Assembly (NCBI GenBank): GCA_022841465.1
Contig: JALHRL010000005.1
Coordinates: 1 to 64,000 of the forward strand
From: Bacteroidia bacterium
GTDB lineage: Bacteria > Bacteroidota > Bacteroidia > B-17B0 > Aurantibacillaceae
DNA length: 64,000 bases
Direction: 5' to 3'
Positions 1-64,000 of the stretch are shown piece after piece. The translations under genes were made by a program, and so were the position numbers. The stretch's first letter is position 1. Each line of letters starts with the position of its first letter. The notes beneath the pieces were generated by a model. It did not search any database and had not been told where the DNA came from. It saw only the letters and a program-made list of their open reading frames with translations.

Positions 1-2197
1 ATATTGGTTTTACTAAAAGATCTGTTGCATTGCTGTTGTAACAAGTCATGTTGCCATTAGAAAACGCTGCTGTTACCGTATACATACCACTCATGGTGGG
101 TGTTAAGTTGGTAAACACAGGATTGTTTCCATTTAACTGGTAGTTGTTTGGTCCTGTCCAGGTATACGATTGTGCACCCGGTGCATTGGCCATAAAGGTT
201 GCACTTTCTCTCTCACATACTGTTATGGTTGGTATTACCGCAATGTTTGGAACAGGTATTACATTAACCGGTATAAAGTTGGTGGTAGTACAAGACATAG
301 ACCCTGCAACAAATATTGCATTTACTGTATAATTACCTGCATTAGCCGGCTGCGCATTTGGTATGTTGTTTGTTTGTAACTGAGAATAAAATCCATTTGG
401 TCCATACCACTCGTAACCCGCCGCATTTAATGCATTGGCCGAGAAAGTAATTGTTGTGTTTTGACAGAAGTTACTTGCACTGAATGGGGTTACAGGATTT
501 AATTGCAACACATGTACAGTTGAGTTTTCGGTTGCGCTATTACAACCTAAACTTGTTCCAATAACACTATAAACTTTTGTGAAATTTACGTTTAACGCTG
601 TAACAACCGGGCCTGTATTATTACTTAATAAAACATTTGGAGACCAGGTATACGTTGTTGCGTTAGATGCTACAATATTTACACTTCCTCCGGGACATAC
701 AGATGGACTTGTTACTGATACAGTTGGATTAGGTATAATTGGAAAAGTGTATGTATTAGTAACGGTACAAATACCATCCGACCCAGTTAAATCAACAGAT
801 CCAACGCCACCTGTTGGTAAAGTGGAACTAAAGTTTACAACACTGCTATTTAAATTAGGTGTTGTATTAATTACGCCAATAAAATTTGACCAAGTATAAG
901 AAGGCGCACCAGAGGCACTCAATAATATTGATGTATTTGATCCATTGAGGTTTTGCGCACATATAGCTGTAACGGATGGCACGATAGTTAATGTTGGATT
1001 TTGACCGACAACAACCGAAGAACTTGCTGTACACGTATTTTGATTATTACTGATTAAGACTGAATAAGTTCCTCCTGAATTAATGGTTATGGTATATGTA
1101 TTGTTTGGTCCTTGAATACCGGGACCCGTCCATTGAACAATATTTGTTGAGGAAAACGGGGCAACTGAAATTTGGGTTGGCCCACTAATACATGTTGGTG
1201 CAGTAATGGTTGCGTTAGGCATAGATAAACCTGGTTGCACGAAAACAGTATCGGGATAATTATTAGCTGCCTGCGCAACACAATTATTAAATCCTAAATA
1301 ACAAGCTGGATATTCAGGTACACAAGTATAAAATTCTCCAACATTAGGAGGATTTACAACAATAGAAGAACCTGTACCAATTGAAACAGGGTTACCAACA
1401 ATGTACCAATTTAATGTTGGGGTAACAGGCGCACCAGAAGGGGTATATCTGTAAGCATTGTTTGTTGTTGTCCAAACAGTTGAATTTCTTCCGGGAACAG
1501 TAATTCCAATAGTACCCGGTAAATTATGTAAACCTTGCACGGCAGTACCACCGGCCCATCCGCAATGTGGTTTGTTTGTTATATGATTTTCTATAACATT
1601 TGTACTTTCATAAATAATAATTTGAAAAGTTCCGTATGTGGTAGTGCATTGAAACATTGGAATACTTGTCCAACTTACTACTAATCGTCTACAAGGGGCT
1701 GTTCCCAAAACTTGATATCTTATATAATTCCCTACGTTTGGTCCAACACCCGGATGCCAATCTTGCCAAGGTCCCATAATACAGTTTTTTGGAACATTAA
1801 AAGCTGCACTTGGTATACCAGACGATGTAAAAGCGTTTGATTGACCTGCGCTAAATGAAACCCAACCATTAGATCCTATCCAAAATTGATTATAGGTATT
1901 ACCAAAAAAACAAAAAGGAAAACCAATATTAAAAGGTCCGGCTTGAGAGTCGTCAGATAAATTAACCGCCGTTCCACCAACAGGAGCGGGTGCAAACGGA
2001 ATATTTGTTACCCCATAGGTTGTTGTTAATGCAGGTGAAATTGCCGTAGGATTGCAAGTGGTCATGTTTGCATTTAAGGTTGCTTGTGTTACTCCGCAAG
2101 GCAAAAACTGATCAGGACCAAGGCTAGGACAGTTTTGAGAAACCATCGAGCTTGCAGAAGCAAACACTATAACCGCTAATAATCTTATAATTTTCAT
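1..2197 (-). CDS. T9SS-type secreted adhesin-like multidomain protein (3' end outside window)
   Basis: Reading leftward from the ATG at 2197, 732 codons are open to the window edge, so the C-terminus is missing. A signal peptide of about 20 residues (hydrophobic, ending near SMVSQ) is followed by a compact N-terminal domain (about residues 25-250, containing FCFFGNTYNQFWIGSNGWVS) of a sort common in Bacteroidota surface proteins. After that come Cys-containing beta-sandwich (PKD/Ig-like) modules rich in Thr, Ser, Asn and Tyr, with the recurring core YTWSP. Residues near 333-566 are strongly similar to a block of the next gene (2367-5609), which indicates duplication. By analogy a gliding-type or type A sorting domain should lie beyond the left edge, but that is inference. 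Role: exported adhesin or surface protein. A candidate -7 box (CAAATTTA on the plus strand, 2216-2223) lies 19 bases upstream of the start. Confidence 0.8.
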   Translation of the reverse strand, partial: MKIIRLLAVIVFASASSMVSQNCPSLGPDQFLPCGVTQATLNANMTTCNPTAISPALTTTYGVTNIPFAPAPVGGTAVNLSDDSQAGPFNIGFPFCFFGNTYNQFWIGSNGWVSFSAGQSNAFTSSGIPSAAFNVPKNCIMGPWQDWHPGVGPNVGNYIRYQVLGTAPCRRLVVSWTSIPMFQCTTTYGTFQIIIYESTNVIENHITNKPHCGWAGGTAVQGLHNLPGTIGITVPGRNSTVWTTTNNAYRYTPSGAPVTPTLNWYIVGNPVSIGTGSSIVVNPPNVGEFYTCVPEYPACYLGFNNCVAQAANNYPDTVFVQPGLSMPNATITAPTCISGPTQISVAPFSSTNIVQWTGPGIQGPNNTYTITINSGGTYSVLISNNQNTCTASSSVVVGQNPTLTIVPSVTAICAQNLNGSNTSILLSASGAPSYTWSNFIGVINTTPNLNSSVVNFSSTLPTGGVGSVDLTGSDGICTVTNTYTFPIIPNPTVSVTSPSVCPGGSVNIVASNATTYTWSPNVLLSNNTGPVVTALNVNFTKVYSVIGTSLGCNSATENSTVHVLQLNPVTPFSASNFCQNTTITFSANALNAAGYEWYGPNGFYSQLQTNNIPNAQPANAGNYTVNAIFVAGSMSCTTTNFIPVNVIPVPNIAVIPTITVCERESATFMANAPGAQSYTWTGPNNYQLNGNNPVFTNLTPTMSGMYTVTAAFSNGNMTCYNSNATDLLVKPI
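501..1201 (-). repeat. Paralogous block, copy 1 (shared with 3792-4487)
   Basis: The encoded segment runs from APTCISGPTQIS to HVLQL and aligns almost without gaps with the segment encoded at 3792-4487 (APTCIGSPTQIS to VSVSPL). Shared strings include WTGPGIQGPNNT and YSVIGTSLGCNSAT. The DNA at about 530-575 and 3820-3865 is still nearly identical, so the duplication or conversion is fairly recent or maintained. Confidence 0.8.
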
Positions 2198-2310
2198 GTG
2201 CAATAATTATCTTCTCAAATTTAATGAATGTGTAGGTTAAAACACATTTTTTCAATCATTTATAAGTGTACTTTACTCAAAGTTTTGAACCAAATATAAT
2301 TAGAGGTAAA

Positions 2311-2345
2311 ATAAAAAACAGGCCTTTTAAGCCTGTTTTTTTTAA
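2311..2345 (-). terminator. Rho-independent terminator of the 2367-5609 gene
   Basis: The stem AACAGGC / GCCTGTT (2317-2323 and 2331-2337) encloses a 7-base loop. It is flanked by A and T runs, so that in the minus direction the hairpin is followed by TTTTTTAT. It lies 22 bases past the stop codon of the upstream minus-strand gene. Confidence 0.8.
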
Positions 2346-2366
2346 GAATTGTTTTTAGATTTTAGA

Positions 2367-5300
2367 TTACTTTAATAAAGTAACATGACCTGTTTTAACA
2401 TGATTTTTACCATCTAAAGTAGTATATTTTATTTGATATGGATAAACATCGCTCTTGCATAATTCTCCTTTAAAATGCCCGTCCCATCCTATTTTTTGAT
2501 CTTTAGAAGCGAATAATTTTTCCCCCCATCTATCAAATACTAATATTTCAATGTTAGACAAACCGGTCCCATAAACAGTAAATACATCATTGTTACCATC
2601 GTCGTTTGGTGTAAATACATTCGGTATATAAATGTTGTACTCAGTTGTAACTGTAATACAAACCTCATCACGTGTTTTACAACCAAATTCATTTACCGAT
2701 TCTGCTAAATAACATCCACTTTTCTTTGGTAGTATTTGTGTTTTAGGACAAGGCGAACATTGTATACCATCTCCCGATAACCATGTAATCGTTCCATTTC
2801 CAACAGCATTAAGGTGCATTTCTTCATCTAAATTTGCTGTAAAATCTTCACCGGCATTTAATGTTGGTGTAGGGTTTACTTTTACTAATACTGTAGCTAC
2901 GTTAGGGCAATTTGAGTTATTAGAAACAATAACAGAGTAAATAGTTGTTACTTTTGGATTAACCATTGGATTGTATATGGTTGGGTCGTTTATTCTATCG
3001 GATGGCGACCAAGAATAAGTATTTCCGCCGCCCGCAGTTAATTTTACGTTCATACCTTCACAAATTTCTACACTTCCGCTAATACTTGCTGTAACCTGAG
3101 GTACAACACCAATTAATATTTCTTTGGTAGAAGAACAAGTTACATTTCCTAATGTATTAAAACCGGTAATGGTATAGTTGGTTGATTCCATAGGGCTTGC
3201 CTGCACCACTGAGGTATTTGTGTTTGATAATCCGTTGGCCGGCGACCAAATATAATTACTTGCACCATTTGCATAAATGCTTGTTGAATTGGTTTGACAA
3301 ATTTGCCAATTAGGTGTATTTATAATTAAGTTCGGAAATGGAACAACGGTAATTGTAACTGTTCCATATGCTAAACAAACACCATTAGCTCCACTTACAC
3401 TAAATACTGTTGTTGAAGATGGTTGTGAAATAACCTGACTTCCAAAAGGTGTATTTAATAAGTTTGCCGGTGCCCAAGTATATGAACTTGCACCATTTGC
3501 AGTTAAAATTACACTGCTGTTTTGACAAATGGTGTCTGCCGATGTAGTTATTTGTATACTAGGCATTACAATTACACTTACTTGGTAAACTGCAGATGCA
3601 GTACAGGTATTTAATTCACCTATAACTGTATAATTTGTTGTGTTTGCAGGACTGGCAACAACAGAAGGGCCTGTATTCATGTTTAATGAAGAGGCAGGTG
3701 ACCATGTATAATTTGTTGCACCATTAGCAACTAAATTTAAAAAGCCGCCTTGACAAATGGTATTTGTTATCGGACCTACATTTAATACTGGTAAAGGAGA
3801 AACTGATACAGTAGCATTTTGAGTTGCGCTGTTACATCCTAAACTTGTTCCAATAACACTATAAATATTTGTGTTAGCAGGTGATGCAATTACAGTAGGG
3901 CCGTTAGTGGTATTTAATCCGCTTGAAGGCGACCATGTATATGAACTTGCACCACTTGCAATCAAAGCAACTGAATTTCCTGCACAAACACTTGCGCTTG
4001 CAACAGCAACAACAGGGTTTGGAATAATTGCAACGCTAAAGTCTAATGCATTAGAACAAACTCCATTTGACCCAATTAAAGTCACATTTCCTAATTGAGA
4101 ATTTGCATCAGGTGTAAAGGTGATGGTGCTTGAAGTATTTGTTGGTGAAGTATTCGTCATTCCACTAATATTCGTCCATGTGTAATTTCCGGCACCGGAA
4201 GCAGTTAATGTAACCGAGTTTAAAGAGCCATTAAAATTATTTAAACACATACTATTGCTTGAAGCTACAATCGAAACAGTTGGTGTTTGAAATATTTGAA
4301 CCGTAGCAATTCCTGCGCATGCACTGTTTGGTATGCTTAAAGAAACTGTATAAATACCGGGAGCATTAATGGTAATGGTAGGAGTATTGTTTGGTCCTTG
4401 AATACCAGGACCTGTCCATAAAATGGTATTTGTTGATGAATTTGGTGAAACTGAAATTTGTGTTGGACTTCCAATACAAGTTGGTGCATTTATAATTGGA
4501 TTAAAACTTGCACCTTGTCCTACTACTGTGTACGATGCAGTAACAGAGTAACCAGGGCAACCTCCACAACCCGTCCAAGTAAACGAATAAACACCCGGTT
4601 GATTTACAATAATTGTTGGAGTTCCTTGTCCGCTTACAATACCCGCTGTATTATTTGGTCCTGGACCTTCCCAGGTAATTCCACCACAGGTTGGTGTTAC
4701 AGGTGTGTTGGTGTTAGTTGTGTTATAGCCAAGTCCCCAGCCAAAACTATTGTTACCCAATACTCCTGCCACTAAAGGAATAGATGGAAGTGTACAAGTT
4801 AAAGTTCCGCCTTGTGGTGCTGTAATTGTACCTTCAGGAATGGTTAATGCACAAGAAGCATAATCAGAACCATTTGGTAATGGTTGAACCGTAAAATTTA
4901 TGGTTGTATTACCCGGAATTACATCTCCAATATAATCTGTTCCGTTACTGTTGTAATAAACTCTGTGAACATTTGGGTTTGCAGTATTTAAAATTGCAAA
5001 TCCTCCGCCAGCAGTTTGGCTAATCATACCAACAGCTGCAAACGAACATTGTAATACTCCTTGTGGATTATAAACATATAAACCTTGCCCGGGTGTAGAA
5101 GCTTTTAAAATAAAAAAATTGTTTGCCATATCAGCAACAATATCATAAGGGCCACCACCATTAAAAGCAGGAACAAGTGTGGTAACAAAAACATCAGGAC
5201 CTGTTCCGTTATAAGCATAAACTTGACCAGCACCAACTAAATTATAAACTCTGCTTCCGCCACCGCCAACATTAACTGCAGCATTATTTGTAACAGCGTG

Positions 5301-5609
5301 TCCTGAACTAGTCCAACCCCCTGTATTATTGTAATACCAATATGTTTTTGGATTTCCTGCTGTTGTCCACCAAGTGGGATTTGGGGCAGGGAAATTAAAT
5401 GCAGGACCTACCGCCAAACCACCTGAACCTGCAGGCATGTTGTTTAAAACGTTTGTTAATGGCCCGTTTGGTAACGAGTGTCCCGCAATACTTGAGCCAT
5501 TATGCGCGTGAATTGAATTGGTAGGACAGCTTGGCGCAGCAGCCTGTGAAAATAATTTACTTGAAATTAAAATAATTGCAAGCAAAATAATTTGGATGTG
5601 TTTTTTCAT
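2367..5609 (-). CDS. Gliding-motility-type (T9SS type B) secreted adhesin with five tandem modules
   Basis: This 1080-residue protein has a signal peptide (MKKHIQIILLAIILISSKLF) and a large N-terminal region with no recognised family. A block shared with the neighbouring adhesin follows, at about residues 375-606. Then come five tandem modules of about 76 residues (531-912), each with a Cys near the start, the core GA-x2-Y-x-WSP, and a second Cys near the end. The last 87 residues form a CHU_C/gliding-motility C-terminal domain (IPNVFTPNDDGNNDVF, FDRWGEKLF), known as a T9SS type B sorting signal. An ATG at 5627 is in frame, but a -7 promoter box lies at 5632-5639, which would leave it at or upstream of the transcription start. 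The ATG at 5609, followed directly by the signal peptide, is therefore chosen. Probable role: surface adhesin or structural protein. Confidence 0.9.
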   Translation of the reverse strand: MKKHIQIILLAIILISSKLFSQAAAPSCPTNSIHAHNGSSIAGHSLPNGPLTNVLNNMPAGSGGLAVGPAFNFPAPNPTWWTTAGNPKTYWYYNNTGGWTSSGHAVTNNAAVNVGGGGSRVYNLVGAGQVYAYNGTGPDVFVTTLVPAFNGGGPYDIVADMANNFFILKASTPGQGLYVYNPQGVLQCSFAAVGMISQTAGGGFAILNTANPNVHRVYYNSNGTDYIGDVIPGNTTINFTVQPLPNGSDYASCALTIPEGTITAPQGGTLTCTLPSIPLVAGVLGNNSFGWGLGYNTTNTNTPVTPTCGGITWEGPGPNNTAGIVSGQGTPTIIVNQPGVYSFTWTGCGGCPGYSVTASYTVVGQGASFNPIINAPTCIGSPTQISVSPNSSTNTILWTGPGIQGPNNTPTITINAPGIYTVSLSIPNSACAGIATVQIFQTPTVSIVASSNSMCLNNFNGSLNSVTLTASGAGNYTWTNISGMTNTSPTNTSSTITFTPDANSQLGNVTLIGSNGVCSNALDFSVAIIPNPVVAVASASVCAGNSVALIASGASSYTWSPSSGLNTTNGPTVIASPANTNIYSVIGTSLGCNSATQNATVSVSPLPVLNVGPITNTICQGGFLNLVANGATNYTWSPASSLNMNTGPSVVASPANTTNYTVIGELNTCTASAVYQVSVIVMPSIQITTSADTICQNSSVILTANGASSYTWAPANLLNTPFGSQVISQPSSTTVFSVSGANGVCLAYGTVTITVVPFPNLIINTPNWQICQTNSTSIYANGASNYIWSPANGLSNTNTSVVQASPMESTNYTITGFNTLGNVTCSSTKEILIGVVPQVTASISGSVEICEGMNVKLTAGGGNTYSWSPSDRINDPTIYNPMVNPKVTTIYSVIVSNNSNCPNVATVLVKVNPTPTLNAGEDFTANLDEEMHLNAVGNGTITWLSGDGIQCSPCPKTQILPKKSGCYLAESVNEFGCKTRDEVCITVTTEYNIYIPNVFTPNDDGNNDVFTVYGTGLSNIEILVFDRWGEKLFASKDQKIGWDGHFKGELCKSDVYPYQIKYTTLDGKNHVKTGHVTLLK
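2874..4019 (-). repeat. Five tandem ~76-residue PKD/Ig-like modules
   Basis: Five consecutive protein modules, each about 225-240 bases of coding DNA, share the pattern Cys, then L-x-A-x-GA-x2-Y-x-WSP, then V-x-ASP-x2-T-x-Y-x-V-x-G, then Cys. They have diverged in sequence but keep the same length and Cys spacing, as expected of a beta-sandwich stalk. Confidence 0.8.
3792..4487 (-). repeat. Paralogous block, copy 2 (shared with 501-1201)
   Basis: This is the counterpart of 501-1201 in the neighbouring adhesin. It covers about 232 residues in the same order and at nearly the same length (696 against 701 bases), and includes the first of the five tandem modules. Confidence 0.8.
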
Positions 5610-5631
5610 GTGTGTGTATTTGTTCATGAAG

Positions 5632-5658
5632 CAAAATTAAACAAGCTCTTACGAACAA
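5632..5658 (-). promoter_or_regulatory. Candidate Bacteroidota promoter of the adhesin gene
   Basis: On the minus strand the -7 box TAATTTTG (5632-5639) matches TAnnTTTG and a TTTG (5655-5658 region) lies 16 bases further upstream, slightly shorter than the usual spacing. The -7 box ends 22 bases before the ATG at 5609. Confidence 0.45.
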
Positions 5659-5721
5659 AAAATTTTAAGTAGAAGTCAATTATTTAATTCACACCGTGAG
5701 TGAGTAAGCGAAACAAGTGAA

Positions 5722-5755
5722 AATAAAAAAGCAACTTTCGTTAAGTGAAAGTTGC
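5722..5755 (-). terminator. Rho-independent terminator of the E2 gene
   Basis: The stem GCAACTTTC (5731-5739) / GAAAGTTGC (5747-5755) has a 7-base loop. In the minus direction it is followed by TTTTTTATTTT. It lies about 20 bases past the stop of the dehydrogenase E2 gene. Confidence 0.85.
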
Positions 5756-5776
5756 TTCTCAGTGAGTAAAAAAATG

Positions 5777-7126
5777 TTAGATCACTCTGTTTACGTCCCA
5801 ATTTTCTAAATAATCGGCAACGCGGCGTAAGAATGTTCCTCCTAAAGAACCATCTACAACTCTGTGATCGTAAGATAAAGACAAGAACATAAAATGTCTG
5901 ATTCCTATCATATCACCTTGTGGTGTTTCAATAACTGCAGGTTTTTTCTTAATGGTTCCAACAGCTAAAATTGCAACTTGTGGTTGAAGAATAATTGGAG
6001 TTCCCATAACATTTCCAAAATTCCCTACGTTGGTTACAGTAAATGTGCCGCCTTGTATTTCATCGGGCTGTAATTTATTTGCGCGCGCGCGAGCAGCTAA
6101 ATCATTTACACTTTTGGTAATGCCTAATAAATTTCTTTCGTCAGCATTTTTAATTACAGGTACAATTAAATTTCCGGTAGGTAAAGCAGCAGCCATACCA
6201 ATATTAATTGCTTTTCTTTTTATTATTTTTGATCCGGTTTGATCAACAGAAACATTAATCATCGGAAAATCTTTTATTGCCTTAGCAACTGCTTCTATAA
6301 ATAACGGTGTAAAAGTTATTTTCTCTCCTTCTTTCTTTTCAAAATCTTTTTTAATTCTATCTCTCCAACTTACCAAGTTTGTAACATCTGCTTCAACGTA
6401 AGAAGTAACGTGTGGCGACACATGCTTGCTTATTACCATGTTATCAGAAATGATTTTACGCATGCGATCCATTTCAATAACTTCATCTCCGGCATTAACA
6501 GAAACAGCCGGGCGATTTACTATGATTGCATTTTCACCAACAGTAATTCCTGAACCTGCAGCAGTTGAATTTGATTTTACTGTTTCAACAGAAGTTTGAG
6601 TTTGCGCAATTGCAATAGGTTGTTTTCCACGGTTTGCAACATGTGCTAAAATATCGGATTTGGTAACTCGGCCTTCTTGTCCGGTTCCTTTAATGGCGTC
6701 TAATTCTTGAATTGAAATTCCTTCTTCCTTAGCAATACTTTTTACTAATGGAGAATAAAATTTTGATGATTGTGAATAATCATTATTTGCAGTTTGGGCT
6801 GTAACAGCTGCAACGGTTGTAGTTACAGTTTCAGTTTTAACAGCCGGTGCAGTTGTTTTTGGAGCTTCTGATACAGCGGCGTTCGCATCGCTGCTAATTA
6901 CAGCAATTACTGCACCTACTTGCACTACATCCCCTTCTTTAAATAATCGTTTTACAAGTGTACCTTCAAACGGAGAAGGGATTTCACTATCCACTTTATC
7001 TGTAGCAATTTCTAAAACTGTTTCATCAATTTTAATTTTATCGCCTTCATTTTTTGTCCATTTAATGATGGTAGCTTCCGCCACACTTTCACCCATTTTA
7101 GGCATTATTAAATCGAAGTTTGCCAT
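5777..7126 (-). CDS. 2-oxo acid dehydrogenase E2 (dihydrolipoyl acyltransferase)
   Basis: This 449-residue protein has the full E2 architecture. An N-terminal lipoyl domain (about 1-78) has the lipoylated lysine K44 in DKVDSEI. An Ala/Thr/Val-rich linker follows, then an E3/E1-binding domain (about 124-166, containing GTGQEGRVTKSDI). The C-terminal catalytic domain (about 215-449) carries the active-site motif DHRVVDG (H421, D425). It transfers an acyl group from lipoamide to CoA in a pyruvate, branched-chain or 2-oxoglutarate dehydrogenase complex. The sequence alone does not settle the substrate; the MPKMGESV start and the single lipoyl domain favour the branched-chain/2-oxoglutarate type. 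It is transcribed alone, with its own promoter and terminator. E1 and E3 are not in the window. Confidence 0.93.
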   Translation of the reverse strand: MANFDLIMPKMGESVAEATIIKWTKNEGDKIKIDETVLEIATDKVDSEIPSPFEGTLVKRLFKEGDVVQVGAVIAVISSDANAAVSEAPKTTAPAVKTETVTTTVAAVTAQTANNDYSQSSKFYSPLVKSIAKEEGISIQELDAIKGTGQEGRVTKSDILAHVANRGKQPIAIAQTQTSVETVKSNSTAAGSGITVGENAIIVNRPAVSVNAGDEVIEMDRMRKIISDNMVISKHVSPHVTSYVEADVTNLVSWRDRIKKDFEKKEGEKITFTPLFIEAVAKAIKDFPMINVSVDQTGSKIIKRKAINIGMAAALPTGNLIVPVIKNADERNLLGITKSVNDLAARARANKLQPDEIQGGTFTVTNVGNFGNVMGTPIILQPQVAILAVGTIKKKPAVIETPQGDMIGIRHFMFLSLSYDHRVVDGSLGGTFLRRVADYLENWDVNRVI

Positions 7127-7148
7127 GATCGTATTTTTTAAAGAACTA

Positions 7149-7179
7149 CAAAAATAGCGGTATTGATGGCATTGCCAAA
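7149..7179 (-). promoter_or_regulatory. Bacteroidota-type promoter of the E2 gene
   Basis: On the minus strand, TTTG (7176-7179) is followed after 19 bases by TATTTTTG (7149-7156), an exact match to the TTTG-N19-TAnnTTTG consensus. The box ends 22 bases before the ATG at 7126. Confidence 0.75.
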
Positions 7180-7225
7180 ATTATTTTTAACCACTACATA
7201 ACCAGTTTGAAAACAGAGGTCAAAA

Positions 7226-8431
7226 TCAGTTAAAATCGGTGTAAATTAGGTGTTTTTGACGTATTTGAAGGAAAGTTTTTATCTCATCTTCCCAGGTTTT
7301 TCTTATCTCATTTTCACTTAAGCCATCTTTAATTTGTTGCATTAACTTTCCATTTCCGGAATGCGCATTAAAACCATTATTAAAGAATGTTTGGCCCTGC
7401 ATATTTTTATAAGTATTCAATAAAAATTTTAACGCAATTTTTTTGGGATGATTTTTTAAATATTCATCATCTAATAAATTAATTCCATAACATTTTTTAT
7501 TCACATGTTTTGGCGTTTTACTAAGTTCATTTGGCTTTGGTATAAAATAAAAACCGGTATCCGAATAATTAGGATGACCTATTACCTGAAATGGAAATTT
7601 TGTTCCTCTGCCAACACTCATTTCGGTGCCTTCAAATAATCCAATACCCGGATAAAGTAAAACAGATTCTATGTTTGGTAAATTGGGCGATGGGTGAATA
7701 GGTAAAATATACGTTGCATTTCTATCATAATTAACGCATGGAATTATTTTTAAATTGCATTTTACTTTATTAGTTAACCACTCTTCTTCATTTGCCATTT
7801 TTGCATATTCACCGCACGTCATACCATACACAACCGGAATGTTATGTAAGCCCAAAAAGCCTTTTAATTCGTTTTGCATTACAGGCCCATCTACATAAAA
7901 TCCATTCGGATTCGGTCTGTCTAACACAATCATTTCAATATTGTTTTCAGCACATGCCTCCATTACATAACACATGGTTGAAATGTAAGTGTAGAATCTT
8001 ACACCCACATCTTGTATATCATACACCACAATATCAATTCCTTTTAATTGTTCTTTGGTTGGTTTTTTGTTGCTTCCATACAAGGAAATTATTGGCAAAC
8101 CTGTTTTGGCATCTTTGTTACTGCTCACCTTTGTTCCGGCTTCGGTATTCCCTCTAAAACCATGTTCCGGACCAAAAATCTTTTTAATTTTTACTTTCAG
8201 CGTTAATAAGGTATCTACAATACTTTTATTTCCAACAACACCAGTTTGATTGGTTACAACAGCAACGTTTTTTCCTTTTAAAAAGGGTAAATATTTTTCA
8301 AATTGCTGAGCACCACATTGAACGGTTGAATATTCTTTTATTAAAAGGTTTTGCCCAAATAAAAACATACCCATAAAATAAATGAGGGCAACCGTAATCA
8401 ATTTCTTATTTTTGTTTTTTGTTATTGTCAT
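7226..8431 (-). CDS. namZ: NamZ-family exo-beta-N-acetylmuramidase (DUF1343)
   Basis: This 401-residue protein has an N-terminal signal peptide (KNKNKKLITVALIYFMGMF, then a FGQ boundary). The DUF1343 body carries GPEHGFRGN, YDIQDVGVRFYTYI, DRPNPNG and SVGRGTKFPFQ. Characterised family members release MurNAc from the non-reducing ends of peptidoglycan fragments, so a periplasmic role in wall-fragment turnover is likely. A GTG start at 8449 is possible, but the ATG at 8431 directly precedes the charged signal-peptide n-region and is preferred. That start codon immediately abuts the start of the divergent permease at 8432. A sugar kinase of the GlcNAc/MurNAc kinase type lies at 26548, but the two are not linked. 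Confidence 0.9.
   Translation of the reverse strand: MTITKNKNKKLITVALIYFMGMFLFGQNLLIKEYSTVQCGAQQFEKYLPFLKGKNVAVVTNQTGVVGNKSIVDTLLTLKVKIKKIFGPEHGFRGNTEAGTKVSSNKDAKTGLPIISLYGSNKKPTKEQLKGIDIVVYDIQDVGVRFYTYISTMCYVMEACAENNIEMIVLDRPNPNGFYVDGPVMQNELKGFLGLHNIPVVYGMTCGEYAKMANEEEWLTNKVKCNLKIIPCVNYDRNATYILPIHPSPNLPNIESVLLYPGIGLFEGTEMSVGRGTKFPFQVIGHPNYSDTGFYFIPKPNELSKTPKHVNKKCYGINLLDDEYLKNHPKKIALKFLLNTYKNMQGQTFFNNGFNAHSGNGKLMQQIKDGLSENEIRKTWEDEIKTFLQIRQKHLIYTDFN
8407..8414 (+). promoter_or_regulatory. Candidate -7 box for the LolE-like gene, inside namZ
   Basis: TATTTTTG matches TAnnTTTG and ends 17 bases before the TTG start at 8432. It lies inside the 5' coding region of the divergent namZ gene. I do not see a clear -33 TTG at the usual distance. 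Confidence 0.35.
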
Positions 8432-9700
8432 TTGAATATAGAAAAACACATAGCTGATAGAATTACCTCAAGCAAAAAGGATGCCGCAAACATTTCTAAG
8501 CCAATTGTAAAGATAGGTATTTTAGGAATTATACTTGGCTTGGCCGTTATGATACTTACCATTAGTATGGTGTTAGGATTTAAAAATGAAATTATCAGAA
8601 AAATTACCGGATTTACAGCAGATATGGTAATTGCCAATATTAATCCCGGTTCAAACGGAGAACAAATACCCATTACCATTTCAAAAGACAGTTTAGCATT
8701 ATTTAAGAAATTGCCTTTCATAAAACACATACAACCTATTGCCATAAAAAATGGAATTATTAAAACAAAAACGCAAAACGAAGGCGTTTTAATAAAAGGA
8801 ATAAATGCCGAGTATGATTTTTCTTTTCTGAAAGATTATTTACAGGAAGGTGAATTACCCGATTATTCGAAAGAAGTGGTAAGCCAATCTATTTTAGTTA
8901 GCGAAAGCTTAGCAAGTAGATTGGATTTGAAACTCAATCAAAAAATGTTGGTTTATTTTATTGTACAACACGAAGTAACCGATTCAATCACCAATCAAAC
9001 GTTTATTAAGTTCGAACAACGTTCAAGAAATTTTGTTATTTGCGGAATTTTTAAAACCTCCTTTTCTGATTTTGATAACAACTTAGCTTTTGCCGATTTA
9101 AGACAGATTCAAAAATTAAATTACTGGGAACCGCACATGGCAGGTAACTATGAAGTACGCATTAAAGATTCGAGATTAATGGAAGAAAACGCTTCTGATT
9201 TTTCTGAAAATTTAGGGATGTACTATCAACTTTCCACCGTTAGAGATTTATATTCAAATATTTTTATTTGGCTGGATAAACTGGATATAAATGGAGTAAT
9301 TATTATTGTATTAATGGTAGTGGTGGCGGTAATAAACATGATAACAGCTTTACTGATTTTAATTTTAGAGAGAACAAACATGATTGGTTTATTAAAATCG
9401 TTAGGAATGAGTAATGTGAATGTGCGAAAAATATTTTTTTACATAAGCATGAAATTATTGTCGAGGGGTTTAATTTGGGGAAATGTAATTGGAATTAGTT
9501 TATGTTTAATACAGTATTATTTTAAAATAGTGAAATTAGATCCTTCAACATACTATGTAGATAGTGTAGCCATTGAGTTAACCTGGATGTATTATTTATT
9601 ATTGAGTTTAGGAACAGCAATTATTTGTATGTTGTTTTTGTTTATTCCTACCATTATTATTTCTAAAATCACTCCTATTAAATCTATACGTTTTGATTAA
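8432..9700 (+). CDS. LolE/LolC-like ABC transporter permease (FtsX family)
   Basis: This 422-residue inner-membrane protein has one N-terminal membrane segment (about residues 28-50, IGILGIILGLAVMILTI), a periplasmic MacB_PCD-like domain (about 60-275), and three C-terminal membrane segments forming an FtsX domain (about 285-420). Family members are permeases that extract lipoproteins or act in export; the LolD-type ATPase is not in the window. The N-terminus MNIEKHIADRI matches the usual start of Bacteroidota LolE-like proteins, which supports the TTG at 8432. There is no in-frame ATG nearby. The start codon touches the namZ start codon, so the two divergent genes have no intergenic space and each promoter must lie within the other gene. 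The gene converges on the glycosyltransferase gene 55 bases downstream. Confidence 0.85.
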   Translation: MNIEKHIADRITSSKKDAANISKPIVKIGILGIILGLAVMILTISMVLGFKNEIIRKITGFTADMVIANINPGSNGEQIPITISKDSLALFKKLPFIKHIQPIAIKNGIIKTKTQNEGVLIKGINAEYDFSFLKDYLQEGELPDYSKEVVSQSILVSESLASRLDLKLNQKMLVYFIVQHEVTDSITNQTFIKFEQRSRNFVICGIFKTSFSDFDNNLAFADLRQIQKLNYWEPHMAGNYEVRIKDSRLMEENASDFSENLGMYYQLSTVRDLYSNIFIWLDKLDINGVIIIVLMVVVAVINMITALLILILERTNMIGLLKSLGMSNVNVRKIFFYISMKLLSRGLIWGNVIGISLCLIQYYFKIVKLDPSTYYVDSVAIELTWMYYLLLSLGTAIICMLFLFIPTIIISKITPIKSIRFD

Positions 9701-9707
9701 AGCTTAG

Positions 9708-9730
9708 ATTCAACCCTGTAAGAGTTGAAT
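9708..9730. repeat. Palindrome between convergent genes
   Basis: ATTCAAC (9708-9714) and GTTGAAT (9724-9730) form a perfect outer dyad that continues inward with one mismatch to a 3-base loop. It has no strong T run. Its CAACC...GTTG pattern resembles the palindromes at 24769-24944, so it may be either a terminator or a dispersed palindromic repeat. Confidence 0.5.
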
Positions 9731-9755
9731 ATTTAATTGCTTTGCTAAGATCTAA

Positions 9756-10499
9756 CTACAAAAACTGAACTATTTTTCTTAATGGCTTTAGCCAAAGAGT
9801 ATAAAAACGAGGCTTTAAACCGTTCAACGTCCAAGCCGCTCTGTCTTCTATATTAGCTTTAACACGATTGTTGACTGATTCGTTGCTTTGCCCGCCAATA
9901 CGCATATTTATTATAAATTGATTGAGATAGCCTAACTTAATTTTATTTTTATGAATAAAGCGTAACATTAATTCGTAATCGGCAGATGTTTTTAAACGCG
10001 TATTAAATGAACCCAGTTTGTTATAGATTTCTTTTTTCACAAAAAAAGTAGGGTGTGGAGGCATCCAACCGTTTATAAAACTTCCTTCTTTGTAATTACC
10101 GGAATTCCATTTACGAATTATTTTATTGGTGTTAGTTTTGTTTACATAATACAAATTAGCATAAACAGCTTCGCATTTGTTTTGAGAAAAAGTTTCAACT
10201 ACATTTTTAATTACATCTAAATTGGTGTAAAAATCATCAGAATGTAAAATTCCTATAATCTCTCCGGTGGCCAGTTCAATTCCTTTGTTTAAAGCGTAAT
10301 ACAAACCATCGTCTTTTTCTGAAACTACTTTACTGATTTTTGATTTGTGTTTTTCAACGATTGTTAAAGTTGAATCAGTAGAGGCACCGTCAATAATGAT
10401 ATACTCTATATTTTGATAAGATTGATTGATGACCGATTGTATCGTTTCCTCTAAATGTTCTTCGCTATTGTATGTAACAGTAATTATGGAAACTTTCAT
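9756..10499 (-). CDS. Glycosyltransferase family 2
   Basis: This 247-residue cytoplasmic enzyme has a GT-A fold. It begins MKVSIITVTYNSEEHLEETI, with the nucleotide-binding acidic motif IIIDGASTDST near residue 35 and the metal-binding HSDDF at 86-90. Family 2 members move a sugar from a nucleotide donor to a glycan or lipid acceptor; neither donor nor acceptor can be read from the sequence. It is the last gene of the operon phoH-gmhA-hddC-gmhB, two bases after gmhB. A heptosyl donor made by those genes is therefore a reasonable guess, and an S-layer, capsule or LPS-like glycan a plausible product. Confidence 0.9.
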   Translation of the reverse strand: MKVSIITVTYNSEEHLEETIQSVINQSYQNIEYIIIDGASTDSTLTIVEKHKSKISKVVSEKDDGLYYALNKGIELATGEIIGILHSDDFYTNLDVIKNVVETFSQNKCEAVYANLYYVNKTNTNKIIRKWNSGNYKEGSFINGWMPPHPTFFVKKEIYNKLGSFNTRLKTSADYELMLRFIHKNKIKLGYLNQFIINMRIGGQSNESVNNRVKANIEDRAAWTLNGLKPRFYTLWLKPLRKIVQFL

Positions 10500-10501
10500 T
10501 A

Positions 10502-11041
10502 CTACAAAGCTTTAATAAATTCAGGTAAAGTGGGAAAAGTAAAATCAATTAACTCATTACTTGTTTCTTCACCTATAAAAACAGATTTCATTCCGGCGGT
10601 TCTTGCGAATTGCATATCGCTTATACTATCGCCAACCATTATGCTTTTTGAAAAATCAATGTTCGGAAAATCTTTTTTAGCTTCTAAAGCCATGCCAATG
10701 TTGGGTTTGCGAGTGGGGTGATTTTCTGAAGCCAGATAAGGGGAAAAATAGACTTTATGAACTGTTCCTTTAAAGAATCCCAATTCGTAAACCATGTTTT
10801 TGTGAATGAGTTCTAAATCTTCTTTCGTATATAAACCTTTTCCTATGCCTTGTTGATTAGTAACAACTACAACAATTCCAAAAACATCATTTAATTTTTT
10901 AAAATCGTCTACAACTCCTTTTTTAAATTCAAATTCACTCCAATGTTTCACATAGTCGTTTTCCAGTTTTTCATTTATTACACCGTCCCGATCTAAAAAC
11001 AAGGTCCAGCTTTTATCTATATTTAAATTCTTTAAAGTCAT
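10502..11041 (-). CDS. gmhB: D-glycero-D-manno-heptose 1,7-bisphosphate 7-phosphatase (HAD)
   Basis: This 179-residue HAD phosphatase has the DxD nucleophile motif FLDRDGVIN (D17, D19), VVTNQQGIGKG, a HPTRKPN segment typical of histidinol-phosphatase/GmhB proteins, and GDSISDMQFA near the end. It removes the 7-phosphate from heptose bisphosphate. A longer reading frame from 11074 exists, but the ATG at 11041 gives a normal family length and less overlap. It still overlaps the end of hddC by 29 bases. The neighbours gmhA and hddC support the heptose assignment over histidinol-phosphatase. Confidence 0.88.
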   Translation of the reverse strand: MTLKNLNIDKSWTLFLDRDGVINEKLENDYVKHWSEFEFKKGVVDDFKKLNDVFGIVVVVTNQQGIGKGLYTKEDLELIHKNMVYELGFFKGTVHKVYFSPYLASENHPTRKPNIGMALEAKKDFPNIDFSKSIMVGDSISDMQFARTAGMKSVFIGEETSNELIDFTFPTLPEFIKAL

Positions 11042-11729
11042 TTTGTGCTTTGTTATAATCTTCCGGTATTCCAATATCTATAAAGTAACCGTTAAATTGA
11101 AATCCGAAAATTGGAAATTGATGTATGTGTTTTTCAAAAAAATCTTTTTCTATGGAGAAATGGGTGTTGGTTACAGTGTTTTGCAAAAAAATAGTTTTAT
11201 TAAGAAGATAAACTCCCGCATTAATTAATCCTTCTTTTTTGTTGATGTCTTTTTCTCTAAAAGAAGTAATTTGATTTTTTGAATTTGTTTCAATAGTTCC
11301 GTAGCGCGATGCATCCGAAACACTTCTAGTGGCTAATGTAAATTGCGAATTGTTTTCTTCATGCAACTTTGTAAAATCATTTAAGGGAATTTCAAAAAAC
11401 GAATCGCCATTTAAAGCCAAAACAAATTCATCATTACACAATTCAAGGGCTTGTCTAATTCCACCACCTGTGCCTAAAGCCGTTTCTTCAATTGCATATG
11501 AAATTTTTACGCCGTTAAATTCGCTTTTGTAATAATCAGAAATTATGTGATGTAAATATCCCACCGAAAGAATTACGTGTTTTATTCCGTAATGTTTTAA
11601 ATAATTTATTTGATAATTTAAAAAGGGAATTCCGTTTACCGGAGCCATTGGCTTAGGCACATCTTTTATTACACTTTGCAAACGCGTACCAAAACCTCCT
11701 GCAAGTATAACGGCTGTTTTTACTTCCAT
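11013..11729 (-). CDS. hddC: Heptose-1-phosphate nucleotidyltransferase, HddC-like
   Basis: This 238-residue sugar nucleotidyltransferase begins with the signature LAGGFGTRL at about residue 9 and continues with DVPKPMAPVNG, GTGGGIRQA and NGDSFFE (metal-binding Asp). HddC proteins couple D-glycero-alpha-D-manno-heptose 1-phosphate to GTP, giving GDP-heptose. Assignment to heptose and not mannose or glucose rests on the gmhA and gmhB neighbours. The stop of gmhA lies two bases upstream, and the 3' end overlaps gmhB by 29 bases, suggesting translational coupling. The sugar kinase HddA expected for this pathway is not in the operon. Confidence 0.85.
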   Translation of the reverse strand: MEVKTAVILAGGFGTRLQSVIKDVPKPMAPVNGIPFLNYQINYLKHYGIKHVILSVGYLHHIISDYYKSEFNGVKISYAIEETALGTGGGIRQALELCNDEFVLALNGDSFFEIPLNDFTKLHEENNSQFTLATRSVSDASRYGTIETNSKNQITSFREKDINKKEGLINAGVYLLNKTIFLQNTVTNTHFSIEKDFFEKHIHQFPIFGFQFNGYFIDIGIPEDYNKAQNDFKEFKYR

Positions 11730-11730
11730 T

Positions 11731-12312
11731 TTATTTTTTTGGAAACAATGCCATTTCTACCATTTCGCAATAGGTATGACCTAAAAGCATGTGGCACTCC
11801 TGAATGCGTGGCGTATCAGTACTGGGTATATTAATTAAAATTTTGCAAACGTCTTTCATTTTACCACCCGTTTCACCTGTAAAACCAACAGTTATCATGC
11901 CTAAATCGTTTGCTACTTCTAAAGCTTTTACAACGTTGGCACTGTTTCCGCTGGTGCTTAAACCAATTAAAACATCGCCTTTTCTTCCCATGGCTTTCAC
12001 CAAACGGCTGTATATTACATCATAGCTGTAATCGTTAGCAACAGCAGTTGTGTAACTTGTATTAACGTGTAGTGCTTCAGAAAACAAAGGAGGTCTGTCG
12101 TAGTAAAATCTTCCACTTAATTCTGCGGCTAAATGTTGTGCATCTGCAGCGCTTCCGCCATTACCGCACCAAAGTACTTTGCCATCTTTTTTATAACAAT
12201 CAACGCTTACATTAACTAACTCGTTAACGGCGTTTAAAATTTTTGAATTTGAAATTAATCCGGTTTTTAAATCAACCGAAGTTTTTATTTTATTCTGAAT
12301 AAACTCAATCAT
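11731..12312 (-). CDS. gmhA: Phosphoheptose isomerase
   Basis: This 193-residue SIS-domain protein has the family motifs CGNGGSAADAQHLAAEL (about 49-65), NDYSYD and GLSTSGNSANV. It ends with a helix containing QECHMLLGH, where a Gln and His occupy the metal and substrate region. It converts sedoheptulose 7-phosphate into D-glycero-D-manno-heptose 7-phosphate, the first step of heptose nucleotide synthesis. It sits 31 bases after phoH and one base before hddC on the minus strand, as the second gene of a five-gene operon. Confidence in function is high because motifs and context agree. Confidence 0.93.
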   Translation of the reverse strand: MIEFIQNKIKTSVDLKTGLISNSKILNAVNELVNVSVDCYKKDGKVLWCGNGGSAADAQHLAAELSGRFYYDRPPLFSEALHVNTSYTTAVANDYSYDVIYSRLVKAMGRKGDVLIGLSTSGNSANVVKALEVANDLGMITVGFTGETGGKMKDVCKILINIPSTDTPRIQECHMLLGHTYCEMVEMALFPKK

Positions 12313-12343
12313 AGTTGCAAATAATTCAATTTAAAATTACAGT

Positions 12344-13294
12344 TTATTTTTGAGAGTCGTACTTTTCAATAATTGCTTTTACCAACTTATGTCTGATAAC
12401 ATCCGTATTGTCTAATTGAACAATATCTATTCCCTCTACATTTTTTAAATACCTTGTGGCTTGCAATAAGCCGCTGGGCTGTTTGCTGGGTAAATCTATT
12501 TGGCTGGTATCACCTGTAATTAAAAATTTTGCCGAAGAACCCATTCTGGTTAAAAACATTTTCATTTGGCTTTCGGTGGTGTTTTGGGCTTCATCTAAAA
12601 TTACAAAAGCGTTGTCTAAGGTTCTGCCGCGCATAAAAGCCAATGGTGCTATTTGTATGGTGCGATTTTCTATAAACATGTTTAATTTATCTAACGGAAT
12701 CATGTCAAAAAGTGCATCGTATAAGGGCTGCATGTAGGGGTCAAGTTTCTCTTTTAAATCTCCGGGTAAAAAACCTAGGTTTTCGCCGGCTTCAACTGCA
12801 GGTCGCGTTAAAATAATACGCTTCACTTCCTTGTTTTTTAAAGCTTTTACTGCTAAGGCCACTGCAGTGTATGTTTTTCCGGTACCGGCAGGACCAATAG
12901 CAAACAACATATCATTTTTGGTGATGGAGCGAACCATTTTGCGCTGGTTTTCGGTTTTGGCTTTTATTACCAAACCATTATTACCAAAAACAATAATATC
13001 ACTGCCAAGTGCATCTTCCTTCGCTTCCAATAAATTATCGCCTGTTTGTCCCAATAAGCGTTCAATGGTATTTTCGGTTAAAACGCCACTTTTGTGATAA
13101 TAATCAATCAGTAAATCAAGCTTTTTTTCAAATCGTATAATTTCATCTTCTTCGCCTAATACCTTTACGGAGTAGCCGCGGGCAATTAATTTTAGCTTCG
13201 GAAAGTATTTTTTTATTGTATTTAATTTAACATCATTAACGCCATAAATTTCAACCGGTTCAATGCTGTCGAGGGTAATTAATTTTTCTGTCAA
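12344..13294 (-). CDS. phoH: PhoH-like ATPase
   Basis: This 316-residue protein has Walker A GPAGTGKT at 134-141 and a Walker B-like FVILDEAQN near 231-239, followed by FLTRMGSSAKFLITGD. An N-terminal KH-like segment (about 8-60) precedes the P-loop domain. PhoH/YbeZ proteins are cytoplasmic ATPases or RNA helicases tied to ribosome and RNA metabolism; their exact role remains unsettled. The start is a TTG at 13294. The frame is closed by a stop five codons upstream, and the sequence MTEKLITLDSIEP resembles the usual family start. It is the first gene of the operon leading to the heptose genes, with no obvious functional link to them. Confidence 0.9.
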   Translation of the reverse strand: MTEKLITLDSIEPVEIYGVNDVKLNTIKKYFPKLKLIARGYSVKVLGEEDEIIRFEKKLDLLIDYYHKSGVLTENTIERLLGQTGDNLLEAKEDALGSDIIVFGNNGLVIKAKTENQRKMVRSITKNDMLFAIGPAGTGKTYTAVALAVKALKNKEVKRIILTRPAVEAGENLGFLPGDLKEKLDPYMQPLYDALFDMIPLDKLNMFIENRTIQIAPLAFMRGRTLDNAFVILDEAQNTTESQMKMFLTRMGSSAKFLITGDTSQIDLPSKQPSGLLQATRYLKNVEGIDIVQLDNTDVIRHKLVKAIIEKYDSQK

Positions 13295-13370
13295 TTTTTG
13301 TTGTATTTATTTGTTTATAAAACTGTTAATCAAATTCAATTTTAGTAAAATTAGGCCTATGAATAATATT

Positions 13371-13378
13371 TATTTTTG
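13371..13378 (+). promoter_or_regulatory. Candidate -7 box of the SAM hydroxide adenosyltransferase gene
   Basis: TATTTTTG fits TAnnTTTG and ends five bases before the GTG start at 13384. If it is used, the transcript would be leaderless or nearly so. I do not see a -33 TTG at 17-23 bases. Confidence 0.35.
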
Positions 13379-13383
13379 AACAA

Positions 13384-14205
13384 GTGAGCATTGTAACATT
13401 AACAACCGATTTAGGTTACCGCGATCCTTATCTTGGAATTGTTAAGGCTAATCTTTTATTTAACTATCCCGAAGTAAAAATTGTTGATTTGGCTTGTGAT
13501 GTAAGAGACAATGCCATTGCCGATGCGGCGTTTATTTTAAAAAACACCATTCCTCACTTTCCGCCAAATACCATTCATTTGGTGGGAATTAAATTAATTA
13601 TAAATAACAGCAGGCTTAACCGCGACCAACGTGGGGTTGATAACACGCGCTATTTATTAACCAAATACAAGGGGCAGCACATAGTTTGTTTAGATAATGG
13701 TTTGCTATCGTTAATAGATGAAACATTTGATGAGCCGGTTTATCAAATTTATTTTGAAGACGGTAGTAAACACCGTTTTTTTTTAAACGATATTTTTGTT
13801 GAAGTTGCCGGAAATTTATTGAAGAAAAAAAAGATGGCAGATTTTGCCGTACAAACAGATGATTATTACAAAGCCTTTCAATTTAAAAGTTTTGGAACGG
13901 AAAATACCTTGCGTGGAAAAAATGTGTATGTAGATGATTTTGGAAATGTAATTACCAATATTACCAAAGAAGAATTTGAAAAAGCACGAGCGGGGAGAAG
14001 TTTTTCTATTATTTTACCGGGTGCGGTTATAAATAAAATTAGCGATACGTATGACGATGTTAAATTTGGCGATGTATTGGCCATATTTAATTCATTTGGC
14101 TTATTAGAAATTGCTATTAACGGTAAAAGTGCTTTTCAAATGTTGCACCCAAGGCAAATAGGGAAAGAATTTGATTTTAATTTACTAATTGAATTTAATG
14201 ATTAA
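13384..14205 (+). CDS. SAM hydroxide adenosyltransferase (SAM hydrolase, DUF62)
   Basis: This 273-residue protein has the two-domain layout of the SAM_HAT/fluorinase family. The N-terminal domain begins VTLTTDLGYRDPYLGIVKA, with VDLACDV next; LDNGLLSLI follows, and the C-terminal domain contains YVDDFGNVITNI. Characterised relatives split S-adenosylmethionine into adenosine and methionine using water; the family also includes halogenases, but nothing here points to those. The GTG at 13384 is the only plausible start, because the family core begins at once. The last three bases of the gene lie within the next gene, eight bases after its ATG, so translation is probably coupled. phoH is divergent, 89 bases away. 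Confidence 0.9.
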   Translation: MSIVTLTTDLGYRDPYLGIVKANLLFNYPEVKIVDLACDVRDNAIADAAFILKNTIPHFPPNTIHLVGIKLIINNSRLNRDQRGVDNTRYLLTKYKGQHIVCLDNGLLSLIDETFDEPVYQIYFEDGSKHRFFLNDIFVEVAGNLLKKKKMADFAVQTDDYYKAFQFKSFGTENTLRGKNVYVDDFGNVITNITKEEFEKARAGRSFSIILPGAVINKISDTYDDVKFGDVLAIFNSFGLLEIAINGKSAFQMLHPRQIGKEFDFNLLIEFND

Positions 14206-14488
14206 GCGAATTGTAAAAATGAGTTTTGACCCCTTAAAAGTAAACGACTTTTTAGCGGTGTATAAAGAGAATTGGACCTTTATCAGAAATTTTGAAGGTT
14301 GCAGCCATGTAGAATTATTGCAGGGTGAAAATGAAAAGAATATTTTTTTTACCTACAGCTTGTGGCAATCAGAAAAACACTTGAATGCCTACCGCGATTC
14401 GGAATTATTTGCCAAGGTTTGGGGCAAAACCAAAATATTATTTAATGATAAGCCACAAGCCTGGACGGTGAATGAGGTGAAGTTTTAG
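14198..14488 (+). CDS. Small ABM-like (antibiotic biosynthesis monooxygenase fold) protein
   Basis: This 96-residue protein has the ferredoxin-like ABM pattern: MIKRIVKMSF start, a helix with FLAVYKENWTFIRNFEGC, then HVELLQG, FFTYSLWQSEKHLNAYRDSE and a final strand. Members act as small monooxygenases or as stress-related proteins of unknown substrate; no catalytic residue can be named here. The ATG at 14198 overlaps the end of the SAM hydroxide adenosyltransferase gene by eight bases and is preferred over a TTG at 14189. It converges on the next gene with a single base between the two stop codons and no visible terminator. Confidence 0.75.
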   Translation: MIKRIVKMSFDPLKVNDFLAVYKENWTFIRNFEGCSHVELLQGENEKNIFFTYSLWQSEKHLNAYRDSELFAKVWGKTKILFNDKPQAWTVNEVKF

Positions 14489-14489
14489 A

Positions 14490-16067
14490 TTATTCTTTAA
14501 TGAATTTAGAATAATACATTCGACCATCACTTTTCAATTGAATAAAATAAACACCCGGCGTAAGGTCGCCCACTGAAATTTCCTTGCAGTTAAAATGTGT
14601 TTTGATATTCTTTCCATTCACATCCAAAACATTTACCTCCTCAATAACTGCTGAGTTGGCAAGATCAAATTTTAAAATGTTTGAAGTTGGGTTGGGATGA
14701 AGGTTTATGATTTTATTACCCAAATTATTTTCAAATAAACCAACTTCATTCATGGTGCAATTTGTGGTATAAATATTTAATGTATTAGTTGTAACATTTG
14801 GTGCTATAGAATTTATTGTGTAAGAACTTATTGGATTTATTTTACAAAATGCTGTATAACTAGTAGGTGAAGAACCGGGTGTTACAGCATAATTACATGA
14901 TACAGTGGATATGCAAGGTGATGATGAGTTGAAGTTAAGGTTCATTAATTTTAAAGGATTAAGAGGCGAACTTTGGGGAATATGTTCCTGAAAAAATGAA
15001 TTGTTTTTTAAAGATTGAATTCTATTAGAGCCCATTTGAATTGGCCAAGTAGGGTAAATGTATGTTGCTCGGCAAATTCCAGTTGTAGTGCCGTTGGTGT
15101 CAATAGAAGCAACTGCTATTTTCGATCCTGGAAAATTAACGCCAAATAAAAATTGACAAAGAACTTGTCCTTTATAGTTTTCTGTTGCACCTATTGAGGG
15201 GAAACCCGGACCACCGTCAAATCGTGTCGTCCATAAATTTTTGGCACTTGAATTATATTTTGCCATCGTTACATCTAATGTGTTTCCAATTGCACCCGGC
15301 CTATAACTGACATATAAATAAAAGTCGGTATTCATTTTTGATTTCAATATTGACCATCCCATCAAATAATCGCCATAACTGTTTCCAAATATGGGGATAT
15401 AATTAATTAATGTATCATTTGTTTCGTCATAACTTATATTAAAAATAGTACTAGCTAAATACCCACTTAATTGAGGTCCGCTTCCTTTGCCAAATCGGGT
15501 TAATTTGTAAAAACCTGAACTGTCATTTACAACTTGAAAATAAGTAGATGGAGAATATAAAGCACCAATCATTTTAAGAGATATTGTATTACCATTGGTA
15601 TCTGTTTTTAGTATAAAGCCATTATCGGAAACATCTGAACCCACATTGGTTGAGCCAGAAATGATAAGATCATTGTTTCTATCTAATAAGATTCTATTGC
15701 AATTAACTGTGTGTGTTCCGCTTAATGTGCCAGAATAAACGGCATTAATTCCTTCAATATTTTTTGTCCAAATTGGATTTCCATCCAAATCCATTTTACC
15801 AAAATGATTTTTATCAAAAAAGTACATGCTACCTGTTTTACTCAGAAGCAATCCATAAAAATTTATAGAAGAATAATCTTTCCTCCATAGTACATTTTGA
15901 TTTTTATCGAATTTGAAAAGGGAATTGTTGTAAAAACCGTACATATTTGTATCCTTATCCACCGGAAATTCACCGGCATTGCCTGTTGAAGCATTTAAAT
16001 AGGGGAGTTGGGCAAATGAACTATTGCCAACCAAAACAATTAAAAGTAAAAGAATGAGTTTTTTCAT
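14490..16067 (-). CDS. Secreted protein with T9SS type A sorting domain
   Basis: This 525-residue protein begins with a signal peptide (MKKLILLLLIVLVGNSSFA). The middle (about 40-400) is made of repeated short strands with WRKDYS, NPIWTKNI and TDTNGNT motifs, as in beta-propeller or PQQ-like secreted proteins of Bacteroidota. The last 80 residues are a type A T9SS sorting domain (LHPNPTSNILKFDL, VGDLTPGVYFIQL, SKFIKE). Export to the cell surface or medium by T9SS is therefore expected. Its ligand or activity is not recognisable. It is transcribed alone and has no obvious promoter match. Confidence 0.88.
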   Translation of the reverse strand: MKKLILLLLIVLVGNSSFAQLPYLNASTGNAGEFPVDKDTNMYGFYNNSLFKFDKNQNVLWRKDYSSINFYGLLLSKTGSMYFFDKNHFGKMDLDGNPIWTKNIEGINAVYSGTLSGTHTVNCNRILLDRNNDLIISGSTNVGSDVSDNGFILKTDTNGNTISLKMIGALYSPSTYFQVVNDSSGFYKLTRFGKGSGPQLSGYLASTIFNISYDETNDTLINYIPIFGNSYGDYLMGWSILKSKMNTDFYLYVSYRPGAIGNTLDVTMAKYNSSAKNLWTTRFDGGPGFPSIGATENYKGQVLCQFLFGVNFPGSKIAVASIDTNGTTTGICRATYIYPTWPIQMGSNRIQSLKNNSFFQEHIPQSSPLNPLKLMNLNFNSSSPCISTVSCNYAVTPGSSPTSYTAFCKINPISSYTINSIAPNVTTNTLNIYTTNCTMNEVGLFENNLGNKIINLHPNPTSNILKFDLANSAVIEEVNVLDVNGKNIKTHFNCKEISVGDLTPGVYFIQLKSDGRMYYSKFIKE

Positions 16068-16182
16068 AAAATTCGCTTTTTAAATTTAACGAATTTTAAT
16101 TTAACATATTGTGCCTTGAGCATTTGAACGTTTTAAGGCTATAAGTGGTAGGGTTTATTGAGAATTTGAAAGTTACTGGCTT

Positions 16183-16686
16183 TTAAAACAACTTCTCTAA
16201 AGCAATTTTAAACCAGCTGGTAAATTCATCGGGATTGTTTTTAACCTCCTGTTTAATAGCGTCTAAACTCATCCATTTATAAGTATGTACTTCTTCTTTA
16301 TTTATCTGCGGGTTGGCGTTGGTATAACCAATGTATACATGATCTAATTCATGCTCGGTTAATCCGTTATTAAAAGGTGTTTTGTAAATAAAAGAATTTT
16401 TGTGTTCTAAACTGGTTTCTAGTCCCATTTCTTCTTTTAATCTTCTGTTGGCGGCATCTAAGGTTTCTTCTTCAGGTCGTGGATGTGAGCAGCAAGTATT
16501 AGTCCATAAACCGGCACTGTGGTATTTGGTTAATGCGCGGCGTTGCAGCAACATTTCACCTTTATCATTAAAAATAAAAACAGAAAATGCACGGTGTAAT
16601 ACTCCTTTTTCATGGGCTTCCATTTTTCCCATAACGCCAATGGCTTTGTCGTTTTCATCAACCAATATTACTTTTTCTTCAGCCAT
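16183..16686 (-). CDS. idi: Isopentenyl-diphosphate delta-isomerase, type 1
   Basis: This 167-residue Nudix-fold enzyme has LLQRRALTKYHSAGLWTNTC, followed by CSHPRPEEETLDAA and RRLKEEMG. The Cys of the TNTCCSHP segment and the Glu residues further on are the known active-site and metal positions. It interconverts IPP and DMAPP, supplying the starter unit for carotenoid synthesis. It is the last gene of the leftward carotenoid arm, and its ATG lies eight bases inside the preceding gene. The GGPP synthase that would use its product is not in the window. Confidence 0.95.
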   Translation of the reverse strand: MAEEKVILVDENDKAIGVMGKMEAHEKGVLHRAFSVFIFNDKGEMLLQRRALTKYHSAGLWTNTCCSHPRPEEETLDAANRRLKEEMGLETSLEHKNSFIYKTPFNNGLTEHELDHVYIGYTNANPQINKEEVHTYKWMSLDAIKQEVKNNPDEFTSWFKIALEKLF

Positions 16687-17173
16687 TTATTAATTTCTTT
16701 TCTTGTTCGCTTAATTTCCCGTGCACTTGTAAATATGCGTAAATATTTGAATATAATTCAGTGTCGGTTTGTTTAATTTCGTTTAATTTTTTTATAAGAA
16801 ATTGTTTATCGCTTTTTATGTTTTTGTTATATCCTAAAAATCCCGGGGCATTGGTTTGAATGGTAAACCTTATATATCTTATCTCCGCATTTAATGAATC
16901 AATCAATACCACTTTTTCAAGTATTTTTTTACCGGAATTAAAAGCGTTTATTTTTGATACCGGGCTAATTTTGTATTGCGCCGATGTCATTTCAGCCGCG
17001 GCATAGTAAGCCATTTTTAAACTGTTGCTTACCTCATTGGTTGATAAACTCAGCGTTTTTAGCTGTTCAACAGCCGTTTCACTTTTGTTGATGGTATGAA
17101 AAAAAGACCTCATTTTTTTGAGGTCTTGATTTAACACAAACACAACTATGAAGAAAAAAGAGAAAAGTTTCAT
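16679..17173 (-). CDS. Uncharacterised exported helical protein of the carotenoid operon
   Basis: This 164-residue protein is not one I can assign. A hydrophobic N-terminus (MKLFSFFFIVVFVLN) looks like a signal peptide or membrane anchor. The rest is predicted helical and charged. One segment (AFNSGKKILEKVVLIDSLNA) resembles a TPR-type helix pair, and is followed by EIRYIRFTIQTNAPGFLGYN. Its ATG overlaps the crtB stop codon as TAATG, and its 3' end overlaps idi by eight bases, so it is embedded in the carotenoid operon and probably translated with it. A membrane-associated accessory role in pigment synthesis or placement is an inference from context only. Confidence 0.8.
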   Translation of the reverse strand: MKLFSFFFIVVFVLNQDLKKMRSFFHTINKSETAVEQLKTLSLSTNEVSNSLKMAYYAAAEMTSAQYKISPVSKINAFNSGKKILEKVVLIDSLNAEIRYIRFTIQTNAPGFLGYNKNIKSDKQFLIKKLNEIKQTDTELYSNIYAYLQVHGKLSEQEKKLING

Positions 17174-18009
17174 TACAAAATATTCAAACTATTGCGCAAG
17201 TAGCTGCCGGCAAATAAAGCCACTTTTTGTCCGTTTGGTATACGAATACGCTCTTGCATAATGTGGCTTGCCTTTAGCTTTTTAATTTTATTAAATAATG
17301 AACGGTAATAAATATAGGCTACATAAACTCCTAAGCGCGCTTTTTTTGGAAGCATTTTAATTCCGGCTAAGCCAGTATTAAAATCGGCTTCAATATCTTT
17401 TTCAATTTCGGCTTTTGTTTCGTCGTTCAGCTCATCCAGGTTTACGTTCGGGAAATAAACACGACCCATTCCTTTGTAATCGGCGTTTAAATCGCGTAAA
17501 AAATTAATTTTTTGAAAGGCAGAACCCAGCGACATGGCATAAGGTTTTAATTGATCGTATAATTTATGGTCGCCCTCGGTAAAAACACGCAAACACATTA
17601 AACCAACCACTTCTGCGCTTCCTAAAATATATTCTTTGTAACCTTCGTCGGTATAGTTTTTCTTTTCTAAATCCATTTCCATACTTTTCAAGAAAGTGGA
17701 AGTTAATTCAGGTTCAATATTGTATTTATTTACTACCTCCTGAAAGCTGTTTAATATAGGGTTTAAGCTTATTCCTCTATCAATAGAAGTAAAGGTTTCG
17801 TGTTTAAATTCTTCCAGTAAAACAGCCTTATCAAAATCATGAAAACTGTCCACAATCTCATCGGCAAATCTTACAAATCCGTAAATGCCATAAATAGGCT
17901 TATGAAAATCTTTATGTAAAAACTGAATACCCAAGCTAAATGAAGTACTGTATTGGCGTGTTACCATTTTACTGGCTTTATTGCTTATGGTGTCGAATAA
18001 TACTTTCAT
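17173..18009 (-). CDS. crtB: Phytoene synthase
   Basis: This 278-residue enzyme is of the squalene/phytoene synthase family. It has the two Asp-rich motifs that bind Mg-diphosphate: DEIVD (D50, D54) and DLNAD (D173, D177), the second followed by GMGRVYFP. RQYSTSFSLG near the start is also typical. It condenses two GGPP molecules to phytoene. A TTG at 18033 would extend it, but the ATG at 18009 gives the normal length. It lies 24 bases after crtI, and its stop overlaps the next start as TAATG. Confidence 0.95.
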   Translation of the reverse strand: MKVLFDTISNKASKMVTRQYSTSFSLGIQFLHKDFHKPIYGIYGFVRFADEIVDSFHDFDKAVLLEEFKHETFTSIDRGISLNPILNSFQEVVNKYNIEPELTSTFLKSMEMDLEKKNYTDEGYKEYILGSAEVVGLMCLRVFTEGDHKLYDQLKPYAMSLGSAFQKINFLRDLNADYKGMGRVYFPNVNLDELNDETKAEIEKDIEADFNTGLAGIKMLPKKARLGVYVAYIYYRSLFNKIKKLKASHIMQERIRIPNGQKVALFAGSYLRNSLNIL

Positions 18010-18033
18010 ATTGGTGTTTTTTTGTTTAAACAA

Positions 18034-19509
18034 TTAATTTTCAAAATAGTTTATAATTTGATCAGCGGCCAGTTTACCCGAAATAAGAGCAGGTGGAACC
18101 CCCGGTCCCGGCACTGTTAACTGACCCGTATAAAAAAGATTTTTTACTTTTTTATTTTTAATGCTTGGTTTTAAATGCGCCGTTTGCATAAGTGTGTTGG
18201 CTAAACCATAGGCATTACCCTTAAAAGCATTGTAATCGCTCACAAAATTGCTGGGCGCATACGATTTAAAGTGAACCAAATTTTCTGAAATATTAAATCC
18301 GGTTTTTGCCAGTATGCGTTCATTTACAATTTTAAAATATTTTTGGCGAAGTTCATCCGTATCGCTTAAACCCGGTGCAACGGGTATTAAAATAAACAAA
18401 TTCTCATAACCTTCAGGCGCTACTGAATTATCTGTTTTGCTTGGGCAACACACGTAAAATAAGGGGTTGTCGGGCCATTCAGCACTTGTATAAATTTCTT
18501 TGGCATGTTTACCAAAATCGGCATCAAAAAATAAATTATGGTGTAATAAGTTATCAACTTTGCCTTTAACGCCAACATAATAAATTAAACAGCTGGGAGC
18601 CATTTTTCTAGATTCCCAATATTTTTGGTTGTATTGACGGTAATCTTCGTCTAATAATTTTTGTTCAGTAAAATGGTAATCTGCTGAAGAAACAAGAGCT
18701 TTAAAACTATTGTAGTTTGTGTTTGCCGTAATGGTTTTGGCAAGACCATTGGCTACATTTATTTTTTTAATATCAATTCCTGTTTCAAATTTTACACCTA
18801 ATTCTTTGGCTAGTTCGTACATTCCTTCTGCAATTTTTTGCATACCACCCATGGGGTACCATGTACCAAGAGCTAAATCGGCGTAATTCATTAAGCTGTA
18901 TAGTGCAGGAGTGTTTTCAGGTAAAGCACCCAGAAACAAAACAGGAAATTCTAAGAGTTGAATGAGTTTTTCGTTTTTAAATAATTTGCGCACATGACTG
19001 CTCATACTTTTAAAAACATCTAACTTAAATACGCCCGAAATAAGTCGGGCATCTATTAATTCCGAAATATTAATTCCGGGTTTGTACACTAAATCGTGAA
19101 TACCAACATTGTATTTATACTCGGCCTCTTTTAAAAACTTTTTTAGTTTGGGCGAACTTCCGGGTTCGTATTTTTCAAATAATTGATAAAGTTCCTCTAG
19201 GTTGGCAGGAACATCAAATTTATCGTCTGTAAAAAATACGCGATAACCAGGACTTAGTCTAACTAACCGGTAATAATCAGATACTTTTTTACCAAAATCG
19301 CCAAAAAACTTCTCAAAAACATCGGGCATCCAATACCAACTAGGGCCCATATCAAACACAAATCCATTTTCAGAATAGCTTCTAGAGCGGCCTCCAACAA
19401 CTTGGTGCTTCTCATAAACTGTCACTTCAAATCCGGCTTTAGCCAGGTAACAAGCTGATGATAAACCGCTAAATCCGGCTCCAATTATTGCTATTTTTTT
19501 ATTGTTCAT
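18034..19509 (-). CDS. crtI: Phytoene desaturase
   Basis: This 491-residue flavoprotein has the dinucleotide-binding motif GAGFSGL (G10, G12, G15) with a charged residue at the end of the second strand (VYEKHQVVGG). It also has MGPSWYWMPDVF and the C-terminal CrtI signature (YTGQLTVPGPGVPPALISGK). It desaturates phytoene stepwise, normally to lycopene. It is the first gene of the leftward arm. The ATG at 19509 lies 58 bases from the likely start of the divergent crtD gene, so both arms probably share one control region. Confidence 0.95.
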   Translation of the reverse strand: MNNKKIAIIGAGFSGLSSACYLAKAGFEVTVYEKHQVVGGRSRSYSENGFVFDMGPSWYWMPDVFEKFFGDFGKKVSDYYRLVRLSPGYRVFFTDDKFDVPANLEELYQLFEKYEPGSSPKLKKFLKEAEYKYNVGIHDLVYKPGINISELIDARLISGVFKLDVFKSMSSHVRKLFKNEKLIQLLEFPVLFLGALPENTPALYSLMNYADLALGTWYPMGGMQKIAEGMYELAKELGVKFETGIDIKKINVANGLAKTITANTNYNSFKALVSSADYHFTEQKLLDEDYRQYNQKYWESRKMAPSCLIYYVGVKGKVDNLLHHNLFFDADFGKHAKEIYTSAEWPDNPLFYVCCPSKTDNSVAPEGYENLFILIPVAPGLSDTDELRQKYFKIVNERILAKTGFNISENLVHFKSYAPSNFVSDYNAFKGNAYGLANTLMQTAHLKPSIKNKKVKNLFYTGQLTVPGPGVPPALISGKLAADQIINYFEN

Positions 19510-19544
19510 GATGCTATGTTAAGTTAAACAAAAAATGCCGTATT

Positions 19545-19562
19545 TTGTTTAGTATAAAACAA
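19545..19562. promoter_or_regulatory. Dyad in the carotenoid divergent promoter region
   Basis: TTGTTT (19545-19550) and AAACAA (19557-19562) form an inverted repeat with a 6-base spacer, between crtI and crtD. Such a dyad in a divergent control region could be an operator, but no regulator gene is in the window and short AT-rich dyads arise by chance. Confidence 0.3.
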
Positions 19563-19567
19563 TAAAA

Positions 19568-21037
19568 ATTAAACAAAGGGTAAACATAATTGGTTCAGGA
19601 GTTTCGGGATTGGCCATTGCAATACGTTTGGCTTCGCAAGGCCATAAGGTTCAGGTGTTTGAGAAAAATGCTTACCCGGGTGGCAAATTGGCGGAATTAA
19701 AATTGCTGGGTTATAGATTTGATAAAGGGCCATCTTTGTTTACCATGCCTAAACTGGTAGACGAGTTAAGTGAATTGGGAAACACGGAAGGAAAGTTTGT
19801 GTATAAAAAACTGGAAAACATTACGCATTATTTTTACGAAGATGGAACAAAACTAATTGCCAGTTCAGATAAAAATAAGTTCGCGAAAGATATAGCAGAA
19901 ATTTTAGGAGAAGATAAAATGGCGGTATTAAAGCATTTGAGTAAAAGTGCTTTTTATTACGACACTACAGCCGAATTGTTTTTAAATCAATCATTACACA
20001 AAATAAAAAACTTTATCAATTTCAAAACTTTAAAGGGAGTATTTAATGCACCTCGTTTGGCTTTAAACAAAACCATGCATCAAAAAAACAACAGCGCCTT
20101 TAAAAATGAAAAAACGGTTCAGTTGTTTAACAGATATGCTACGTATAATGGCTCTAATCCATACAAAGCGCCTGCTTTGTTAAATATTATCCCACATTTA
20201 GAATTTGGTTTGGGAGCTTATTTACCTGAAAAAGGGATGCACCAGATAACCGAACATTTATATGATACGGCAAAAAAATTAGGAGTAAAGTTTTATTTTA
20301 ATTCAGAAGTTGAAAAAATTGAATTGAAGAATAACGCTGCGGTTGGTGTTAGGATAAACGGACAGTTATATCCTGGTGATTTGGTAGTGAGTGATGCCGA
20401 TATTCATGTATTGTATAATAAACTTTTACCGAATGAGTACGCACCTAAAAAATTATTGAATCAAGAGAAATCAAGTAGTGCATACGTGTTTTATTGGGGA
20501 ATTAAAAAAGAATTTAAAGAATTGGGTTTGCATAACATTTTATTTTCAGATAATTACGAAGAAGAATTTAATCATTTGTTTACCAAACATAAACCATACG
20601 GCGATCCTACCATTTACATTAACATCACCTCAAAGTATTGTGAAGCTGATGCGCCAAAAGGTTGTGAAAACTGGTTTGTTATGATTAATGTTCCGCATAA
20701 TAAAAGTGGTAAAGCAATTGAGTATGCAGATGAATTGCGAAAAAACGTAGTGAGTAAAATAAACCGTATTTTAAAAACAGATATAGAAAAGTTAATAGAA
20801 GTGGAGGATAAGTTAGATCCTTTAGATATTGAAAAGCAAACTTCATCATTCGGCGGATCTTTATATGGAAATGCCAGTAATAATAAGTTCGCGGCATTTT
20901 TACGTCATGCAAATTACAGTTCAAAAATAAATGGTTTGTATTTGGTAGGCGGTAGCGTTCACCCGGGTGGAGGGATACCTTTGTGTTTGCTAAGTGCTAA
21001 AATTGCAAGTAATTTAATTAAGGATGATTTAAACTAA
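19568..21037 (+). CDS. crtD: CrtD-type carotenoid 3,4-desaturase
   Basis: This is a CrtI-family flavoprotein of about 489 residues. The C-terminal stretch LVGGSVHPGGGIPLCLLSAK and the position beside cruF favour the CrtD branch, which desaturates an acyclic end group (3',4') after hydration. The dinucleotide-binding motif GSGVSGLAIAIRL is in frame from 19592, yet no ATG, GTG or TTG lies between the upstream stop (19550-19552) and that motif. The first usable conventional codon, TTG at 19610, would cut the motif. An ATT at 19568 (residues IKQRVNIIG) gives a normal N-terminus and is taken as the tentative start. The stop overlaps the next ATG as TAATG. Confidence 0.85.
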   Translation: MKQRVNIIGSGVSGLAIAIRLASQGHKVQVFEKNAYPGGKLAELKLLGYRFDKGPSLFTMPKLVDELSELGNTEGKFVYKKLENITHYFYEDGTKLIASSDKNKFAKDIAEILGEDKMAVLKHLSKSAFYYDTTAELFLNQSLHKIKNFINFKTLKGVFNAPRLALNKTMHQKNNSAFKNEKTVQLFNRYATYNGSNPYKAPALLNIIPHLEFGLGAYLPEKGMHQITEHLYDTAKKLGVKFYFNSEVEKIELKNNAAVGVRINGQLYPGDLVVSDADIHVLYNKLLPNEYAPKKLLNQEKSSSAYVFYWGIKKEFKELGLHNILFSDNYEEEFNHLFTKHKPYGDPTIYINITSKYCEADAPKGCENWFVMINVPHNKSGKAIEYADELRKNVVSKINRILKTDIEKLIEVEDKLDPLDIEKQTSSFGGSLYGNASNNKFAAFLRHANYSSKINGLYLVGGSVHPGGGIPLCLLSAKIASNLIKDDLN

Positions 21038-21663
21038 TGTTACAAATTTATCGTAAATATTTTCTTTACTTCTTAATTTTGGTTTATGTATCAGGCGCCA
21101 TTGGTTTTGTGTTGAATCCCGATTTCTTTTTACCATTTACTCCTTTTACTTTGGTATATACTTCATTTGTGTTTTTAATTTATCAACCCATTCATAATGT
21201 AAAATACGTTATTAGTTTTATAGCTGTTGCAATTATTGGTTTTGTTAGTGAGGTAATTGGTGTAAAAACAGGAATGGTTTTTGGTGAGTACAGCTATGGC
21301 ACAACCTTAGGTTATAAGTTTTTAGAAGTTCCTTTAACCATATCTTTAAATTGGGCGTTACTGGCAAGCGCTTGTATTTTAATTGCATCCTACTTATCGT
21401 CACATAAAGTGGTAGTTTCAATTGTTTCTGCAATTTTAGCCACTTCTGTTGATTTTTTAATAGAACAAGTTGCGCCAAATTTGGGTTTCTGGAGATTTAA
21501 TGAGGGTATGCCCGGTTGGCATAATTATTTAGGTTGGTTAGGTGTTTCGTTTATCGCTGCCCTGCTTTTTACACCCGTGCTTAAAACCGGAAATAAAAGA
21601 ATTGCACTTGCAATAATTGCCTTACAAATTTTATTTTTTTTATATATTTATTTAATCTCTTAA
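21037..21663 (+). CDS. cruF: Carotenoid 1,2-hydratase, CruF-like membrane protein
   Basis: This 208-residue protein of the DUF422/carotenoid biosynthesis family has about six or seven membrane segments. Conserved polar positions lie between them (EVIGVKTGMVFGEYSYG, LIEQVAPNLGFWRF, GMPGWHNYLGWLG). Family members CruF add water across the 1',2' double bond of the acyclic psi end of monocyclic carotenoids. It lies between crtD and crtZ, with TAATG overlap to crtD. Without the context it could be called only a carotenoid-cluster membrane protein; the crtD, crtZ and crtY neighbours make the hydratase assignment likely. Confidence 0.85.
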   Translation: MLQIYRKYFLYFLILVYVSGAIGFVLNPDFFLPFTPFTLVYTSFVFLIYQPIHNVKYVISFIAVAIIGFVSEVIGVKTGMVFGEYSYGTTLGYKFLEVPLTISLNWALLASACILIASYLSSHKVVVSIVSAILATSVDFLIEQVAPNLGFWRFNEGMPGWHNYLGWLGVSFIAALLFTPVLKTGNKRIALAIIALQILFFLYIYLIS

Positions 21664-21665
21664 AA

Positions 21666-22151
21666 ATGAACATAGCTTTAAATATTGGAATTGTGTTAAT
21701 CACTTTTGTGTTAACAGAATTTTCGGCTTGGTTAAATCACAAATTCATTATGCACGGATTGATGTGGTACTTTCATGCCGATCATCATAAGAAAGACCAT
21801 AACCATTGGTACGAACGAAATGATGTTTTCTTTTTAATGTATGCAATACCCAGCTGGTTGTGTATTATGTTTGGTATGATGAACGGGTATGCATGGTACA
21901 CCTGGGTTGGTTTTGGTATTGCTTTATACGGTTTAGCATATTTTTTTGTACACGATGTAATTATTCATCAGCGCATTAAGATTTTAACTAAATCAACAAA
22001 CACTTATGTTCTTGCCTTGCGAAGAGCTCACAAAATGCACCACAAGCATTTGGGGAAAGAAGACGGAGAAAGTTTTGGTATGTTGTTTATACATCCAAAA
22101 TATTTTGCAGAGGCCCGTAAATTAAAGAAAGGCCAATTAGGAGTTTCTTAA
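21666..22151 (+). CDS. crtZ: Beta-carotene hydroxylase
   Basis: This 161-residue di-iron membrane hydroxylase has the clustered histidines of the fatty-acid-hydroxylase/CrtZ family: HKFIMH (H25, H30), FHADHHKKDH (about 37-45), HDVIIH, and HKMHHKHLG near the C-terminus. Four hydrophobic segments surround them. It adds 3-hydroxyl groups to beta-ionone rings. It starts two bases after cruF and shares TAATG with crtY. Confidence 0.95.
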   Translation: MNIALNIGIVLITFVLTEFSAWLNHKFIMHGLMWYFHADHHKKDHNHWYERNDVFFLMYAIPSWLCIMFGMMNGYAWYTWVGFGIALYGLAYFFVHDVIIHQRIKILTKSTNTYVLALRRAHKMHHKHLGKEDGESFGMLFIHPKYFAEARKLKKGQLGVS

Positions 22152-23290
22152 TGAATAATAAAAATTCATACGATTTTATTATTGCAGGCATGGGTTTGGC
22201 AGGTTTATCGCTTGCTATGCAATTAAAAAACTCTTCTGTTAAGTTCAACAAAGTATTATTAATTGATAAAGATTTAAAAAATAAAAACGACAGAACCTGG
22301 TGTTTTTGGAGCAAAGAAGATGCAAATTGGTTTGATAAAATTATTTTTAAACGTTGGAGCAAGTTTAAATTTAGCAGTTCCGGATTAAATAAGGTTTGTG
22401 AAATTAATCCTTACCAGTATTGCATGATAAAAGGAATTGATTTTTATAACTTTTGCTTGAATGAACTAAAATCAGATATACGTTTTGATTTTGTAACCGA
22501 TGAAATAAAAAAGATTGAAACAAAAAACAACCAAGCACATTTGCATACAATAAAAGAGGAATATCATTCAATGTATTTATTCAATAGCGCTATTCGAACA
22601 CCAAAAATAGTGCAAAAACACATTAACTACGTACAGCATTTCAAAGGTTGGCTTATTGAAACAGAAGAGAATAATTTTGATGTAGATTGTCCAACTTTTA
22701 TGGATTTTAATATCCATCAAAAAAACGATTGCAGATTTGTTTATGTTTTACCATTCAGTTCCAATAAAGCCTTAGTAGAGTATACCGGATTTTCGCCGAA
22801 AAGAATTGATGACGAAGAATATGATGCAGAACTTACAAGTTACATAAAATTGAATTTAAAAATTGAAAATTACAAGGTTCTGGAAGAGGAGCAAGGCGAA
22901 ATACCTATGTTTGAGAGCGAGTTTGTAAATTTATTTGGTAATAGGGTTATAAACATTGGAACTTCCGGCGGCTCAAGCAAAGCCAGTACAGGTTTTACTT
23001 TTTATTTTGTGCAAAAGCATATTTCTGAATTAGTAAAATCTTTAGCAAATGGAAGCCCGATTTCTTTTGCAAGAAAACCAAAGTATTTGTATTACGATAG
23101 GATTTTAATGGACGTAATTGATAAAAAGAAAATGCCTGCATCAGAAATTTTTGAAACATTGTTTAAAAAAATTCCAACGCCAACTATTTTGGCTTTTTTA
23201 AATGAAGAATCAAGTTTATTACAGGAATTACGTATTATGAATTCCGTTCCAAAACTTAAGTTTGTGCCTGCCGCCTTAAGAAAACTGTAA
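22151..23290 (+). CDS. crtY: Lycopene cyclase, CrtY type
   Basis: This 379-residue flavoprotein-like cyclase begins with a dinucleotide-binding motif (IIAGMGLAGLSLA, G13, G15, G18). It has DRTWCFWSK, characteristic of CrtY/CrtL proteins, and YVLPFSSNKALVEYT and GTSGGSSKASTGF further on. It closes the psi ends of lycopene to beta rings; acting on one end gives gamma-carotene, on both ends beta-carotene. It is the last gene of the rightward carotenoid arm. No terminator is visible in the 51 bases before the next promoter. Confidence 0.93.
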   Translation: MNNKNSYDFIIAGMGLAGLSLAMQLKNSSVKFNKVLLIDKDLKNKNDRTWCFWSKEDANWFDKIIFKRWSKFKFSSSGLNKVCEINPYQYCMIKGIDFYNFCLNELKSDIRFDFVTDEIKKIETKNNQAHLHTIKEEYHSMYLFNSAIRTPKIVQKHINYVQHFKGWLIETEENNFDVDCPTFMDFNIHQKNDCRFVYVLPFSSNKALVEYTGFSPKRIDDEEYDAELTSYIKLNLKIENYKVLEEEQGEIPMFESEFVNLFGNRVINIGTSGGSSKASTGFTFYFVQKHISELVKSLANGSPISFARKPKYLYYDRILMDVIDKKKMPASEIFETLFKKIPTPTILAFLNEESSLLQELRIMNSVPKLKFVPAALRKL

Positions 23291-23315
23291 ATCAATTAAT
23301 GTTAATCTTTAGTAG

Positions 23316-23344
23316 TTGCACCCCAAACATTTTCATTAAATTTG
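23316..23344 (+). promoter_or_regulatory. Bacteroidota-type promoter of the DoxX-thioredoxin gene
   Basis: TTG (23316-23318), 18 bases, then TAAATTTG (23337-23344). The box ends nine bases before the ATG at 23354, so the leader is only a few bases. This separates the next gene from the carotenoid arm. Confidence 0.6.
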
Positions 23345-23353
23345 ACAACAGTT

Positions 23354-24295
23354 ATGAAGATTGTTGTTAGAGTACTTCTTATAATATTAAGCATTTGTTT
23401 GGGTTTGGTTTTTATTTATTCCGGATATACCAAGCTTTTACCGGTTATAGAAACCTTTGAATTTACTTTTGTGGATATTGGAATTGGTAATTGGTATACA
23501 GCGCCCATTATAGCGCGCCTGCTAATTGGATTAGAATTTTTTATTGGACTTTTACTCATTTTAAATTATAACCTTAAAAAATTTACATTACCATTAACTA
23601 TTGCCTTGTTAACTTTCTTTTGTATTTATTTAACTGCTCAAATCATTATTAGCGGTGATAAAGGAAATTGCGGATGTTTTGGCGAACATTTAAAAATGAC
23701 ACCTTCAGAAGCAATTATAAAGAATTTTTTAATGATAGGTTTAAGCTTACTTATTTATTTTTTCTGGGAAGGTTGGAAAGTAAAATCAAGTAAACTATTT
23801 ATCGTATCGGCCTTTGTTCCTGCATTGGCTACTTGTTTTATTTTGAATCCGGTTGATTACACGTATTCAACCAATAATTTAGATGAAGTAGTGAATTATC
23901 CGTTGGAGTTAAATTTACTGTTTGAACCGGAAGATACTTCAAAGGTTGAAATCCCTTCTGTTGATTTGCGAAAAGGAAAACATGTGGTGGCTTTCATTAG
24001 TTTAAAATGCCCGCATTGCCGCATTGCCGCAAAAAAATTCAGATTAATTAAAAAGAACAATCCTGAACTTTCCATTTATTTTATTTTAAATGGAGATAAA
24101 AAGGATTTACCGGCTTTTTATGAAGACACTCATTCGGATAATATTCCTGCCTCCTTTGCCTTGGGCAAAACCTTTGTTCAGTTGGCAGGAACCAATTTGC
24201 CCAGAATTTATTATTTAGAAGATACCAAAGTGGTGAAAAAAGTAGATTATTACGAATTGAACCAGTATGATATTGAAAACTGGGTTAAGAAATAA
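23354..24295 (+). CDS. DoxX/MauE-like membrane domain fused to thioredoxin-like domain
   Basis: This 313-residue protein combines two domains. The N-terminal part (about 1-160) has four to five membrane helices of the DoxX/MauE type, with the cysteine motif CGCFG at 106-110. The C-terminal part (about 195-310) is a thioredoxin fold with CPHC at 219-222 (SLKCPHCRIAAKKF) and a cis-Pro-like TNLPRIYYL. It resembles a Bacteroidota family of DoxX-thioredoxin proteins thought to act in envelope redox chemistry, with electrons perhaps passing between the two cysteine pairs. The ATG at 23354 is preferred to a TTG at 23342, which overlaps the promoter box. The gene for the transposase follows 15 bases after its stop. 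Confidence 0.85.
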   Translation: MKIVVRVLLIILSICLGLVFIYSGYTKLLPVIETFEFTFVDIGIGNWYTAPIIARLLIGLEFFIGLLLILNYNLKKFTLPLTIALLTFFCIYLTAQIIISGDKGNCGCFGEHLKMTPSEAIIKNFLMIGLSLLIYFFWEGWKVKSSKLFIVSAFVPALATCFILNPVDYTYSTNNLDEVVNYPLELNLLFEPEDTSKVEIPSVDLRKGKHVVAFISLKCPHCRIAAKKFRLIKKNNPELSIYFILNGDKKDLPAFYEDTHSDNIPASFALGKTFVQLAGTNLPRIYYLEDTKVVKKVDYYELNQYDIENWVKK

Positions 24296-24310
24296 ATATT
24301 GAGTCGAAAA

Positions 24311-24754
24311 ATGAGTACTTATACTCAAATAGTTTATCAGATTGTTTTTGGTACAAAAAATAGGGAAAGAACCTTGTTAAAGGCAAATAGAGATGAATTA
24401 TTTAAATATATTACGGGGATTTTAGAAAACAAAAAATGCCATTTGTATCAAATTGGGGGCGTAGAAGACCACATTCATATAGTTACTCATTTGCACCCAT
24501 CAGTTTCATTGTCATCATTGGTAAAAGACATTAAATTGGCATCAAACGAATTCATAAAGCAGAAGAATCTTTTTCAAAATTTCAATGGTTGGCAAGAGGG
24601 CTACGGTGCATTTACCTATACAACCAAGGAATTAGACCAATTAATTGAGTACGTGAAAAATCAGGAAGCACATCATAAAGTAAAAAGTTTCCGTGAAGAG
24701 TATCTGGAGTTTCTTACAGAACATAACATTAAGTTTGATGAGAAGTACTTGTAA
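24311..24754 (+). CDS. IS200-like Y1 transposase (RAYT-like)
   Basis: This 147-residue Y1/HUH single-strand nuclease has HIH in VEDHIHIVTHLHP (H54, H56) as the metal-binding histidines, and a Tyr in LIEYVKNQ (Y114) as the likely catalytic nucleophile. GWQEGYGAF is also typical. IS200/IS605 TnpA proteins excise and insert at hairpins in single-stranded DNA; the REP-associated branch is non-mobile and linked to dispersed palindromes. There is no IS left end: only 15 bases separate it from the preceding gene. Four short palindromes follow within 200 bases. This favours a RAYT-like resident over an intact insertion sequence. The ATG at 24311 is chosen over a TTG at 24299. Confidence 0.88.
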   Translation: MSTYTQIVYQIVFGTKNRERTLLKANRDELFKYITGILENKKCHLYQIGGVEDHIHIVTHLHPSVSLSSLVKDIKLASNEFIKQKNLFQNFNGWQEGYGAFTYTTKELDQLIEYVKNQEAHHKVKSFREEYLEFLTEHNIKFDEKYL

Positions 24755-24768
24755 TCTTCAGGATAGTT

Positions 24769-24785
24769 CAACCACTTCGTGGTTG
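24769..24785. repeat. Palindrome 1 downstream of the transposase
   Basis: CAACCAC, loop TTC, GTGGTTG: a perfect 7-base stem with a 3-base loop, 14 bases after the transposase stop. Confidence 0.7.
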
Positions 24786-24815
24786 TAGCCCATCACCTTC
24801 ATTTTTTATTCATGT

Positions 24816-24834
24816 TCAATCCTTTCAGGATTGA
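24816..24834. repeat. Palindrome 2 downstream of the transposase
   Basis: TCAATCCT, loop TTC, AGGATTGA: a perfect 8-base stem with the same TTC loop as palindrome 1. Confidence 0.7.
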
Positions 24835-24873
24835 TATAATGGACGATGGCTTTTTAAACCTATAGGCCACATA

Positions 24874-24888
24874 AACCCCGAAGGGGTT
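24874..24888. repeat. Palindrome 3 downstream of the transposase
   Basis: AACCCC, loop GAA, GGGGTT: a perfect 6-base stem. GAA is the reverse complement of the TTC loop in palindromes 1 and 2, so this copy may be in the opposite orientation. Confidence 0.7.
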
Positions 24889-24918
24889 AAATATGAATAA
24901 TAGAGAGTAAAGTAGACT

Positions 24919-24944
24919 AAAAAAAACAACCCCGAATGGGGTTG
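24919..24944 (-). terminator. Palindrome 4, probable terminator of the Usp gene
   Basis: CAACCCC, loop of four, GGGGTTG (24927-24944). In the minus direction the stem is followed by eight T, a good rho-independent terminator 27 bases past the universal stress protein stop. It has the same CAACC...GGTTG pattern as palindromes 1 and 3. Confidence 0.75.
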
Positions 24945-24971
24945 AATTAAAATAATAAAAAACTTAATCCC

Positions 24972-25799
24972 TTAAAACCCCGTACCGAAATGCGTTAAAC
25001 TTACCTTTTTGGTAGGTTGCACTGTTAGTACCGGAATATTACTAATATCCACTATCTTTTGAGAATCTGTTCCGCCAAAAAACTCACCAATATTAAGTGA
25101 CGTTTTATTCATAATCATAATTAAATCTGCTTCAATTTTATTGGCATATTCAACTACAGTTTCTGCTATATGATCGCTGGCTATTGATTTGTTGGTGCAA
25201 GCAATTCCTTTGCTTTTAATAAATTGTTTTACTTGATGCGAGTAGGCAATTAATTTATTTTCGTAAGCTGCATCACTTGGACTAAATATTGCTAAAATAC
25301 GAATGCTTGCTCCAAAGTAGTGTGCAAACTGAACGGCAATATCTACTTTTTCGCGCGATTCATTGGAAAGGTCTAATGGTAATAAAATATTTTCGCAGCC
25401 ATCTCTGTTTTCTTTACCTCTAATGGTAATAATTGGGCAAGGCGCTTTTCTTATTAATTTACTGGCGCTACTACCAATAATATTTCTGAATTTCATATGG
25501 CTTTCTAAGCCCGCAATAATTAAAGTGGCACCAATTTCTTCTGCAATTCTATCCGTTTCATCATAAATATCACCTTTCACATTCATGAACTCACAAGGAA
25601 CACCACTTTCTTGTTCTGTTTGTTTAGTAAGTTTGGTAAGGGCTTCATAATTCTCATCACCGTTTTTATCGTAAACGTGAAGTAGAACTAATTTAGAATG
25701 AGTGTATTTAGCTAAATTATAAGATTGCTTAACTGCGGCTAACGATTGTTCGCTAAAATCTACCGGAATTAAAATTATACCTCTTTCCTTAACTTGCAT
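24972..25799 (-). CDS. Tandem universal stress protein
   Basis: This 275-residue protein is made of two UspA domains (about 1-135 and 140-260). The first ends in a nucleotide-loop motif (GSSASKLIRKAPCPIITI). The second has the related GEFFGGTDSQKIVDISNIPV, somewhat degenerate. Each half begins with the strand-helix pattern IILIPVDFSEQSLAAV or NILLPLDLSNESREKV. Such cytoplasmic proteins are usually induced by stress or growth arrest; no specific partner is evident. The TTG at 25820 lies inside the promoter box, so the ATG at 25799 is chosen. Confidence 0.92.
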   Translation of the reverse strand: MQVKERGIILIPVDFSEQSLAAVKQSYNLAKYTHSKLVLLHVYDKNGDENYEALTKLTKQTEQESGVPCEFMNVKGDIYDETDRIAEEIGATLIIAGLESHMKFRNIIGSSASKLIRKAPCPIITIRGKENRDGCENILLPLDLSNESREKVDIAVQFAHYFGASIRILAIFSPSDAAYENKLIAYSHQVKQFIKSKGIACTNKSIASDHIAETVVEYANKIEADLIMIMNKTSLNIGEFFGGTDSQKIVDISNIPVLTVQPTKKVSLTHFGTGF

Positions 25800-25817
25800 A
25801 AATGTTAAAATTTTAGG

Positions 25818-25847
25818 CAAAAGTATGAAATTTTATCCAGTTAGCAA
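25818..25847 (-). promoter_or_regulatory. Bacteroidota-type promoter of the Usp gene
   Basis: On the minus strand TTG (25845-25847), 19 bases, then TACTTTTG (25818-25825). The box ends 18 bases before the ATG at 25799. Confidence 0.7.
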
Positions 25848-25867
25848 CACTTTGAGGCAATAATTAT

Positions 25868-25898
25868 TTGGTTGTTCAGCCTTTTTTAACGACATTTG
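25868..25898 (+). promoter_or_regulatory. Candidate promoter of rpsP
   Basis: TTG (25868-25870), 20 bases, then GACATTTG (25891-25898), which differs from TAnnTTTG only in its first base. It ends 27 bases before the rpsP ATG. Confidence 0.4.
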
Positions 25899-25925
25899 CA
25901 CCTCAAATTTTAAAAAAATAATAAA

Positions 25926-26456
25926 ATGGCAGTAAAGATTAGACTACAAAGACATGGAAAGAAAGACGCTGCTTTCTTTCATATTGTAGTTGCGGATGGT
26001 CGTGCACCTCGTGATGGAAAGTTCATTGAAAAACTAGGAGTTTATAATCCTAGCACCAATCCTGCAACAATTAACATTGATTTCGACAGCGCATTACAAT
26101 GGTTGTTAAACGGCGCTCAACCTACAGACACTTGTCGCGCAATCCTTTCTTACAAAGGTGTAGTGTACAAAAAACACTTGTTGGGTGGTGTTAAAAAGGG
26201 TGCTTTAACGGAGGCTCAAGCTGAAGAAAAATTCAGTAAATGGCTTCAACAAAAAGATTCTAAAGTAAGTGGTAAAAAAGATAAATTAGCTGCAGAAGGT
26301 TCTAAAAAAGCTGCTGATAAATTTGCTGCTGAAAAAGCTCGTAAAGAAGCTATTGCCGCAAAAAATGCCGCAAAAGAAACGAAGGTTGAAACAACTGAAG
26401 CTCCGGTAACTGAGGCTCCTGCAACAGATAGCCCGGCATCAGAAGAGCAAGCATAA
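25926..26456 (+). CDS. rpsP: 30S ribosomal protein S16 with long C-terminal extension
   Basis: The first 80 residues are a normal S16 ([43 protein letters not shown]). S16 is usually about 80-90 residues, whereas this one has 176. The extra part is a low-complexity Lys/Ala/Glu tail ([15 protein letters not shown]) and then a Thr/Glu/Ala/Pro end. Such tails are common in Bacteroidota S16 proteins and their role is unclear. rimM, a frequent neighbour of rpsP, is absent here. A strong terminator follows. Confidence 0.97.
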
Positions 26457-26476
26457 TTTTAAAAACAATAAATTAT

Positions 26477-26514
26477 AAAACCGTCTTTTTTATAAAAACT
26501 AGACGGTTTTTTTT
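26477..26514 (+). terminator. Rho-independent terminator of rpsP
   Basis: AAACCGTCT (26478-26486) pairs with AGACGGTTT (26501-26509) across an A/T-rich loop, followed by a run of T to 26514. Confidence 0.8.
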
Positions 26515-26547
26515 ATACATTCACAACTAAATGAATTTAGAATAATT

Positions 26548-27399
26548 ATGTACACTCTTATTGCTGACAGCGGATCTACAAAAACAGATTGGATACTTTT
26601 AAAAGACAATGATATTGTTAAAAGAGCCTCTTCCATTGGTTTTAATCCCTATTTCCAAAACAAAGATCAAATTTCTATTGCAATATACGCGCAATTGTTA
26701 CCGGAAATTGCTGCAGAAATAGAATCTGTTTCGCATATTCATTACTATGGCGCCGGATGTTCTAATGATGAGAATTGCGATATTGTTCATAGAGCAATTA
26801 AGTCTCATTTTAAAAATGCAGATATAAACATTGCACACGATTTATTAGCTGCATCAAGAGCATTGTGTTTTGATAAGCCCGGAATAGCTGGTATTTTGGG
26901 AACAGGAAGCAACTCTTGCTTGTACGACGGTAAGAAAATTTTAGAAAATGTACCTTCTGTTGGATTTATGTGGGGCGATCATGGAAGTGGCGCTTGTATT
27001 GGTAATAGATTTTTAACGCATTATTTTCACGATGAAGTTCCTTCAGAAGTAAAGAAAGATTTTGAAGCAAACGGCTACCACCGCGAAGAAATATTAAATC
27101 ATGTTTACAAAAAAAGCATGCCCAGTAAATATTTAGCATCTTTAAGCATGTTTATTTCTAAGCATACTAACAACGAGTTTATTAGCAATATGATTGTAAA
27201 GTGCTTCGAAGATTTTTTTACTTATCAAATTTCAAAATACACCAATGCTAAAAATTACTCAATAAATACAGTGGGCTCAATTGGTTATGTTTACAAGAAT
27301 TTTTTAGAAATTGCAGCAACAAATAAAGGATATAAAATTGGAACTGTAATTAAATCTCCTTTAGAAGGACTTGTAAATTATCATCAAAAATTTAAGTAA
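26548..27399 (+). CDS. BadF/BcrA-type sugar kinase (GlcNAc/MurNAc kinase-like)
   Basis: This 283-residue ASKHA-fold protein has the phosphate-1 motif IADSGSTKTDWILL (about 5-18), then HDLLAASRALC, the phosphate-2 motif GILGTGSNSCLYDG, and GDHGSGACIG. Related enzymes phosphorylate N-acetylglucosamine or N-acetylmuramic acid, so a role in amino-sugar or peptidoglycan recycling is likely. The exact substrate cannot be read. It is the first gene of a three-gene operon; its stop overlaps the next start as TAATG. Confidence 0.82.
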   Translation: MYTLIADSGSTKTDWILLKDNDIVKRASSIGFNPYFQNKDQISIAIYAQLLPEIAAEIESVSHIHYYGAGCSNDENCDIVHRAIKSHFKNADINIAHDLLAASRALCFDKPGIAGILGTGSNSCLYDGKKILENVPSVGFMWGDHGSGACIGNRFLTHYFHDEVPSEVKKDFEANGYHREEILNHVYKKSMPSKYLASLSMFISKHTNNEFISNMIVKCFEDFFTYQISKYTNAKNYSINTVGSIGYVYKNFLEIAATNKGYKIGTVIKSPLEGLVNYHQKFK

Positions 27400-28175
27400 T
27401 GATTTATGTAGTAATTTCATTAACAGCATTAGCAGCATCTTTTCTCACTTTTTTTTCAGGGTTTGGCTTAGGCACTATTTTAATGCCGGTGTTTGCTTTG
27501 TTTGTTAATTTACCCACTGCTATTGCACTTACTGCAGTTGTACATTTACTTAATAATGTTTTTAAATTAGCTTTAGTATATAAAGCAATCAACTATAAAT
27601 TAGCTTTAAAATTTGGTGTTCCGGCTTTAATTGCATCTTTTGTGGGAGCTTCGTTACTTAATTTTATAAATGACGAACATTTAATTTTACTTCAATATCA
27701 ACTGGGCGAAAAAACATTTTTTATCAATTGGCAGGGTTTATTAATTGGTTTTATTGTTTTTATTTTTTCAATAGTTGAACTAAATCCTAAGCTTAGTAAT
27801 TTAAGCTTTAACACTAAATGGATAATTTCCGGCGGATTATTAACCGGTTTTTTTGGCGGACTCAGTGGGCATCAGGGAGCATTAAGAAGTGCATTTTTAT
27901 TGAGATTAAATTTAGATAAAACAGTTTTTATTGCCACCGGTGTTGCCATTGCTTGTTTGGTTGATGTGGCCCGCTTAAGTGTGTATTCTTATAATTTTAA
28001 AACCTTAAGCGATAATTATTTAATTTTAATTGTAGCAATTGCTTCTGCTTTTTCAGGTGCAATTATTGGAAATAACGTATTTAAAAAAACCAGCATTCAT
28101 TTTTTAAAGTATACCGTTGGCGTTTTTATGTTAGTTGTTTCACTTTTAATAATGGGAGGTATCATAAATAAATGA
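27399..28175 (+). CDS. TauE/SafE (TSUP) family membrane permease
   Basis: This 258-residue protein has about eight membrane segments and the TSUP repeats: FFSGFGLGTILMPVFALF in the first half and GLLTGFFGGLSGHQGALRSA in the second. Family members move sulfite, sulfonates or other organic anions across the inner membrane; no substrate is evident. It overlaps both neighbours (TAATG with the kinase, ATGA with the next gene), so the three are probably co-translated. Confidence 0.85.
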   Translation: MIYVVISLTALAASFLTFFSGFGLGTILMPVFALFVNLPTAIALTAVVHLLNNVFKLALVYKAINYKLALKFGVPALIASFVGASLLNFINDEHLILLQYQLGEKTFFINWQGLLIGFIVFIFSIVELNPKLSNLSFNTKWIISGGLLTGFFGGLSGHQGALRSAFLLRLNLDKTVFIATGVAIACLVDVARLSVYSYNFKTLSDNYLILIVAIASAFSGAIIGNNVFKKTSIHFLKYTVGVFMLVVSLLIMGGIINK

Positions 28176-29584
28176 AAAAGTATATCCCATTAATTATTAT
28201 TGAAGGTGCAACAGTAATGGCGGTTGAACTTTGCGGCGCTAAATTAATGGCGCCTATTTATGGTGGTAGTTTGTTTGTTTGGGCCGGAATTCTTGCAATT
28301 ACCTTAGCCGCCTTAGCCTTTGGATATTTTTATGGCGGAATTTTAAGCAGTAAAGAAAAACCGGTTATTAAATTGTATTATGTAGTTTCTGTTTCAGCAG
28401 TTTTTATAGCACTAATGCCATTTATAGCTCAATTTGTTTTACCTCTGCTCTCGTATTTAAACTTTAATATTGCTGTAATATTTAGTGCAGTTGTTTTAAT
28501 TTTTTCGCCAATTTTTTTACTGGGATGTACATCCCCCTTATTTATACGATTAAATGCGGCAACACTTGATACTGTTGGGTTAATAAGCGGAAAAGTTTAT
28601 GCCATTTCTACTTTCGGAGGAATTGTTTCTACTTTTTTATGTGGTTTTTTTCTAATACCCGAATTAGGTTTAAAAAACACGTTATTAATTTTTTCTATTT
28701 TACTTTTTGTATCTGGCTTTGTAACCTTAAAAACAATAAAACCCGTTGCGTCAGTACTGTTTATAGCAGCATTATTTGTTTCCTTCAAAAGTATTAATGA
28801 AACAAAAAAACATTTGTTTAATGCGTATGGCGTTTTAGGTGAAATAACTGTTAGTGAATTTGAAAGAGATGGAAAAAAAATTCGTTCATTGCAGGTTAAT
28901 AAAATTATACAAACTGAAATGGACATGGCAAGCAATAATTCTAATTTGCCTTATATTTCAATAATTGATTCACTTGTTGAAGTTAAAAAAGAAAAAGCTG
29001 AAGCATTGGTATTAGGTTTAGGCGGAGGAATGGTAGCTAATTTACTTTGTAATAAAAATTACCGAGTTGATGGAGTTGAATTTGATGCCCGAATAATTGA
29101 AGCAGCTAAAAAATATTTTGGCTTAAATAGCAAGGTGAATGCTATTAATGATGATGCCCGCAGATACATAAATCAGTGTAAAAAAAAATATGAATTAATT
29201 ATTTTTGATTTATTTAAGGCCGAAGAACAACCTGCTCATATTATTACATCTGAAAGTTTAAAAAGCATAAAGCTAATGCTAAGCCCCAATGCTTTGGTTA
29301 TTATAAATTGGCACGGTTATCAAACGCTACCGTTGGGGAAAGGAACTGAAATATTGCTTCATACACTTCGTGCTTCGGGCTTTGATTTGGAAATAATTCC
29401 AACGGGCCAATTAGAAGATTACCGAAATTTACTTATTGTTGCCCATCCCTTAAACACAGTGGCTAGCAGTAGTTTATCGGAAATTAATACCGATGATTGT
29501 CCGCGATTAGAGTCTGCAAACGCTAAAGCCAACATTGCCTGGCGGAAGAATTATTTAAAATATTACCAAAGTATCAATCAATAA
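28172..29584 (+). CDS. Membrane-fused spermidine synthase-like protein
   Basis: This 470-residue fusion has about seven membrane helices in the first 220 residues (IIIEGATVMAVELCGAKLMA start). A Rossmann methyltransferase-like spermidine synthase domain follows (about 225-440), with VLGLGGGMVANLL, GVEFDARIIEAA, NDDARRYI and YELIIFDLFKAEEQPAHIIT. The class is common and annotated as fused MFS/spermidine synthase, but its reaction is unproven. The acidic residues of the aminopropyltransferase site are only partly kept, so true spermidine synthesis is uncertain. It starts by ATGA overlap with the TauE gene. Confidence 0.82.
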   Translation: MKKYIPLIIIEGATVMAVELCGAKLMAPIYGGSLFVWAGILAITLAALAFGYFYGGILSSKEKPVIKLYYVVSVSAVFIALMPFIAQFVLPLLSYLNFNIAVIFSAVVLIFSPIFLLGCTSPLFIRLNAATLDTVGLISGKVYAISTFGGIVSTFLCGFFLIPELGLKNTLLIFSILLFVSGFVTLKTIKPVASVLFIAALFVSFKSINETKKHLFNAYGVLGEITVSEFERDGKKIRSLQVNKIIQTEMDMASNNSNLPYISIIDSLVEVKKEKAEALVLGLGGGMVANLLCNKNYRVDGVEFDARIIEAAKKYFGLNSKVNAINDDARRYINQCKKKYELIIFDLFKAEEQPAHIITSESLKSIKLMLSPNALVIINWHGYQTLPLGKGTEILLHTLRASGFDLEIIPTGQLEDYRNLLIVAHPLNTVASSSLSEINTDDCPRLESANAKANIAWRKNYLKYYQSINQ

Positions 29585-29589
29585 AATTG

Positions 29590-29597
29590 TATTTTTG
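29590..29597 (+). promoter_or_regulatory. Candidate -7 box of gpmA
   Basis: TATTTTTG fits TAnnTTTG and ends 14 bases before the gpmA ATG. No clear -33 TTG is seen, because the upstream region is the end of the preceding gene. Confidence 0.35.
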
Positions 29598-29611
29598 TAC
29601 TTTCAAATTTT

Positions 29612-30217
29612 ATGGCTCAATTATTAATATTTCGTCACGGACAAAGCACCTGGAACCTAGAGAATAAATTTACAGGTTGGGTAGATGTTGATTTAACTGA
29701 AAAAGGAATTACAGAAGCAAAAACCGCAGGTACCAAATTTAAAGGAATGAATTTTGATTATGCGTATTCTTCTGATTTAATGCGTGCACAAAAAACATTA
29801 GCACTTGCTATGGAAACTGCCGGTCATACTCCTTTAGCTCCAATTTACAACAAGGCGCTTAACGAACGAATGTATGGTGATTTACAAGGTTTAGATAAAA
29901 CAGAAACTGCAAAAAAATTTGGCGAAGACCAAGTGAAAATTTGGAGAAGAAGTTTTGATATAGCACCCCCTAACGGAGAAAGTTTAAAAGATACCGCAGC
30001 GCGTGTTTTGCCTTATTTTAAAGCAGAAATTGAACCAAAATTAAAAGCCGGAAAAAATGTAATTGTTGTTGCTCATGGAAACAGTTTGCGTGCTTTAATT
30101 ATGCATTTAGAAAACATGACGCCCGAACAAATTTTGGAATTTGAAATTGGAACGGCTCAACCTCGTTTATACGAATTGGATAATAACATGAATGTTTTAT
30201 CTGTAAAGAATTTATGA
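29612..30217 (+). CDS. gpmA: 2,3-bisphosphoglycerate-dependent phosphoglycerate mutase
   Basis: This 201-residue histidine phosphatase-type mutase has the phosphohistidine motif FRHGQSTWN (H9), NKFTGWVDVDLTEKG, NERMYGDLQGLDK and the second catalytic His in VVAHGNSLRALIMHLE. It interconverts 2- and 3-phosphoglycerate in glycolysis. It is shorter than the 230-250-residue E. coli form, as is common in this phylum. It is the first gene of a three-gene operon and shares ATGA with the next gene. Confidence 0.93.
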   Translation: MAQLLIFRHGQSTWNLENKFTGWVDVDLTEKGITEAKTAGTKFKGMNFDYAYSSDLMRAQKTLALAMETAGHTPLAPIYNKALNERMYGDLQGLDKTETAKKFGEDQVKIWRRSFDIAPPNGESLKDTAARVLPYFKAEIEPKLKAGKNVIVVAHGNSLRALIMHLENMTPEQILEFEIGTAQPRLYELDNNMNVLSVKNL

Positions 30218-30675
30218 AATTGAAACTACTCGATGAAAATAGTAAAGTTATAGCCGTTGATTTTGACGGAACAATTGTTGAGCATGCATACCCTGCAATA
30301 GGCAAAGAAATGTTATTTGCTTTTGCAACATTAAAGGAATTACATAAACGCGGACATAAATTAATTTTATGGACATTCAGACATGGAGAATATTTAGAGG
30401 AAGCAGTAGAATTTTGCAGAAAGAATGGGGTTGAGTTTTATGCAGTAAATAAAAATTTCCCGGAAGAAGTGTGGGATCAAAATGTAGCACGAAAAATTAA
30501 TGCCGATATTTTTATTGATGATAGAAATGTGGGAGGCTTTTTAGGATGGAGCGATATTTGGCAAACATTACATCCTGAAGGTGGAGATTTTTTACACCAA
30601 CTAAAAAATGAAGAAGCACATTTAAATTACAGAAAATCACAAGGTTCATTTTTTAAAAAAATATTCGGGAAATAA
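30214..30675 (+). CDS. Small HAD-like hydrolase
   Basis: This 153-residue cap-less HAD protein begins near VIAVDFDGTIVEHAYP (DxDGT nucleophile motif), then has LILWTFRHGE and ADIFIDDRNVGG, the acidic motif that binds Mg. The substrate cannot be identified. It overlaps gpmA as ATGA and map as TAATG. Confidence 0.85.
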   Translation: MKLKLLDENSKVIAVDFDGTIVEHAYPAIGKEMLFAFATLKELHKRGHKLILWTFRHGEYLEEAVEFCRKNGVEFYAVNKNFPEEVWDQNVARKINADIFIDDRNVGGFLGWSDIWQTLHPEGGDFLHQLKNEEAHLNYRKSQGSFFKKIFGK

Positions 30676-31472
30676 TGATTTATTTAAAAACCAGAGAAGA
30701 GATTGAATTAATTCGCGAATCGGCATTAATGGTTTCGCGTACATTAGGATTGGTGGCAGCCGAAATTAAACCCGGTGTTACCCCATTACGTTTAGATAAA
30801 TTAGCAGAAATTTTTATTAGAGATAACGGCGGTGTACCGGCATTTAAAGGATATCCCGGTGCAAAATCTCCTTTTCCCGCAACACTTTGTATTTCTGTTA
30901 ACGAAGCGGTTGTACATGGTATACCAACCGATAAACCTTTAAAAGAAGGTGATATTATTTCGGTTGATTGCGGCGTAAAGAAGAATGGATTTTTTGGCGA
31001 TCATGCTTACACTTTTGGTGTTGGAAATATAAAACCTGAGGTGAAAAAACTTTTAGATGTTACTAAAGAATGTTTGTATAAAGGAATTGAACAAATGGTG
31101 AGTGGTAACAGAGTTGGTGATATTAGTTACGCAATTCAGCAACATGCCGAATCGCATGGTTACGGTGTGGTTAGAGAATTAGTAGGGCATGGTTTAGGTA
31201 AAAATATGCACGAAGAACCCGAAGTGCCAAATTATGGGTCGCGTGGTAACGGACCAAAATTAAAAGAAGGAATAGTTTTAGCCATAGAGCCCATGATTAA
31301 TATGGGTAAGAAAAACATTAAACAATTAAACGACGGTTGGACAATTTTAACTGCCGATGGTTTACCCAGCGCCCACTTTGAACACGATGTGGCAATTGTT
31401 GATGGAAAACCTGAAATTTTAAGCACTTTTGCTTTTGTAGAAGAGGAATTAAAGAAGCAAGGGGTGTTGTAA
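30675..31472 (+). CDS. map: Methionine aminopeptidase, type I
   Basis: This 265-residue metalloenzyme has the pita-bread fold. Metal ligands are visible in ISVDCGVKKNGFFGDHAYTF (two Asp), GHGLGKNMHEEPEVPN (His), AIEPMI (Glu) and the last Glu in SAHFEHDVAIV. It removes the initiator methionine from new proteins in the cytoplasm. It is last in the gpmA operon and converges with the serine hydrolase gene seven bases on, leaving no space for a terminator. Confidence 0.96.
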   Translation: MIYLKTREEIELIRESALMVSRTLGLVAAEIKPGVTPLRLDKLAEIFIRDNGGVPAFKGYPGAKSPFPATLCISVNEAVVHGIPTDKPLKEGDIISVDCGVKKNGFFGDHAYTFGVGNIKPEVKKLLDVTKECLYKGIEQMVSGNRVGDISYAIQQHAESHGYGVVRELVGHGLGKNMHEEPEVPNYGSRGNGPKLKEGIVLAIEPMINMGKKNIKQLNDGWTILTADGLPSAHFEHDVAIVDGKPEILSTFAFVEEELKKQGVL

Positions 31473-31479
31473 TGAATAT

Positions 31480-32721
31480 TTACTCCCCAAACAATTCAAA
31501 CTCCTTTAAATCGGGCAAATACTTTTTTTCTCTGTTTACTTCCAGTTTATAAATTTCTAAACTCAACTCTTTTAAAAAGGGTATAGCCACACTTTTGTAT
31601 TCGTAAACACCGCTGCCAAATGAGTTTCGTGAATTGGTATAAAGTACGCTGCTTAACATAAACTCTGTTTTGGTTTTATAATTTACAATATAAGCACAAT
31701 CAACAATAAATCCATACGAGTAACCAATCATATTAAAGACTCGTAATGTGTCTGAATTAATTTTTTTCACTTCACTCCCGTAAATAAAATATTTTTTATA
31801 TGAATCATAAAATTCCTCAGTATTGTATTTTGGGTGCTTAGTTTCGCGGGGGTACATTGCCAGGTGTTTTACTAAAAAACTCCAATCTTCTTCGGTTATA
31901 TTATATTTATTTTGTTCAGGCAAGTAGTTATGAAAAAGTAATCGCTGTAAAATACTATGGAAATTATTTAGCGGAATAAAGTTAGAATAGGTAAAATCTT
32001 TTTTCTCTGAAATCTTTTTTCCTTTATTATTTTTTATATCGGTACCTAAAACAATTTTTCCAAACGGGTAACTGTATCCTTTTTTAGAATCAAATGCTTT
32101 AGAGGCGTACAGCAATTTCATTTCGTGGTCGTAAAAATCAATTGGGTTTATTTTAAAGCCCGGCACCTCTTTGCAAATAGCATCAAAACGATGTATTATT
32201 CTGGCGTTTGGATATCCAAGCGATTTTAATCTGCTTTGTATATAATCCGGATTTAAAAATTCATATACTCTGCTATAACTAAAATTATCACTTACCAACA
32301 ACATTTTTTTTATGTAGTTAGAAAGAGTAGGGTAACCACTTGGTGAACTGGTGTCTTTTTCGCATTGTTTATTGCAGGGGTAAATGCCTTTGGTAAACAT
32401 GTAGCTTTCCTTGTTTAAGCCTTCAATTTTTAACTCGTTTAATTTTTCTAAAGCCATTATTGAACAAGGAAGTTTTACCAAACTGGCGCAGTAAAAGTAG
32501 TTGCTGCTGTCTAATAAATACGTGTGATTGGTAAAAGTAGGAAAGTTGTTTTCGTCTCTGTTAATTTGGGTATAAATAATTTGCGGCTTATAAACTTCTT
32601 TTTTATCTATTATGTTTTTTAAGGTATTATTGTTTTTAATTATATTTTCAAGCAAAGCAGAGTTACTTTGGGAATATACTATCTGTGTTAGTATAAAAAA
32701 TATAATGCAAATTAATTTCAA
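31480..32721 (-). CDS. Class A beta-lactamase-like serine hydrolase
   Basis: This 413-residue exported protein starts with a signal peptide (MKLICIIFFILTQIVYSQ). The penicillin-binding/beta-lactamase fold is suggested by SLVK at 80-83 (Ser nucleophile, Lys four residues later) and SDN at 144-146, spaced as in class A enzymes. At the third-motif position, however, the sequence reads M-I-G (331-333) where K-T/S-G is expected. Resistance activity is therefore doubtful and a different periplasmic esterase or peptidase role is possible. The start is TTG at 32721: an in-frame stop lies two codons upstream and the stop codon of the previous gene overlaps it (TTGA). It is the last gene of the leftward operon from the M23 peptidase gene. 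Confidence 0.75.
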   Translation of the reverse strand: MKLICIIFFILTQIVYSQSNSALLENIIKNNNTLKNIIDKKEVYKPQIIYTQINRDENNFPTFTNHTYLLDSSNYFYCASLVKLPCSIMALEKLNELKIEGLNKESYMFTKGIYPCNKQCEKDTSSPSGYPTLSNYIKKMLLVSDNFSYSRVYEFLNPDYIQSRLKSLGYPNARIIHRFDAICKEVPGFKINPIDFYDHEMKLLYASKAFDSKKGYSYPFGKIVLGTDIKNNKGKKISEKKDFTYSNFIPLNNFHSILQRLLFHNYLPEQNKYNITEEDWSFLVKHLAMYPRETKHPKYNTEEFYDSYKKYFIYGSEVKKINSDTLRVFNMIGYSYGFIVDCAYIVNYKTKTEFMLSSVLYTNSRNSFGSGVYEYKSVAIPFLKELSLEIYKLEVNREKKYLPDLKEFELFGE

Positions 32722-33956
32722 CTTCTAGCTTTTTTAATTACCATAAAATTGCTGTTTTTATCACGGTAATTGTATCCTAAACCAAATCCTAATTTTTTAG
32801 CGCCTTTTGTTTTATATAACGAATCTAATGAGGGTTGATAGTGTTGTGCAAACATATTAATGGGTTTAATGTATTCACCAAACAAATTAAATTCCCATTT
32901 ATTTTTATCGTTTAAGATATAATCTACGGCAATACCGCTATCATCTTGTACAACACAAGATGCGTTTTCTAAAATTATGTTTCTTATTTTGCTAAATGAG
33001 GGTTTGTGCATTAAATAGGAAGCGCCTTTTAAATAGGTAGTTTCAAATTGTAAATCACTTAAGTATTGTTTCAAGCCTTTGTTTCTGTATAAACCTGCGT
33101 CACTTAAATCTGTTGAGGTATAGGTAATGGTTTTTGAAATATTGTTTTCGGTAGCAGCAATAATTTCAATACTACTGTTTTTATATTTTTTGTTTTTTAA
33201 AACAGAAGTGTTTTTTACATAATATTTATTTCCCAAACTATCAATGTAAAAGGGTTTAATGCTTTGTATTTTATGCCCTGTTTTATTTAAAAACAATAAT
33301 ATTAAATGAATGGTTCCGTCTACCTCTTCGTTTCTTAAATCTTCTTTCATGCTTACCGTTCTGAAAAAACTAAAATTTAAAATAGCGTTTAAAGAGGTGT
33401 TTATCTTTCCAAAATATTTATGAATTGAGTCGGGTAAAATATCTTTATCGTCAATTATTGGTAAAGTTCCTACCGGTTCTAAGCCTATTAAAGAAAGTTT
33501 AGTGGCATTGGGAAATAATGTAGTAGAATATAAAACATCAGGGCCCGAAAATGGGTAGAAAACATTTTTAACTTCTGCATAATTTTTAAAATCACCACTC
33601 ACAAAAGTTTTAATGTTTTTTAGTTTTGTAGAATCAAATTTTTTCCAGCGTTTGGTAAAATGTTCAGAAAATTCCAGAAAGCCTTTTTCTTTTCTGAATT
33701 TAGAAAGGGTTTTGTATTCATGGTCGTTTCGCCCGCTAATGTAATTTACCAAATCTTCTAAGGTATCGTTAATAGAAAACGAAGAGGACTTATTCACTTT
33801 TGTTTCAGTAAATTCATCACTTTTTAATGCAGTAGTATCTTTAGTAATTGTTACTTCAACTTCTTTCTGCTTTGCCTGTTCTTGGTTTTGTGTTGATTCG
33901 CAACTTGCTAATAGTGCAAGTAAAATTAAATGAATTAAAAATTTACAATTTTGCAT
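32718..33956 (-). CDS. Uncharacterised lipoprotein
   Basis: I do not recognise a family for this 412-residue protein. It has a lipoprotein signal (hydrophobic segment then LLASC, Cys at 19), a Lys/Thr-rich spacer, and a mixed alpha/beta body. Segments include YSTTLFPNATKLSLIGLEPVG, GTIHLILLFLNKTGHKIQSI and FNLFGEYIKPINMFAQHYQP. It should be anchored in an outer or inner membrane leaflet. It overlaps the permease gene by 14 bases and the serine hydrolase gene by four, so it is probably made with them. A wall-related role is only context. Confidence 0.75.
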   Translation of the reverse strand: MQNCKFLIHLILLALLASCESTQNQEQAKQKEVEVTITKDTTALKSDEFTETKVNKSSSFSINDTLEDLVNYISGRNDHEYKTLSKFRKEKGFLEFSEHFTKRWKKFDSTKLKNIKTFVSGDFKNYAEVKNVFYPFSGPDVLYSTTLFPNATKLSLIGLEPVGTLPIIDDKDILPDSIHKYFGKINTSLNAILNFSFFRTVSMKEDLRNEEVDGTIHLILLFLNKTGHKIQSIKPFYIDSLGNKYYVKNTSVLKNKKYKNSSIEIIAATENNISKTITYTSTDLSDAGLYRNKGLKQYLSDLQFETTYLKGASYLMHKPSFSKIRNIILENASCVVQDDSGIAVDYILNDKNKWEFNLFGEYIKPINMFAQHYQPSLDSLYKTKGAKKLGFGLGYNYRDKNSNFMVIKKARS

Positions 33957-35253
33957 TTTTTCTTTTGTCTATAATTTGTGTGATGTAATAAAAAATTAAT
34001 CCGCCTAAAACGGTAAGTAATCCCAGTAATGATTCTTTGGTTTTATCCATAAAAACATGCACCAATACCCAGCCAATTATCACTAAAAATAAAAGTGCGG
34101 GCAAGGGAAATAAAGGAGTTTTAAATGGAACTTCCATATTTTTCATTTTGTATCTTAATACAAAAACGCCTAATACAGTTAAAAATGTAAAAAGGTTTAA
34201 AGTAAAACCCACGTAGTTTAGTAATGATTCAAAAGAAGCATTTAGCACTAAAGTAATTGCTATTGCAGATTGAACGGCAATTGCAATAAAAGGAACTTTG
34301 TTTTTATTAGTAATGGATAAAAATTTTAAAGATGGAATTTGTTCGCCCATACTTTGCATTACTCTTGGCCCGGCTAAAATCATTGCACTAATGGTTGAAA
34401 TCAGTAATAACGCAATGGCCAAACTCATGTATTTACCAAGCCCAACTCCAAAAATATTATTAGCACTAATGTAGCCAACTTCTATTTGTCCTTTTAATGA
34501 ATCTATGGGCGAGGTATATAAAAACACATAATTTAAAAGCGTATAAATAACCAAAACAATTAAAGTTCCAAAAAACAATGCTTTTGGTAAATTTTTATTT
34601 ACATCTTTCATTTCTCCGGCAAGGTAGGAAGCTGCGTTCCATCCGCTATATGCATAAGTTACGTAAACCAGCGAAACAGCAAAGGCAGGAGAAAAAATTT
34701 CGGTAAATGAATAAGCGCTCGGTAAAAAAGAAATAGAAAAAGTAGGCGAATGCATCATGCCAAATGCAACAAACAAAATAATTACTGAAATTTTTAAGAG
34801 GGTAAAAAAACGTTGAAAAGTACTGCCTGATTTTAAATTAAAAGAATGAACAACTGTAATTAAAATAATAATTATTATAGCAAGTGTTAAAGAATTTACA
34901 CTAGGATAAACTGCATGAACGTATTTCCCTAATGCCATTGAAGCGGCGGCTATTGGTGCGGCAAAACCAACGGTTACACTAACCCAACCACTTAAAAAAC
35001 CAACCGCCGGATGAAATAATTTACTCAGGTAATTAAATTCACCGCCATTTTGTGGAAAAGCCGAACCAAGTTCGCCATACGTTAATGCGCCACATAACGA
35101 AAGTATTCCACCAACAATCCATAATGCTAATAATGCAAATCCGTTTTGCATACCCAATACCTGATAACCCAAGCTGGTGAATACTCCCGTACCAATCATG
35201 TTTGCTATTACAACAGAAATAGCAGTATTAAAACCAATTTTATGATTGTTCAT
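33943..35253 (-). CDS. APC-family amino acid permease
   Basis: This 436-residue protein has about twelve membrane segments. It starts with the APC helix 1 pattern (FNTAISVVIANMIGTGVFTS), which contains the substrate-binding GTG motif. YGELGSAFPQNGGEF follows, another hallmark. It imports or exchanges amino acids across the inner membrane; substrate unknown. It begins three bases after the M23 peptidase gene and overlaps the lipoprotein gene. Confidence 0.92.
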   Translation of the reverse strand: MNNHKIGFNTAISVVIANMIGTGVFTSLGYQVLGMQNGFALLALWIVGGILSLCGALTYGELGSAFPQNGGEFNYLSKLFHPAVGFLSGWVSVTVGFAAPIAAASMALGKYVHAVYPSVNSLTLAIIIIILITVVHSFNLKSGSTFQRFFTLLKISVIILFVAFGMMHSPTFSISFLPSAYSFTEIFSPAFAVSLVYVTYAYSGWNAASYLAGEMKDVNKNLPKALFFGTLIVLVIYTLLNYVFLYTSPIDSLKGQIEVGYISANNIFGVGLGKYMSLAIALLLISTISAMILAGPRVMQSMGEQIPSLKFLSITNKNKVPFIAIAVQSAIAITLVLNASFESLLNYVGFTLNLFTFLTVLGVFVLRYKMKNMEVPFKTPLFPLPALLFLVIIGWVLVHVFMDKTKESLLGLLTVLGGLIFYYITQIIDKRKNAKL

Positions 35254-35256
35254 ACT

Positions 35257-36231
35257 TTAGTCGAACGACTGCGTTAATTTTTTGCTTTCTTCTACAAGAG
35301 CCTGGTATTGTGCGGGAGTTAAATCGCTGTAGTAATAATTAATCGGGTTTGTTTTTTGTCCGTTTTTAATTACTTCGTAATGCACATGTGGTGCGGTACT
35401 TAAGCCGGTACTTCCAACATAACCTATTAGCTGTCCACGTTTAACTTTTTGTCCTACTTTACATGCAATTCTACTCATGTGCGCATACAAGGTTTGGTAT
35501 CCAAAACCATGATTAATTACTACGTGGTTTCCGTATCCTTGCGCAGTATTATCAGCACGTTCTATTACACCATCTCCTGTGGCATAAATGTGCACTCCGG
35601 TAACTGCCGTAAAGTCCATACCCGGATGAAACTCCGGTGTTTTGTATATTGGATGTGTGCGCCAACCAAAACCGCTGGTTACTGCGTGCGATAAATCTTT
35701 TTGGTTAATTGGCATAATTGCCGGTATAGATTGAATTAATTGTTCTTTGCTTTTTGCCAACTTTACCACTTCATCAAACGATTTTGATTGAATGTACATT
35801 CGCTTTGCAATTTTATCTAATCGCAATGCGGTATTTTTCATTAATTCACCATTATCGTACATGTCAAAGTCTGCGTATTTATCACTGCCCCCAAAGCCTG
35901 CATTTCTTATGCTTTTTGGTAACGGTTCAGCTTCAAAAATGGTGCGGTAAATATTATCGTCACGGTCTTCCATATCAGCCAATACCTTTTCAACCATTGC
36001 CATTTTTTTATTTAGCAATTCGTATTTTAAAGTAATAGCTTCCAATTCTCTGTCTCTTTTTTTCTCTGATGGCGATGGTAAAAATTTATTGGAAAGGAAA
36101 ATGGTTACAGTGGCAAATACCAAACCGGTTGCCAAATACGACAACACATACCAAATTTTTTCCTTTACCGAAACTTTTACTTTTTCGTAGGTTAAACTTT
36201 TGGTGTTAAATTTGTATCTTACCTTACTCAT
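35257..36231 (-). CDS. M23 (LytM) family metallopeptidase with membrane anchor
   Basis: This 324-residue protein has one membrane helix (about 28-48), a coiled-coil segment (about 60-110) and a C-terminal M23 domain (about 185-300). The zinc site is seen in HPGMDF and HVHYE, with YGNHVVINHGFGYQTLYAHM between them. These are intact, so endopeptidase activity on peptidoglycan cross-bridges is likely. The arrangement matches the Bacteroidota M23 proteins near cell division or gliding genes. It starts the leftward operon and is divergent from alaS, 194 bases away. Confidence 0.92.
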   Translation of the reverse strand: MSKVRYKFNTKSLTYEKVKVSVKEKIWYVLSYLATGLVFATVTIFLSNKFLPSPSEKKRDRELEAITLKYELLNKKMAMVEKVLADMEDRDDNIYRTIFEAEPLPKSIRNAGFGGSDKYADFDMYDNGELMKNTALRLDKIAKRMYIQSKSFDEVVKLAKSKEQLIQSIPAIMPINQKDLSHAVTSGFGWRTHPIYKTPEFHPGMDFTAVTGVHIYATGDGVIERADNTAQGYGNHVVINHGFGYQTLYAHMSRIACKVGQKVKRGQLIGYVGSTGLSTAPHVHYEVIKNGQKTNPINYYYSDLTPAQYQALVEESKKLTQSFD

Positions 36232-36425
36232 GCCTTATAAATACAAGGGTACAAGTTAATAATAATTGATGAGTTTATGAACTAAAGTAAAGTTTTTAGC
36301 CTTTAAAAAGATGTTAAGCCGGAAGGTGTTTTTTGTACAAATCCCTTATAAATGCTGCTTTTCTGTGAATAAATAGTGAATAGCAACCCTTATAAATTCT
36401 TATATTTACTGGTTTAATTTTAAGT

Positions 36426-39089
36426 ATGGAAGCCCCTTTAGTACGACAAACTTTTTTAAATTTTTTCAAGAGCAAAGGTCACCACATTGTACCCAGCGCG
36501 CCAATGGTTGTAAAAGACGATCCAACGCTGATGTTTAACAACAGTGGTATGGCGCCTTTTAAAGATATATTTTTAGGAAATTCTCCGGTTAAATACCCTC
36601 GTATTGCCGATACACAAAAATGTTTACGTGTTAGCGGTAAGCATAACGATTTGGAAGAAGTTGGCGTGGATACCTACCATCATACCATGTTTGAAATGCT
36701 TGGCAATTGGAGTTTTGGCGATTATTTTAAAAACGAAGCCATTGCATGGGCATGGGAACTGTTAACGGAAGTATATAAAATTGATAAAAGCAGATTGTAT
36801 GTTACCGTTTTTGAAGGAAGCAAAGAAGAAGGATTAGCTTTTGATCAGGAAGCATTTGATGCTTGGAAACAATTTGTTGCTGAAGATCGAATTTTAAACG
36901 GAAACAAAAAAGATAATTTCTGGGAAATGGGTGATACCGGACCCTGCGGCCCTTGCAGCGAAATACATTACGATGGCAGAAGCGATGAGGAAAGAAAAAA
37001 AGTGAGCGGGGCAGAATTGGTAAATAAAGATAATCCACAAGTAATTGAAATTTGGAACAATGTATTTATGGAGTTTGAAAGAAAGGCTGATGGCTCTCTG
37101 GTAAAACTTCCAAAAAAACATGTTGATACCGGAATGGGTTTTGAACGTTTGGTACGCGTGTTGCAAAACAAACAAAGTAATTACGATACCGATGTTTTTA
37201 CTCCTTTAATAAATAAAATAGAAGAATTATCAGGCTTACGCTATAAGCCCAACGACGAAGAAGGGCATAAAAAACAAAAGGATATTAATATTGCAATGCG
37301 GGTAGTTGCTGATCATATCAGAACAATTTCGTTTAGTATTGCAGACGGGCAGTTACCCGGAAACACAGGAGCAGGTTATGTAATCAGAAGAATTTTAAGA
37401 CGAGCTATCAGATACGGTTATCAAACTTTAAATTTAAAGGAACCATTTATGTACCGTATTGTACCCACCTTATCACATCAAATGGGGGAAGCATTCCCCG
37501 AACTAATTTCACAAAAACTATTAATTGAAAAAGTTTTAAGAGAAGAAGAAATTTCGTTTTACAAAACACTAGAAATTGGTTTAAAACGAATAGATCAGGT
37601 TTGTATTGATGCAAATGCAAATAAGCAAAATGTTATTGATGGTAAAGTGGTTTTTGAATTGTATGATACTTTTGGATTTCCGGTCGATTTAACATCGCTA
37701 ATTGCCAGAGGATATAATTTAAGTATTGATGAAACGGGCTTTAGTAAATATTTACAAGAACAAAAAGATCGTTCGCGTGCAGCTACCTCTGTAGACACCG
37801 ATGATTGGGTGTATACAGAATTTGGTAAAAAGAATCAGGGCGAAAAAGAAACAGAGTTTTTGGGTTACGACGAATTTGAATGCGAAGCAAAAATTGTGCG
37901 CTACCGTAAAGTAAAAACTAAAACAAAAGAACTTTACAATGTTGTGTTAAACAAAACCCCTTTTTATTCTGAAAGCGGTGGACAAGTTGGTGATAAAGGG
38001 AGACTGTTTAATATAAATGAACAAATTGTAATTTTTGACACCAAAAAAGAGAACGGAGTAATTATTCATTCTACGGATATGTTACCCGAAAATTTGAATG
38101 CTGATTTTACTGCTGCAATTGATACGGGGCGTAGATTAGCTATTACAAATAATCACAGTGCTACGCATTTATTGCATGCCGCTTTAAGAAAAGTTTTAGG
38201 AACACATGTAGAGCAAAAAGGAAGTTTGGTGAATGAGGAATATTTACGTTTTGATTTTTCACATTTCAGCAAAGTAAGTGACAAGGAAATTCAGAAAATT
38301 GAAAAAATTGTTAATGCAAAAATCAGAAAAAACATAAAGCGAAAAGTGGAACTTATGTCAATTGACGATGCGAAAAAATCTGGTGCAATGGCATTGTTTG
38401 GTGAGAAATACGGTGATATTGTTCGTGTTGTAACTTTTGATAAAAATTATTCAATTGAATTGTGTGGAGGCGCACATGTAAAGGCTACAGGCCAAATTGG
38501 TTTTTTTAAAATTGTTTCTGAAAGTGCAGTTGCTGCCGGAATTAGACGTATAGAAGCTATTACCTCTTTAAAAGCAGAAGAATACATTAATGAGCAATTA
38601 AGGTTAATTGGCGAATTAAAAGCAGTATTAAAAGGCAGTAAAGATGTTGTAAAGAGTGTTGAATCTTTAATGGAAGAAAATACGGAGATGCAAAAGCAAA
38701 TTGGTTTCTTTTTAAAAGAAAAAGCACAACAATTAAAAAAGGAATTAAAACAACAAATTTCCCTTAAAAACGGAATTAATTTTTTAGCAACCACAGTTCA
38801 ATTTAGTAATGCCGAAGAAATAAAAAACATATTATTTGAAATTAAGAACGAAGTAGAAAATTGTTTTATTGTTTTGGGCGCAGAAGTGAACGGTAAACCA
38901 AGTATTTCAGTTATTTTAAGCGATAATTTAGTAAAAGACAAAGGTTTAAATGCCGGAGCCATTGTTAAAGATTTAGCAAAGGAAATTAATGGTGGCGGTG
39001 GAGGCCAAGCTTTTTACGCACAGGCAGGGGGAAGTAAACCGGAAGGATTAAAGAATGCAATTGAAAAAGCAAAAGCAATAACAGTTTAA
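36426..39089 (+). CDS. alaS: Alanyl-tRNA synthetase
   Basis: This 887-residue enzyme has the full AlaRS layout. The catalytic class II domain ([20 protein letters not shown] start) has [13 protein letters not shown]. The editing domain carries zinc ligands HSATH (about 577) and CGGAH (about 680). The C-terminal C-Ala region ends with [14 protein letters not shown]. It attaches alanine to tRNA-Ala. It is the first gene of a rightward unit with the TPR gene 19 bases on. A near match to the -7 box (TATATTTA, 36401-36408) lies upstream but lacks a -33 element. Confidence 0.98.
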
Positions 39090-39108
39090 AAACTAAAAAC
39101 ATATACAA

Positions 39109-40029
39109 ATGAAAAAAGCAGCAAGTGTAATTTTAGCGCTATTAATTAGTTTAACAGGACTTAATGCGCAAACAACGGCAACCGAGTATTTTGATGCAGG
39201 TTACAAAAAGTATCAGAGTAAAGATTATAATGGAGCCATAAAAGATTACGATAAATGTATTCAAATGGATCCAAAGAATGCCGATGCCTATTACAACAGA
39301 GGTATGGCAAAATACTCCTTGGCAAAAGACGACGATGCAATTTTAGATTACAACAAATCAATTGAATTAAAACCCGGAATGTTTGATGTTTATTACAACA
39401 GAGGACTTTGTTATTTTTATAAAAAGAATTACAAAATGGCAATTATAGATTTTAATATTGCTTTAAGCATTAAAAGCGATCACGCAAAATCTTATTGCTA
39501 TAGAGGTGCTTGTAATTATTATTTAGCAAATGATGCCGATGCTAAAAAAGATTTAACCATGTCTATTGGTTTAGATCAATCATACTCGTGGACCTACTAT
39601 TACCGCGCATTGGTAAAATATGCAGAAGCGGATGATGAAGGTGCAATAGCGGATTTAGATAAAGCCATTTCTTTAAGCACAACCGAGTATTTATTTTATT
39701 ACCAACGCGGATTAAGCAAGTATCAGAAAAAAGATTACAATGGCGCCATGTCAGATTTTTCAATGTCGATAGGAATTAAACCTACACACGCAGCCTCTTA
39801 TACTTGGAGAGGATGTTGTTATTTTGCCAACGCAAAAGATAAAAATGCAATACAGGATTTTAACAAGGCTATTGAACTGAATGCAGAAGATTCGCAAGCC
39901 TACCATTATAGAGGGTTATCTAAAAGTTATTCTGATGATAAATCTGGAGCTTGCACCGATTTAAAAAAAGCACACTCACTTGGCTACAGTAAATCGCAAG
40001 CAGAAATGGATAAACTTGGTTGTAAATAA
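39109..40029 (+). CDS. Secreted tetratricopeptide repeat protein
   Basis: This 306-residue protein has a signal peptide (MKKAASVILALLISLTGLNA) and then about eight tandem TPR units of 34 residues. The recurring pattern is YYNRGMAKYSLAKDDDAI-x2-Y. It likely acts as a periplasmic or surface protein-binding scaffold. It lies 19 bases after alaS and four before the GNAT gene. No partner can be named. Confidence 0.88.
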   Translation: MKKAASVILALLISLTGLNAQTTATEYFDAGYKKYQSKDYNGAIKDYDKCIQMDPKNADAYYNRGMAKYSLAKDDDAILDYNKSIELKPGMFDVYYNRGLCYFYKKNYKMAIIDFNIALSIKSDHAKSYCYRGACNYYLANDADAKKDLTMSIGLDQSYSWTYYYRALVKYAEADDEGAIADLDKAISLSTTEYLFYYQRGLSKYQKKDYNGAMSDFSMSIGIKPTHAASYTWRGCCYFANAKDKNAIQDFNKAIELNAEDSQAYHYRGLSKSYSDDKSGACTDLKKAHSLGYSKSQAEMDKLGCK

Positions 40030-40033
40030 CTGA

Positions 40034-40969
40034 ATGGATTATGTTTTTGAAAGACTAGATGAGAGCAGGTATAAAGACCTACAGTTTCTTTATAAATATG
40101 CGTTTAGTGAAATAACAACAATTGATTTTTTAAGAAAAAAATACAATACCTCCTTTACCGGAATAAAAAACATTGGTTTTATTGCTTATCATTCTATAAC
40201 AAAAGAACCCGCTGCGTATTATGGTGTTTTTCCATTAATGGTGCAGTACAATAAACAAAATTATTTAGCAGCTCAATCGGGAGATACTATGACACACCCT
40301 AATCATCGAGGGAAAGGTTTATTTATAGAGTTAGCAAAAAAAACATATGAACTAGCAAAGAATAGTGGAGTTGAGTTTGTTTTTGGGTTTCCTAATCAGA
40401 ATTCATATCCGGGCTTTGTAAATAAATTAAATTGGAAACACTATTCTAACGTAAATCATTACAAAATTATCGCAAGTTCTATTCCGCTGGATAAAGTGGT
40501 GAAAAAATTTCCAACACTTGGTTTCATTAATAATATTGTTTGGCCTAAACCAAAAGCTATAGAAAGCAACAAACAATTGGCAAATTCATTAATTTCTCAA
40601 AGTAATGAATACGGTTGTGTAATTCATAATGATGATTACTATAAGTATAAAACCTATTATCCATCTTATGTTATAGAAATAGAAGGAATTAAATGTTGGG
40701 TAAAAGTTGATGGCAGATTATGGGTAGGTGATATACAATTTTGTGAAGAAGATAAATTTAATAAAGTAATAAGAACATTAATTTCATTTGCAAAATCCAA
40801 ATTTTGTTCTTCTGTACAGTTTTCATTTTTTGAAAATAGCTTATATGATAATTGGATTAAAAAGAATCACAAAATACAATCATCCATTGCGGTAGGTTGT
40901 TTAGATTTAAGTGGAAAGGTAGATCCAATTAATTTTGCATATCAGGCAGCAGATTTTGATACTTTTTAA
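40034..40969 (+). CDS. GNAT-family N-acetyltransferase
   Basis: This 311-residue protein has the GNAT core in its first 160 residues, with the CoA-binding motif TMTHPNHRGKGLFIELAKK and EFVFGFPNQNSYPGF. The C-terminal 150 residues are an added domain of unknown type. The transferred group's acceptor cannot be read; nearby deacetylase and FkbM genes suggest surface glycan metabolism. The TAA stop (40967-40969) overlaps the stop of the convergent deacetylase gene by two bases. Confidence 0.82.
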   Translation: MDYVFERLDESRYKDLQFLYKYAFSEITTIDFLRKKYNTSFTGIKNIGFIAYHSITKEPAAYYGVFPLMVQYNKQNYLAAQSGDTMTHPNHRGKGLFIELAKKTYELAKNSGVEFVFGFPNQNSYPGFVNKLNWKHYSNVNHYKIIASSIPLDKVVKKFPTLGFINNIVWPKPKAIESNKQLANSLISQSNEYGCVIHNDDYYKYKTYYPSYVIEIEGIKCWVKVDGRLWVGDIQFCEEDKFNKVIRTLISFAKSKFCSSVQFSFFENSLYDNWIKKNHKIQSSIAVGCLDLSGKVDPINFAYQAADFDTF

Positions 40970-41970
40970 AAACCAAATTTATTAAAGTCTTTTAATAAAC
41001 GTAACACATTTGATTCAAATGTGGTTGAATTACTAATGGTAAATCGTGAAAGCAAATACGGGTTTTTATTTACTTCATTTAATTTATAAGTTACTACCGT
41101 TACATTTTCGTATCCTGCCTTTTTGCATTGTTCAATGGTCTCTGAATTGTAGCTTCCATCAGGGAAAGCCAGTGAAATAACAGGTTTTTGAATACACTCT
41201 TCAATTATTTTTTTTGAAACAGAAACTTCCTCAAAACATTTTTCTGAATTTAAAAATTCTAAATTGTAATGTAAGTGGGTGTGTGAACCATATTCAATTA
41301 ACGCTTCATTTTTATAATTTAAAAGTTGTTCTTTGTTAATCAGCTTAATTAATTCAGGAAATTTAGCGGCCTCAGTATGATATATAGGGTACTTTTGTTT
41401 TATTTCATTTAAGTATTCTTCACGCTTCTCTGCACTTTTTTTCATTAAATCAACCAAATTGGTTTTTAGTTCTTGGCAATAAAAACCAGGATATTTAAAA
41501 GTACCAAAACTTAATTGTATGTCTGTTTTTGTGTTTTTTTGAATTAAATCTATTACATCTGGCCATACGTAGAACTCTTTATTCACCAAGCCTTCTGAAA
41601 TTAAATAAAAAGTAGCAGGTACATTGTGTTTTTTAAGTATGGGTAAAGCAACTGTAAAGTTATTGATGTACCCGTCATCAAAGGTTAAAGCAATGGTTTT
41701 TTTATTTACCTTTTCTTTGCTACTGTACATTTCAAATAATTTTGGTAAGGAAACAATGTTAAAGTTATTCTTGAAATAGAGAATTAACTTTTCAAACTCT
41801 TTAGCATCTATGTGGCGATTGTTGAAGCGATTACCACTTATAGTTGTTACACCGTGGAAATTTAGAATGATACATTTTTTATTAATAAATACACCAATAA
41901 GCTTGTCAATACCCGTTTTTAAGCAAAGTGGCAAAATCAAGCTTCTGAATATACTTTTTATTATTCTCAA
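40966..41970 (-). CDS. NodB-type polysaccharide deacetylase
   Basis: This 334-residue enzyme has the NodB motifs: an early NFHGV, ALTFDDGYINNF (Asp pair), and GSHTHLH (the zinc-binding His pair). It removes acetyl groups from N-acetylhexosamine polymers, or a related group. The only plausible start is a TTG at 41970: no in-frame ATG lies before the first motif, and the frame stays open upstream. Its start is divergent from the FkbM gene; the stop overlaps the GNAT stop. Confidence 0.85.
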   Translation of the reverse strand: MRIIKSIFRSLILPLCLKTGIDKLIGVFINKKCIILNFHGVTTISGNRFNNRHIDAKEFEKLILYFKNNFNIVSLPKLFEMYSSKEKVNKKTIALTFDDGYINNFTVALPILKKHNVPATFYLISEGLVNKEFYVWPDVIDLIQKNTKTDIQLSFGTFKYPGFYCQELKTNLVDLMKKSAEKREEYLNEIKQKYPIYHTEAAKFPELIKLINKEQLLNYKNEALIEYGSHTHLHYNLEFLNSEKCFEEVSVSKKIIEECIQKPVISLAFPDGSYNSETIEQCKKAGYENVTVVTYKLNEVNKNPYLLSRFTISNSTTFESNVLRLLKDFNKFGF

Positions 41971-41974
41971 TGTG

Positions 41975-41994
41975 GCTAAATTTACTAATTTAGC
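41975..41994. promoter_or_regulatory. Perfect dyad between divergent glycan genes
   Basis: GCTAAATT (41975-41982), spacer TACT, AATTTAGC (41987-41994): a perfect 8-4-8 inverted repeat just upstream of the TTG start of the deacetylase and 50 bases from the FkbM start. It may be an operator or overlapping promoter elements. Confidence 0.35.
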
Positions 41995-42044
41995 GTGATG
42001 AATAATAGAGCTTCGGTTTTATTTTTTAAAAGAACACACTCATA

Positions 42045-42941
42045 ATGTCTATAATACACAACAAATCCGTAAATCTTATTTTACGAAAAACACTAAAGCC
42101 CTTAAAAGCCTTCATTCCTTCTAAGTATTATTTCGCTATCAACGGCACCGAAAACATAAAATTAACTGAAGGGAAAAACATGTTGTTTCATGCTAATGCA
42201 ACCAGTAATTTATTACGTGTGTTGTTCTGGAAAGGGATTCAAGGTTTTGAGTTTGCACCATATAAAGTGTTTGTGCACCTGGCTAAAAATTCATCTTGCT
42301 TTTTCGATATCGGTGCCAATATTGGTTATTACTCGTTGGTGGCAAAAAAGTTTAATCCTTCTATTCTTGTTCATGGTTTTGAGCCCATGCCCTCTGCTGC
42401 AAAATATTTTAAAAACAATTGCAAAATAAATAATTTTAATGATGTGGAAGTGCATCAAATGGCGCTTACCAATTTTATGGGTGAAGCTACTTTTTACTCT
42501 AATAAAAACCCAAAATTTCCGAACGAAGTTGATTTTTTATATGGCGATAATAGCCTAAACAGCGATGCTACCGGAGTAATTTCAAGAGTAGAAATAAAAG
42601 TAAAAACGGATACATTAGATAACTTTATTGCCGCGCATTTAAAAGAAAATCAGAAAATAGATTTAATAAAGTTAGATACCGAAGGAACCGAAAATTTGGT
42701 ATTGGAAGGAGCAAGTAATGTGTTGAAAAAACACCGACCAATAATTATGTGCGAAATAATAAAAGGGTTTATTGAACGGGAAATTGAAAATATTTTAGCT
42801 GACAATAGTTATTTGTATTTTGAAGTAACCGATAATGGTCTTAAACAGGTTACCAAATTAATTGTGAATTCCGGTAAACTCGATTTTTTCTTTGTGCCTC
42901 AGGAAAAACTATCTCTAATAAAAGAGCTTCAAGTTAGTTAA
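42045..42941 (+). CDS. FkbM-family methyltransferase
   Basis: This 298-residue SAM-dependent methyltransferase has FFDIGANIGYYSLVAKKF (SAM-binding motif I), HGFEPMPSAAKYFKNN, then IDLIKLDTEGTENLVLEGA, which is the FkbM signature. It methylates hydroxyl groups, often on sugars. The neighbouring GNAT and deacetylase genes favour a surface polysaccharide substrate. The ATG at 42045 gives a protein of usual length. Confidence 0.88.
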   Translation: MSIIHNKSVNLILRKTLKPLKAFIPSKYYFAINGTENIKLTEGKNMLFHANATSNLLRVLFWKGIQGFEFAPYKVFVHLAKNSSCFFDIGANIGYYSLVAKKFNPSILVHGFEPMPSAAKYFKNNCKINNFNDVEVHQMALTNFMGEATFYSNKNPKFPNEVDFLYGDNSLNSDATGVISRVEIKVKTDTLDNFIAAHLKENQKIDLIKLDTEGTENLVLEGASNVLKKHRPIIMCEIIKGFIEREIENILADNSYLYFEVTDNGLKQVTKLIVNSGKLDFFFVPQEKLSLIKELQVS

Positions 42942-43246
42942 CACAAAATCTTTATATTTCACTTTATAACGTAGAATCAAATAACTAATATTGGTGTTCT
43001 ATCAAGATGGCTTGAAGTGATAGCCTGCCTGTCCGGTAGGAAGGCGCGAAAAGGCGTCCAAATAAATGAATTTTGACACTATGTTGAAATAAGAAATAAT
43101 GTAACCAAAAGTTTTGGCTTTGCAAAGTTTTTTTCTTTTCTAAATAACTACTAATCAGTACAATATATTTCCTTCCCTCTTTTTAAATCGCCTAAAAAAT
43201 GATAACTTTAATCATTATTAATTTTTTTGTGATTTGATATTAAAGC
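42942..43246. other. 305-base intergenic region with an imperfect GC-rich hairpin
   Basis: No gene is visible. A relatively GC-rich patch (43023-43044, GCCTGCCTGTCCGGTAGG then AAGGC) can form an imperfect hairpin. A short dyad AATGAT/ATCATT (about 43198-43216) is followed by a T run. No clear promoter for the next gene could be identified. Confidence 0.5.
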
Positions 43247-44653
43247 ATGAGTGAATTTGATGATGAAGGATTGAACGATAAGGAGTTTGATGAGATTTTA
43301 AAGAAGTTTGAGGCAATGATTTCCGGTGGCGAAAATGCATTTTTTGACGCCGATGAACTGGAGGAAATTATTGATTATTATATGCAATGGTTAAACTATG
43401 ATATGGCTAAAAAGGCTATTGATTATGGTATTGCTCATTACCCTTATTCGTCAATTATTAAAATAAAACGAGCGCAGTATTTATCAAGCCAGCATTTTAC
43501 ACACGATGCCTTGGCTTTGCTGAACGAAATTGAACAAATTGAACAGAATAATTTTGATTTGTATATGACGCGCGGTTATATCTACAGCCAAATTGGTTTA
43601 GGTGAACAGGCCATAGAGAATTTTAAAAAAGCAATTCCATTGGCGGAATTTAAGGATGAAGTGTACGTTGCTTTAGGAATTGAATTTTTAAATGAAGATA
43701 AACCCGATGATGCTTTGTTTTATTTTAAAAAGGCAATTAAATTAAATCCAAAAAACGAAGGAGCATTAAATGAAATTTCTCTTTGTTTTGATTTAACCGG
43801 AAAAAGCGAAGAATCTGTTTCTTTTTTTACAAATTACATAGAGAACAACCCTTACAGTTATTACGCATGGTTTAACCTTGGTTTGGCTTATAACAGAATG
43901 GGCTTGTATGAGAAAGCTATTGATGCCTACGATTATTCCATTGCCATTAACGAGCAATTTAGTTCTGCCTATTTTAATAAAGCTAACTCTTTAGCACAAT
44001 TAAAAAAGTTTCATGAGGCTATTGAAGTTTATAAAGAAACATTTAAGTACGAAGATCCTGATCCAACAGCTTATTATTACATTGGTGAATGTTACGAGAA
44101 TTCAGAGGAGTTTGAGAACGCATTGGTGTATTACAACAAATGTGTGAAATTAGACGCAGCAAATGCAGATGCTTGGTTGGCAATTGGAGTTTGTTTAGAT
44201 TCTTTAAACAGGTTAACGGAAGGAATTCATTACATAAAAAAGGCAATTGAAATAAATCCGAATGAGGCGGAATATTGGTATGTGTTTGCTGAAGTACAAC
44301 AAAAATTAGGTTTTCAAGAGGAGGCAGCATTGGCATATCAACGCGTGATTGAGTTGGAGTACCCGGAATACGATGTGTGGTTAGATTACAGTAAACTTTT
44401 ACACGAAGCCGGATATTTTACCGAATCAATAGAAGTAATTCAGGAAGGAATAAAACATTTTCCTAATATTGCTTTGCTTCATTATCGTTATGGAGTTCTA
44501 TTATTAGAAAAAGGAAATAAACAAGAAGCTTATTCCGTTTTTGAAAATGCGCTAAAATTAGATTATCAAAATCATAATTCTATTTTTGAGTACGCACCAA
44601 ATTTAGAATCAAATACAGAGTTAATGCAATTAATTAATCAATATAAAAATTAA
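43247..44653 (+). CDS. Cytoplasmic tetratricopeptide repeat protein
   Basis: This 468-residue protein has no signal peptide. After an acidic N-terminus (MSEFDDEGLNDKEFDEILKK) it consists of about eleven TPR units with the pattern AYYYIGECYENSEEFENALV. It likely binds other proteins. It opens a seven-gene operon and ends three bases before comA; most bacterial genes of this type have unknown partners. Confidence 0.88.
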   Translation: MSEFDDEGLNDKEFDEILKKFEAMISGGENAFFDADELEEIIDYYMQWLNYDMAKKAIDYGIAHYPYSSIIKIKRAQYLSSQHFTHDALALLNEIEQIEQNNFDLYMTRGYIYSQIGLGEQAIENFKKAIPLAEFKDEVYVALGIEFLNEDKPDDALFYFKKAIKLNPKNEGALNEISLCFDLTGKSEESVSFFTNYIENNPYSYYAWFNLGLAYNRMGLYEKAIDAYDYSIAINEQFSSAYFNKANSLAQLKKFHEAIEVYKETFKYEDPDPTAYYYIGECYENSEEFENALVYYNKCVKLDAANADAWLAIGVCLDSLNRLTEGIHYIKKAIEINPNEAEYWYVFAEVQQKLGFQEEAALAYQRVIELEYPEYDVWLDYSKLLHEAGYFTESIEVIQEGIKHFPNIALLHYRYGVLLLEKGNKQEAYSVFENALKLDYQNHNSIFEYAPNLESNTELMQLINQYKN

Positions 44654-44656
44654 AAA

Positions 44657-45445
44657 ATGGGAAACTATAATTTTAACCTGTCTAATTTACCTGAAAGAAC
44701 AGAAAGGCCGCGTACCACCGGTTTAACAATGGTAATGGATAAAGGCTTATCAACACGCCAAGCAGAAGATTTTCTGGCAGCATCCGGAGATTATGTTGAT
44801 TTCGTAAAATTGGGTTTTGGAACTTCAGTGGTTTCTAAAAACTTAAAACAAAAAATAAAATTGTATCACGAAGCAGGAATGAAAGTGTATCTGGGCGGTA
44901 CTTTGTTAGAAGCATTTATTGTTAGAAATAACATAGATGGGTATTTAAAAAGTATATCCGACTTGGGTTTAACCTGTGCAGAAGTAAGTGATGGAAGCAT
45001 TACGCTTAATCATGATAAGAAATGCGAAATTATTAGCAGGTTAGCTAAAGATTTTACCGTTGTAAGCGAAGTTGGTAGTAAAGAAGAAGGAGTAATTATA
45101 CATCCTGCCCGTTGGATAAGCATGATGCAAAACGAATTACAAGCCGGTGCCTTTAAAGTTATTGCAGAAGCCCGCGAAAGTGGAACCGTTGGTATTTTTC
45201 ATAAAAACGGTAGTGCACACACTTTGTTAATTAACAGAATTGTAAATAAAGTAAAGCTAGAAAACATTATTTGGGAAACACCTCAAAAAAGTCAGCAAGT
45301 GTATTTTATTAAACTTTTTGGTGCAAATGTTAACTTGGGTAACATTGGTTACGAAGATGTTATTCCATTAGAAACATTACGTTTGGGTTTAAGAGGCGAT
45401 ACCTTTTTTACTTTTTTACCGGAAAGCATGAAACAAGATATTTAA
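44657..45445 (+). CDS. comA: Phosphosulfolactate synthase, ComA-like
   Basis: This 262-residue TIM-barrel-type protein matches the ComA family: TGLTMVMDKGLSTRQAEDFL, DYVDFVKLGFGTSVV, YLGGTLLEAFIVRN, CAEVSDGSI, EVGSKEEG and VIAEARESGTVGIF. The family reaction adds sulfite to phosphoenolpyruvate, giving (R)-phosphosulfolactate, the first step of coenzyme M synthesis in methanogens. No other coenzyme M gene is in the window. In this organism it may serve another sulfonate (for example sulfolactate), which is inference. Its operon neighbours, a rhodanese and a DedA protein, give little help on the pathway. Confidence 0.85.
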   Translation: MGNYNFNLSNLPERTERPRTTGLTMVMDKGLSTRQAEDFLAASGDYVDFVKLGFGTSVVSKNLKQKIKLYHEAGMKVYLGGTLLEAFIVRNNIDGYLKSISDLGLTCAEVSDGSITLNHDKKCEIISRLAKDFTVVSEVGSKEEGVIIHPARWISMMQNELQAGAFKVIAEARESGTVGIFHKNGSAHTLLINRIVNKVKLENIIWETPQKSQQVYFIKLFGANVNLGNIGYEDVIPLETLRLGLRGDTFFTFLPESMKQDI

Positions 45446-45463
45446 TAATTAAGTATAAAAACA

Positions 45464-45766
45464 ATGAAAGAAGTAACAGTACAAGAACTAAAACAGCTAA
45501 AAGACAGCGGAACCGATTTTCAATTAATTGATGTTAGAGAAGAACATGAATTTGATGAAGCCAATTTAAAGGGACATTTAATACCGCTTGGTGAAATATT
45601 AGATAGAGCAAGCGAAGTAGATAAAAATAAAAAAGTGGTAGTACACTGCCGCAGCGGTAAACGCAGCGCTACTGCCATTCAAGCATTAGAAACTCAGTTG
45701 GGTTATAATAATTTGTATAATCTTAAAGGTGGAATTTTAGCATACATAGAGGAAATTGGTTTATAA
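45464..45766 (+). CDS. Rhodanese-like domain protein
   Basis: This 100-residue single rhodanese domain has the active Cys in VVVHCRSGKRSA (C62) and the conserved LIDVREEHEFDEANL. It can carry a persulfide sulfur. It lies 18 bases after comA, which uses sulfite, so a link through sulfur metabolism is possible but unproven. Confidence 0.9.
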   Translation: MKEVTVQELKQLKDSGTDFQLIDVREEHEFDEANLKGHLIPLGEILDRASEVDKNKKVVVHCRSGKRSATAIQALETQLGYNNLYNLKGGILAYIEEIGL

Positions 45767-45775
45767 TAAAAAGGT

Positions 45776-46417
45776 ATGATGGACATTATTGATTTTATAT
45801 TACACATTGATAAACACTTGGAAACGTTTATTAAAACATATCCTGTATTGGTGTATGGCATTTTATTTGCAATTATTTTTGTTGAAACCGGTTTAGTGGT
45901 AATGCCTTTATTACCCGGCGATTCGTTATTATTTGCAATAGGAATGTTTGCCGCACAAGGGATGCTAAATTTACCATTGGTAATTGCACTTTTAATTGTA
46001 GCTGCGTTTTTAGGCGATACAACCAATTATTTTATAGGGAAGTTTTTTAGCGATAGAATTTTGTCCTGGAAATTATTTGGTAAGGTTTTAGTAAAGCAAC
46101 AACACATAGATAAAACGCACGAGTTTTTTGAAAAACACGGACCAAAAACAATAATTCTAGCACGTTTTGTCCCTATTGTTCGCACCTTTGCACCCTTTGT
46201 TGCCGGTATTGGTAAAATGAATTACAAAACATTTTTATCGTTTAATATTATTGGCGGCGTTGTTTGGGTAGCAGGCGTTTCTTTAGCGGGTTATTTTTTA
46301 GGCGAAATTCCCTGGATAAAACAAAATTTTGAAAAAGTTATATTTTTAATAATAGGTATTTCTATTTTACCAATTGTTTTTAATGTAGTTAAAGCTAAGT
46401 TGTCTAAAAATAAGTAA
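45776..46417 (+). CDS. DedA-family inner membrane protein
   Basis: This 213-residue protein has four to five membrane segments and the DedA motifs FVETGLVVMPLLPGDSLLF, FFEKHGPKTIILARFVPIVR and TFAPFVAGIGKM. DedA proteins are thought to move or flip lipids and support membrane potential. Two ATG codons are adjacent at the start. It overlaps the next gene as TAATG. Confidence 0.92.
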   Translation: MMDIIDFILHIDKHLETFIKTYPVLVYGILFAIIFVETGLVVMPLLPGDSLLFAIGMFAAQGMLNLPLVIALLIVAAFLGDTTNYFIGKFFSDRILSWKLFGKVLVKQQHIDKTHEFFEKHGPKTIILARFVPIVRTFAPFVAGIGKMNYKTFLSFNIIGGVVWVAGVSLAGYFLGEIPWIKQNFEKVIFLIIGISILPIVFNVVKAKLSKNK

Positions 46418-47169
46418 TGATTAAAAAGGGCTTATATCTGCTTTTAATTTTTAATTTTTTAATTTCCTGCACGGTTCAAAAAAGAGCACACCGTAAAGGA
46501 TACTACATTAGTTGGAACCACACTTCCGGAACAAAAACATTAAAAAAGGAAAAAGAACCAATTAAGAAACCTATAGAGGAGCTTGTACTTACTGAACGTG
46601 TTAAGAGTGAATCAGAAAAAACAGAAGCTTCAACAAGCACTTCCTTTAGCAACAAAGCCTCCATTATAAAACCTAAATTAATTCTCTCAGATACTTGTGG
46701 CGATTTAATTTTAATGCGCGATGGTACACAAATATTGGCTAAAGTATTAGAAATTACGGATGATAAAATTAAATACAAACGCTGCGATAATTTAGATGGA
46801 CCCACAATAATAACATCAACCAATAATGTACATACCATAAAATTTGTAAATGGTGTTTCGCAGGCATTTGAGTTAAGTGTTAAGCAAAATAATTATGGTG
46901 GTTCGCAACCTTTCAATAATTATAATGCTCAAAAAACAAATCCTTATGCTGTTGCTGCTTTAGTTTGCGCTATTGTTGGGGTTTGGCCTCTTTCATTTTT
47001 GGGGTCAATTTTCGGTTTAATTTTTGCTATAAGAGCTGAACGTGAAATAAATAAAAACCCAGAGCGATATAAAGGAAAAGGATTGGCTATTGCAGCAAAG
47101 GTTATTTCAATAGTTATGTTGGCTCTTCTTTTAGTGTTTTTAATGATTCTTGTTCTAGTGGTGCTATAA
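46417..47169 (+). CDS. Lipoprotein with C-terminal DUF4190-like membrane region
   Basis: This 250-residue protein has a lipobox (LISC, Cys 18) after a short hydrophobic segment. A charged linker and a small beta domain (MRDGTQILAKVLEITDDKIKY) follow; similar domains recur in Bacteroidota. The C-terminus (about 175-250) has two membrane segments of the DUF4190 type (NPYAVAALVCAIVGVWPLSF, FLGSIFGLIFAI). Function unknown. It ends directly before the DUF5916 gene. Confidence 0.78.
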   Translation: MIKKGLYLLLIFNFLISCTVQKRAHRKGYYISWNHTSGTKTLKKEKEPIKKPIEELVLTERVKSESEKTEASTSTSFSNKASIIKPKLILSDTCGDLILMRDGTQILAKVLEITDDKIKYKRCDNLDGPTIITSTNNVHTIKFVNGVSQAFELSVKQNNYGGSQPFNNYNAQKTNPYAVAALVCAIVGVWPLSFLGSIFGLIFAIRAEREINKNPERYKGKGLAIAAKVISIVMLALLLVFLMILVLVVL

Positions 47170-49386
47170 ATGAATTTGAATTTTCTTTTTATAAGACGGT
47201 TAATTTTAGTCTTAACTCTAATTAATTCACTTTATGCACAAACACCCGAAAAATCTATTAAGGCTTCTTTTATTTCAGAAAAAATTGTAATTGATGGTGA
47301 TTTAACGGAAGAAATTTGGCAGAAGGCAGAGAGGGTTGGTAAATTTTGGCAAAACTTTCCGTACGATACTTCTCTAGCTAAAGTAAAAACAGAAGTAATG
47401 GTGGCTTATGATGAAAATAATTTATACATAGCTGCCATTTGTTACGATAGTGTTCCACACAAATACATTATTCAATCCTTAAAAAGAGATTTTGCTTATC
47501 CTATTAGTGATGCTTTTGCTGTTATCATAGATCCATTTAGCGATATGCAAAATGGTTTTACCTTTGGTTTAAATCCCTTTGGTGTTCAACGCGAAGGTAT
47601 GATATCAGATGGTGGTGGTTTTGGGTCAACAGCCGTTTGGGATAATAAATGGTATAGCGAAACAAAACGGTTTTCAAATAAATGGACTTTAGAAATGCAA
47701 ATACCTTTTAAATCTATTCGCTTTAATGAAAAGTTAACAGAATGGAGAATAAATTTTGCACGCAATGATTTTGATTTAAATGAAAGTGGCACATGGGTAA
47801 AAGTTCCTCGCCAGTTTAATGTTTTTTCATTAGCCTTTACCGGCAAGTTAGAATTTGAAAAACCTCCAAAAAAAAGCGGAACAAATATTTCCGTTATCCC
47901 TTATGCTATTGGAAGATTTAGTGAAGATTATACAGTTAAAGGTTCGCAAAAAATTGCCGCTAATGCCGGTGCAGATGCAAAAATGGTGTTAGGCACTTCG
48001 CTTAATTTAGACGTTACTGTAAATCCCGATTTTAGTCAGGTAGAAGTAGACAGGCAAATTGTAAACCTTACCCGCTTTAGTTTATTTTTTCCTGAACAAA
48101 GGCAATTTTTTATAGAGAATAGTGATTTGTTTGAAAGATTTGGCTTCCGACAAATTCGTCCGTTTTTTTCAAGAAGAATTGGCTTGGCAGATGGAAATAT
48201 TATTCCAATAATTGCAGGTGCCCGCCTAAGCGGAAAACCCAGTAAGAAATGGCGAATTGGTGCTATGAATATTCAAACGGCAGATGCTACTATTAATAAT
48301 GTAAAGTATTTCTCTCAAAACTATTTTGTTGCAGCAGCACAGTACAATATTTTTAAACGATCGAACATTGCTGCTATTTTTGTTAACCGCCAGCAAATAG
48401 ATACCAGCGGAATGTCTTTGGTGAATTTTAATAGAGTAGCAGGTTTAGATTACAACTTACGAAGCGCAAATAACAAATGGAGCGGTAAATTTTTCTTTCA
48501 TCATTCATTATCCAACAAAAACAATAACAATGCATTTACACATGCCAGTTGGTTAGAATATTCATCGCAAAATTTAGTGGTAATGTGGAATCATGAATAT
48601 GTAGATAAAAATTACAATGCAGAAACCGGTTTTACACCGCGTATTTTTCAAACAGATGTAAACGGAAATATTAATAGGTTTTCTTATTGGCGATTAGAAC
48701 CTTATGTGCATTATTATTTTTATCCAAAAAATTCACCGATTAATAAAATGGGACCCGGTTTGTATTTTGATTATTACGCTAATCAAGATTTAAAAACAAC
48801 AGATTGGTATTTAAAACCCTATTATGATATTTTATTCGGCAATTCTGCTACCTTTCAACTTTTTGGAAACGCATATTATACTAAATTACTTTTCCCAACC
48901 GATGTTACTTTTACAGGACAATCAAAATTTACAAATGCCGGCGATTATTATTATCAAAATGCGGGGCTTTCATTCAGAACAAATCAACGTAAAACATTTG
49001 GTATTGGCGCTTCTTCCAGTTATGGAACCTATTACTCAGGTACAAAATATAGTGCGAATTTAGATGTTTCTTACCGATTGCAACCTTATTTTATTTTTTC
49101 GGTAAGTTACACATTAGATAAAATTTATTTACCCTATTTAAATACAGTTGAATTAGATTTAATTAGTCCGCGTATTGAAATGTCGTTTTCACGCTCTTTA
49201 TTTCTTACAACATTTTGGCAATACAATTCTCAGGCAAAAAACATTAACTTTAACGCACGATTACAGTGGCGCTTTAAACCAATGAGTGATTTGTTTATTG
49301 TATATAGTGATAATTATAACAATAATGATTTTTCTATTAAAAACCGCGCTGTAGTAGTTAAGTTTGTTTATTGGTTGAATACGTGA
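47170..49386 (+). CDS. DUF5916 protein with N-terminal CBM9-like domain
   Basis: This 738-residue protein has a signal-anchor start (RRLILVLTLINSLYAQ). A family 9 carbohydrate-binding-like domain follows (about 35-240; IDGDLTEEIWQKAERVG, VAYDENNLYIAAICYD). The C-terminal part of about 480 residues is made of Tyr/Phe-rich strands like an outer membrane beta-barrel (RFSLFFPEQRQFFIENSDLF, ending YWLNT). This matches the DUF5916 family in Bacteroidota. Function is unknown; it may bind a glycan at the cell surface. It follows the lipoprotein gene with no gap. Confidence 0.85.
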   Translation: MNLNFLFIRRLILVLTLINSLYAQTPEKSIKASFISEKIVIDGDLTEEIWQKAERVGKFWQNFPYDTSLAKVKTEVMVAYDENNLYIAAICYDSVPHKYIIQSLKRDFAYPISDAFAVIIDPFSDMQNGFTFGLNPFGVQREGMISDGGGFGSTAVWDNKWYSETKRFSNKWTLEMQIPFKSIRFNEKLTEWRINFARNDFDLNESGTWVKVPRQFNVFSLAFTGKLEFEKPPKKSGTNISVIPYAIGRFSEDYTVKGSQKIAANAGADAKMVLGTSLNLDVTVNPDFSQVEVDRQIVNLTRFSLFFPEQRQFFIENSDLFERFGFRQIRPFFSRRIGLADGNIIPIIAGARLSGKPSKKWRIGAMNIQTADATINNVKYFSQNYFVAAAQYNIFKRSNIAAIFVNRQQIDTSGMSLVNFNRVAGLDYNLRSANNKWSGKFFFHHSLSNKNNNNAFTHASWLEYSSQNLVVMWNHEYVDKNYNAETGFTPRIFQTDVNGNINRFSYWRLEPYVHYYFYPKNSPINKMGPGLYFDYYANQDLKTTDWYLKPYYDILFGNSATFQLFGNAYYTKLLFPTDVTFTGQSKFTNAGDYYYQNAGLSFRTNQRKTFGIGASSSYGTYYSGTKYSANLDVSYRLQPYFIFSVSYTLDKIYLPYLNTVELDLISPRIEMSFSRSLFLTTFWQYNSQAKNINFNARLQWRFKPMSDLFIVYSDNYNNNDFSIKNRAVVVKFVYWLNT

Positions 49387-49390
49387 TAAA

Positions 49391-50365
49391 ATGCAGGAGA
49401 AAAAATTGAAAATAATTTTTATGGGTACGCCCGATTTTGCCGTGGCAAGTTTAAAAACTTTGTTAGATGCAGGTTATACAATTGTGGCTGTAATTACTGC
49501 CCCGGATAAACCTGCAGGAAGGGGGCAAACCATACAGCAGAGTGCAGTTAAGGAATTTGCAATGGCTAGTGATTTAAAAGTATTGCAACCAACAAACTTA
49601 AAGGACGAAAAATTTATTAATGACTTACGCGAATTAAATGCCGATTTACAAATAGTAGTTGCTTTTAGAATGTTACCGGAAGTAGTATGGAATATGCCAC
49701 CATTAGGTACCTATAATTTGCATGGCTCATTATTACCTAAGTATAGAGGAGCTGCGCCAATAAACTGGTGCATTATAAATGGAGATAGTGAAACAGGAGT
49801 AACCACCTTTAAACTTACACATGAAATTGATACCGGAAGTATTTTGTTTTCTGAAAAAATTTTAATTGGTAAAACTGAAACGGCCGGTGAGTTGCATGAT
49901 AGAATGAAAAATATTGGCGCTGATTTATTAAAGAAAACAGTTGATACAATAAACGATTCGTTTTTAAATGGTACGGAGCTAAATTTTATTTCTCAAAACG
50001 ATGCGGCGGCAACACACGCTCCAAAAATATTTAAAGAACATTGTAAAATTAACTGGAGTAATAGCAGTGAAGAAGTTTTTAATTTAATTAGAGGATTATC
50101 ACCATATCCATCTGCATTCACAGAGTTTCTAGATAAGAATAGTAACAAACAAATTATAAAAATTTACAAAGTAAAAACTCATTTGCAATTACCGGAAAAT
50201 GCACGGCCCGGAAAATTAATTACCGATAATAAAACATTTTTGCAGGTTTGTACTGCTGATGGATTGCTTGAAATAGAAGAACTGCAACTGCAAGGGAAAA
50301 AGAAAATGAAAGCAGTGGAGTTTTTAAATGGTTATAAATTTTCTGATCAAACTTTTTTTTCTTAA
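49391..50365 (+). CDS. fmt: Methionyl-tRNA formyltransferase
   Basis: This 324-residue enzyme has the formyl-tetrahydrofolate-binding motif HGSLLPKYRGAAPINW, the start IIFMGTPDFAVASLKTLL, PDKPAGRG, and HEIDTGSIL with the catalytic Asp. It formylates initiator Met-tRNA. It closes the operon that starts with the TPR gene, five bases after the DUF5916 gene. Confidence 0.97.
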   Translation: MQEKKLKIIFMGTPDFAVASLKTLLDAGYTIVAVITAPDKPAGRGQTIQQSAVKEFAMASDLKVLQPTNLKDEKFINDLRELNADLQIVVAFRMLPEVVWNMPPLGTYNLHGSLLPKYRGAAPINWCIINGDSETGVTTFKLTHEIDTGSILFSEKILIGKTETAGELHDRMKNIGADLLKKTVDTINDSFLNGTELNFISQNDAAATHAPKIFKEHCKINWSNSSEEVFNLIRGLSPYPSAFTEFLDKNSNKQIIKIYKVKTHLQLPENARPGKLITDNKTFLQVCTADGLLEIEELQLQGKKKMKAVEFLNGYKFSDQTFFS

Positions 50366-50528
50366 AGCTATAGCAAGTATTCAGCGTATAGAATCGCTGC
50401 AACCCACTGATATTAACAAAACGAGGTGTAGCTATGTTCAAAACCCTTGTCAGGGCACGTTTGCAGCTATTAGTTATTAACAAAAGGCCTATTTATCAAC
50501 AAAAACGAACGATTAACCTCTGAAAGGC
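50366..50528. other. Intergenic region with nested stems before the hup promoter
   Basis: No gene is visible. GCTGCAA (50396-50402) can pair with TTGCAGC (50461-50467) around an inner hairpin CCCT/AGGG (50444-50455). This could be the end of the fmt transcript or a small structured RNA. Confidence 0.35.
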
Positions 50529-50558
50529 TTGACAAACAAGGTTTATGCTATATATTTG
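50529..50558 (+). promoter_or_regulatory. Bacteroidota-type promoter of hup
   Basis: TTG (50529-50531), 19 bases, TATATTTG (50551-50558). The box ends 41 bases before the ATG, a longer leader than for other promoters seen here. Confidence 0.8.
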
Positions 50559-50599
50559 CTCTTGTAATATTAATTGTTTAACCCTTAAAAAAAAACAAA

Positions 50600-50881
50600 A
50601 TGAACAAAGCAGAATTAATTGATGCAATTTCATCAGGATCAAAGTTAACTAAAGCTGACGCTGGTCGCGCTTTAGATGCAACAATCGAAGCTATTAACAA
50701 AGCACTTAAAAAAGGTGACAGAATCGGATTAGTAGGTTTCGGTTCTTTCTCTGTTGCTAAACGTTCGGCTCGTATTGGTCGTAACCCACAAACAGGAAAA
50801 GAAATTAAAATTGCTGCTAAAAAAGTAGTAAAGTTTAAAGCTGGTTCTGATTTAGCTGGTTCAGTTAACAAAGGAAAATAA
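50600..50881 (+). CDS. hup: HU-family DNA-binding protein
   Basis: This 93-residue histone-like protein has the HU fold. It begins MNKAELIDAISSGSKLTKAD; GDRIGLVGFGSFSV follows, then GRNPQTGKEIKIAA, the DNA-binding arm. It bends and compacts the chromosome and can influence transcription and replication. It is transcribed alone from a clear promoter and ends at a strong terminator. Confidence 0.96.
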   Translation: MNKAELIDAISSGSKLTKADAGRALDATIEAINKALKKGDRIGLVGFGSFSVAKRSARIGRNPQTGKEIKIAAKKVVKFKAGSDLAGSVNKGK

Positions 50882-50898
50882 TTGCTTTAGCAATTAAA

Positions 50899-50936
50899 AC
50901 AAAAAAGCCACTCTTATGAGTGGCTTTTTTGTTTTG
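50899..50936 (+). terminator. Rho-independent terminator of hup
   Basis: GCCACTC (50907-50913) and GAGTGGC (50918-50924) form a perfect 7-base stem with a 4-base loop, extended by six A/T pairs and followed by a T run. Confidence 0.9.
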
Positions 50937-50970
50937 TGTGGTATTATAACTCCTTTATCAGTTTCTGTTT

Positions 50971-51001
50971 TTTCAAGAGAAAAGAAGAAGAAATAAATGA
51001 G
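50971..51001. repeat. Direct repeat, left copy
   Basis: The first 18 bases (TTTCAAGAGAAAAGAAGA) are identical to those at 51241, exactly 270 bases on; the following 13 bases are similar. Confidence 0.75.
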
Positions 51002-51085
51002 ATTAAAAATTTTATAAGGCGCGTTTTGCATTACGATGTTTAGAGATATCGAAATTTATTCCTGGTAGGATGCCCTATCGGCCTT

Positions 51086-51214
51086 ATAGAATTTTGCGTA
51101 AAAATCTTCGTGAAATCAGAAGCGTTGGCTTTGTGTGTAAACCATTTGATGTGCAGTAATGGTGGTTTTTCAAATGGTTGGCCTGATGAGCGATAGATTT
51201 TAGCAAAATTCTAT
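51086..51214. repeat. Nested inverted repeats inside the structured element
   Basis: ATAGAATTTTGC (51086-51097) pairs perfectly with GCAAAATTCTAT (51203-51214), and the pairing continues inward imperfectly. A second pair, AACCATTTGA (51140-51149) and TCAAATGGTT (51170-51179), lies within it. Together they would form a long branched hairpin. Confidence 0.75.
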
Positions 51215-51230
51215 GAAGCCTTGAACTTTT

Positions 51231-51271
51231 GCTTCTTTTCTTTCAAGAGAAAAGAAGACGATATAAATAGA
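51231..51271. repeat. Direct repeat, right copy, with hairpin
   Basis: The copy at 51241 is preceded by CTTCTTTTCT, so that CTTCTTTTCT (51232-51241) and AGAAAAGAAG (51248-51257) form a perfect 10-base stem around a 6-base loop. Confidence 0.7.
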
Positions 51272-51318
51272 ATTTAATGGTGATTTCCTCAACTCATTTT
51301 TACTCTGACCTATTTTAA

Positions 51319-52263
51319 CTACAACTCCTTCATCAACACTTTGTAAATTTCCAACATTCCTTCAATATCTTTTTTATGAACTTTTTCTGTGGGTGTATGT
51401 ACATTTTGTTCTGCCGCGCCTAAAAAGCACCAGTCCCAAGGACTTTCACCCATTTGTAATTCCTTTGCATCGCTACCGCCACTTCCTTCAACTTCTAATT
51501 GGTAGGCAAGTTTATGTTTTTTAGCTACATCAATAATTTTATTTACAAATGATCTTCTGGGAATTAAACTATCGCGCATTGAAATAACCGGACCTTTACC
51601 CGGAAATACACCATCACTTATCCAAGAAATATCAGATATTAAAGCCTGACAAATTCTATACTTATCATACAGGTATCGTTGTATGTAACTAACACTTCCC
51701 CCGCCATGTTCTTCATAGGTGCTAAAAACAATGGCACCATCTTTTAAAGTTTCTGCAAGCTTAAGGGCATTAAACACACCTAACCTGTTATCCATGTAAC
51801 ACGATTGAATGAAATTTTTATCCTCTACCCAGTTTTGTTTAAATACCAATTCGGTTCCTCTTTCAAAATCGCGCTTGCCTTTATAACTTAATTCTTTATA
51901 GCCATTCTTTTCTTTTACTTGTAAGGTAACCGTTTGTTTTCCTTTGCTATCAGTTCCAATCAATTCAAAACCTTGCTTGGTAACCGGACCTCCAATTTTT
52001 ACTAATTGCTTACCGTATCTAACAGTAAAACCAATACTATCCGTATGCGCAAAAACAGCAGTACGCGGTTTTCCAAATATTAAAATTAAATTATCCTGAA
52101 AACCTTTACCGTGAATTAATTTGGGTTTATGTTTCCATTTTTTTGAGTTTTTAGCAAGGTAATCTAAAATAAAATCTTTCATGGCTACTTCATTTCCACT
52201 GGGAGCATGAATGGAACACATTTCTTTGATTAAAGCGTAATCGGTATTTTTTAAAAGCGACAT
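51319..52263 (-). CDS. M42/M20-like metallo-aminopeptidase
   Basis: This 314-residue protein has the di-metal peptidase motifs: AVFAHTDSIGFTVR (HxD), CYMDNRLGVFNAL (bridging Asp), TYEEHGGGSV (catalytic Glu pair), SDISW, and a final His in NVHTPTEKV. Family M42 members are cytoplasmic aminopeptidases; the substrate is unknown. It is the last gene of the leftward HlyD-tsaB operon, two bases after the YigZ gene. Confidence 0.85.
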   Translation of the reverse strand: MSLLKNTDYALIKEMCSIHAPSGNEVAMKDFILDYLAKNSKKWKHKPKLIHGKGFQDNLILIFGKPRTAVFAHTDSIGFTVRYGKQLVKIGGPVTKQGFELIGTDSKGKQTVTLQVKEKNGYKELSYKGKRDFERGTELVFKQNWVEDKNFIQSCYMDNRLGVFNALKLAETLKDGAIVFSTYEEHGGGSVSYIQRYLYDKYRICQALISDISWISDGVFPGKGPVISMRDSLIPRRSFVNKIIDVAKKHKLAYQLEVEGSGGSDAKELQMGESPWDWCFLGAAEQNVHTPTEKVHKKDIEGMLEIYKVLMKEL

Positions 52264-52265
52264 AA

Positions 52266-52880
52266 TTATATTGTTTTTAAGTAACTTAATTTAACGTTGT
52301 AAAATAGTTTTATTTTTTCTTCAAATTTATCTGAATTTATTTTTTTTACATTCACTATCATACAGTATTCGGTATCATAATCTTGTTGAATAATTTCAGC
52401 ATCAACATCTTTGCAAGTTTTCATTACTTGGCTAACATCATCTACAGTAAATATAAGTTTATATTGGAAATAAATAAAAATTTCCTCAATTATTGATTGT
52501 GCTATAGCATCAGCTGCGGCACCTTTGTATGCTTGTATTAATCCGCCTATCCCCAACAAGGTGCCGCCAAAATACCTAACAACTGCAATTAACACATTGC
52601 TTAAATCGTTACTTTGAATAACAGCAAAAATGGGTTTACCTGCAGTACCGGAAGGTTCTCCATCGTCGTTAATGCGGTATTGTTGTTTATCTGCACCCAG
52701 GCGGTATGCATAACAAACGTGCTTTGCTGAGGGATGCATTTTTTTTAATTCTTGTAAATATTCTTTTATTTGGTTTTCGTTACTAACCTTAAATGCATAG
52801 GCTAAAAATTTACTTCCCTTTTCTTTATATATACCTTCTGAATTATTTTTAATAGTTAAATATGAATTAGAAAAAAGCAT
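52266..52880 (-). CDS. YigZ/IMPACT family protein
   Basis: This 204-residue protein has the UPF0029 signatures EKGSKFLAYAFKV, KHVCYAYRLG, NDDGEPSGTAGKPI and AVVRYFGGTLLGIGGLI, with a small C-terminal ferredoxin-like domain. The family is linked to translation regulation in eukaryotes; its bacterial role is not known. The start shares TAATG with the stop of the EamA gene. Confidence 0.92.
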   Translation of the reverse strand: MLFSNSYLTIKNNSEGIYKEKGSKFLAYAFKVSNENQIKEYLQELKKMHPSAKHVCYAYRLGADKQQYRINDDGEPSGTAGKPIFAVIQSNDLSNVLIAVVRYFGGTLLGIGGLIQAYKGAAADAIAQSIIEEIFIYFQYKLIFTVDDVSQVMKTCKDVDAEIIQQDYDTEYCMIVNVKKINSDKFEEKIKLFYNVKLSYLKTI

Positions 52881-53764
52881 TACAAAGAAATTAAAATAAT
52901 AGATACAATTGATAAAAGTAAACCTATATAATTTATTACCGAAAGTTTTTCCTTAAATACAGTAAAACCAACAATTGCGGAAAGCAATACGTTGGAAATA
53001 TTTAATACCGGAAAAAGTAAAGCACTTTGCATAATATTACTTTCTAAAGCTTTAAAAATAAAATAAATACTAAAGTAATTCGGAATTCCGAGGGCAAATC
53101 CTGCCAACATGTGTTTTCCAAAATAGCGAAGTTTATTTTTATTTAGTTCATTTTTTTGTTTTACAAACTTTATTACCAAGGCTATTAGGCCAAACGCAAA
53201 GGCCATCATAAAAATATTAAATGTAAAAATGCTGCTTTCGTTGGGGTTGGTAATAATAGTACTGTTGGCATAATTAATGCCGATGTCTATTAAACCGCTT
53301 CCAAAAAAGACCAAAATGGGTAATAGATAATAAGAAAATTTAGTTTGCGTTTTACTGTCTTTTTTAATGGTAAGATAAACGGCAAGTAAAGCTAAAATTA
53401 TTCCGGTAGTATTTATTATTGAAACTTTTTGATTTAAAAATAAAATTGAAAACAATACAGGCATTGCTAAACTCATTTTATTGGCAAGTGCCGCAATAGA
53501 AATTCCAATTAATTGTGTGGTTTTAGATATACCATAAAACACCAAAATAAATAGTAAGCCCAATGGAATGGTGTAGGGGAGCCAGTTAATTTGAATAATA
53601 GAGTTATTATCAATTGAATTTCCGGAAACAATAATTCCGGTTAAGGTAGCAGCCAAATAGTTTATGGCAATGGCAAAAAATGAGTCAATATTATATTTAT
53701 CAAAATATTTAAATAAAATTAATAGAGAAACACTAATGCTTATGGTAAGGATAATGTATAACAT
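52880..53764 (-). CDS. EamA/DMT-family transporter
   Basis: This 294-residue protein has about ten membrane segments in two similar halves, as in drug/metabolite transporters (ISIAALANKMSLAMPVLFSI, then a second half ending FKEKLSVINYIGLLLSIV). Substrate unknown. It is translationally linked to both neighbours through TAATG overlaps. Confidence 0.87.
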   Translation of the reverse strand: MLYIILTISISVSLLILFKYFDKYNIDSFFAIAINYLAATLTGIIVSGNSIDNNSIIQINWLPYTIPLGLLFILVFYGISKTTQLIGISIAALANKMSLAMPVLFSILFLNQKVSIINTTGIILALLAVYLTIKKDSKTQTKFSYYLLPILVFFGSGLIDIGINYANSTIITNPNESSIFTFNIFMMAFAFGLIALVIKFVKQKNELNKNKLRYFGKHMLAGFALGIPNYFSIYFIFKALESNIMQSALLFPVLNISNVLLSAIVGFTVFKEKLSVINYIGLLLSIVSIILISL

Positions 53765-56214
53765 TAATCTATAGAAATTGCAGCTACTAATTTAACAACA
53801 AAATTGTTCTTAAATTCAGGTAAGGCGTAATTACCATATCTGTAAAATGCGCCCACTCCTAAACTACTAATTCCACTTTTTAATACATTTTTTACGCGAA
53901 TACCTACCTCGGTATAATACTTGCTAATATCGTTAAGTTCAACATTGGTTAGTTTAGTTCTGTTTAACAAATTACCTGTTCCAATTGCATGCGTTAATTC
54001 AAATTCCGGATTCATAAATTTATTTATTTTAAATAATTTTCCGGTATTGTAGCTTGTAAATAACGAAACATATTCGGTGCTTATAAATTCGTTGGTAAAC
54101 ATTGTTTCAAAAGTATTATCAGCACTCACATAGTATTTGCTTACTCTACTGCCGTTATTGTTAAACTGAAAACTATAAGGTACATCACCAAATACTTTTC
54201 CGGCCTGAATTTGATAAGTAACATAACCTCTTATTTTAAAATTAATTTTCTGATCTATTCTAATGTCAATTTTATCAAATGCAAAGCTATTTTCATAACC
54301 ATTTATTTCTACCGGAAGAGTATGAGTATAGTTTAAATAAAAACAAGGTGCCTTACTTCCTAACGAAATTAAACCTACAAAAGACTCAGTAAATTTTTCA
54401 CCGGGCCAAATTTTTAGTTGCACTCCCGCTTCATTACTTACAAATTTATTATTAATGTCAGAAAAATTTAAGTCGGGGTTACCGTATCCGGATGGTGATA
54501 TTCTTTCGTTTACCGAGAAAAACAAACTGCTTTTAATGAATCTATATATTGGAAAATTAAAACTACCCTTGGCAAATGAATGTTTATCCATAACGCTTAC
54601 TAAATATCCTCTAATATTTTGTGTTGAAATAAGTGAAGTGTTTTGATTATAAAAGGTAGTGTTTGCGGTTTCCGTTAAATCTTTTGCTGCTTCTACTTTT
54701 AAATTGACAGATTTATCACTTAAAAAATTTAATTGAAAATGCCCGCCATATTTCCATGCTTTGTCCTTAAACCCATAACCGCCATATCCTCCCACAGCAA
54801 ACCACTTACTAAGTTTATCATTTGTAACTAAGCCGCCGCCTATACGTAAGCCTTCGTATTCGTTTACTTTTAGCAGTTTGTTTAAATCAAAACTTATAAT
54901 ACCCATGGGAATTTGCCCTGTGCTTAGTATTTTAAATAATTTTAATTTTTTCTCAAAGTTTTCGGCTTTTCCAATACTATCAACAACTGCATAGGTTTGC
55001 TTTTCTTTTTGTGTTAAACTATCGTTTCTTCTGTTTTTCCAATACTCTTCATCTTTTTTGTCGTAGTTCTTTTCATTTATAACTTCTACATTTTTCTTTT
55101 TAATAACAACGGTTGAATCTAAGTTCACATCGCTTATATACAATTTGCTCACACATTTTAAAATCCTGTCGGGTTTACCGGAACCACTTTCGCCGGCGCT
55201 TACCTGGTTAAATAAAATTTCGGTAACTAATTGCGATGGAAACCATTGCTTATTACTTATAAAAGTATATTGTTGTTGTATTTTAACTCCGTTAGAATTA
55301 TCGTAATTCAATGCCGGTTGTGCAATAATATTTGATAAGGCGTAATGATTTTTATTGAGGTATATTACACCTTTTAAAGCTTTAAAATTTGCATTTGCTT
55401 TAGGAGAAAAAGCAATTAAAATGGTAGTATCTGTATTCTGAAGGATGGTATCACTAATTTCAAAATTATAGCGTTTAAATGTTCCTTTTAATAAAGGGTT
55501 TACGTATTTAATATCTAACACTTCAATTTTATCGTCAAAAAACGTAAACGATTGCAATTGTGAGGCAAGGGAAGCAAAAGGTGCAGTTTTAAAACCCGAA
55601 ACGCGTGAAGCCAGAATTTTTTCTTGCGTTATATTTTTATAAATGTATTTTTTTTCAGAGGCAGATTCAATAAAAAACAAATATTGTTTCGTTAATAAGC
55701 TTTTTTCCTTTTTAAATCGGGTAGAATCATCATTGTAATAAAACTCGTTGCCTTTAGAGTTACTCATCGTAAAATAGGTTTTTCCATAAGTTTCGCAGGA
55801 GTAGTAAGGAAGATTGCGCGGGTCAAGATTCTTTTTGTTTTTTATTAATTTACGAATTAATTCATGCGCAGGATTTTCTTTAGGCGTAACAACAACCTCG
55901 TTTAATAGAAATTCTGAAGGTTTAAGTTTTATATAAATCGGTTTGTTTAAATCAAATTCGCTTAATAAAATTGTTTTTTTATTGTATCCGGTAATAAAAA
56001 TGGTGAGTTGTTTTATGCTGCTGTCTATTTTTAACTGAAAATTTCCGTCAATATCGGCCGTTGTGCCTTTGTGATTGTTTTCTATACCAATAAATGCAAA
56101 GGGTATTGCATTGTTATTCGTTTCGTCTGTTATTTTTCCTTGAATCGTTTGCCCCGATAATTTGAAACAAATTAGCACCAATAATAAAAGAACAGTTTTA
56201 AATGCGTTTTTCAT
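53764..56214 (-). CDS. DUF5686 outer membrane protein with carboxypeptidase-regulatory-like domain
   Basis: This 816-residue protein has a signal peptide (LLLLVLICFKLSGQ) and a CarboxypepD_reg-like domain (about 23-100; IQGKITDETNNNAIPFAFIG). A conserved region (NPAHELIRKLIKNKKNLDP) and a long Tyr/Phe-rich beta-barrel follow to the C-terminal Asp. This matches the Bacteroidota DUF5686 family. Function unknown; an outer-membrane location is likely. It is directly adjacent to the tsaB stop. Confidence 0.87.
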   Translation of the reverse strand: MKNAFKTVLLLLVLICFKLSGQTIQGKITDETNNNAIPFAFIGIENNHKGTTADIDGNFQLKIDSSIKQLTIFITGYNKKTILLSEFDLNKPIYIKLKPSEFLLNEVVVTPKENPAHELIRKLIKNKKNLDPRNLPYYSCETYGKTYFTMSNSKGNEFYYNDDSTRFKKEKSLLTKQYLFFIESASEKKYIYKNITQEKILASRVSGFKTAPFASLASQLQSFTFFDDKIEVLDIKYVNPLLKGTFKRYNFEISDTILQNTDTTILIAFSPKANANFKALKGVIYLNKNHYALSNIIAQPALNYDNSNGVKIQQQYTFISNKQWFPSQLVTEILFNQVSAGESGSGKPDRILKCVSKLYISDVNLDSTVVIKKKNVEVINEKNYDKKDEEYWKNRRNDSLTQKEKQTYAVVDSIGKAENFEKKLKLFKILSTGQIPMGIISFDLNKLLKVNEYEGLRIGGGLVTNDKLSKWFAVGGYGGYGFKDKAWKYGGHFQLNFLSDKSVNLKVEAAKDLTETANTTFYNQNTSLISTQNIRGYLVSVMDKHSFAKGSFNFPIYRFIKSSLFFSVNERISPSGYGNPDLNFSDINNKFVSNEAGVQLKIWPGEKFTESFVGLISLGSKAPCFYLNYTHTLPVEINGYENSFAFDKIDIRIDQKINFKIRGYVTYQIQAGKVFGDVPYSFQFNNNGSRVSKYYVSADNTFETMFTNEFISTEYVSLFTSYNTGKLFKINKFMNPEFELTHAIGTGNLLNRTKLTNVELNDISKYYTEVGIRVKNVLKSGISSLGVGAFYRYGNYALPEFKNNFVVKLVAAISID

Positions 56215-56895
56215 TTATTGCTGTGCTTTGGTATAAAACTCTTTTAAATAATTAGGCTCAAAGTACGCCACATCTTCAAATTGTTTATTTTCAAATTTAG
56301 CATACCCCAAGTTAACCATATGGGTAGAAGAAGGTACAATACCTTCTATAAACTTTGCCAGCGTATTCGTTTCCAATAATTCTTTACACTTGGGCATTCC
56401 ATCACCAAAAAAGTAAATAATTTTATTTTTATGAAATTCGGAAATGGTATCAGCAGAAATAATTTTTGCATTAGGTAAAACTATCGCCTTTAATTCAGCA
56501 TCATAAATGGCTGTATAAACTTCCATTCTTCGCGCATCTAACATAGGGCATAGTAAAACATTTTCTTTCGTAATTTTACTTAAAGCCTCGTTAGCCATTA
56601 CCAATAAAGTGTTAACCGCAATAAGCGGAATGTTTAATGCAAAACAAATTCCTTTTGCAGTACTATGCCCAATTCTTAAACCGGTATAGGAGCCTGGTCC
56701 TTCGCTAACAACCACAGCGTTTAAAGCATTTATTTCTATGCCTGCTTTTTTAATTACTTCTTTAATAAACAAGTGTAAATTTTCAGCGTGTGTAAAGCCT
56801 TCGTTTTTTTCTAATGTATAAAGAGGCTTATTGTTTTCGCTAATGGTAACCGAACAATTGCTGGTAGCAGTTTCTATATATAATAAATAAGCCAA
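56215..56895 (-). CDS. tsaB: tRNA threonylcarbamoyladenosine synthesis protein TsaB
   Basis: This 226-residue ASKHA-fold protein has the family motifs IETATSNCSV at the start and VSEGPGSYTGLRIGHSTAKG. It partners TsaD to make t6A on tRNA. The start is a TTG at 56895, placed directly after the TAA of the HlyD gene; no ATG is available before the first motif. TsaD and TsaE are not in the window. Confidence 0.92.
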   Translation of the reverse strand: MAYLLYIETATSNCSVTISENNKPLYTLEKNEGFTHAENLHLFIKEVIKKAGIEINALNAVVVSEGPGSYTGLRIGHSTAKGICFALNIPLIAVNTLLVMANEALSKITKENVLLCPMLDARRMEVYTAIYDAELKAIVLPNAKIISADTISEFHKNKIIYFFGDGMPKCKELLETNTLAKFIEGIVPSSTHMVNLGYAKFENKQFEDVAYFEPNYLKEFYTKAQQ

Positions 56896-58233
56896 TTAAT
56901 TTATTTTATATAAATCTTTTTTAGGAACAATTTTAACCGACGAACCTTTTTTTAAGGTTCTGGAAACGGCGCTATAAGGGCCTGAAATAACTTCCTCATC
57001 TTTTTTAATACCGGAAATTATTTCAATGTATTCATTATCCTGAATACCTGTTTTAACTACACGCTCTGTTGCCTTATTATCTACAATTATAAAGACAATT
57101 TCTTTATTTTCTTCCTCGGTAGTTTTTTTAGTGTTTTCTTCGTTTTCATTTTTTACATCTTGTTCATTTTCGTAATTTTTACCTATTGTTAACGAATCTT
57201 TATTGCGGGATGTAACAGCTTGAATGGGTAAGGCTACAACGTTATCTACACGCAATGTTTGAATTTCAACACTGGCACTCATTCCTGGTCTGAAAGGAAC
57301 AGGGTTTTTATCTGTAATTAAAAATGCGTAAGATTCTCTTATTAATCTTATTTTAACCACAAAGTTGGTAACCTGATCAATAGAAATACCGGTAGTATTA
57401 GCTGAGTTGGCTACTTCGGTAACAATTCCTTTAAATTTTTTATTCATATAAGCATCTACTTCAATAATGGCAGTATCTCCTTTATGAACTTTTATAATAT
57501 CATTTTCATTTACTTCAACACTTACTTCCATTTCGTTTAGGTTAGCCAAGCGTAAAATTTCCGTTCCCTGAAAACCTTGAACACCTTGTACACGCTCGCC
57601 TTTTTCTACATTCATTTTGTAAACGGTTCCATCTACAGGAGAATAAATGTATGTTTTTTCTAAATTAGCATTTGCTTCTTTTAAAGAGGCTTCACTTCCT
57701 AAAATATTAAATTTACTGGCATTAACAGATGCTTCTAAGCCTTCCACATTTGCTTTTGCACTTTCGTATTGTGCTTTTACTGCATCAAATTCTTGCTGTG
57801 AAATAGCACCTTGGTCAAAAAGTTTTTTATTTCTTTTATAATTGGCATCGGCACTCATTAAATTTGCTTTGGCTTGTTCTAACTGAGCCTCTGATGTTTT
57901 TAGGTTTGCTTTTGTAGTATTAACAGAAGCATTCATTCTGTCAAGCGCGCTTATGTACATATCGGGTCTTATGCGGCAAATTAAATCTCCTTTTTTTATT
58001 TGTTCCCCTTCTTTCACCAGCATTTCGGTAATTTCCCCACTTACATCACTGGTAATTTTTAATTCTGTTTCCGGTTGAATTTTTCCGGTGGCAGAAACCG
58101 TTTCCACTATTGTCCTTAATGATGCTTTTTCAACCGTAACCGATGTTGGTTGAGAACCGCCGGTTACCTTTATAATAATTATTATTAATACAAGTGTAAT
58201 GCCTATTCCAAAGATCCAGTATATTTTTTTCAT
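56896..58233 (-). CDS. HlyD/RND-type periplasmic adaptor subunit
   Basis: This 445-residue protein has an N-terminal membrane segment (IFGIGITLVLIIIIIKV), a lipoyl/barrel-sandwich domain (about 55-95; TSDVSGEITEMLVKEGEQIK), a long coiled-coil hairpin (about 105-190), beta-barrel and membrane-proximal domains, and a Glu/Lys/Asn-rich insert (about 345-375). It would link an inner membrane pump to a TolC-type outer membrane channel. Neither partner is in the window. It starts the leftward operon. Confidence 0.9.
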   Translation of the reverse strand: MKKIYWIFGIGITLVLIIIIIKVTGGSQPTSVTVEKASLRTIVETVSATGKIQPETELKITSDVSGEITEMLVKEGEQIKKGDLICRIRPDMYISALDRMNASVNTTKANLKTSEAQLEQAKANLMSADANYKRNKKLFDQGAISQQEFDAVKAQYESAKANVEGLEASVNASKFNILGSEASLKEANANLEKTYIYSPVDGTVYKMNVEKGERVQGVQGFQGTEILRLANLNEMEVSVEVNENDIIKVHKGDTAIIEVDAYMNKKFKGIVTEVANSANTTGISIDQVTNFVVKIRLIRESYAFLITDKNPVPFRPGMSASVEIQTLRVDNVVALPIQAVTSRNKDSLTIGKNYENEQDVKNENEENTKKTTEEENKEIVFIIVDNKATERVVKTGIQDNEYIEIISGIKKDEEVISGPYSAVSRTLKKGSSVKIVPKKDLYKIN

Positions 58234-58370
58234 AATTGCGTTAATCTAATTAATTGTCGGATATAACAAAACGACTTTCAAATTTAACTATTTTAAAACT
58301 TATTACTTAAGTACTGTAATTTAAATGTTAGGTTTTATACCTTTAAATCGCCTTTCATACAATAAATAAA

Positions 58371-60404
58371 ATGGAACATACAAAAAAAGAAGCCAATAGC
58401 TTAATAAACGAAAGCAGTCCGTATTTATTACAACATGCTTATAATCCTGTAAAATGGCTTCCCTGGAGCAAGAATGCGTTTGAAAAAGCAAAAACAGAAA
58501 ACAAGTTAGTGCTAATTAGTGTTGGTTATAGTGCTTGCCATTGGTGCCATGTAATGGAAAAAGAAAGTTTTGAAGATGGGGAAGTAGCACAATTAATGAA
58601 TGAAAATTTTATTTGCATTAAAGTAGATAGAGAAGAACGTCCTGATGTTGATAATTTGTACATGACAGCAGTTCAAATTATGACCGGGCAAGGCGGTTGG
58701 CCACTAAATTGTTTTGCGCTGCCCGACGGAAGACCTATTTACGGGGGAACCTATTTCCCGAAAAAGCAATGGATGAACTTATTAAATAATTTAAGCGAAT
58801 TATTAAAGAAAGATGCTGAGAAAGTAGAAGAATATGCTAAAAGTTTAACAGAAGGTATTAAGCAAACTGAATTAATAAATATTGCCGGCACCGAAACAAA
58901 TTTTGATTTTAAAAAAGCTGTGCAGAAATGCATTGATAATTGGAAGCCAAGGTTTGATAATGAAAATGGAGGGCCCAATAAGGTGCCAAAGTTTCCAATG
59001 CCCAATAATTATTTATTTTTATTAAGGTATGCTTATTTGTTTGAAGATGATGTTGTATTAAGACATGTAAATATAACCCTTCAAAAAATGGCACATGGAG
59101 GAATATATGACCAATTGCATGGAGGTTTTGCCCGATACAGCACCGATGGAATATGGAAAGTTCCGCATTTTGAAAAAATGTTGTACGACAATGCTCAATT
59201 AGTGAGTTTGTATTCGGAAGCATACCGATTAACCAAAAACATTTTGTATAGACAGGTGGTTAACGAAACAATTGATTTTGTATTGCAAGAATGGTTTCAT
59301 GAGAACGGATATTTTTACTCAGCTTTAGATGCCGATAGTGAAGGGATAGAAGGAAAGTTTTATACCTGGGAAGAAGAAGAACTAAAGCTTTTATTGAAAG
59401 ATAATTACGAATTATTTGCATCATATTTTAACATAAATGAAATAGGATATTGGGAAGATGACCAATACATTTTAATGCGAAATGAAAATGTTTCTCAAAT
59501 TTTATTAAAGTACAACTTAACAATAAATGAACTAAATGATAAAATAAATTCACTTAAAATTATTTTAAAAGAACAAGCTGCAAAGCGCATAAAGCCGGGC
59601 TTAGATAATAAAGTGATAACATCGTGGAATGCTTTGATGGTAAAAGGATTGGTGGATGCTTTTTTAGCAAATGGAAATGAAAACTATAAAGTAATTGCAG
59701 TAAAAGCTTGTGAATTTTTAATAAATAATTTAGTTGGTGCAGATAATGAAATGTATAGAATTTACCATAATGGAAAAGGGAAGATAAACGCATTTTTAGA
59801 TGATTACGCATTTACAATAGATGCTTTAATTGCCACATATTCCGTTTCCGGAAATGAAAATTTTATAGTAAAGGCAAAACAATTGTGTGATTATGTAATA
59901 GGTAATTTTAATAACGCAGCCAACCCATTATTTTATTATACCCATAAAAACAGTGTAGAATTAGTGGCACGACAAACAGAAACTTCTGATAACGTAATCC
60001 CATCTTCTAACTCCCAAATGGCTTTAAATTTACATGCATTGGGGCTCTATTTTGGCGAAGTTTCATACCTAAACAGGGCCACTGAAATGCTACATTTGTT
60101 TACGGATGAAATGCATAGATACGGCGCTGGGTATAGCAATTGGGGTAATTTAGCTTTGCAGTTTTCTTGCCCTTTTTATGAAATTGCCATTGTTGGTAAA
60201 GCTGTTAATGAAAAAATGCTTGAGCTACATAAACATTACTTCACAAATGCGATTTTAGCAGTAAGTGAAAATACATCAGAAATGCCTTTGCTTAAAAACA
60301 GGTACAAAGATGGAGAAACACTTATTTATGTATGTAAAAACAACAGTTGCTTGCAACCGCTTTCAATTGTTGAGGAGGTAATTAAACAAATTGAAAAAGA
60401 ATAA
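58371..60404 (+). CDS. Thioredoxin-domain protein of the YyaL/DUF255 family
   Basis: This 677-residue protein has an N-terminal thioredoxin-like domain (about 1-165) with CHWC at 56-59 ([17 protein letters not shown]) and DREERPDVD, followed by a six-hairpin glycosidase-like region (about 190-650; [32 protein letters not shown]). Bacteria, archaea and eukaryotes carry it; a role in carbohydrate or cellobiose epimerase-like chemistry has been proposed, but none is proven. It overlaps the next gene by 14 bases. Confidence 0.92.
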
Positions 60405-61404
60405 AATAGTTATAATTTTTGTTTTCGCAGTTTTTTTTGCGTCGGCACAAATTTTTATACCAACAGCTAACAACGCTTTTGTAAAAGAGTTTACGTTTAA
60501 TTCAATAAGTATAAAGAATAATCAAATTCGTAAAGTAATTTTCGAGATAGTTGATAAAAAAGATTATCAAGTAGCGGTAGATAAACACTTAATAGAGCAT
60601 TACGAGTTTAATAACAACGGTTATTTAACAAGGTATTATTACACCGATATTGTAAAAACCATTGAAAAGCAAATAACCATACCACCGGTTTATAAAGGAC
60701 GAAGAAAAATACGAAGCGGTTACACCGAATTTATGAATCAATATGTATATGATACCATTGGTTATTTTTATTTATACAATGCTCATAATAACATGATAAT
60801 GAAACGCTATCATGATGGAAATTCTTTTTATGAAACGCGTTACTATAATTACGATTCTGCATTTCATTTAATAAAAGAAAACAGATATAGAGAAACCAAT
60901 GTAGGAGATAATAAAACAGATTTTGTTTTAGGAAATCAGGTTTTAATAAGCACCGATAGCATGACTTGGAATGTGTATTCGCCGGCACAGACTAAACTTA
61001 TTTACTATAACAGCGAAATGCGCCCTTATAAAGAGAAAATATTTTTAAGTAAAGATAGTTTGCTTACAGAAACAAACGAAAATTACATTGCTGCATCGTG
61101 GATACAACAAGTTCATAAATTTGAATACAACGAAAAAAAGCAACTTGCTAAAGCTGTTTATAAAAGTAACGCCAATAACAATTTTGAATACAAGTATACT
61201 TATGAATACGACACTACAGGCTGGCTTTTAACAACAAAATATTACAAAAACGAAGTATTGCAAACAGAAACAAGTTATGTAAATGATTACAAAGCTAACT
61301 TGGTGAATTCAATTGTAATTAGGGATTACATTAATCAAAGTATACGCATTGTAAAATTGAAGTATGCCTACTTTGATACAATTCAAGTAAAAAATGAACA
61401 CTAA
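60391..61404 (+). CDS. Uncharacterised secreted protein with YD-like repeats
   Basis: I cannot assign this 337-residue protein to a function. It has a signal peptide ([19 protein letters not shown]), then many short strand pairs such as [30 protein letters not shown] and [15 protein letters not shown], which resemble YD/Rhs-type repeats found singly in Bacteroidota periplasmic proteins. The start is a TTG at 60391, just before the signal peptide and 14 bases inside the previous gene. It converges with msrB with no base between the stop codons. Confidence 0.72.
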
Positions 61405-61923
61405 TTATTTAACCTTGGTGGTATCGTTTTTAAACTGTAAACTTAAACTGTTTACGCAGTAACGTAAGCCCGATTTTGTAGGACCATCGTCAAACAAATG
61501 CCCTAAATGTCCGCCACAATTAGCACAAACAATTTCCGTTCGTATCATACCGTGTGAGAAATCTTTTATTTTTTTTATTTTGCTTCCTTCACCTATTTCA
61601 TTATCAAAACTTGGCCATCCGCAATGACTTTCAAATTTTTGATCGCTAGTAAAAAGTTCTGATCCACAACCTGCACAGGTGTAAATTCCTTTGTCAAATT
61701 TTAAATTGTATTCGCCGGTATGCGGTCTTTCAGTTCCTTTTTCCCTTAACACATAATATTGTTCGGGGGTTAATGTTTTTTTCCACTCTTCTTCGCTTTT
61801 ATTTTGTTTTGTTTCCATGGCTTCTTTTACTTTATCGGTTTTGTTTTCTGTTTTTTTATTTTGACAGCTAATCGTCATCCAACTAGCACAAAAAAACAAG
61901 AGGTATAGCGGGTATTTTTGCAT
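61405..61923 (-). CDS. msrB: Peptide-methionine (R)-S-oxide reductase, lipoprotein form
   Basis: This 172-residue enzyme has a lipobox (TISC, Cys 20) and a Lys-rich spacer before the MsrB domain. Two zinc-binding CxxC pairs (C83/C86, C133/C136), SHCGWPSF, GHLFDDGPTKSG and the catalytic Cys in RYCVNS (C156) are all present. It repairs oxidised methionine in envelope proteins, since the lipid anchor places it in the periplasm. A TTG at 61929 falls within the promoter box; the ATG at 61923 is chosen. Confidence 0.93.
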   Translation of the reverse strand: MQKYPLYLLFFCASWMTISCQNKKTENKTDKVKEAMETKQNKSEEEWKKTLTPEQYYVLREKGTERPHTGEYNLKFDKGIYTCAGCGSELFTSDQKFESHCGWPSFDNEIGEGSKIKKIKDFSHGMIRTEIVCANCGGHLGHLFDDGPTKSGLRYCVNSLSLQFKNDTTKVK

Positions 61924-61926
61924 ATT

Positions 61927-61957
61927 CAAATTTATTTCAATTATACTTTAACACCAA
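61927..61957 (-). promoter_or_regulatory. Bacteroidota-type promoter of msrB
   Basis: On the minus strand TTG (61955-61957), 20 bases, TAAATTTG (61927-61934). The box ends three bases before the ATG, so the transcript may be leaderless. Confidence 0.6.
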
Positions 61958-61967
61958 TAAATTAGCG

Positions 61968-63113
61968 TTATTTGGCATTTTGCGGGTTTCTTAAACTTCT
62001 AGTTTTTATTTCATCCAGCAGTACTTCGGTACATTGTTTTCTTTGTTTAATATGAATAAAACTACCGTTTCCTTTTTTTGAAATAGCTTTTAAATTATTT
62101 AAGGCAGTTTTATCTGAACCAAAGGCTACAGTGCTTAAAACAATTGGTTTGCCAATTTGTTTTTCTTTAAAGGTTTTTTCATCCTCTTCATAAAAATTAA
62201 ATTTTCCGTCGGTAGCCATTAAAATTTCGTTATTGCCTCCATTTATGTAATGTTTAAGAGCAATATCGGTGCTTTTTAAAATGGCTTGCCTGCCTTTGGT
62301 TAAACCCCTGGCTTTAATTTTATCTACTATTTGGTGCAGTTCCTCTTTTCTGCTGCCATCTATATTTTCTGCCAAAACAACTACACTATCTGCATAAGTT
62401 AAAAAAGTAATTTTATCAATTTCTCTAATGGCATTTATCAAATGATGAAGAGAAAGTTTCATTAAGGGAAGTTTTAACGAGTCTTTCATTGAATTACTTA
62501 CATCTACCAAAAACACAATATTGTTGGGTTTGTATAATAATTCAGGCAATGCGCTATTATCTTCTTCCGGTTGTTTAACAGGTTTGTTGGGTGTAATTTC
62601 AACAGATTTTGTAACAATGGGTTCAGTTGAATTATCCGGAATTTTGTTGGTGTTATCTTTTGGCTTTGTTTCAGTTTTTACCACAATAGGTTCAGAGGTA
62701 ATTGCGTGCGAATTTTTAGGTTTTTTAAAGTAAAAACAAGCCGTTTTATCATCCTGTTTTAAATCAATAATTTCTCCTTTAATAGATAATTTATGCGCTT
62801 CGTTTTTGTCACTGGTAAAAAGGTTTATTTCCTTTTTAAATTTTCCGTTTTGTTCAGGAATAAATGAAATTACAAGCAGGCAGGTATCATTTGCATTTAA
62901 AGTTTTTTTACTTGTAAATACTTTCACCTCTTTATCTGTATCTGCTTTTAGTAAAAATGCCTTTTTTATTCCATTGTTAGAAATAACAATATCGGCTTTT
63001 ACTTCGTAAGCACCTTTTATTTCTCCTAAATCTATGTTTAAATCAGAGAATGAAATTTGTGTAAAACCACATTTAAACAGTAGCAGAAAAAAGCTGAGAA
63101 ATATATTTTTCAT
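61968..63113 (-). CDS. Secreted VWA-domain protein
   Basis: This 381-residue protein has a signal peptide (MKNIFLSFFLLLFKCGF), an Ig-like N-terminal domain (about 20-115, similar to DUF1573/ASH-type folds), and a Pro/Thr/Lys-rich linker (about 135-190). A von Willebrand A domain (about 197-370) has the metal site DVSNS (D204, S206, S208) and MATDGKFNFYEED. Such proteins bind ligands through a metal ion at the cell surface. Partners are unknown. Confidence 0.87.
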   Translation of the reverse strand: MKNIFLSFFLLLFKCGFTQISFSDLNIDLGEIKGAYEVKADIVISNNGIKKAFLLKADTDKEVKVFTSKKTLNANDTCLLVISFIPEQNGKFKKEINLFTSDKNEAHKLSIKGEIIDLKQDDKTACFYFKKPKNSHAITSEPIVVKTETKPKDNTNKIPDNSTEPIVTKSVEITPNKPVKQPEEDNSALPELLYKPNNIVFLVDVSNSMKDSLKLPLMKLSLHHLINAIREIDKITFLTYADSVVVLAENIDGSRKEELHQIVDKIKARGLTKGRQAILKSTDIALKHYINGGNNEILMATDGKFNFYEEDEKTFKEKQIGKPIVLSTVAFGSDKTALNNLKAISKKGNGSFIHIKQRKQCTEVLLDEIKTRSLRNPQNAK

Positions 63114-63261
63114 GTTTGTGTAATAATTTAGATATACCGTAACATTTTTTTATGTTATAAGGTTTTTAAGGTATATATGTAACAAAAAGCAGGCTAAAAG
63201 TGTTAGCAAATAGTGAATAGTTCATTTTTCAATAAATTTAACTATTTAATGCAAAAAATCT

Positions 63262-63269
63262 TATATTTG
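63262..63269 (+). promoter_or_regulatory. Candidate -7 box of sucC
   Basis: TATATTTG matches TAnnTTTG exactly and ends 22 bases before the ATG. The -33 region is only weakly similar to TTG. Confidence 0.5.
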
Positions 63270-63291
63270 AGCAGTATATATATAAGGAAAC

Positions 63292-64000
63292 ATGAACATT
63301 CACGAGTATCAAGGTAAAAGCATTCTTAAAAGCTACGGTGTAGCAATTCAAGAAGGAGTTGTAGCAGAAACAGTTGAACAAGCAGTAGCTGCCGCTAAAG
63401 AAATGAAGGAAAAATACAACAGCGATTGGGTTGTTATAAAAGCTCAAATACATGCCGGTGGCCGTGGTAAAGGTGGTGGGGTAAAACTTGCCAAAAACCT
63501 TGATGAAGTTAAAGAAAAGGCGTCTCAAATTATAGGAATGCAGTTAATTACACCTCAAACAAGTGCAGAGGGTAAAAAGGTGAATAAGGTGTTAGTAGCT
63601 CAAGATGTTTATTATCCGGGCGCAACACCAACAAAGGAGTTTTATATAAGTGTTTTGTTAGATCGTGCAAAGGGAAGAAACACCATTGTTTATAGTACTG
63701 AAGGCGGTATGGATATTGAGGCAGTGGCTGAACATACACCGGATAAAATTTGGAAAGAAGAAATTGACCCGCGCGTAGGTTTACAGGCTTTTCAGGCACG
63801 TAAAATTGCCTTTAATTTGGGTTTAAGCGGAAATGCTTTTAAAGAAATGGTAAAGTTTGTTACTGCACTTTATAAAGCTTACGATAGCATTGATGCATCT
63901 TTATTTGAAATTAACCCGGTTTTAAAAACCAGCGACGATAAAATTATTGCAGTAGATAGTAAGGTGACTTTTGATGATAACGGTCTTTTCCGCCACCCCG
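63292..64000 (+). CDS. sucC: Succinate-CoA ligase (ADP-forming) beta subunit, 5' part
   Basis: 236 codons are visible and the gene runs off the window. It begins with the ATP-grasp fold of SucC: MNIHEYQGKSILKSYGV, VVIKAQIHAGGRGKGGGV, RAKGRNTIVYSTEGGMDIE and FEINPVLKT. It makes succinate and ATP (or GTP) from succinyl-CoA in the TCA cycle. About 390-400 residues are expected in full. The alpha subunit sucD is not visible. Confidence 0.96.
   Translation, partial: MNIHEYQGKSILKSYGVAIQEGVVAETVEQAVAAAKEMKEKYNSDWVVIKAQIHAGGRGKGGGVKLAKNLDEVKEKASQIIGMQLITPQTSAEGKKVNKVLVAQDVYYPGATPTKEFYISVLLDRAKGRNTIVYSTEGGMDIEAVAEHTPDKIWKEEIDPRVGLQAFQARKIAFNLGLSGNAFKEMVKFVTALYKAYDSIDASLFEINPVLKTSDDKIIAVDSKVTFDDNGLFRHP

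Follow-up and report, generated by a model that had tools for sequence, protein, structure and literature searches.

To our knowledge, little is understood about how hydrophobic pigments such as carotenoids reach given membranes of two-membraned bacteria, or how they stay there. Flexirubin has been reported in the outer membrane and its gene set was proposed as its exporter (PMC3992019, in the part available), Lol/RND-type genes being the proposed carriers of the pigment to that membrane (PMC3992019 and PMC8253772, as far as their available text goes). BstC is a periplasmic lipoprotein and a putative component of a sterol transporter (PMC10942540, available part). The haemophore HusA of Porphyromonas gingivalis combines four helix-turn-helix motifs, a TPR/14-3-3-like fold and a concave hydrophobic groove (PMC6173696, available sections), and the TPR domain of PTPIP51 reportedly has a cavity in which phospholipids bind and transfers phosphatidic acid in vitro (PMC9239997, available sections). 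Here, we compare with these systems a small gene, X, that lies between crtB and idi in the window (the whole stretch of 64,000 nucleotides that was analysed).

In the window, the operon is ordered crtI-crtB-X-idi, and crtD-cruF-crtZ-crtY run divergently from the far side of crtI (Table 1). A preliminary description had the start of X overlapping the crtB stop and its end overlapping idi, and this is what the reading frames give: crtB (ORF ending at 17173) and X have one base in common in TAATG, while idi starts at 16686, inside the final codons of X, for an overlap of 8 bases. Given the CrtID and CrtD models and the gene content (gene set compared with the available part of PMC11855829), the pathway is expected to end in a monocyclic saproxanthin/myxol-type carotenoid. 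The crtD frame (window 19583..19610, +) continues upstream through a nucleotide-binding motif, VNIIGSGVSG, to a stop with no ATG, GTG or TTG; either a rare start codon would be used there or a sequence error would lie nearby. Right behind idi (window 14490..16067, −) is encoded a large, apparently secreted protein whose C-terminus, we presume, resembles a type IX secretion C-terminal domain. Neither RNA families (at gathering scores) nor tRNAs were found in the window. The window copy of X probably serves carotenoids only, since the DarB model was not reached in its own genome (best 35.5 bits, cut-off 550).

Table 1. Features of the carotenoid locus in the window and CruF-CrtB fusions in related loci.
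Feature	Position	Strand	Properties or basis
X (subject of this study)	16679..17173	−	164 aa, ATG start; probably exported, TPR-like helical
X N-terminal hydrophobic export signal or anchor, residues 1-15	17129..17173	−	sequence and hydropathy of relatives
TAATG, crtB stop/X start overlap	17171..17175	−	ORF coordinates; short overlaps kept in relatives
8-base overlap, X end/idi start	16679..16686	−	ORF coordinates
crtB, phytoene synthase	17173..18033	−	SQS_PSY 140 bits, E 1.2e-40; operon position
crtI, phytoene desaturase / 3,4-desaturase type	18034..19509	−	NF058655 CrtID 734.5 bits, cut-off 640
idi, isopentenyl-diphosphate isomerase (type 1)	16183..16686	−	NF002995 179 bits, cut-off 127
crtD, 1-hydroxycarotenoid 3,4-desaturase	19610..21037	+	NF042421 611.9 bits, cut-off 500; true start probably further upstream
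cruF-like carotenoid hydratase	21037..21663	+	Caroten_synth E 1.5e-25; CruF NCBIfam models matched, below cut-offs
crtZ-like carotene hydroxylase	21666..22151	+	FA_hydroxylase 42.9 bits, cut-off 31; operon position
crtY-like lycopene cyclase	22151..23290	+	Lycopene_cycl E 2.1e-45
CruF-CrtB fusions	L062:5977-8409, L064:7302-9845, L063:7337-9898 (with X); L065:7314-9074 (without X)

The window protein found no match in NCBIfam or among PDB sequences and no Pfam family, the only Pfam signal being NPH3 (E 0.016), under its cut-off. As a single query it nevertheless had matches at E <=0.01 in 54 of 100 related genomes, a few of them weak and in very long frames, and the best single-protein matches to relatives reached E 3.7e-57. 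Against the A1 profile, which itself contains the window sequence, it scored E 2.2e-61. By its sequence, it is a member of an undescribed Bacteroidota family, here called X; the literature searched, outside which many subscription journals lie, holds no description of the family beyond one 'hypothetical protein' that, by gene order, may belong to it (PMC7064467, available part). We define the pigment-cluster X family by an A1 match, a hydrophobic N-terminus and a position in a pigment cluster, all of which the window protein has. Carotenoid genes flank 27 of 29 relatives, and crtB 25 of the 29 (flanks of ~1.5 kb). Ten columns of the 29-row alignment are invariant, and the polar residues R22, N95, E97, R99, R102, Q106, Y115 and D122 are invariant or nearly so. 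A chance ORF is ruled out by the invariant residues of the 29- and 43-row alignments and by the recurring gene order: X is a real gene, as first claimed, and has a conserved family. Identical sequences were counted once; alignment A4 is without L172, L173 and L180, and A7 without these and L138, L140, L148, L155, L171 and L178. No plasmid-borne copies were found with one relative as query.

Searches with 43 members against Pfam and NCBIfam returned scattered weak matches, most of them confined to a single member; the best had E 0.0013 in Pfam and E 0.00029 in NCBIfam. No carotenoid-enzyme profile of either collection matched these members or the window protein, and the statement that X resembles no carotenoid enzyme stands for every profile tried. 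Curated models detected no tandem TPR repeats in the window protein; among the 43 members TPR_17 matched three (best E 0.0075) and TPR_8 one (E 0.027), all weakly. The 43-member profile matched four PDB sequences, all designed proteins by name and three of them consensus TPRs (best E 0.0053). Moreover, hhalign related the family at 97.4%, over 97 columns, to the proteins of loci L074-L076, which match TPR models (L074: TPR_2, 37.7 bits, cut-off 27). This kinship makes it probable that X is TPR-like but diverged. The three distant relatives (L074:5977-6693, L075:6406-7116 and L076:5837-6487) are encoded near ABC transporter genes.

The structural model agrees with the helical protein of the preliminary description. 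At full length its pLDDT is 92.5, residues 1-10 being least confident (pLDDT 61); from residue 16 it reaches pLDDT 96.4 and pTM 0.91 and is all helical, with eight helices that, from their order, read as four TPR-like hairpins. Foldseek gave no match below E 0.001 for the model; with the mature protein, the PTPIP51 TPR domain came first (prob 0.96, E 0.23), and a bacterial sterol transporter, 7t1s, sixth (prob 0.82). In the VIA comparison, Rgg144 led (Z 10.4), HusA was second (6bqs, Z 10.0, 141 aligned, rmsd 4.0), and TPR, 14-3-3 and other helical chains followed down to Z 8.6; values near 10 are not clear of unrelated helical proteins and may reflect a common helical arrangement, and fold families missing from these lists are not thereby excluded. 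The lipid-, sterol- and haem-binding fold neighbours may thus be taken as a lead, their scores not being proof of kinship. Helix H5 and the loop 109-118 are the most conserved parts (3.0 and 2.6 bits), ahead of H3 (2.13), H4 (2.10) and H6 (1.6 bits). The groove of a TPR fold is lined by the first helix of every pair. The pattern in X is not purely groove-like, because H3 and H4 are equally conserved.

The N-terminus of the window protein is hydrophobic (MKLFSFFFIVVFVLN), as had been noted; by eye, a clear small-x-small site is missing, as is a lipobox cysteine, the N-terminal segment containing no cysteine. An N-terminal stretch of 15 residues had a hydropathy of at least 1.8 in 88 of 114 free X ORFs (loci L062-L180, some ORFs being one gene present in two loci), of 1.35-1.79 in 21 and below 1.3 in five. 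The five are the short frames of L165 and L180 and paralogues from the window's genus in L082, L086 and L088 (the last, at 1.24, doubtful). These short paralogues (L082:6302-6727, L086:1411-1839, L088:5819-6256), from three genomes, have little or no export signal and form one clade, away from recognised pigment genes. Three loci, L062, L063 and L064, whose genomes belong to as many families of the phylum, encode CruF, CrtB and X as a single chain, as assigned by Pfam in L062 and L064 and, in L063, from an 853-aa frame, X at its end and its grouping in the tree; in L065 (Pfam) and L066 (BLAST) a CruF-CrtB fusion is followed by a separate X. A hydrophobic stretch precedes X in the fused chains (Kyte-Doolittle 2.7, strong, in L062; 1.9, clear, in L064; 1.3, weak, in L063), itself preceded by Arg/Lys between CrtB and X, so that by the positive-inside rule the X part would lie outside the inner membrane. 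Taken with the hydrophobic N-termini, these fusions suggest that X is probably exported across the inner membrane.

The A1 profile, run over 395 Bacteroidota genomes, found 77 hits, spread over 73 genomes and counting that of the window. Forty lie in carotenoid loci, 28 in flexirubin clusters and nine elsewhere (the weak L002 hit, in a long ORF, does not enter the context counts or the tree); 68 of the 77 are pigment-linked. In 31 genomes X adjoins crtB (at most 500 bases away, same strand), downstream in 31 of 31. Larger stretches around the remaining 46 hits revealed a flexirubin polyene/export sub-cluster in 24, DAR genes in four, fusions in three, other carotenoid genes beside X in five, CruF-CrtB beside it in one (G106) and no recognised pigment gene in nine. 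The G106 ORF had been dropped by the ORF picker and was counted as carotenoid, its CruF-CrtB and acyltransferase neighbours matching those of G102. Two of the nine adjoin a CrtD-like oxidoreductase (37% identity), three are distant TPR proteins and four are others. A scan of a separate set of named genomes gave 45 X loci, 32 carotenoid, seven flexirubin and six neither (39 of 45 with pigment genes). Strains of Salinimicrobium, Daejeonella and Mucilaginibacter are represented here with X following crtB. The preliminary description had tied X to the carotenoid operon and proposed to see how often its homologues sit beside such genes. The tie holds for 40 of the 77 hits, but 28 of the other 37 fall in flexirubin clusters, so X is linked to polyene pigments generally and not to carotenoids alone.

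Among 69 distinct crtB-X pairs, 65 are spaced between -60 and +30 bases, and 41 overlap by four bases (26 pairs) or one (15), with starts as set by the ORF picker. X thus overlaps or abuts crtB in most carotenoid loci, an arrangement that the family has kept. CrtB was present in 110 of the 395 genomes at E <=1.4e-46, a cut-off that we set in the gap above squalene-synthase-like matches; one of them (G431) has stop codons inside its match. X and CrtB occur together in 58 genomes (Fisher p ~5e-25, not corrected for relatedness), and X is absent, at the threshold used, from 52 of the 110. Of the CrtB loci that have no X next to crtB, we examined 40 (33 in X-less genomes and seven in genomes with X elsewhere). 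Here the gene that comes next is crtZ (15 loci), idi (12), a lycopene cyclase (seven), cruF (two) or another gene (four, two of them on the other strand). After X, in the 69 pairs, it is idi in 18, crtZ in 18, a cyclase in 10 and not recognised in 17. No constant replacement for X was found in the 33 X-less genomes examined of the 52. By its distribution X is accessory to pigment synthesis, since 52 of 110 CrtB genomes are without it and the 33 of these that were examined hold nothing constant in its place. Nor does the choice of pigment seem to depend on X, as the same next genes occur with and without it. A Nonlabens cluster whose listed genes include none like X yields myxol in E. coli (PMC11855829, available part). 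In one X-less locus (L192), crtB is followed by a gene for a 208-aa protein whose start resembles a signal and bears a cysteine; this protein may be an exported partner of unrelated kind.

In the flexirubin clusters, X has neighbours of two kinds. Those in L083 exceed the curated cut-offs for FlxA, FlxB, DarB, DarG and DarH; those in L096 do so for LolA2 and LolB2, and an RND-acyltransferase protein and a glycosyltransferase are also present. Only these two loci were labelled by curated models, the others by BLAST to their genes. From Pfam, L083 and six relatives had given the impression of a lipid cluster unrelated to pigments; by NCBIfam, L083 is the DAR half of a flexirubin cluster. Of the 31 flexirubin-export loci, 29 have X placed between an ApeI-like dehydratase and a glycosyltransferase. 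NCBIfam holds models for LolA2, LolB2, DarG and DarH, and the L096 copy of X matches nothing there. Relatives of the flexirubin LolA, LolB and RND proteins were not found within seven genes of X in 57 carotenoid loci, and the rest of the outer-membrane route is to that extent not in evidence there. An FAD oxidoreductase distantly like CrtI (20-23% identity; Pfam for L168) occurs in flexirubin clusters, which is why the two pathways may share more than X. The L168 copy (L168:13497-15035), beside an RND exporter, is a possible polyene-modifying enzyme. Between X and DarB in L083 lies a gene for a 299-aa protein (L083:6511-7410) without Pfam or NCBIfam match.

A tree of X was built from 136 of 137 rows (L074, under 85 residues, was left out) and rooted on two distant TPR proteins; beforehand, some labels were edited manually, 'flx' becoming 'lip' for L077 and L078, while L074-L076 received the label 'tpr'. 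The deepest forks, after the unassigned pair L068 and L128, are occupied by the fusions and by carotenoid copies, with the flexirubin copies nested within them. All seven copies from DAR clusters fall in a single clade (support 100); two label changes suffice for the 31 flexirubin-export copies and 12 for the whole tree, against a shuffled mean of 54. Many forks being open, this is suggestive of carotenoid copies first and flexirubin copies later.

Carotenoid and flexirubin pathways have different dedicated enzymes. The presence of one family in both, otherwise unrelated, kinds of cluster suggests that the role of X is to handle pigments, outside the inner membrane, and not to make them. Our preferred, still tentative reading (probability about 0.45) is that X is an accessory periplasmic protein that handles or traffics polyene pigments during or after their synthesis, presumably by binding them. 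X would cross the inner membrane with its N-terminal segment as signal or anchor; helix H5 and the P-x-F-L-x-Y loop would help to form a groove; this groove would take up the pigment, or its lipid or protein carrier, at the outer face of the inner membrane; and X would then help to move the pigment to the cell envelope or to seat it there. The same kind of component would have been recruited into flexirubin clusters, among LolA2, LolB2 and the RND-type exporter. A more ambitious version, which we consider rather doubtful, has X as the first representative to be recognised of a bacterial family dedicated to pigment trafficking. X would then be a TPR-like protein of the periplasm, either a carrier or an acceptor, which receives carotenoids at the inner membrane and transfers them to the outer envelope or seats them there. 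It would have arisen in carotenoid operons (one lineage becoming fused to CruF-CrtB) and later been co-opted into both halves of flexirubin clusters.

The preliminary description had offered two roles, placing the pigment in the membrane or tying the enzymes together. The first is favoured because the dedicated enzymes of the two pathways differ, and the CruF-CrtB-X fusions keep the second alive. TPR-like folds commonly bind proteins. The main rival accordingly has the groove of X bind proteins or peptides and hold pigment enzymes or exporters together on the periplasmic side without ever touching pigment, a role with which the 97.4% profile kinship to TPR proteins and the physical tie to CrtB in the fusions agree. 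However, we know of no periplasmic parts of CrtB or CrtI to be held, carotenoid and flexirubin clusters, with their different dedicated genes, would each have to supply a partner of their own, and a scaffold alone does not explain the reuse in two pathways; we regard this role as unlikely, if the strongest of the competitors. Exported helical-repeat proteins can also be assembly factors, and X is positioned among membrane enzymes, as would suit an envelope chaperone or stabiliser of some membrane protein of the pigment cluster, with no part in pigment movement; but no membrane-protein neighbour common to the carotenoid and flexirubin contexts stood out, and such a role appears improbable.

The (nearly) invariant polar residues listed above might instead speak for an unrecognised enzyme, for instance a polyene isomerase or transferase at the outer face of the inner membrane. 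Against this speak the all-helical TPR-like model without clear enzyme relative (no Foldseek match below E 0.001, VIA Z at most 10.4), the same next genes in clusters with and without X, and the Nonlabens cluster that makes myxol in E. coli without a listed X-like gene; we give an enzyme as little credence as a chaperone. In Chryseobacterium lacus, RS06200, a 'hypothetical protein' between crtB and crtZ, was light-induced together with the crt genes, and the authors guessed at a regulator 'like CarA/LitR' (PMC7064467, available part). By gene order, RS06200 stands in the X position (crtI-crtB-hypothetical-crtZ-cyclase), and Kaistella pullorum (L161) has X in the same position. That X would be a regulator or light sensor of carotenoid synthesis is nonetheless the least credible of these proposals, and the LitR-like guess is unlikely, because X is probably exported, neither it nor the 43 members have a recognised MerR/DNA-binding or B12 domain, and a separate MerR-type gene already lies near the crt genes in L062 (B12 domain over cut-off) and L136 (B12 below cut-off); co-induction is moreover expected from an operon. 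The L136 regulator (L136:1368-2246) and a DNA photolyase near the crt genes of L146 (L146:10479-11792) hint that light controls these clusters.

The pigment-handling reading of X matters in several respects. A conserved, probably exported protein that occurs mainly in the clusters of two chemically unrelated pigments suggests a handling step shared by both. In tractable flavobacteria X offers one gene for deletion, and it may be of use in engineered producers of pigment. A family without a model in the Pfam and NCBIfam copies searched is now given a context.

Among described systems, BstC and TatT (TPAT, PF16811) resemble X, as modelled and predicted, in being all-helical, TPR-like and outside the inner membrane, and BstC, like X, is encoded beside membrane-lipid biosynthesis genes (PMC10942540, available part). 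Chains of this type appear in the X fold lists (7t1s, 3u64 and 8g53), the VIA scores of 8g53 (Z 9.1) and 3u64 (Z 8.7) lying within the spread of unrelated helical proteins. X is smaller, however, and the window protein is without a lipobox cysteine. Membership of the TatT/TPAT family was rejected, as PF16811 is absent from the Pfam matches of the 43 members (E 0.1) and hhalign with three PF16811 proteins gave only 33.9% over 41 columns. HusA is, like X, a Bacteroidota protein; its four helix-turn-helix motifs compare with the four hairpins read from the X model, at a VIA score again not clear of unrelated helical proteins. It binds porphyrin for uptake, has a ninth helix and shows no PDB sequence match to X. 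PTPIP51 is a eukaryotic mitochondrial tether, for which a Foldseek E-value of 0.23 shows no kinship. TPR proteins share with X the four helical hairpins (by the model, for X) and the profile match to L074-L076, whereas curated TPR models match few X members, and weakly. Among the flexirubin/aryl-polyene export genes (LolA2, LolB2, RND; ApeL, ApeM, ApeN), the part of the E. coli ape gene table that was available names no TPR-like member. Although X matches no Lol or RND model, it sits among the LolA2, LolB2 and RND-acyltransferase genes.
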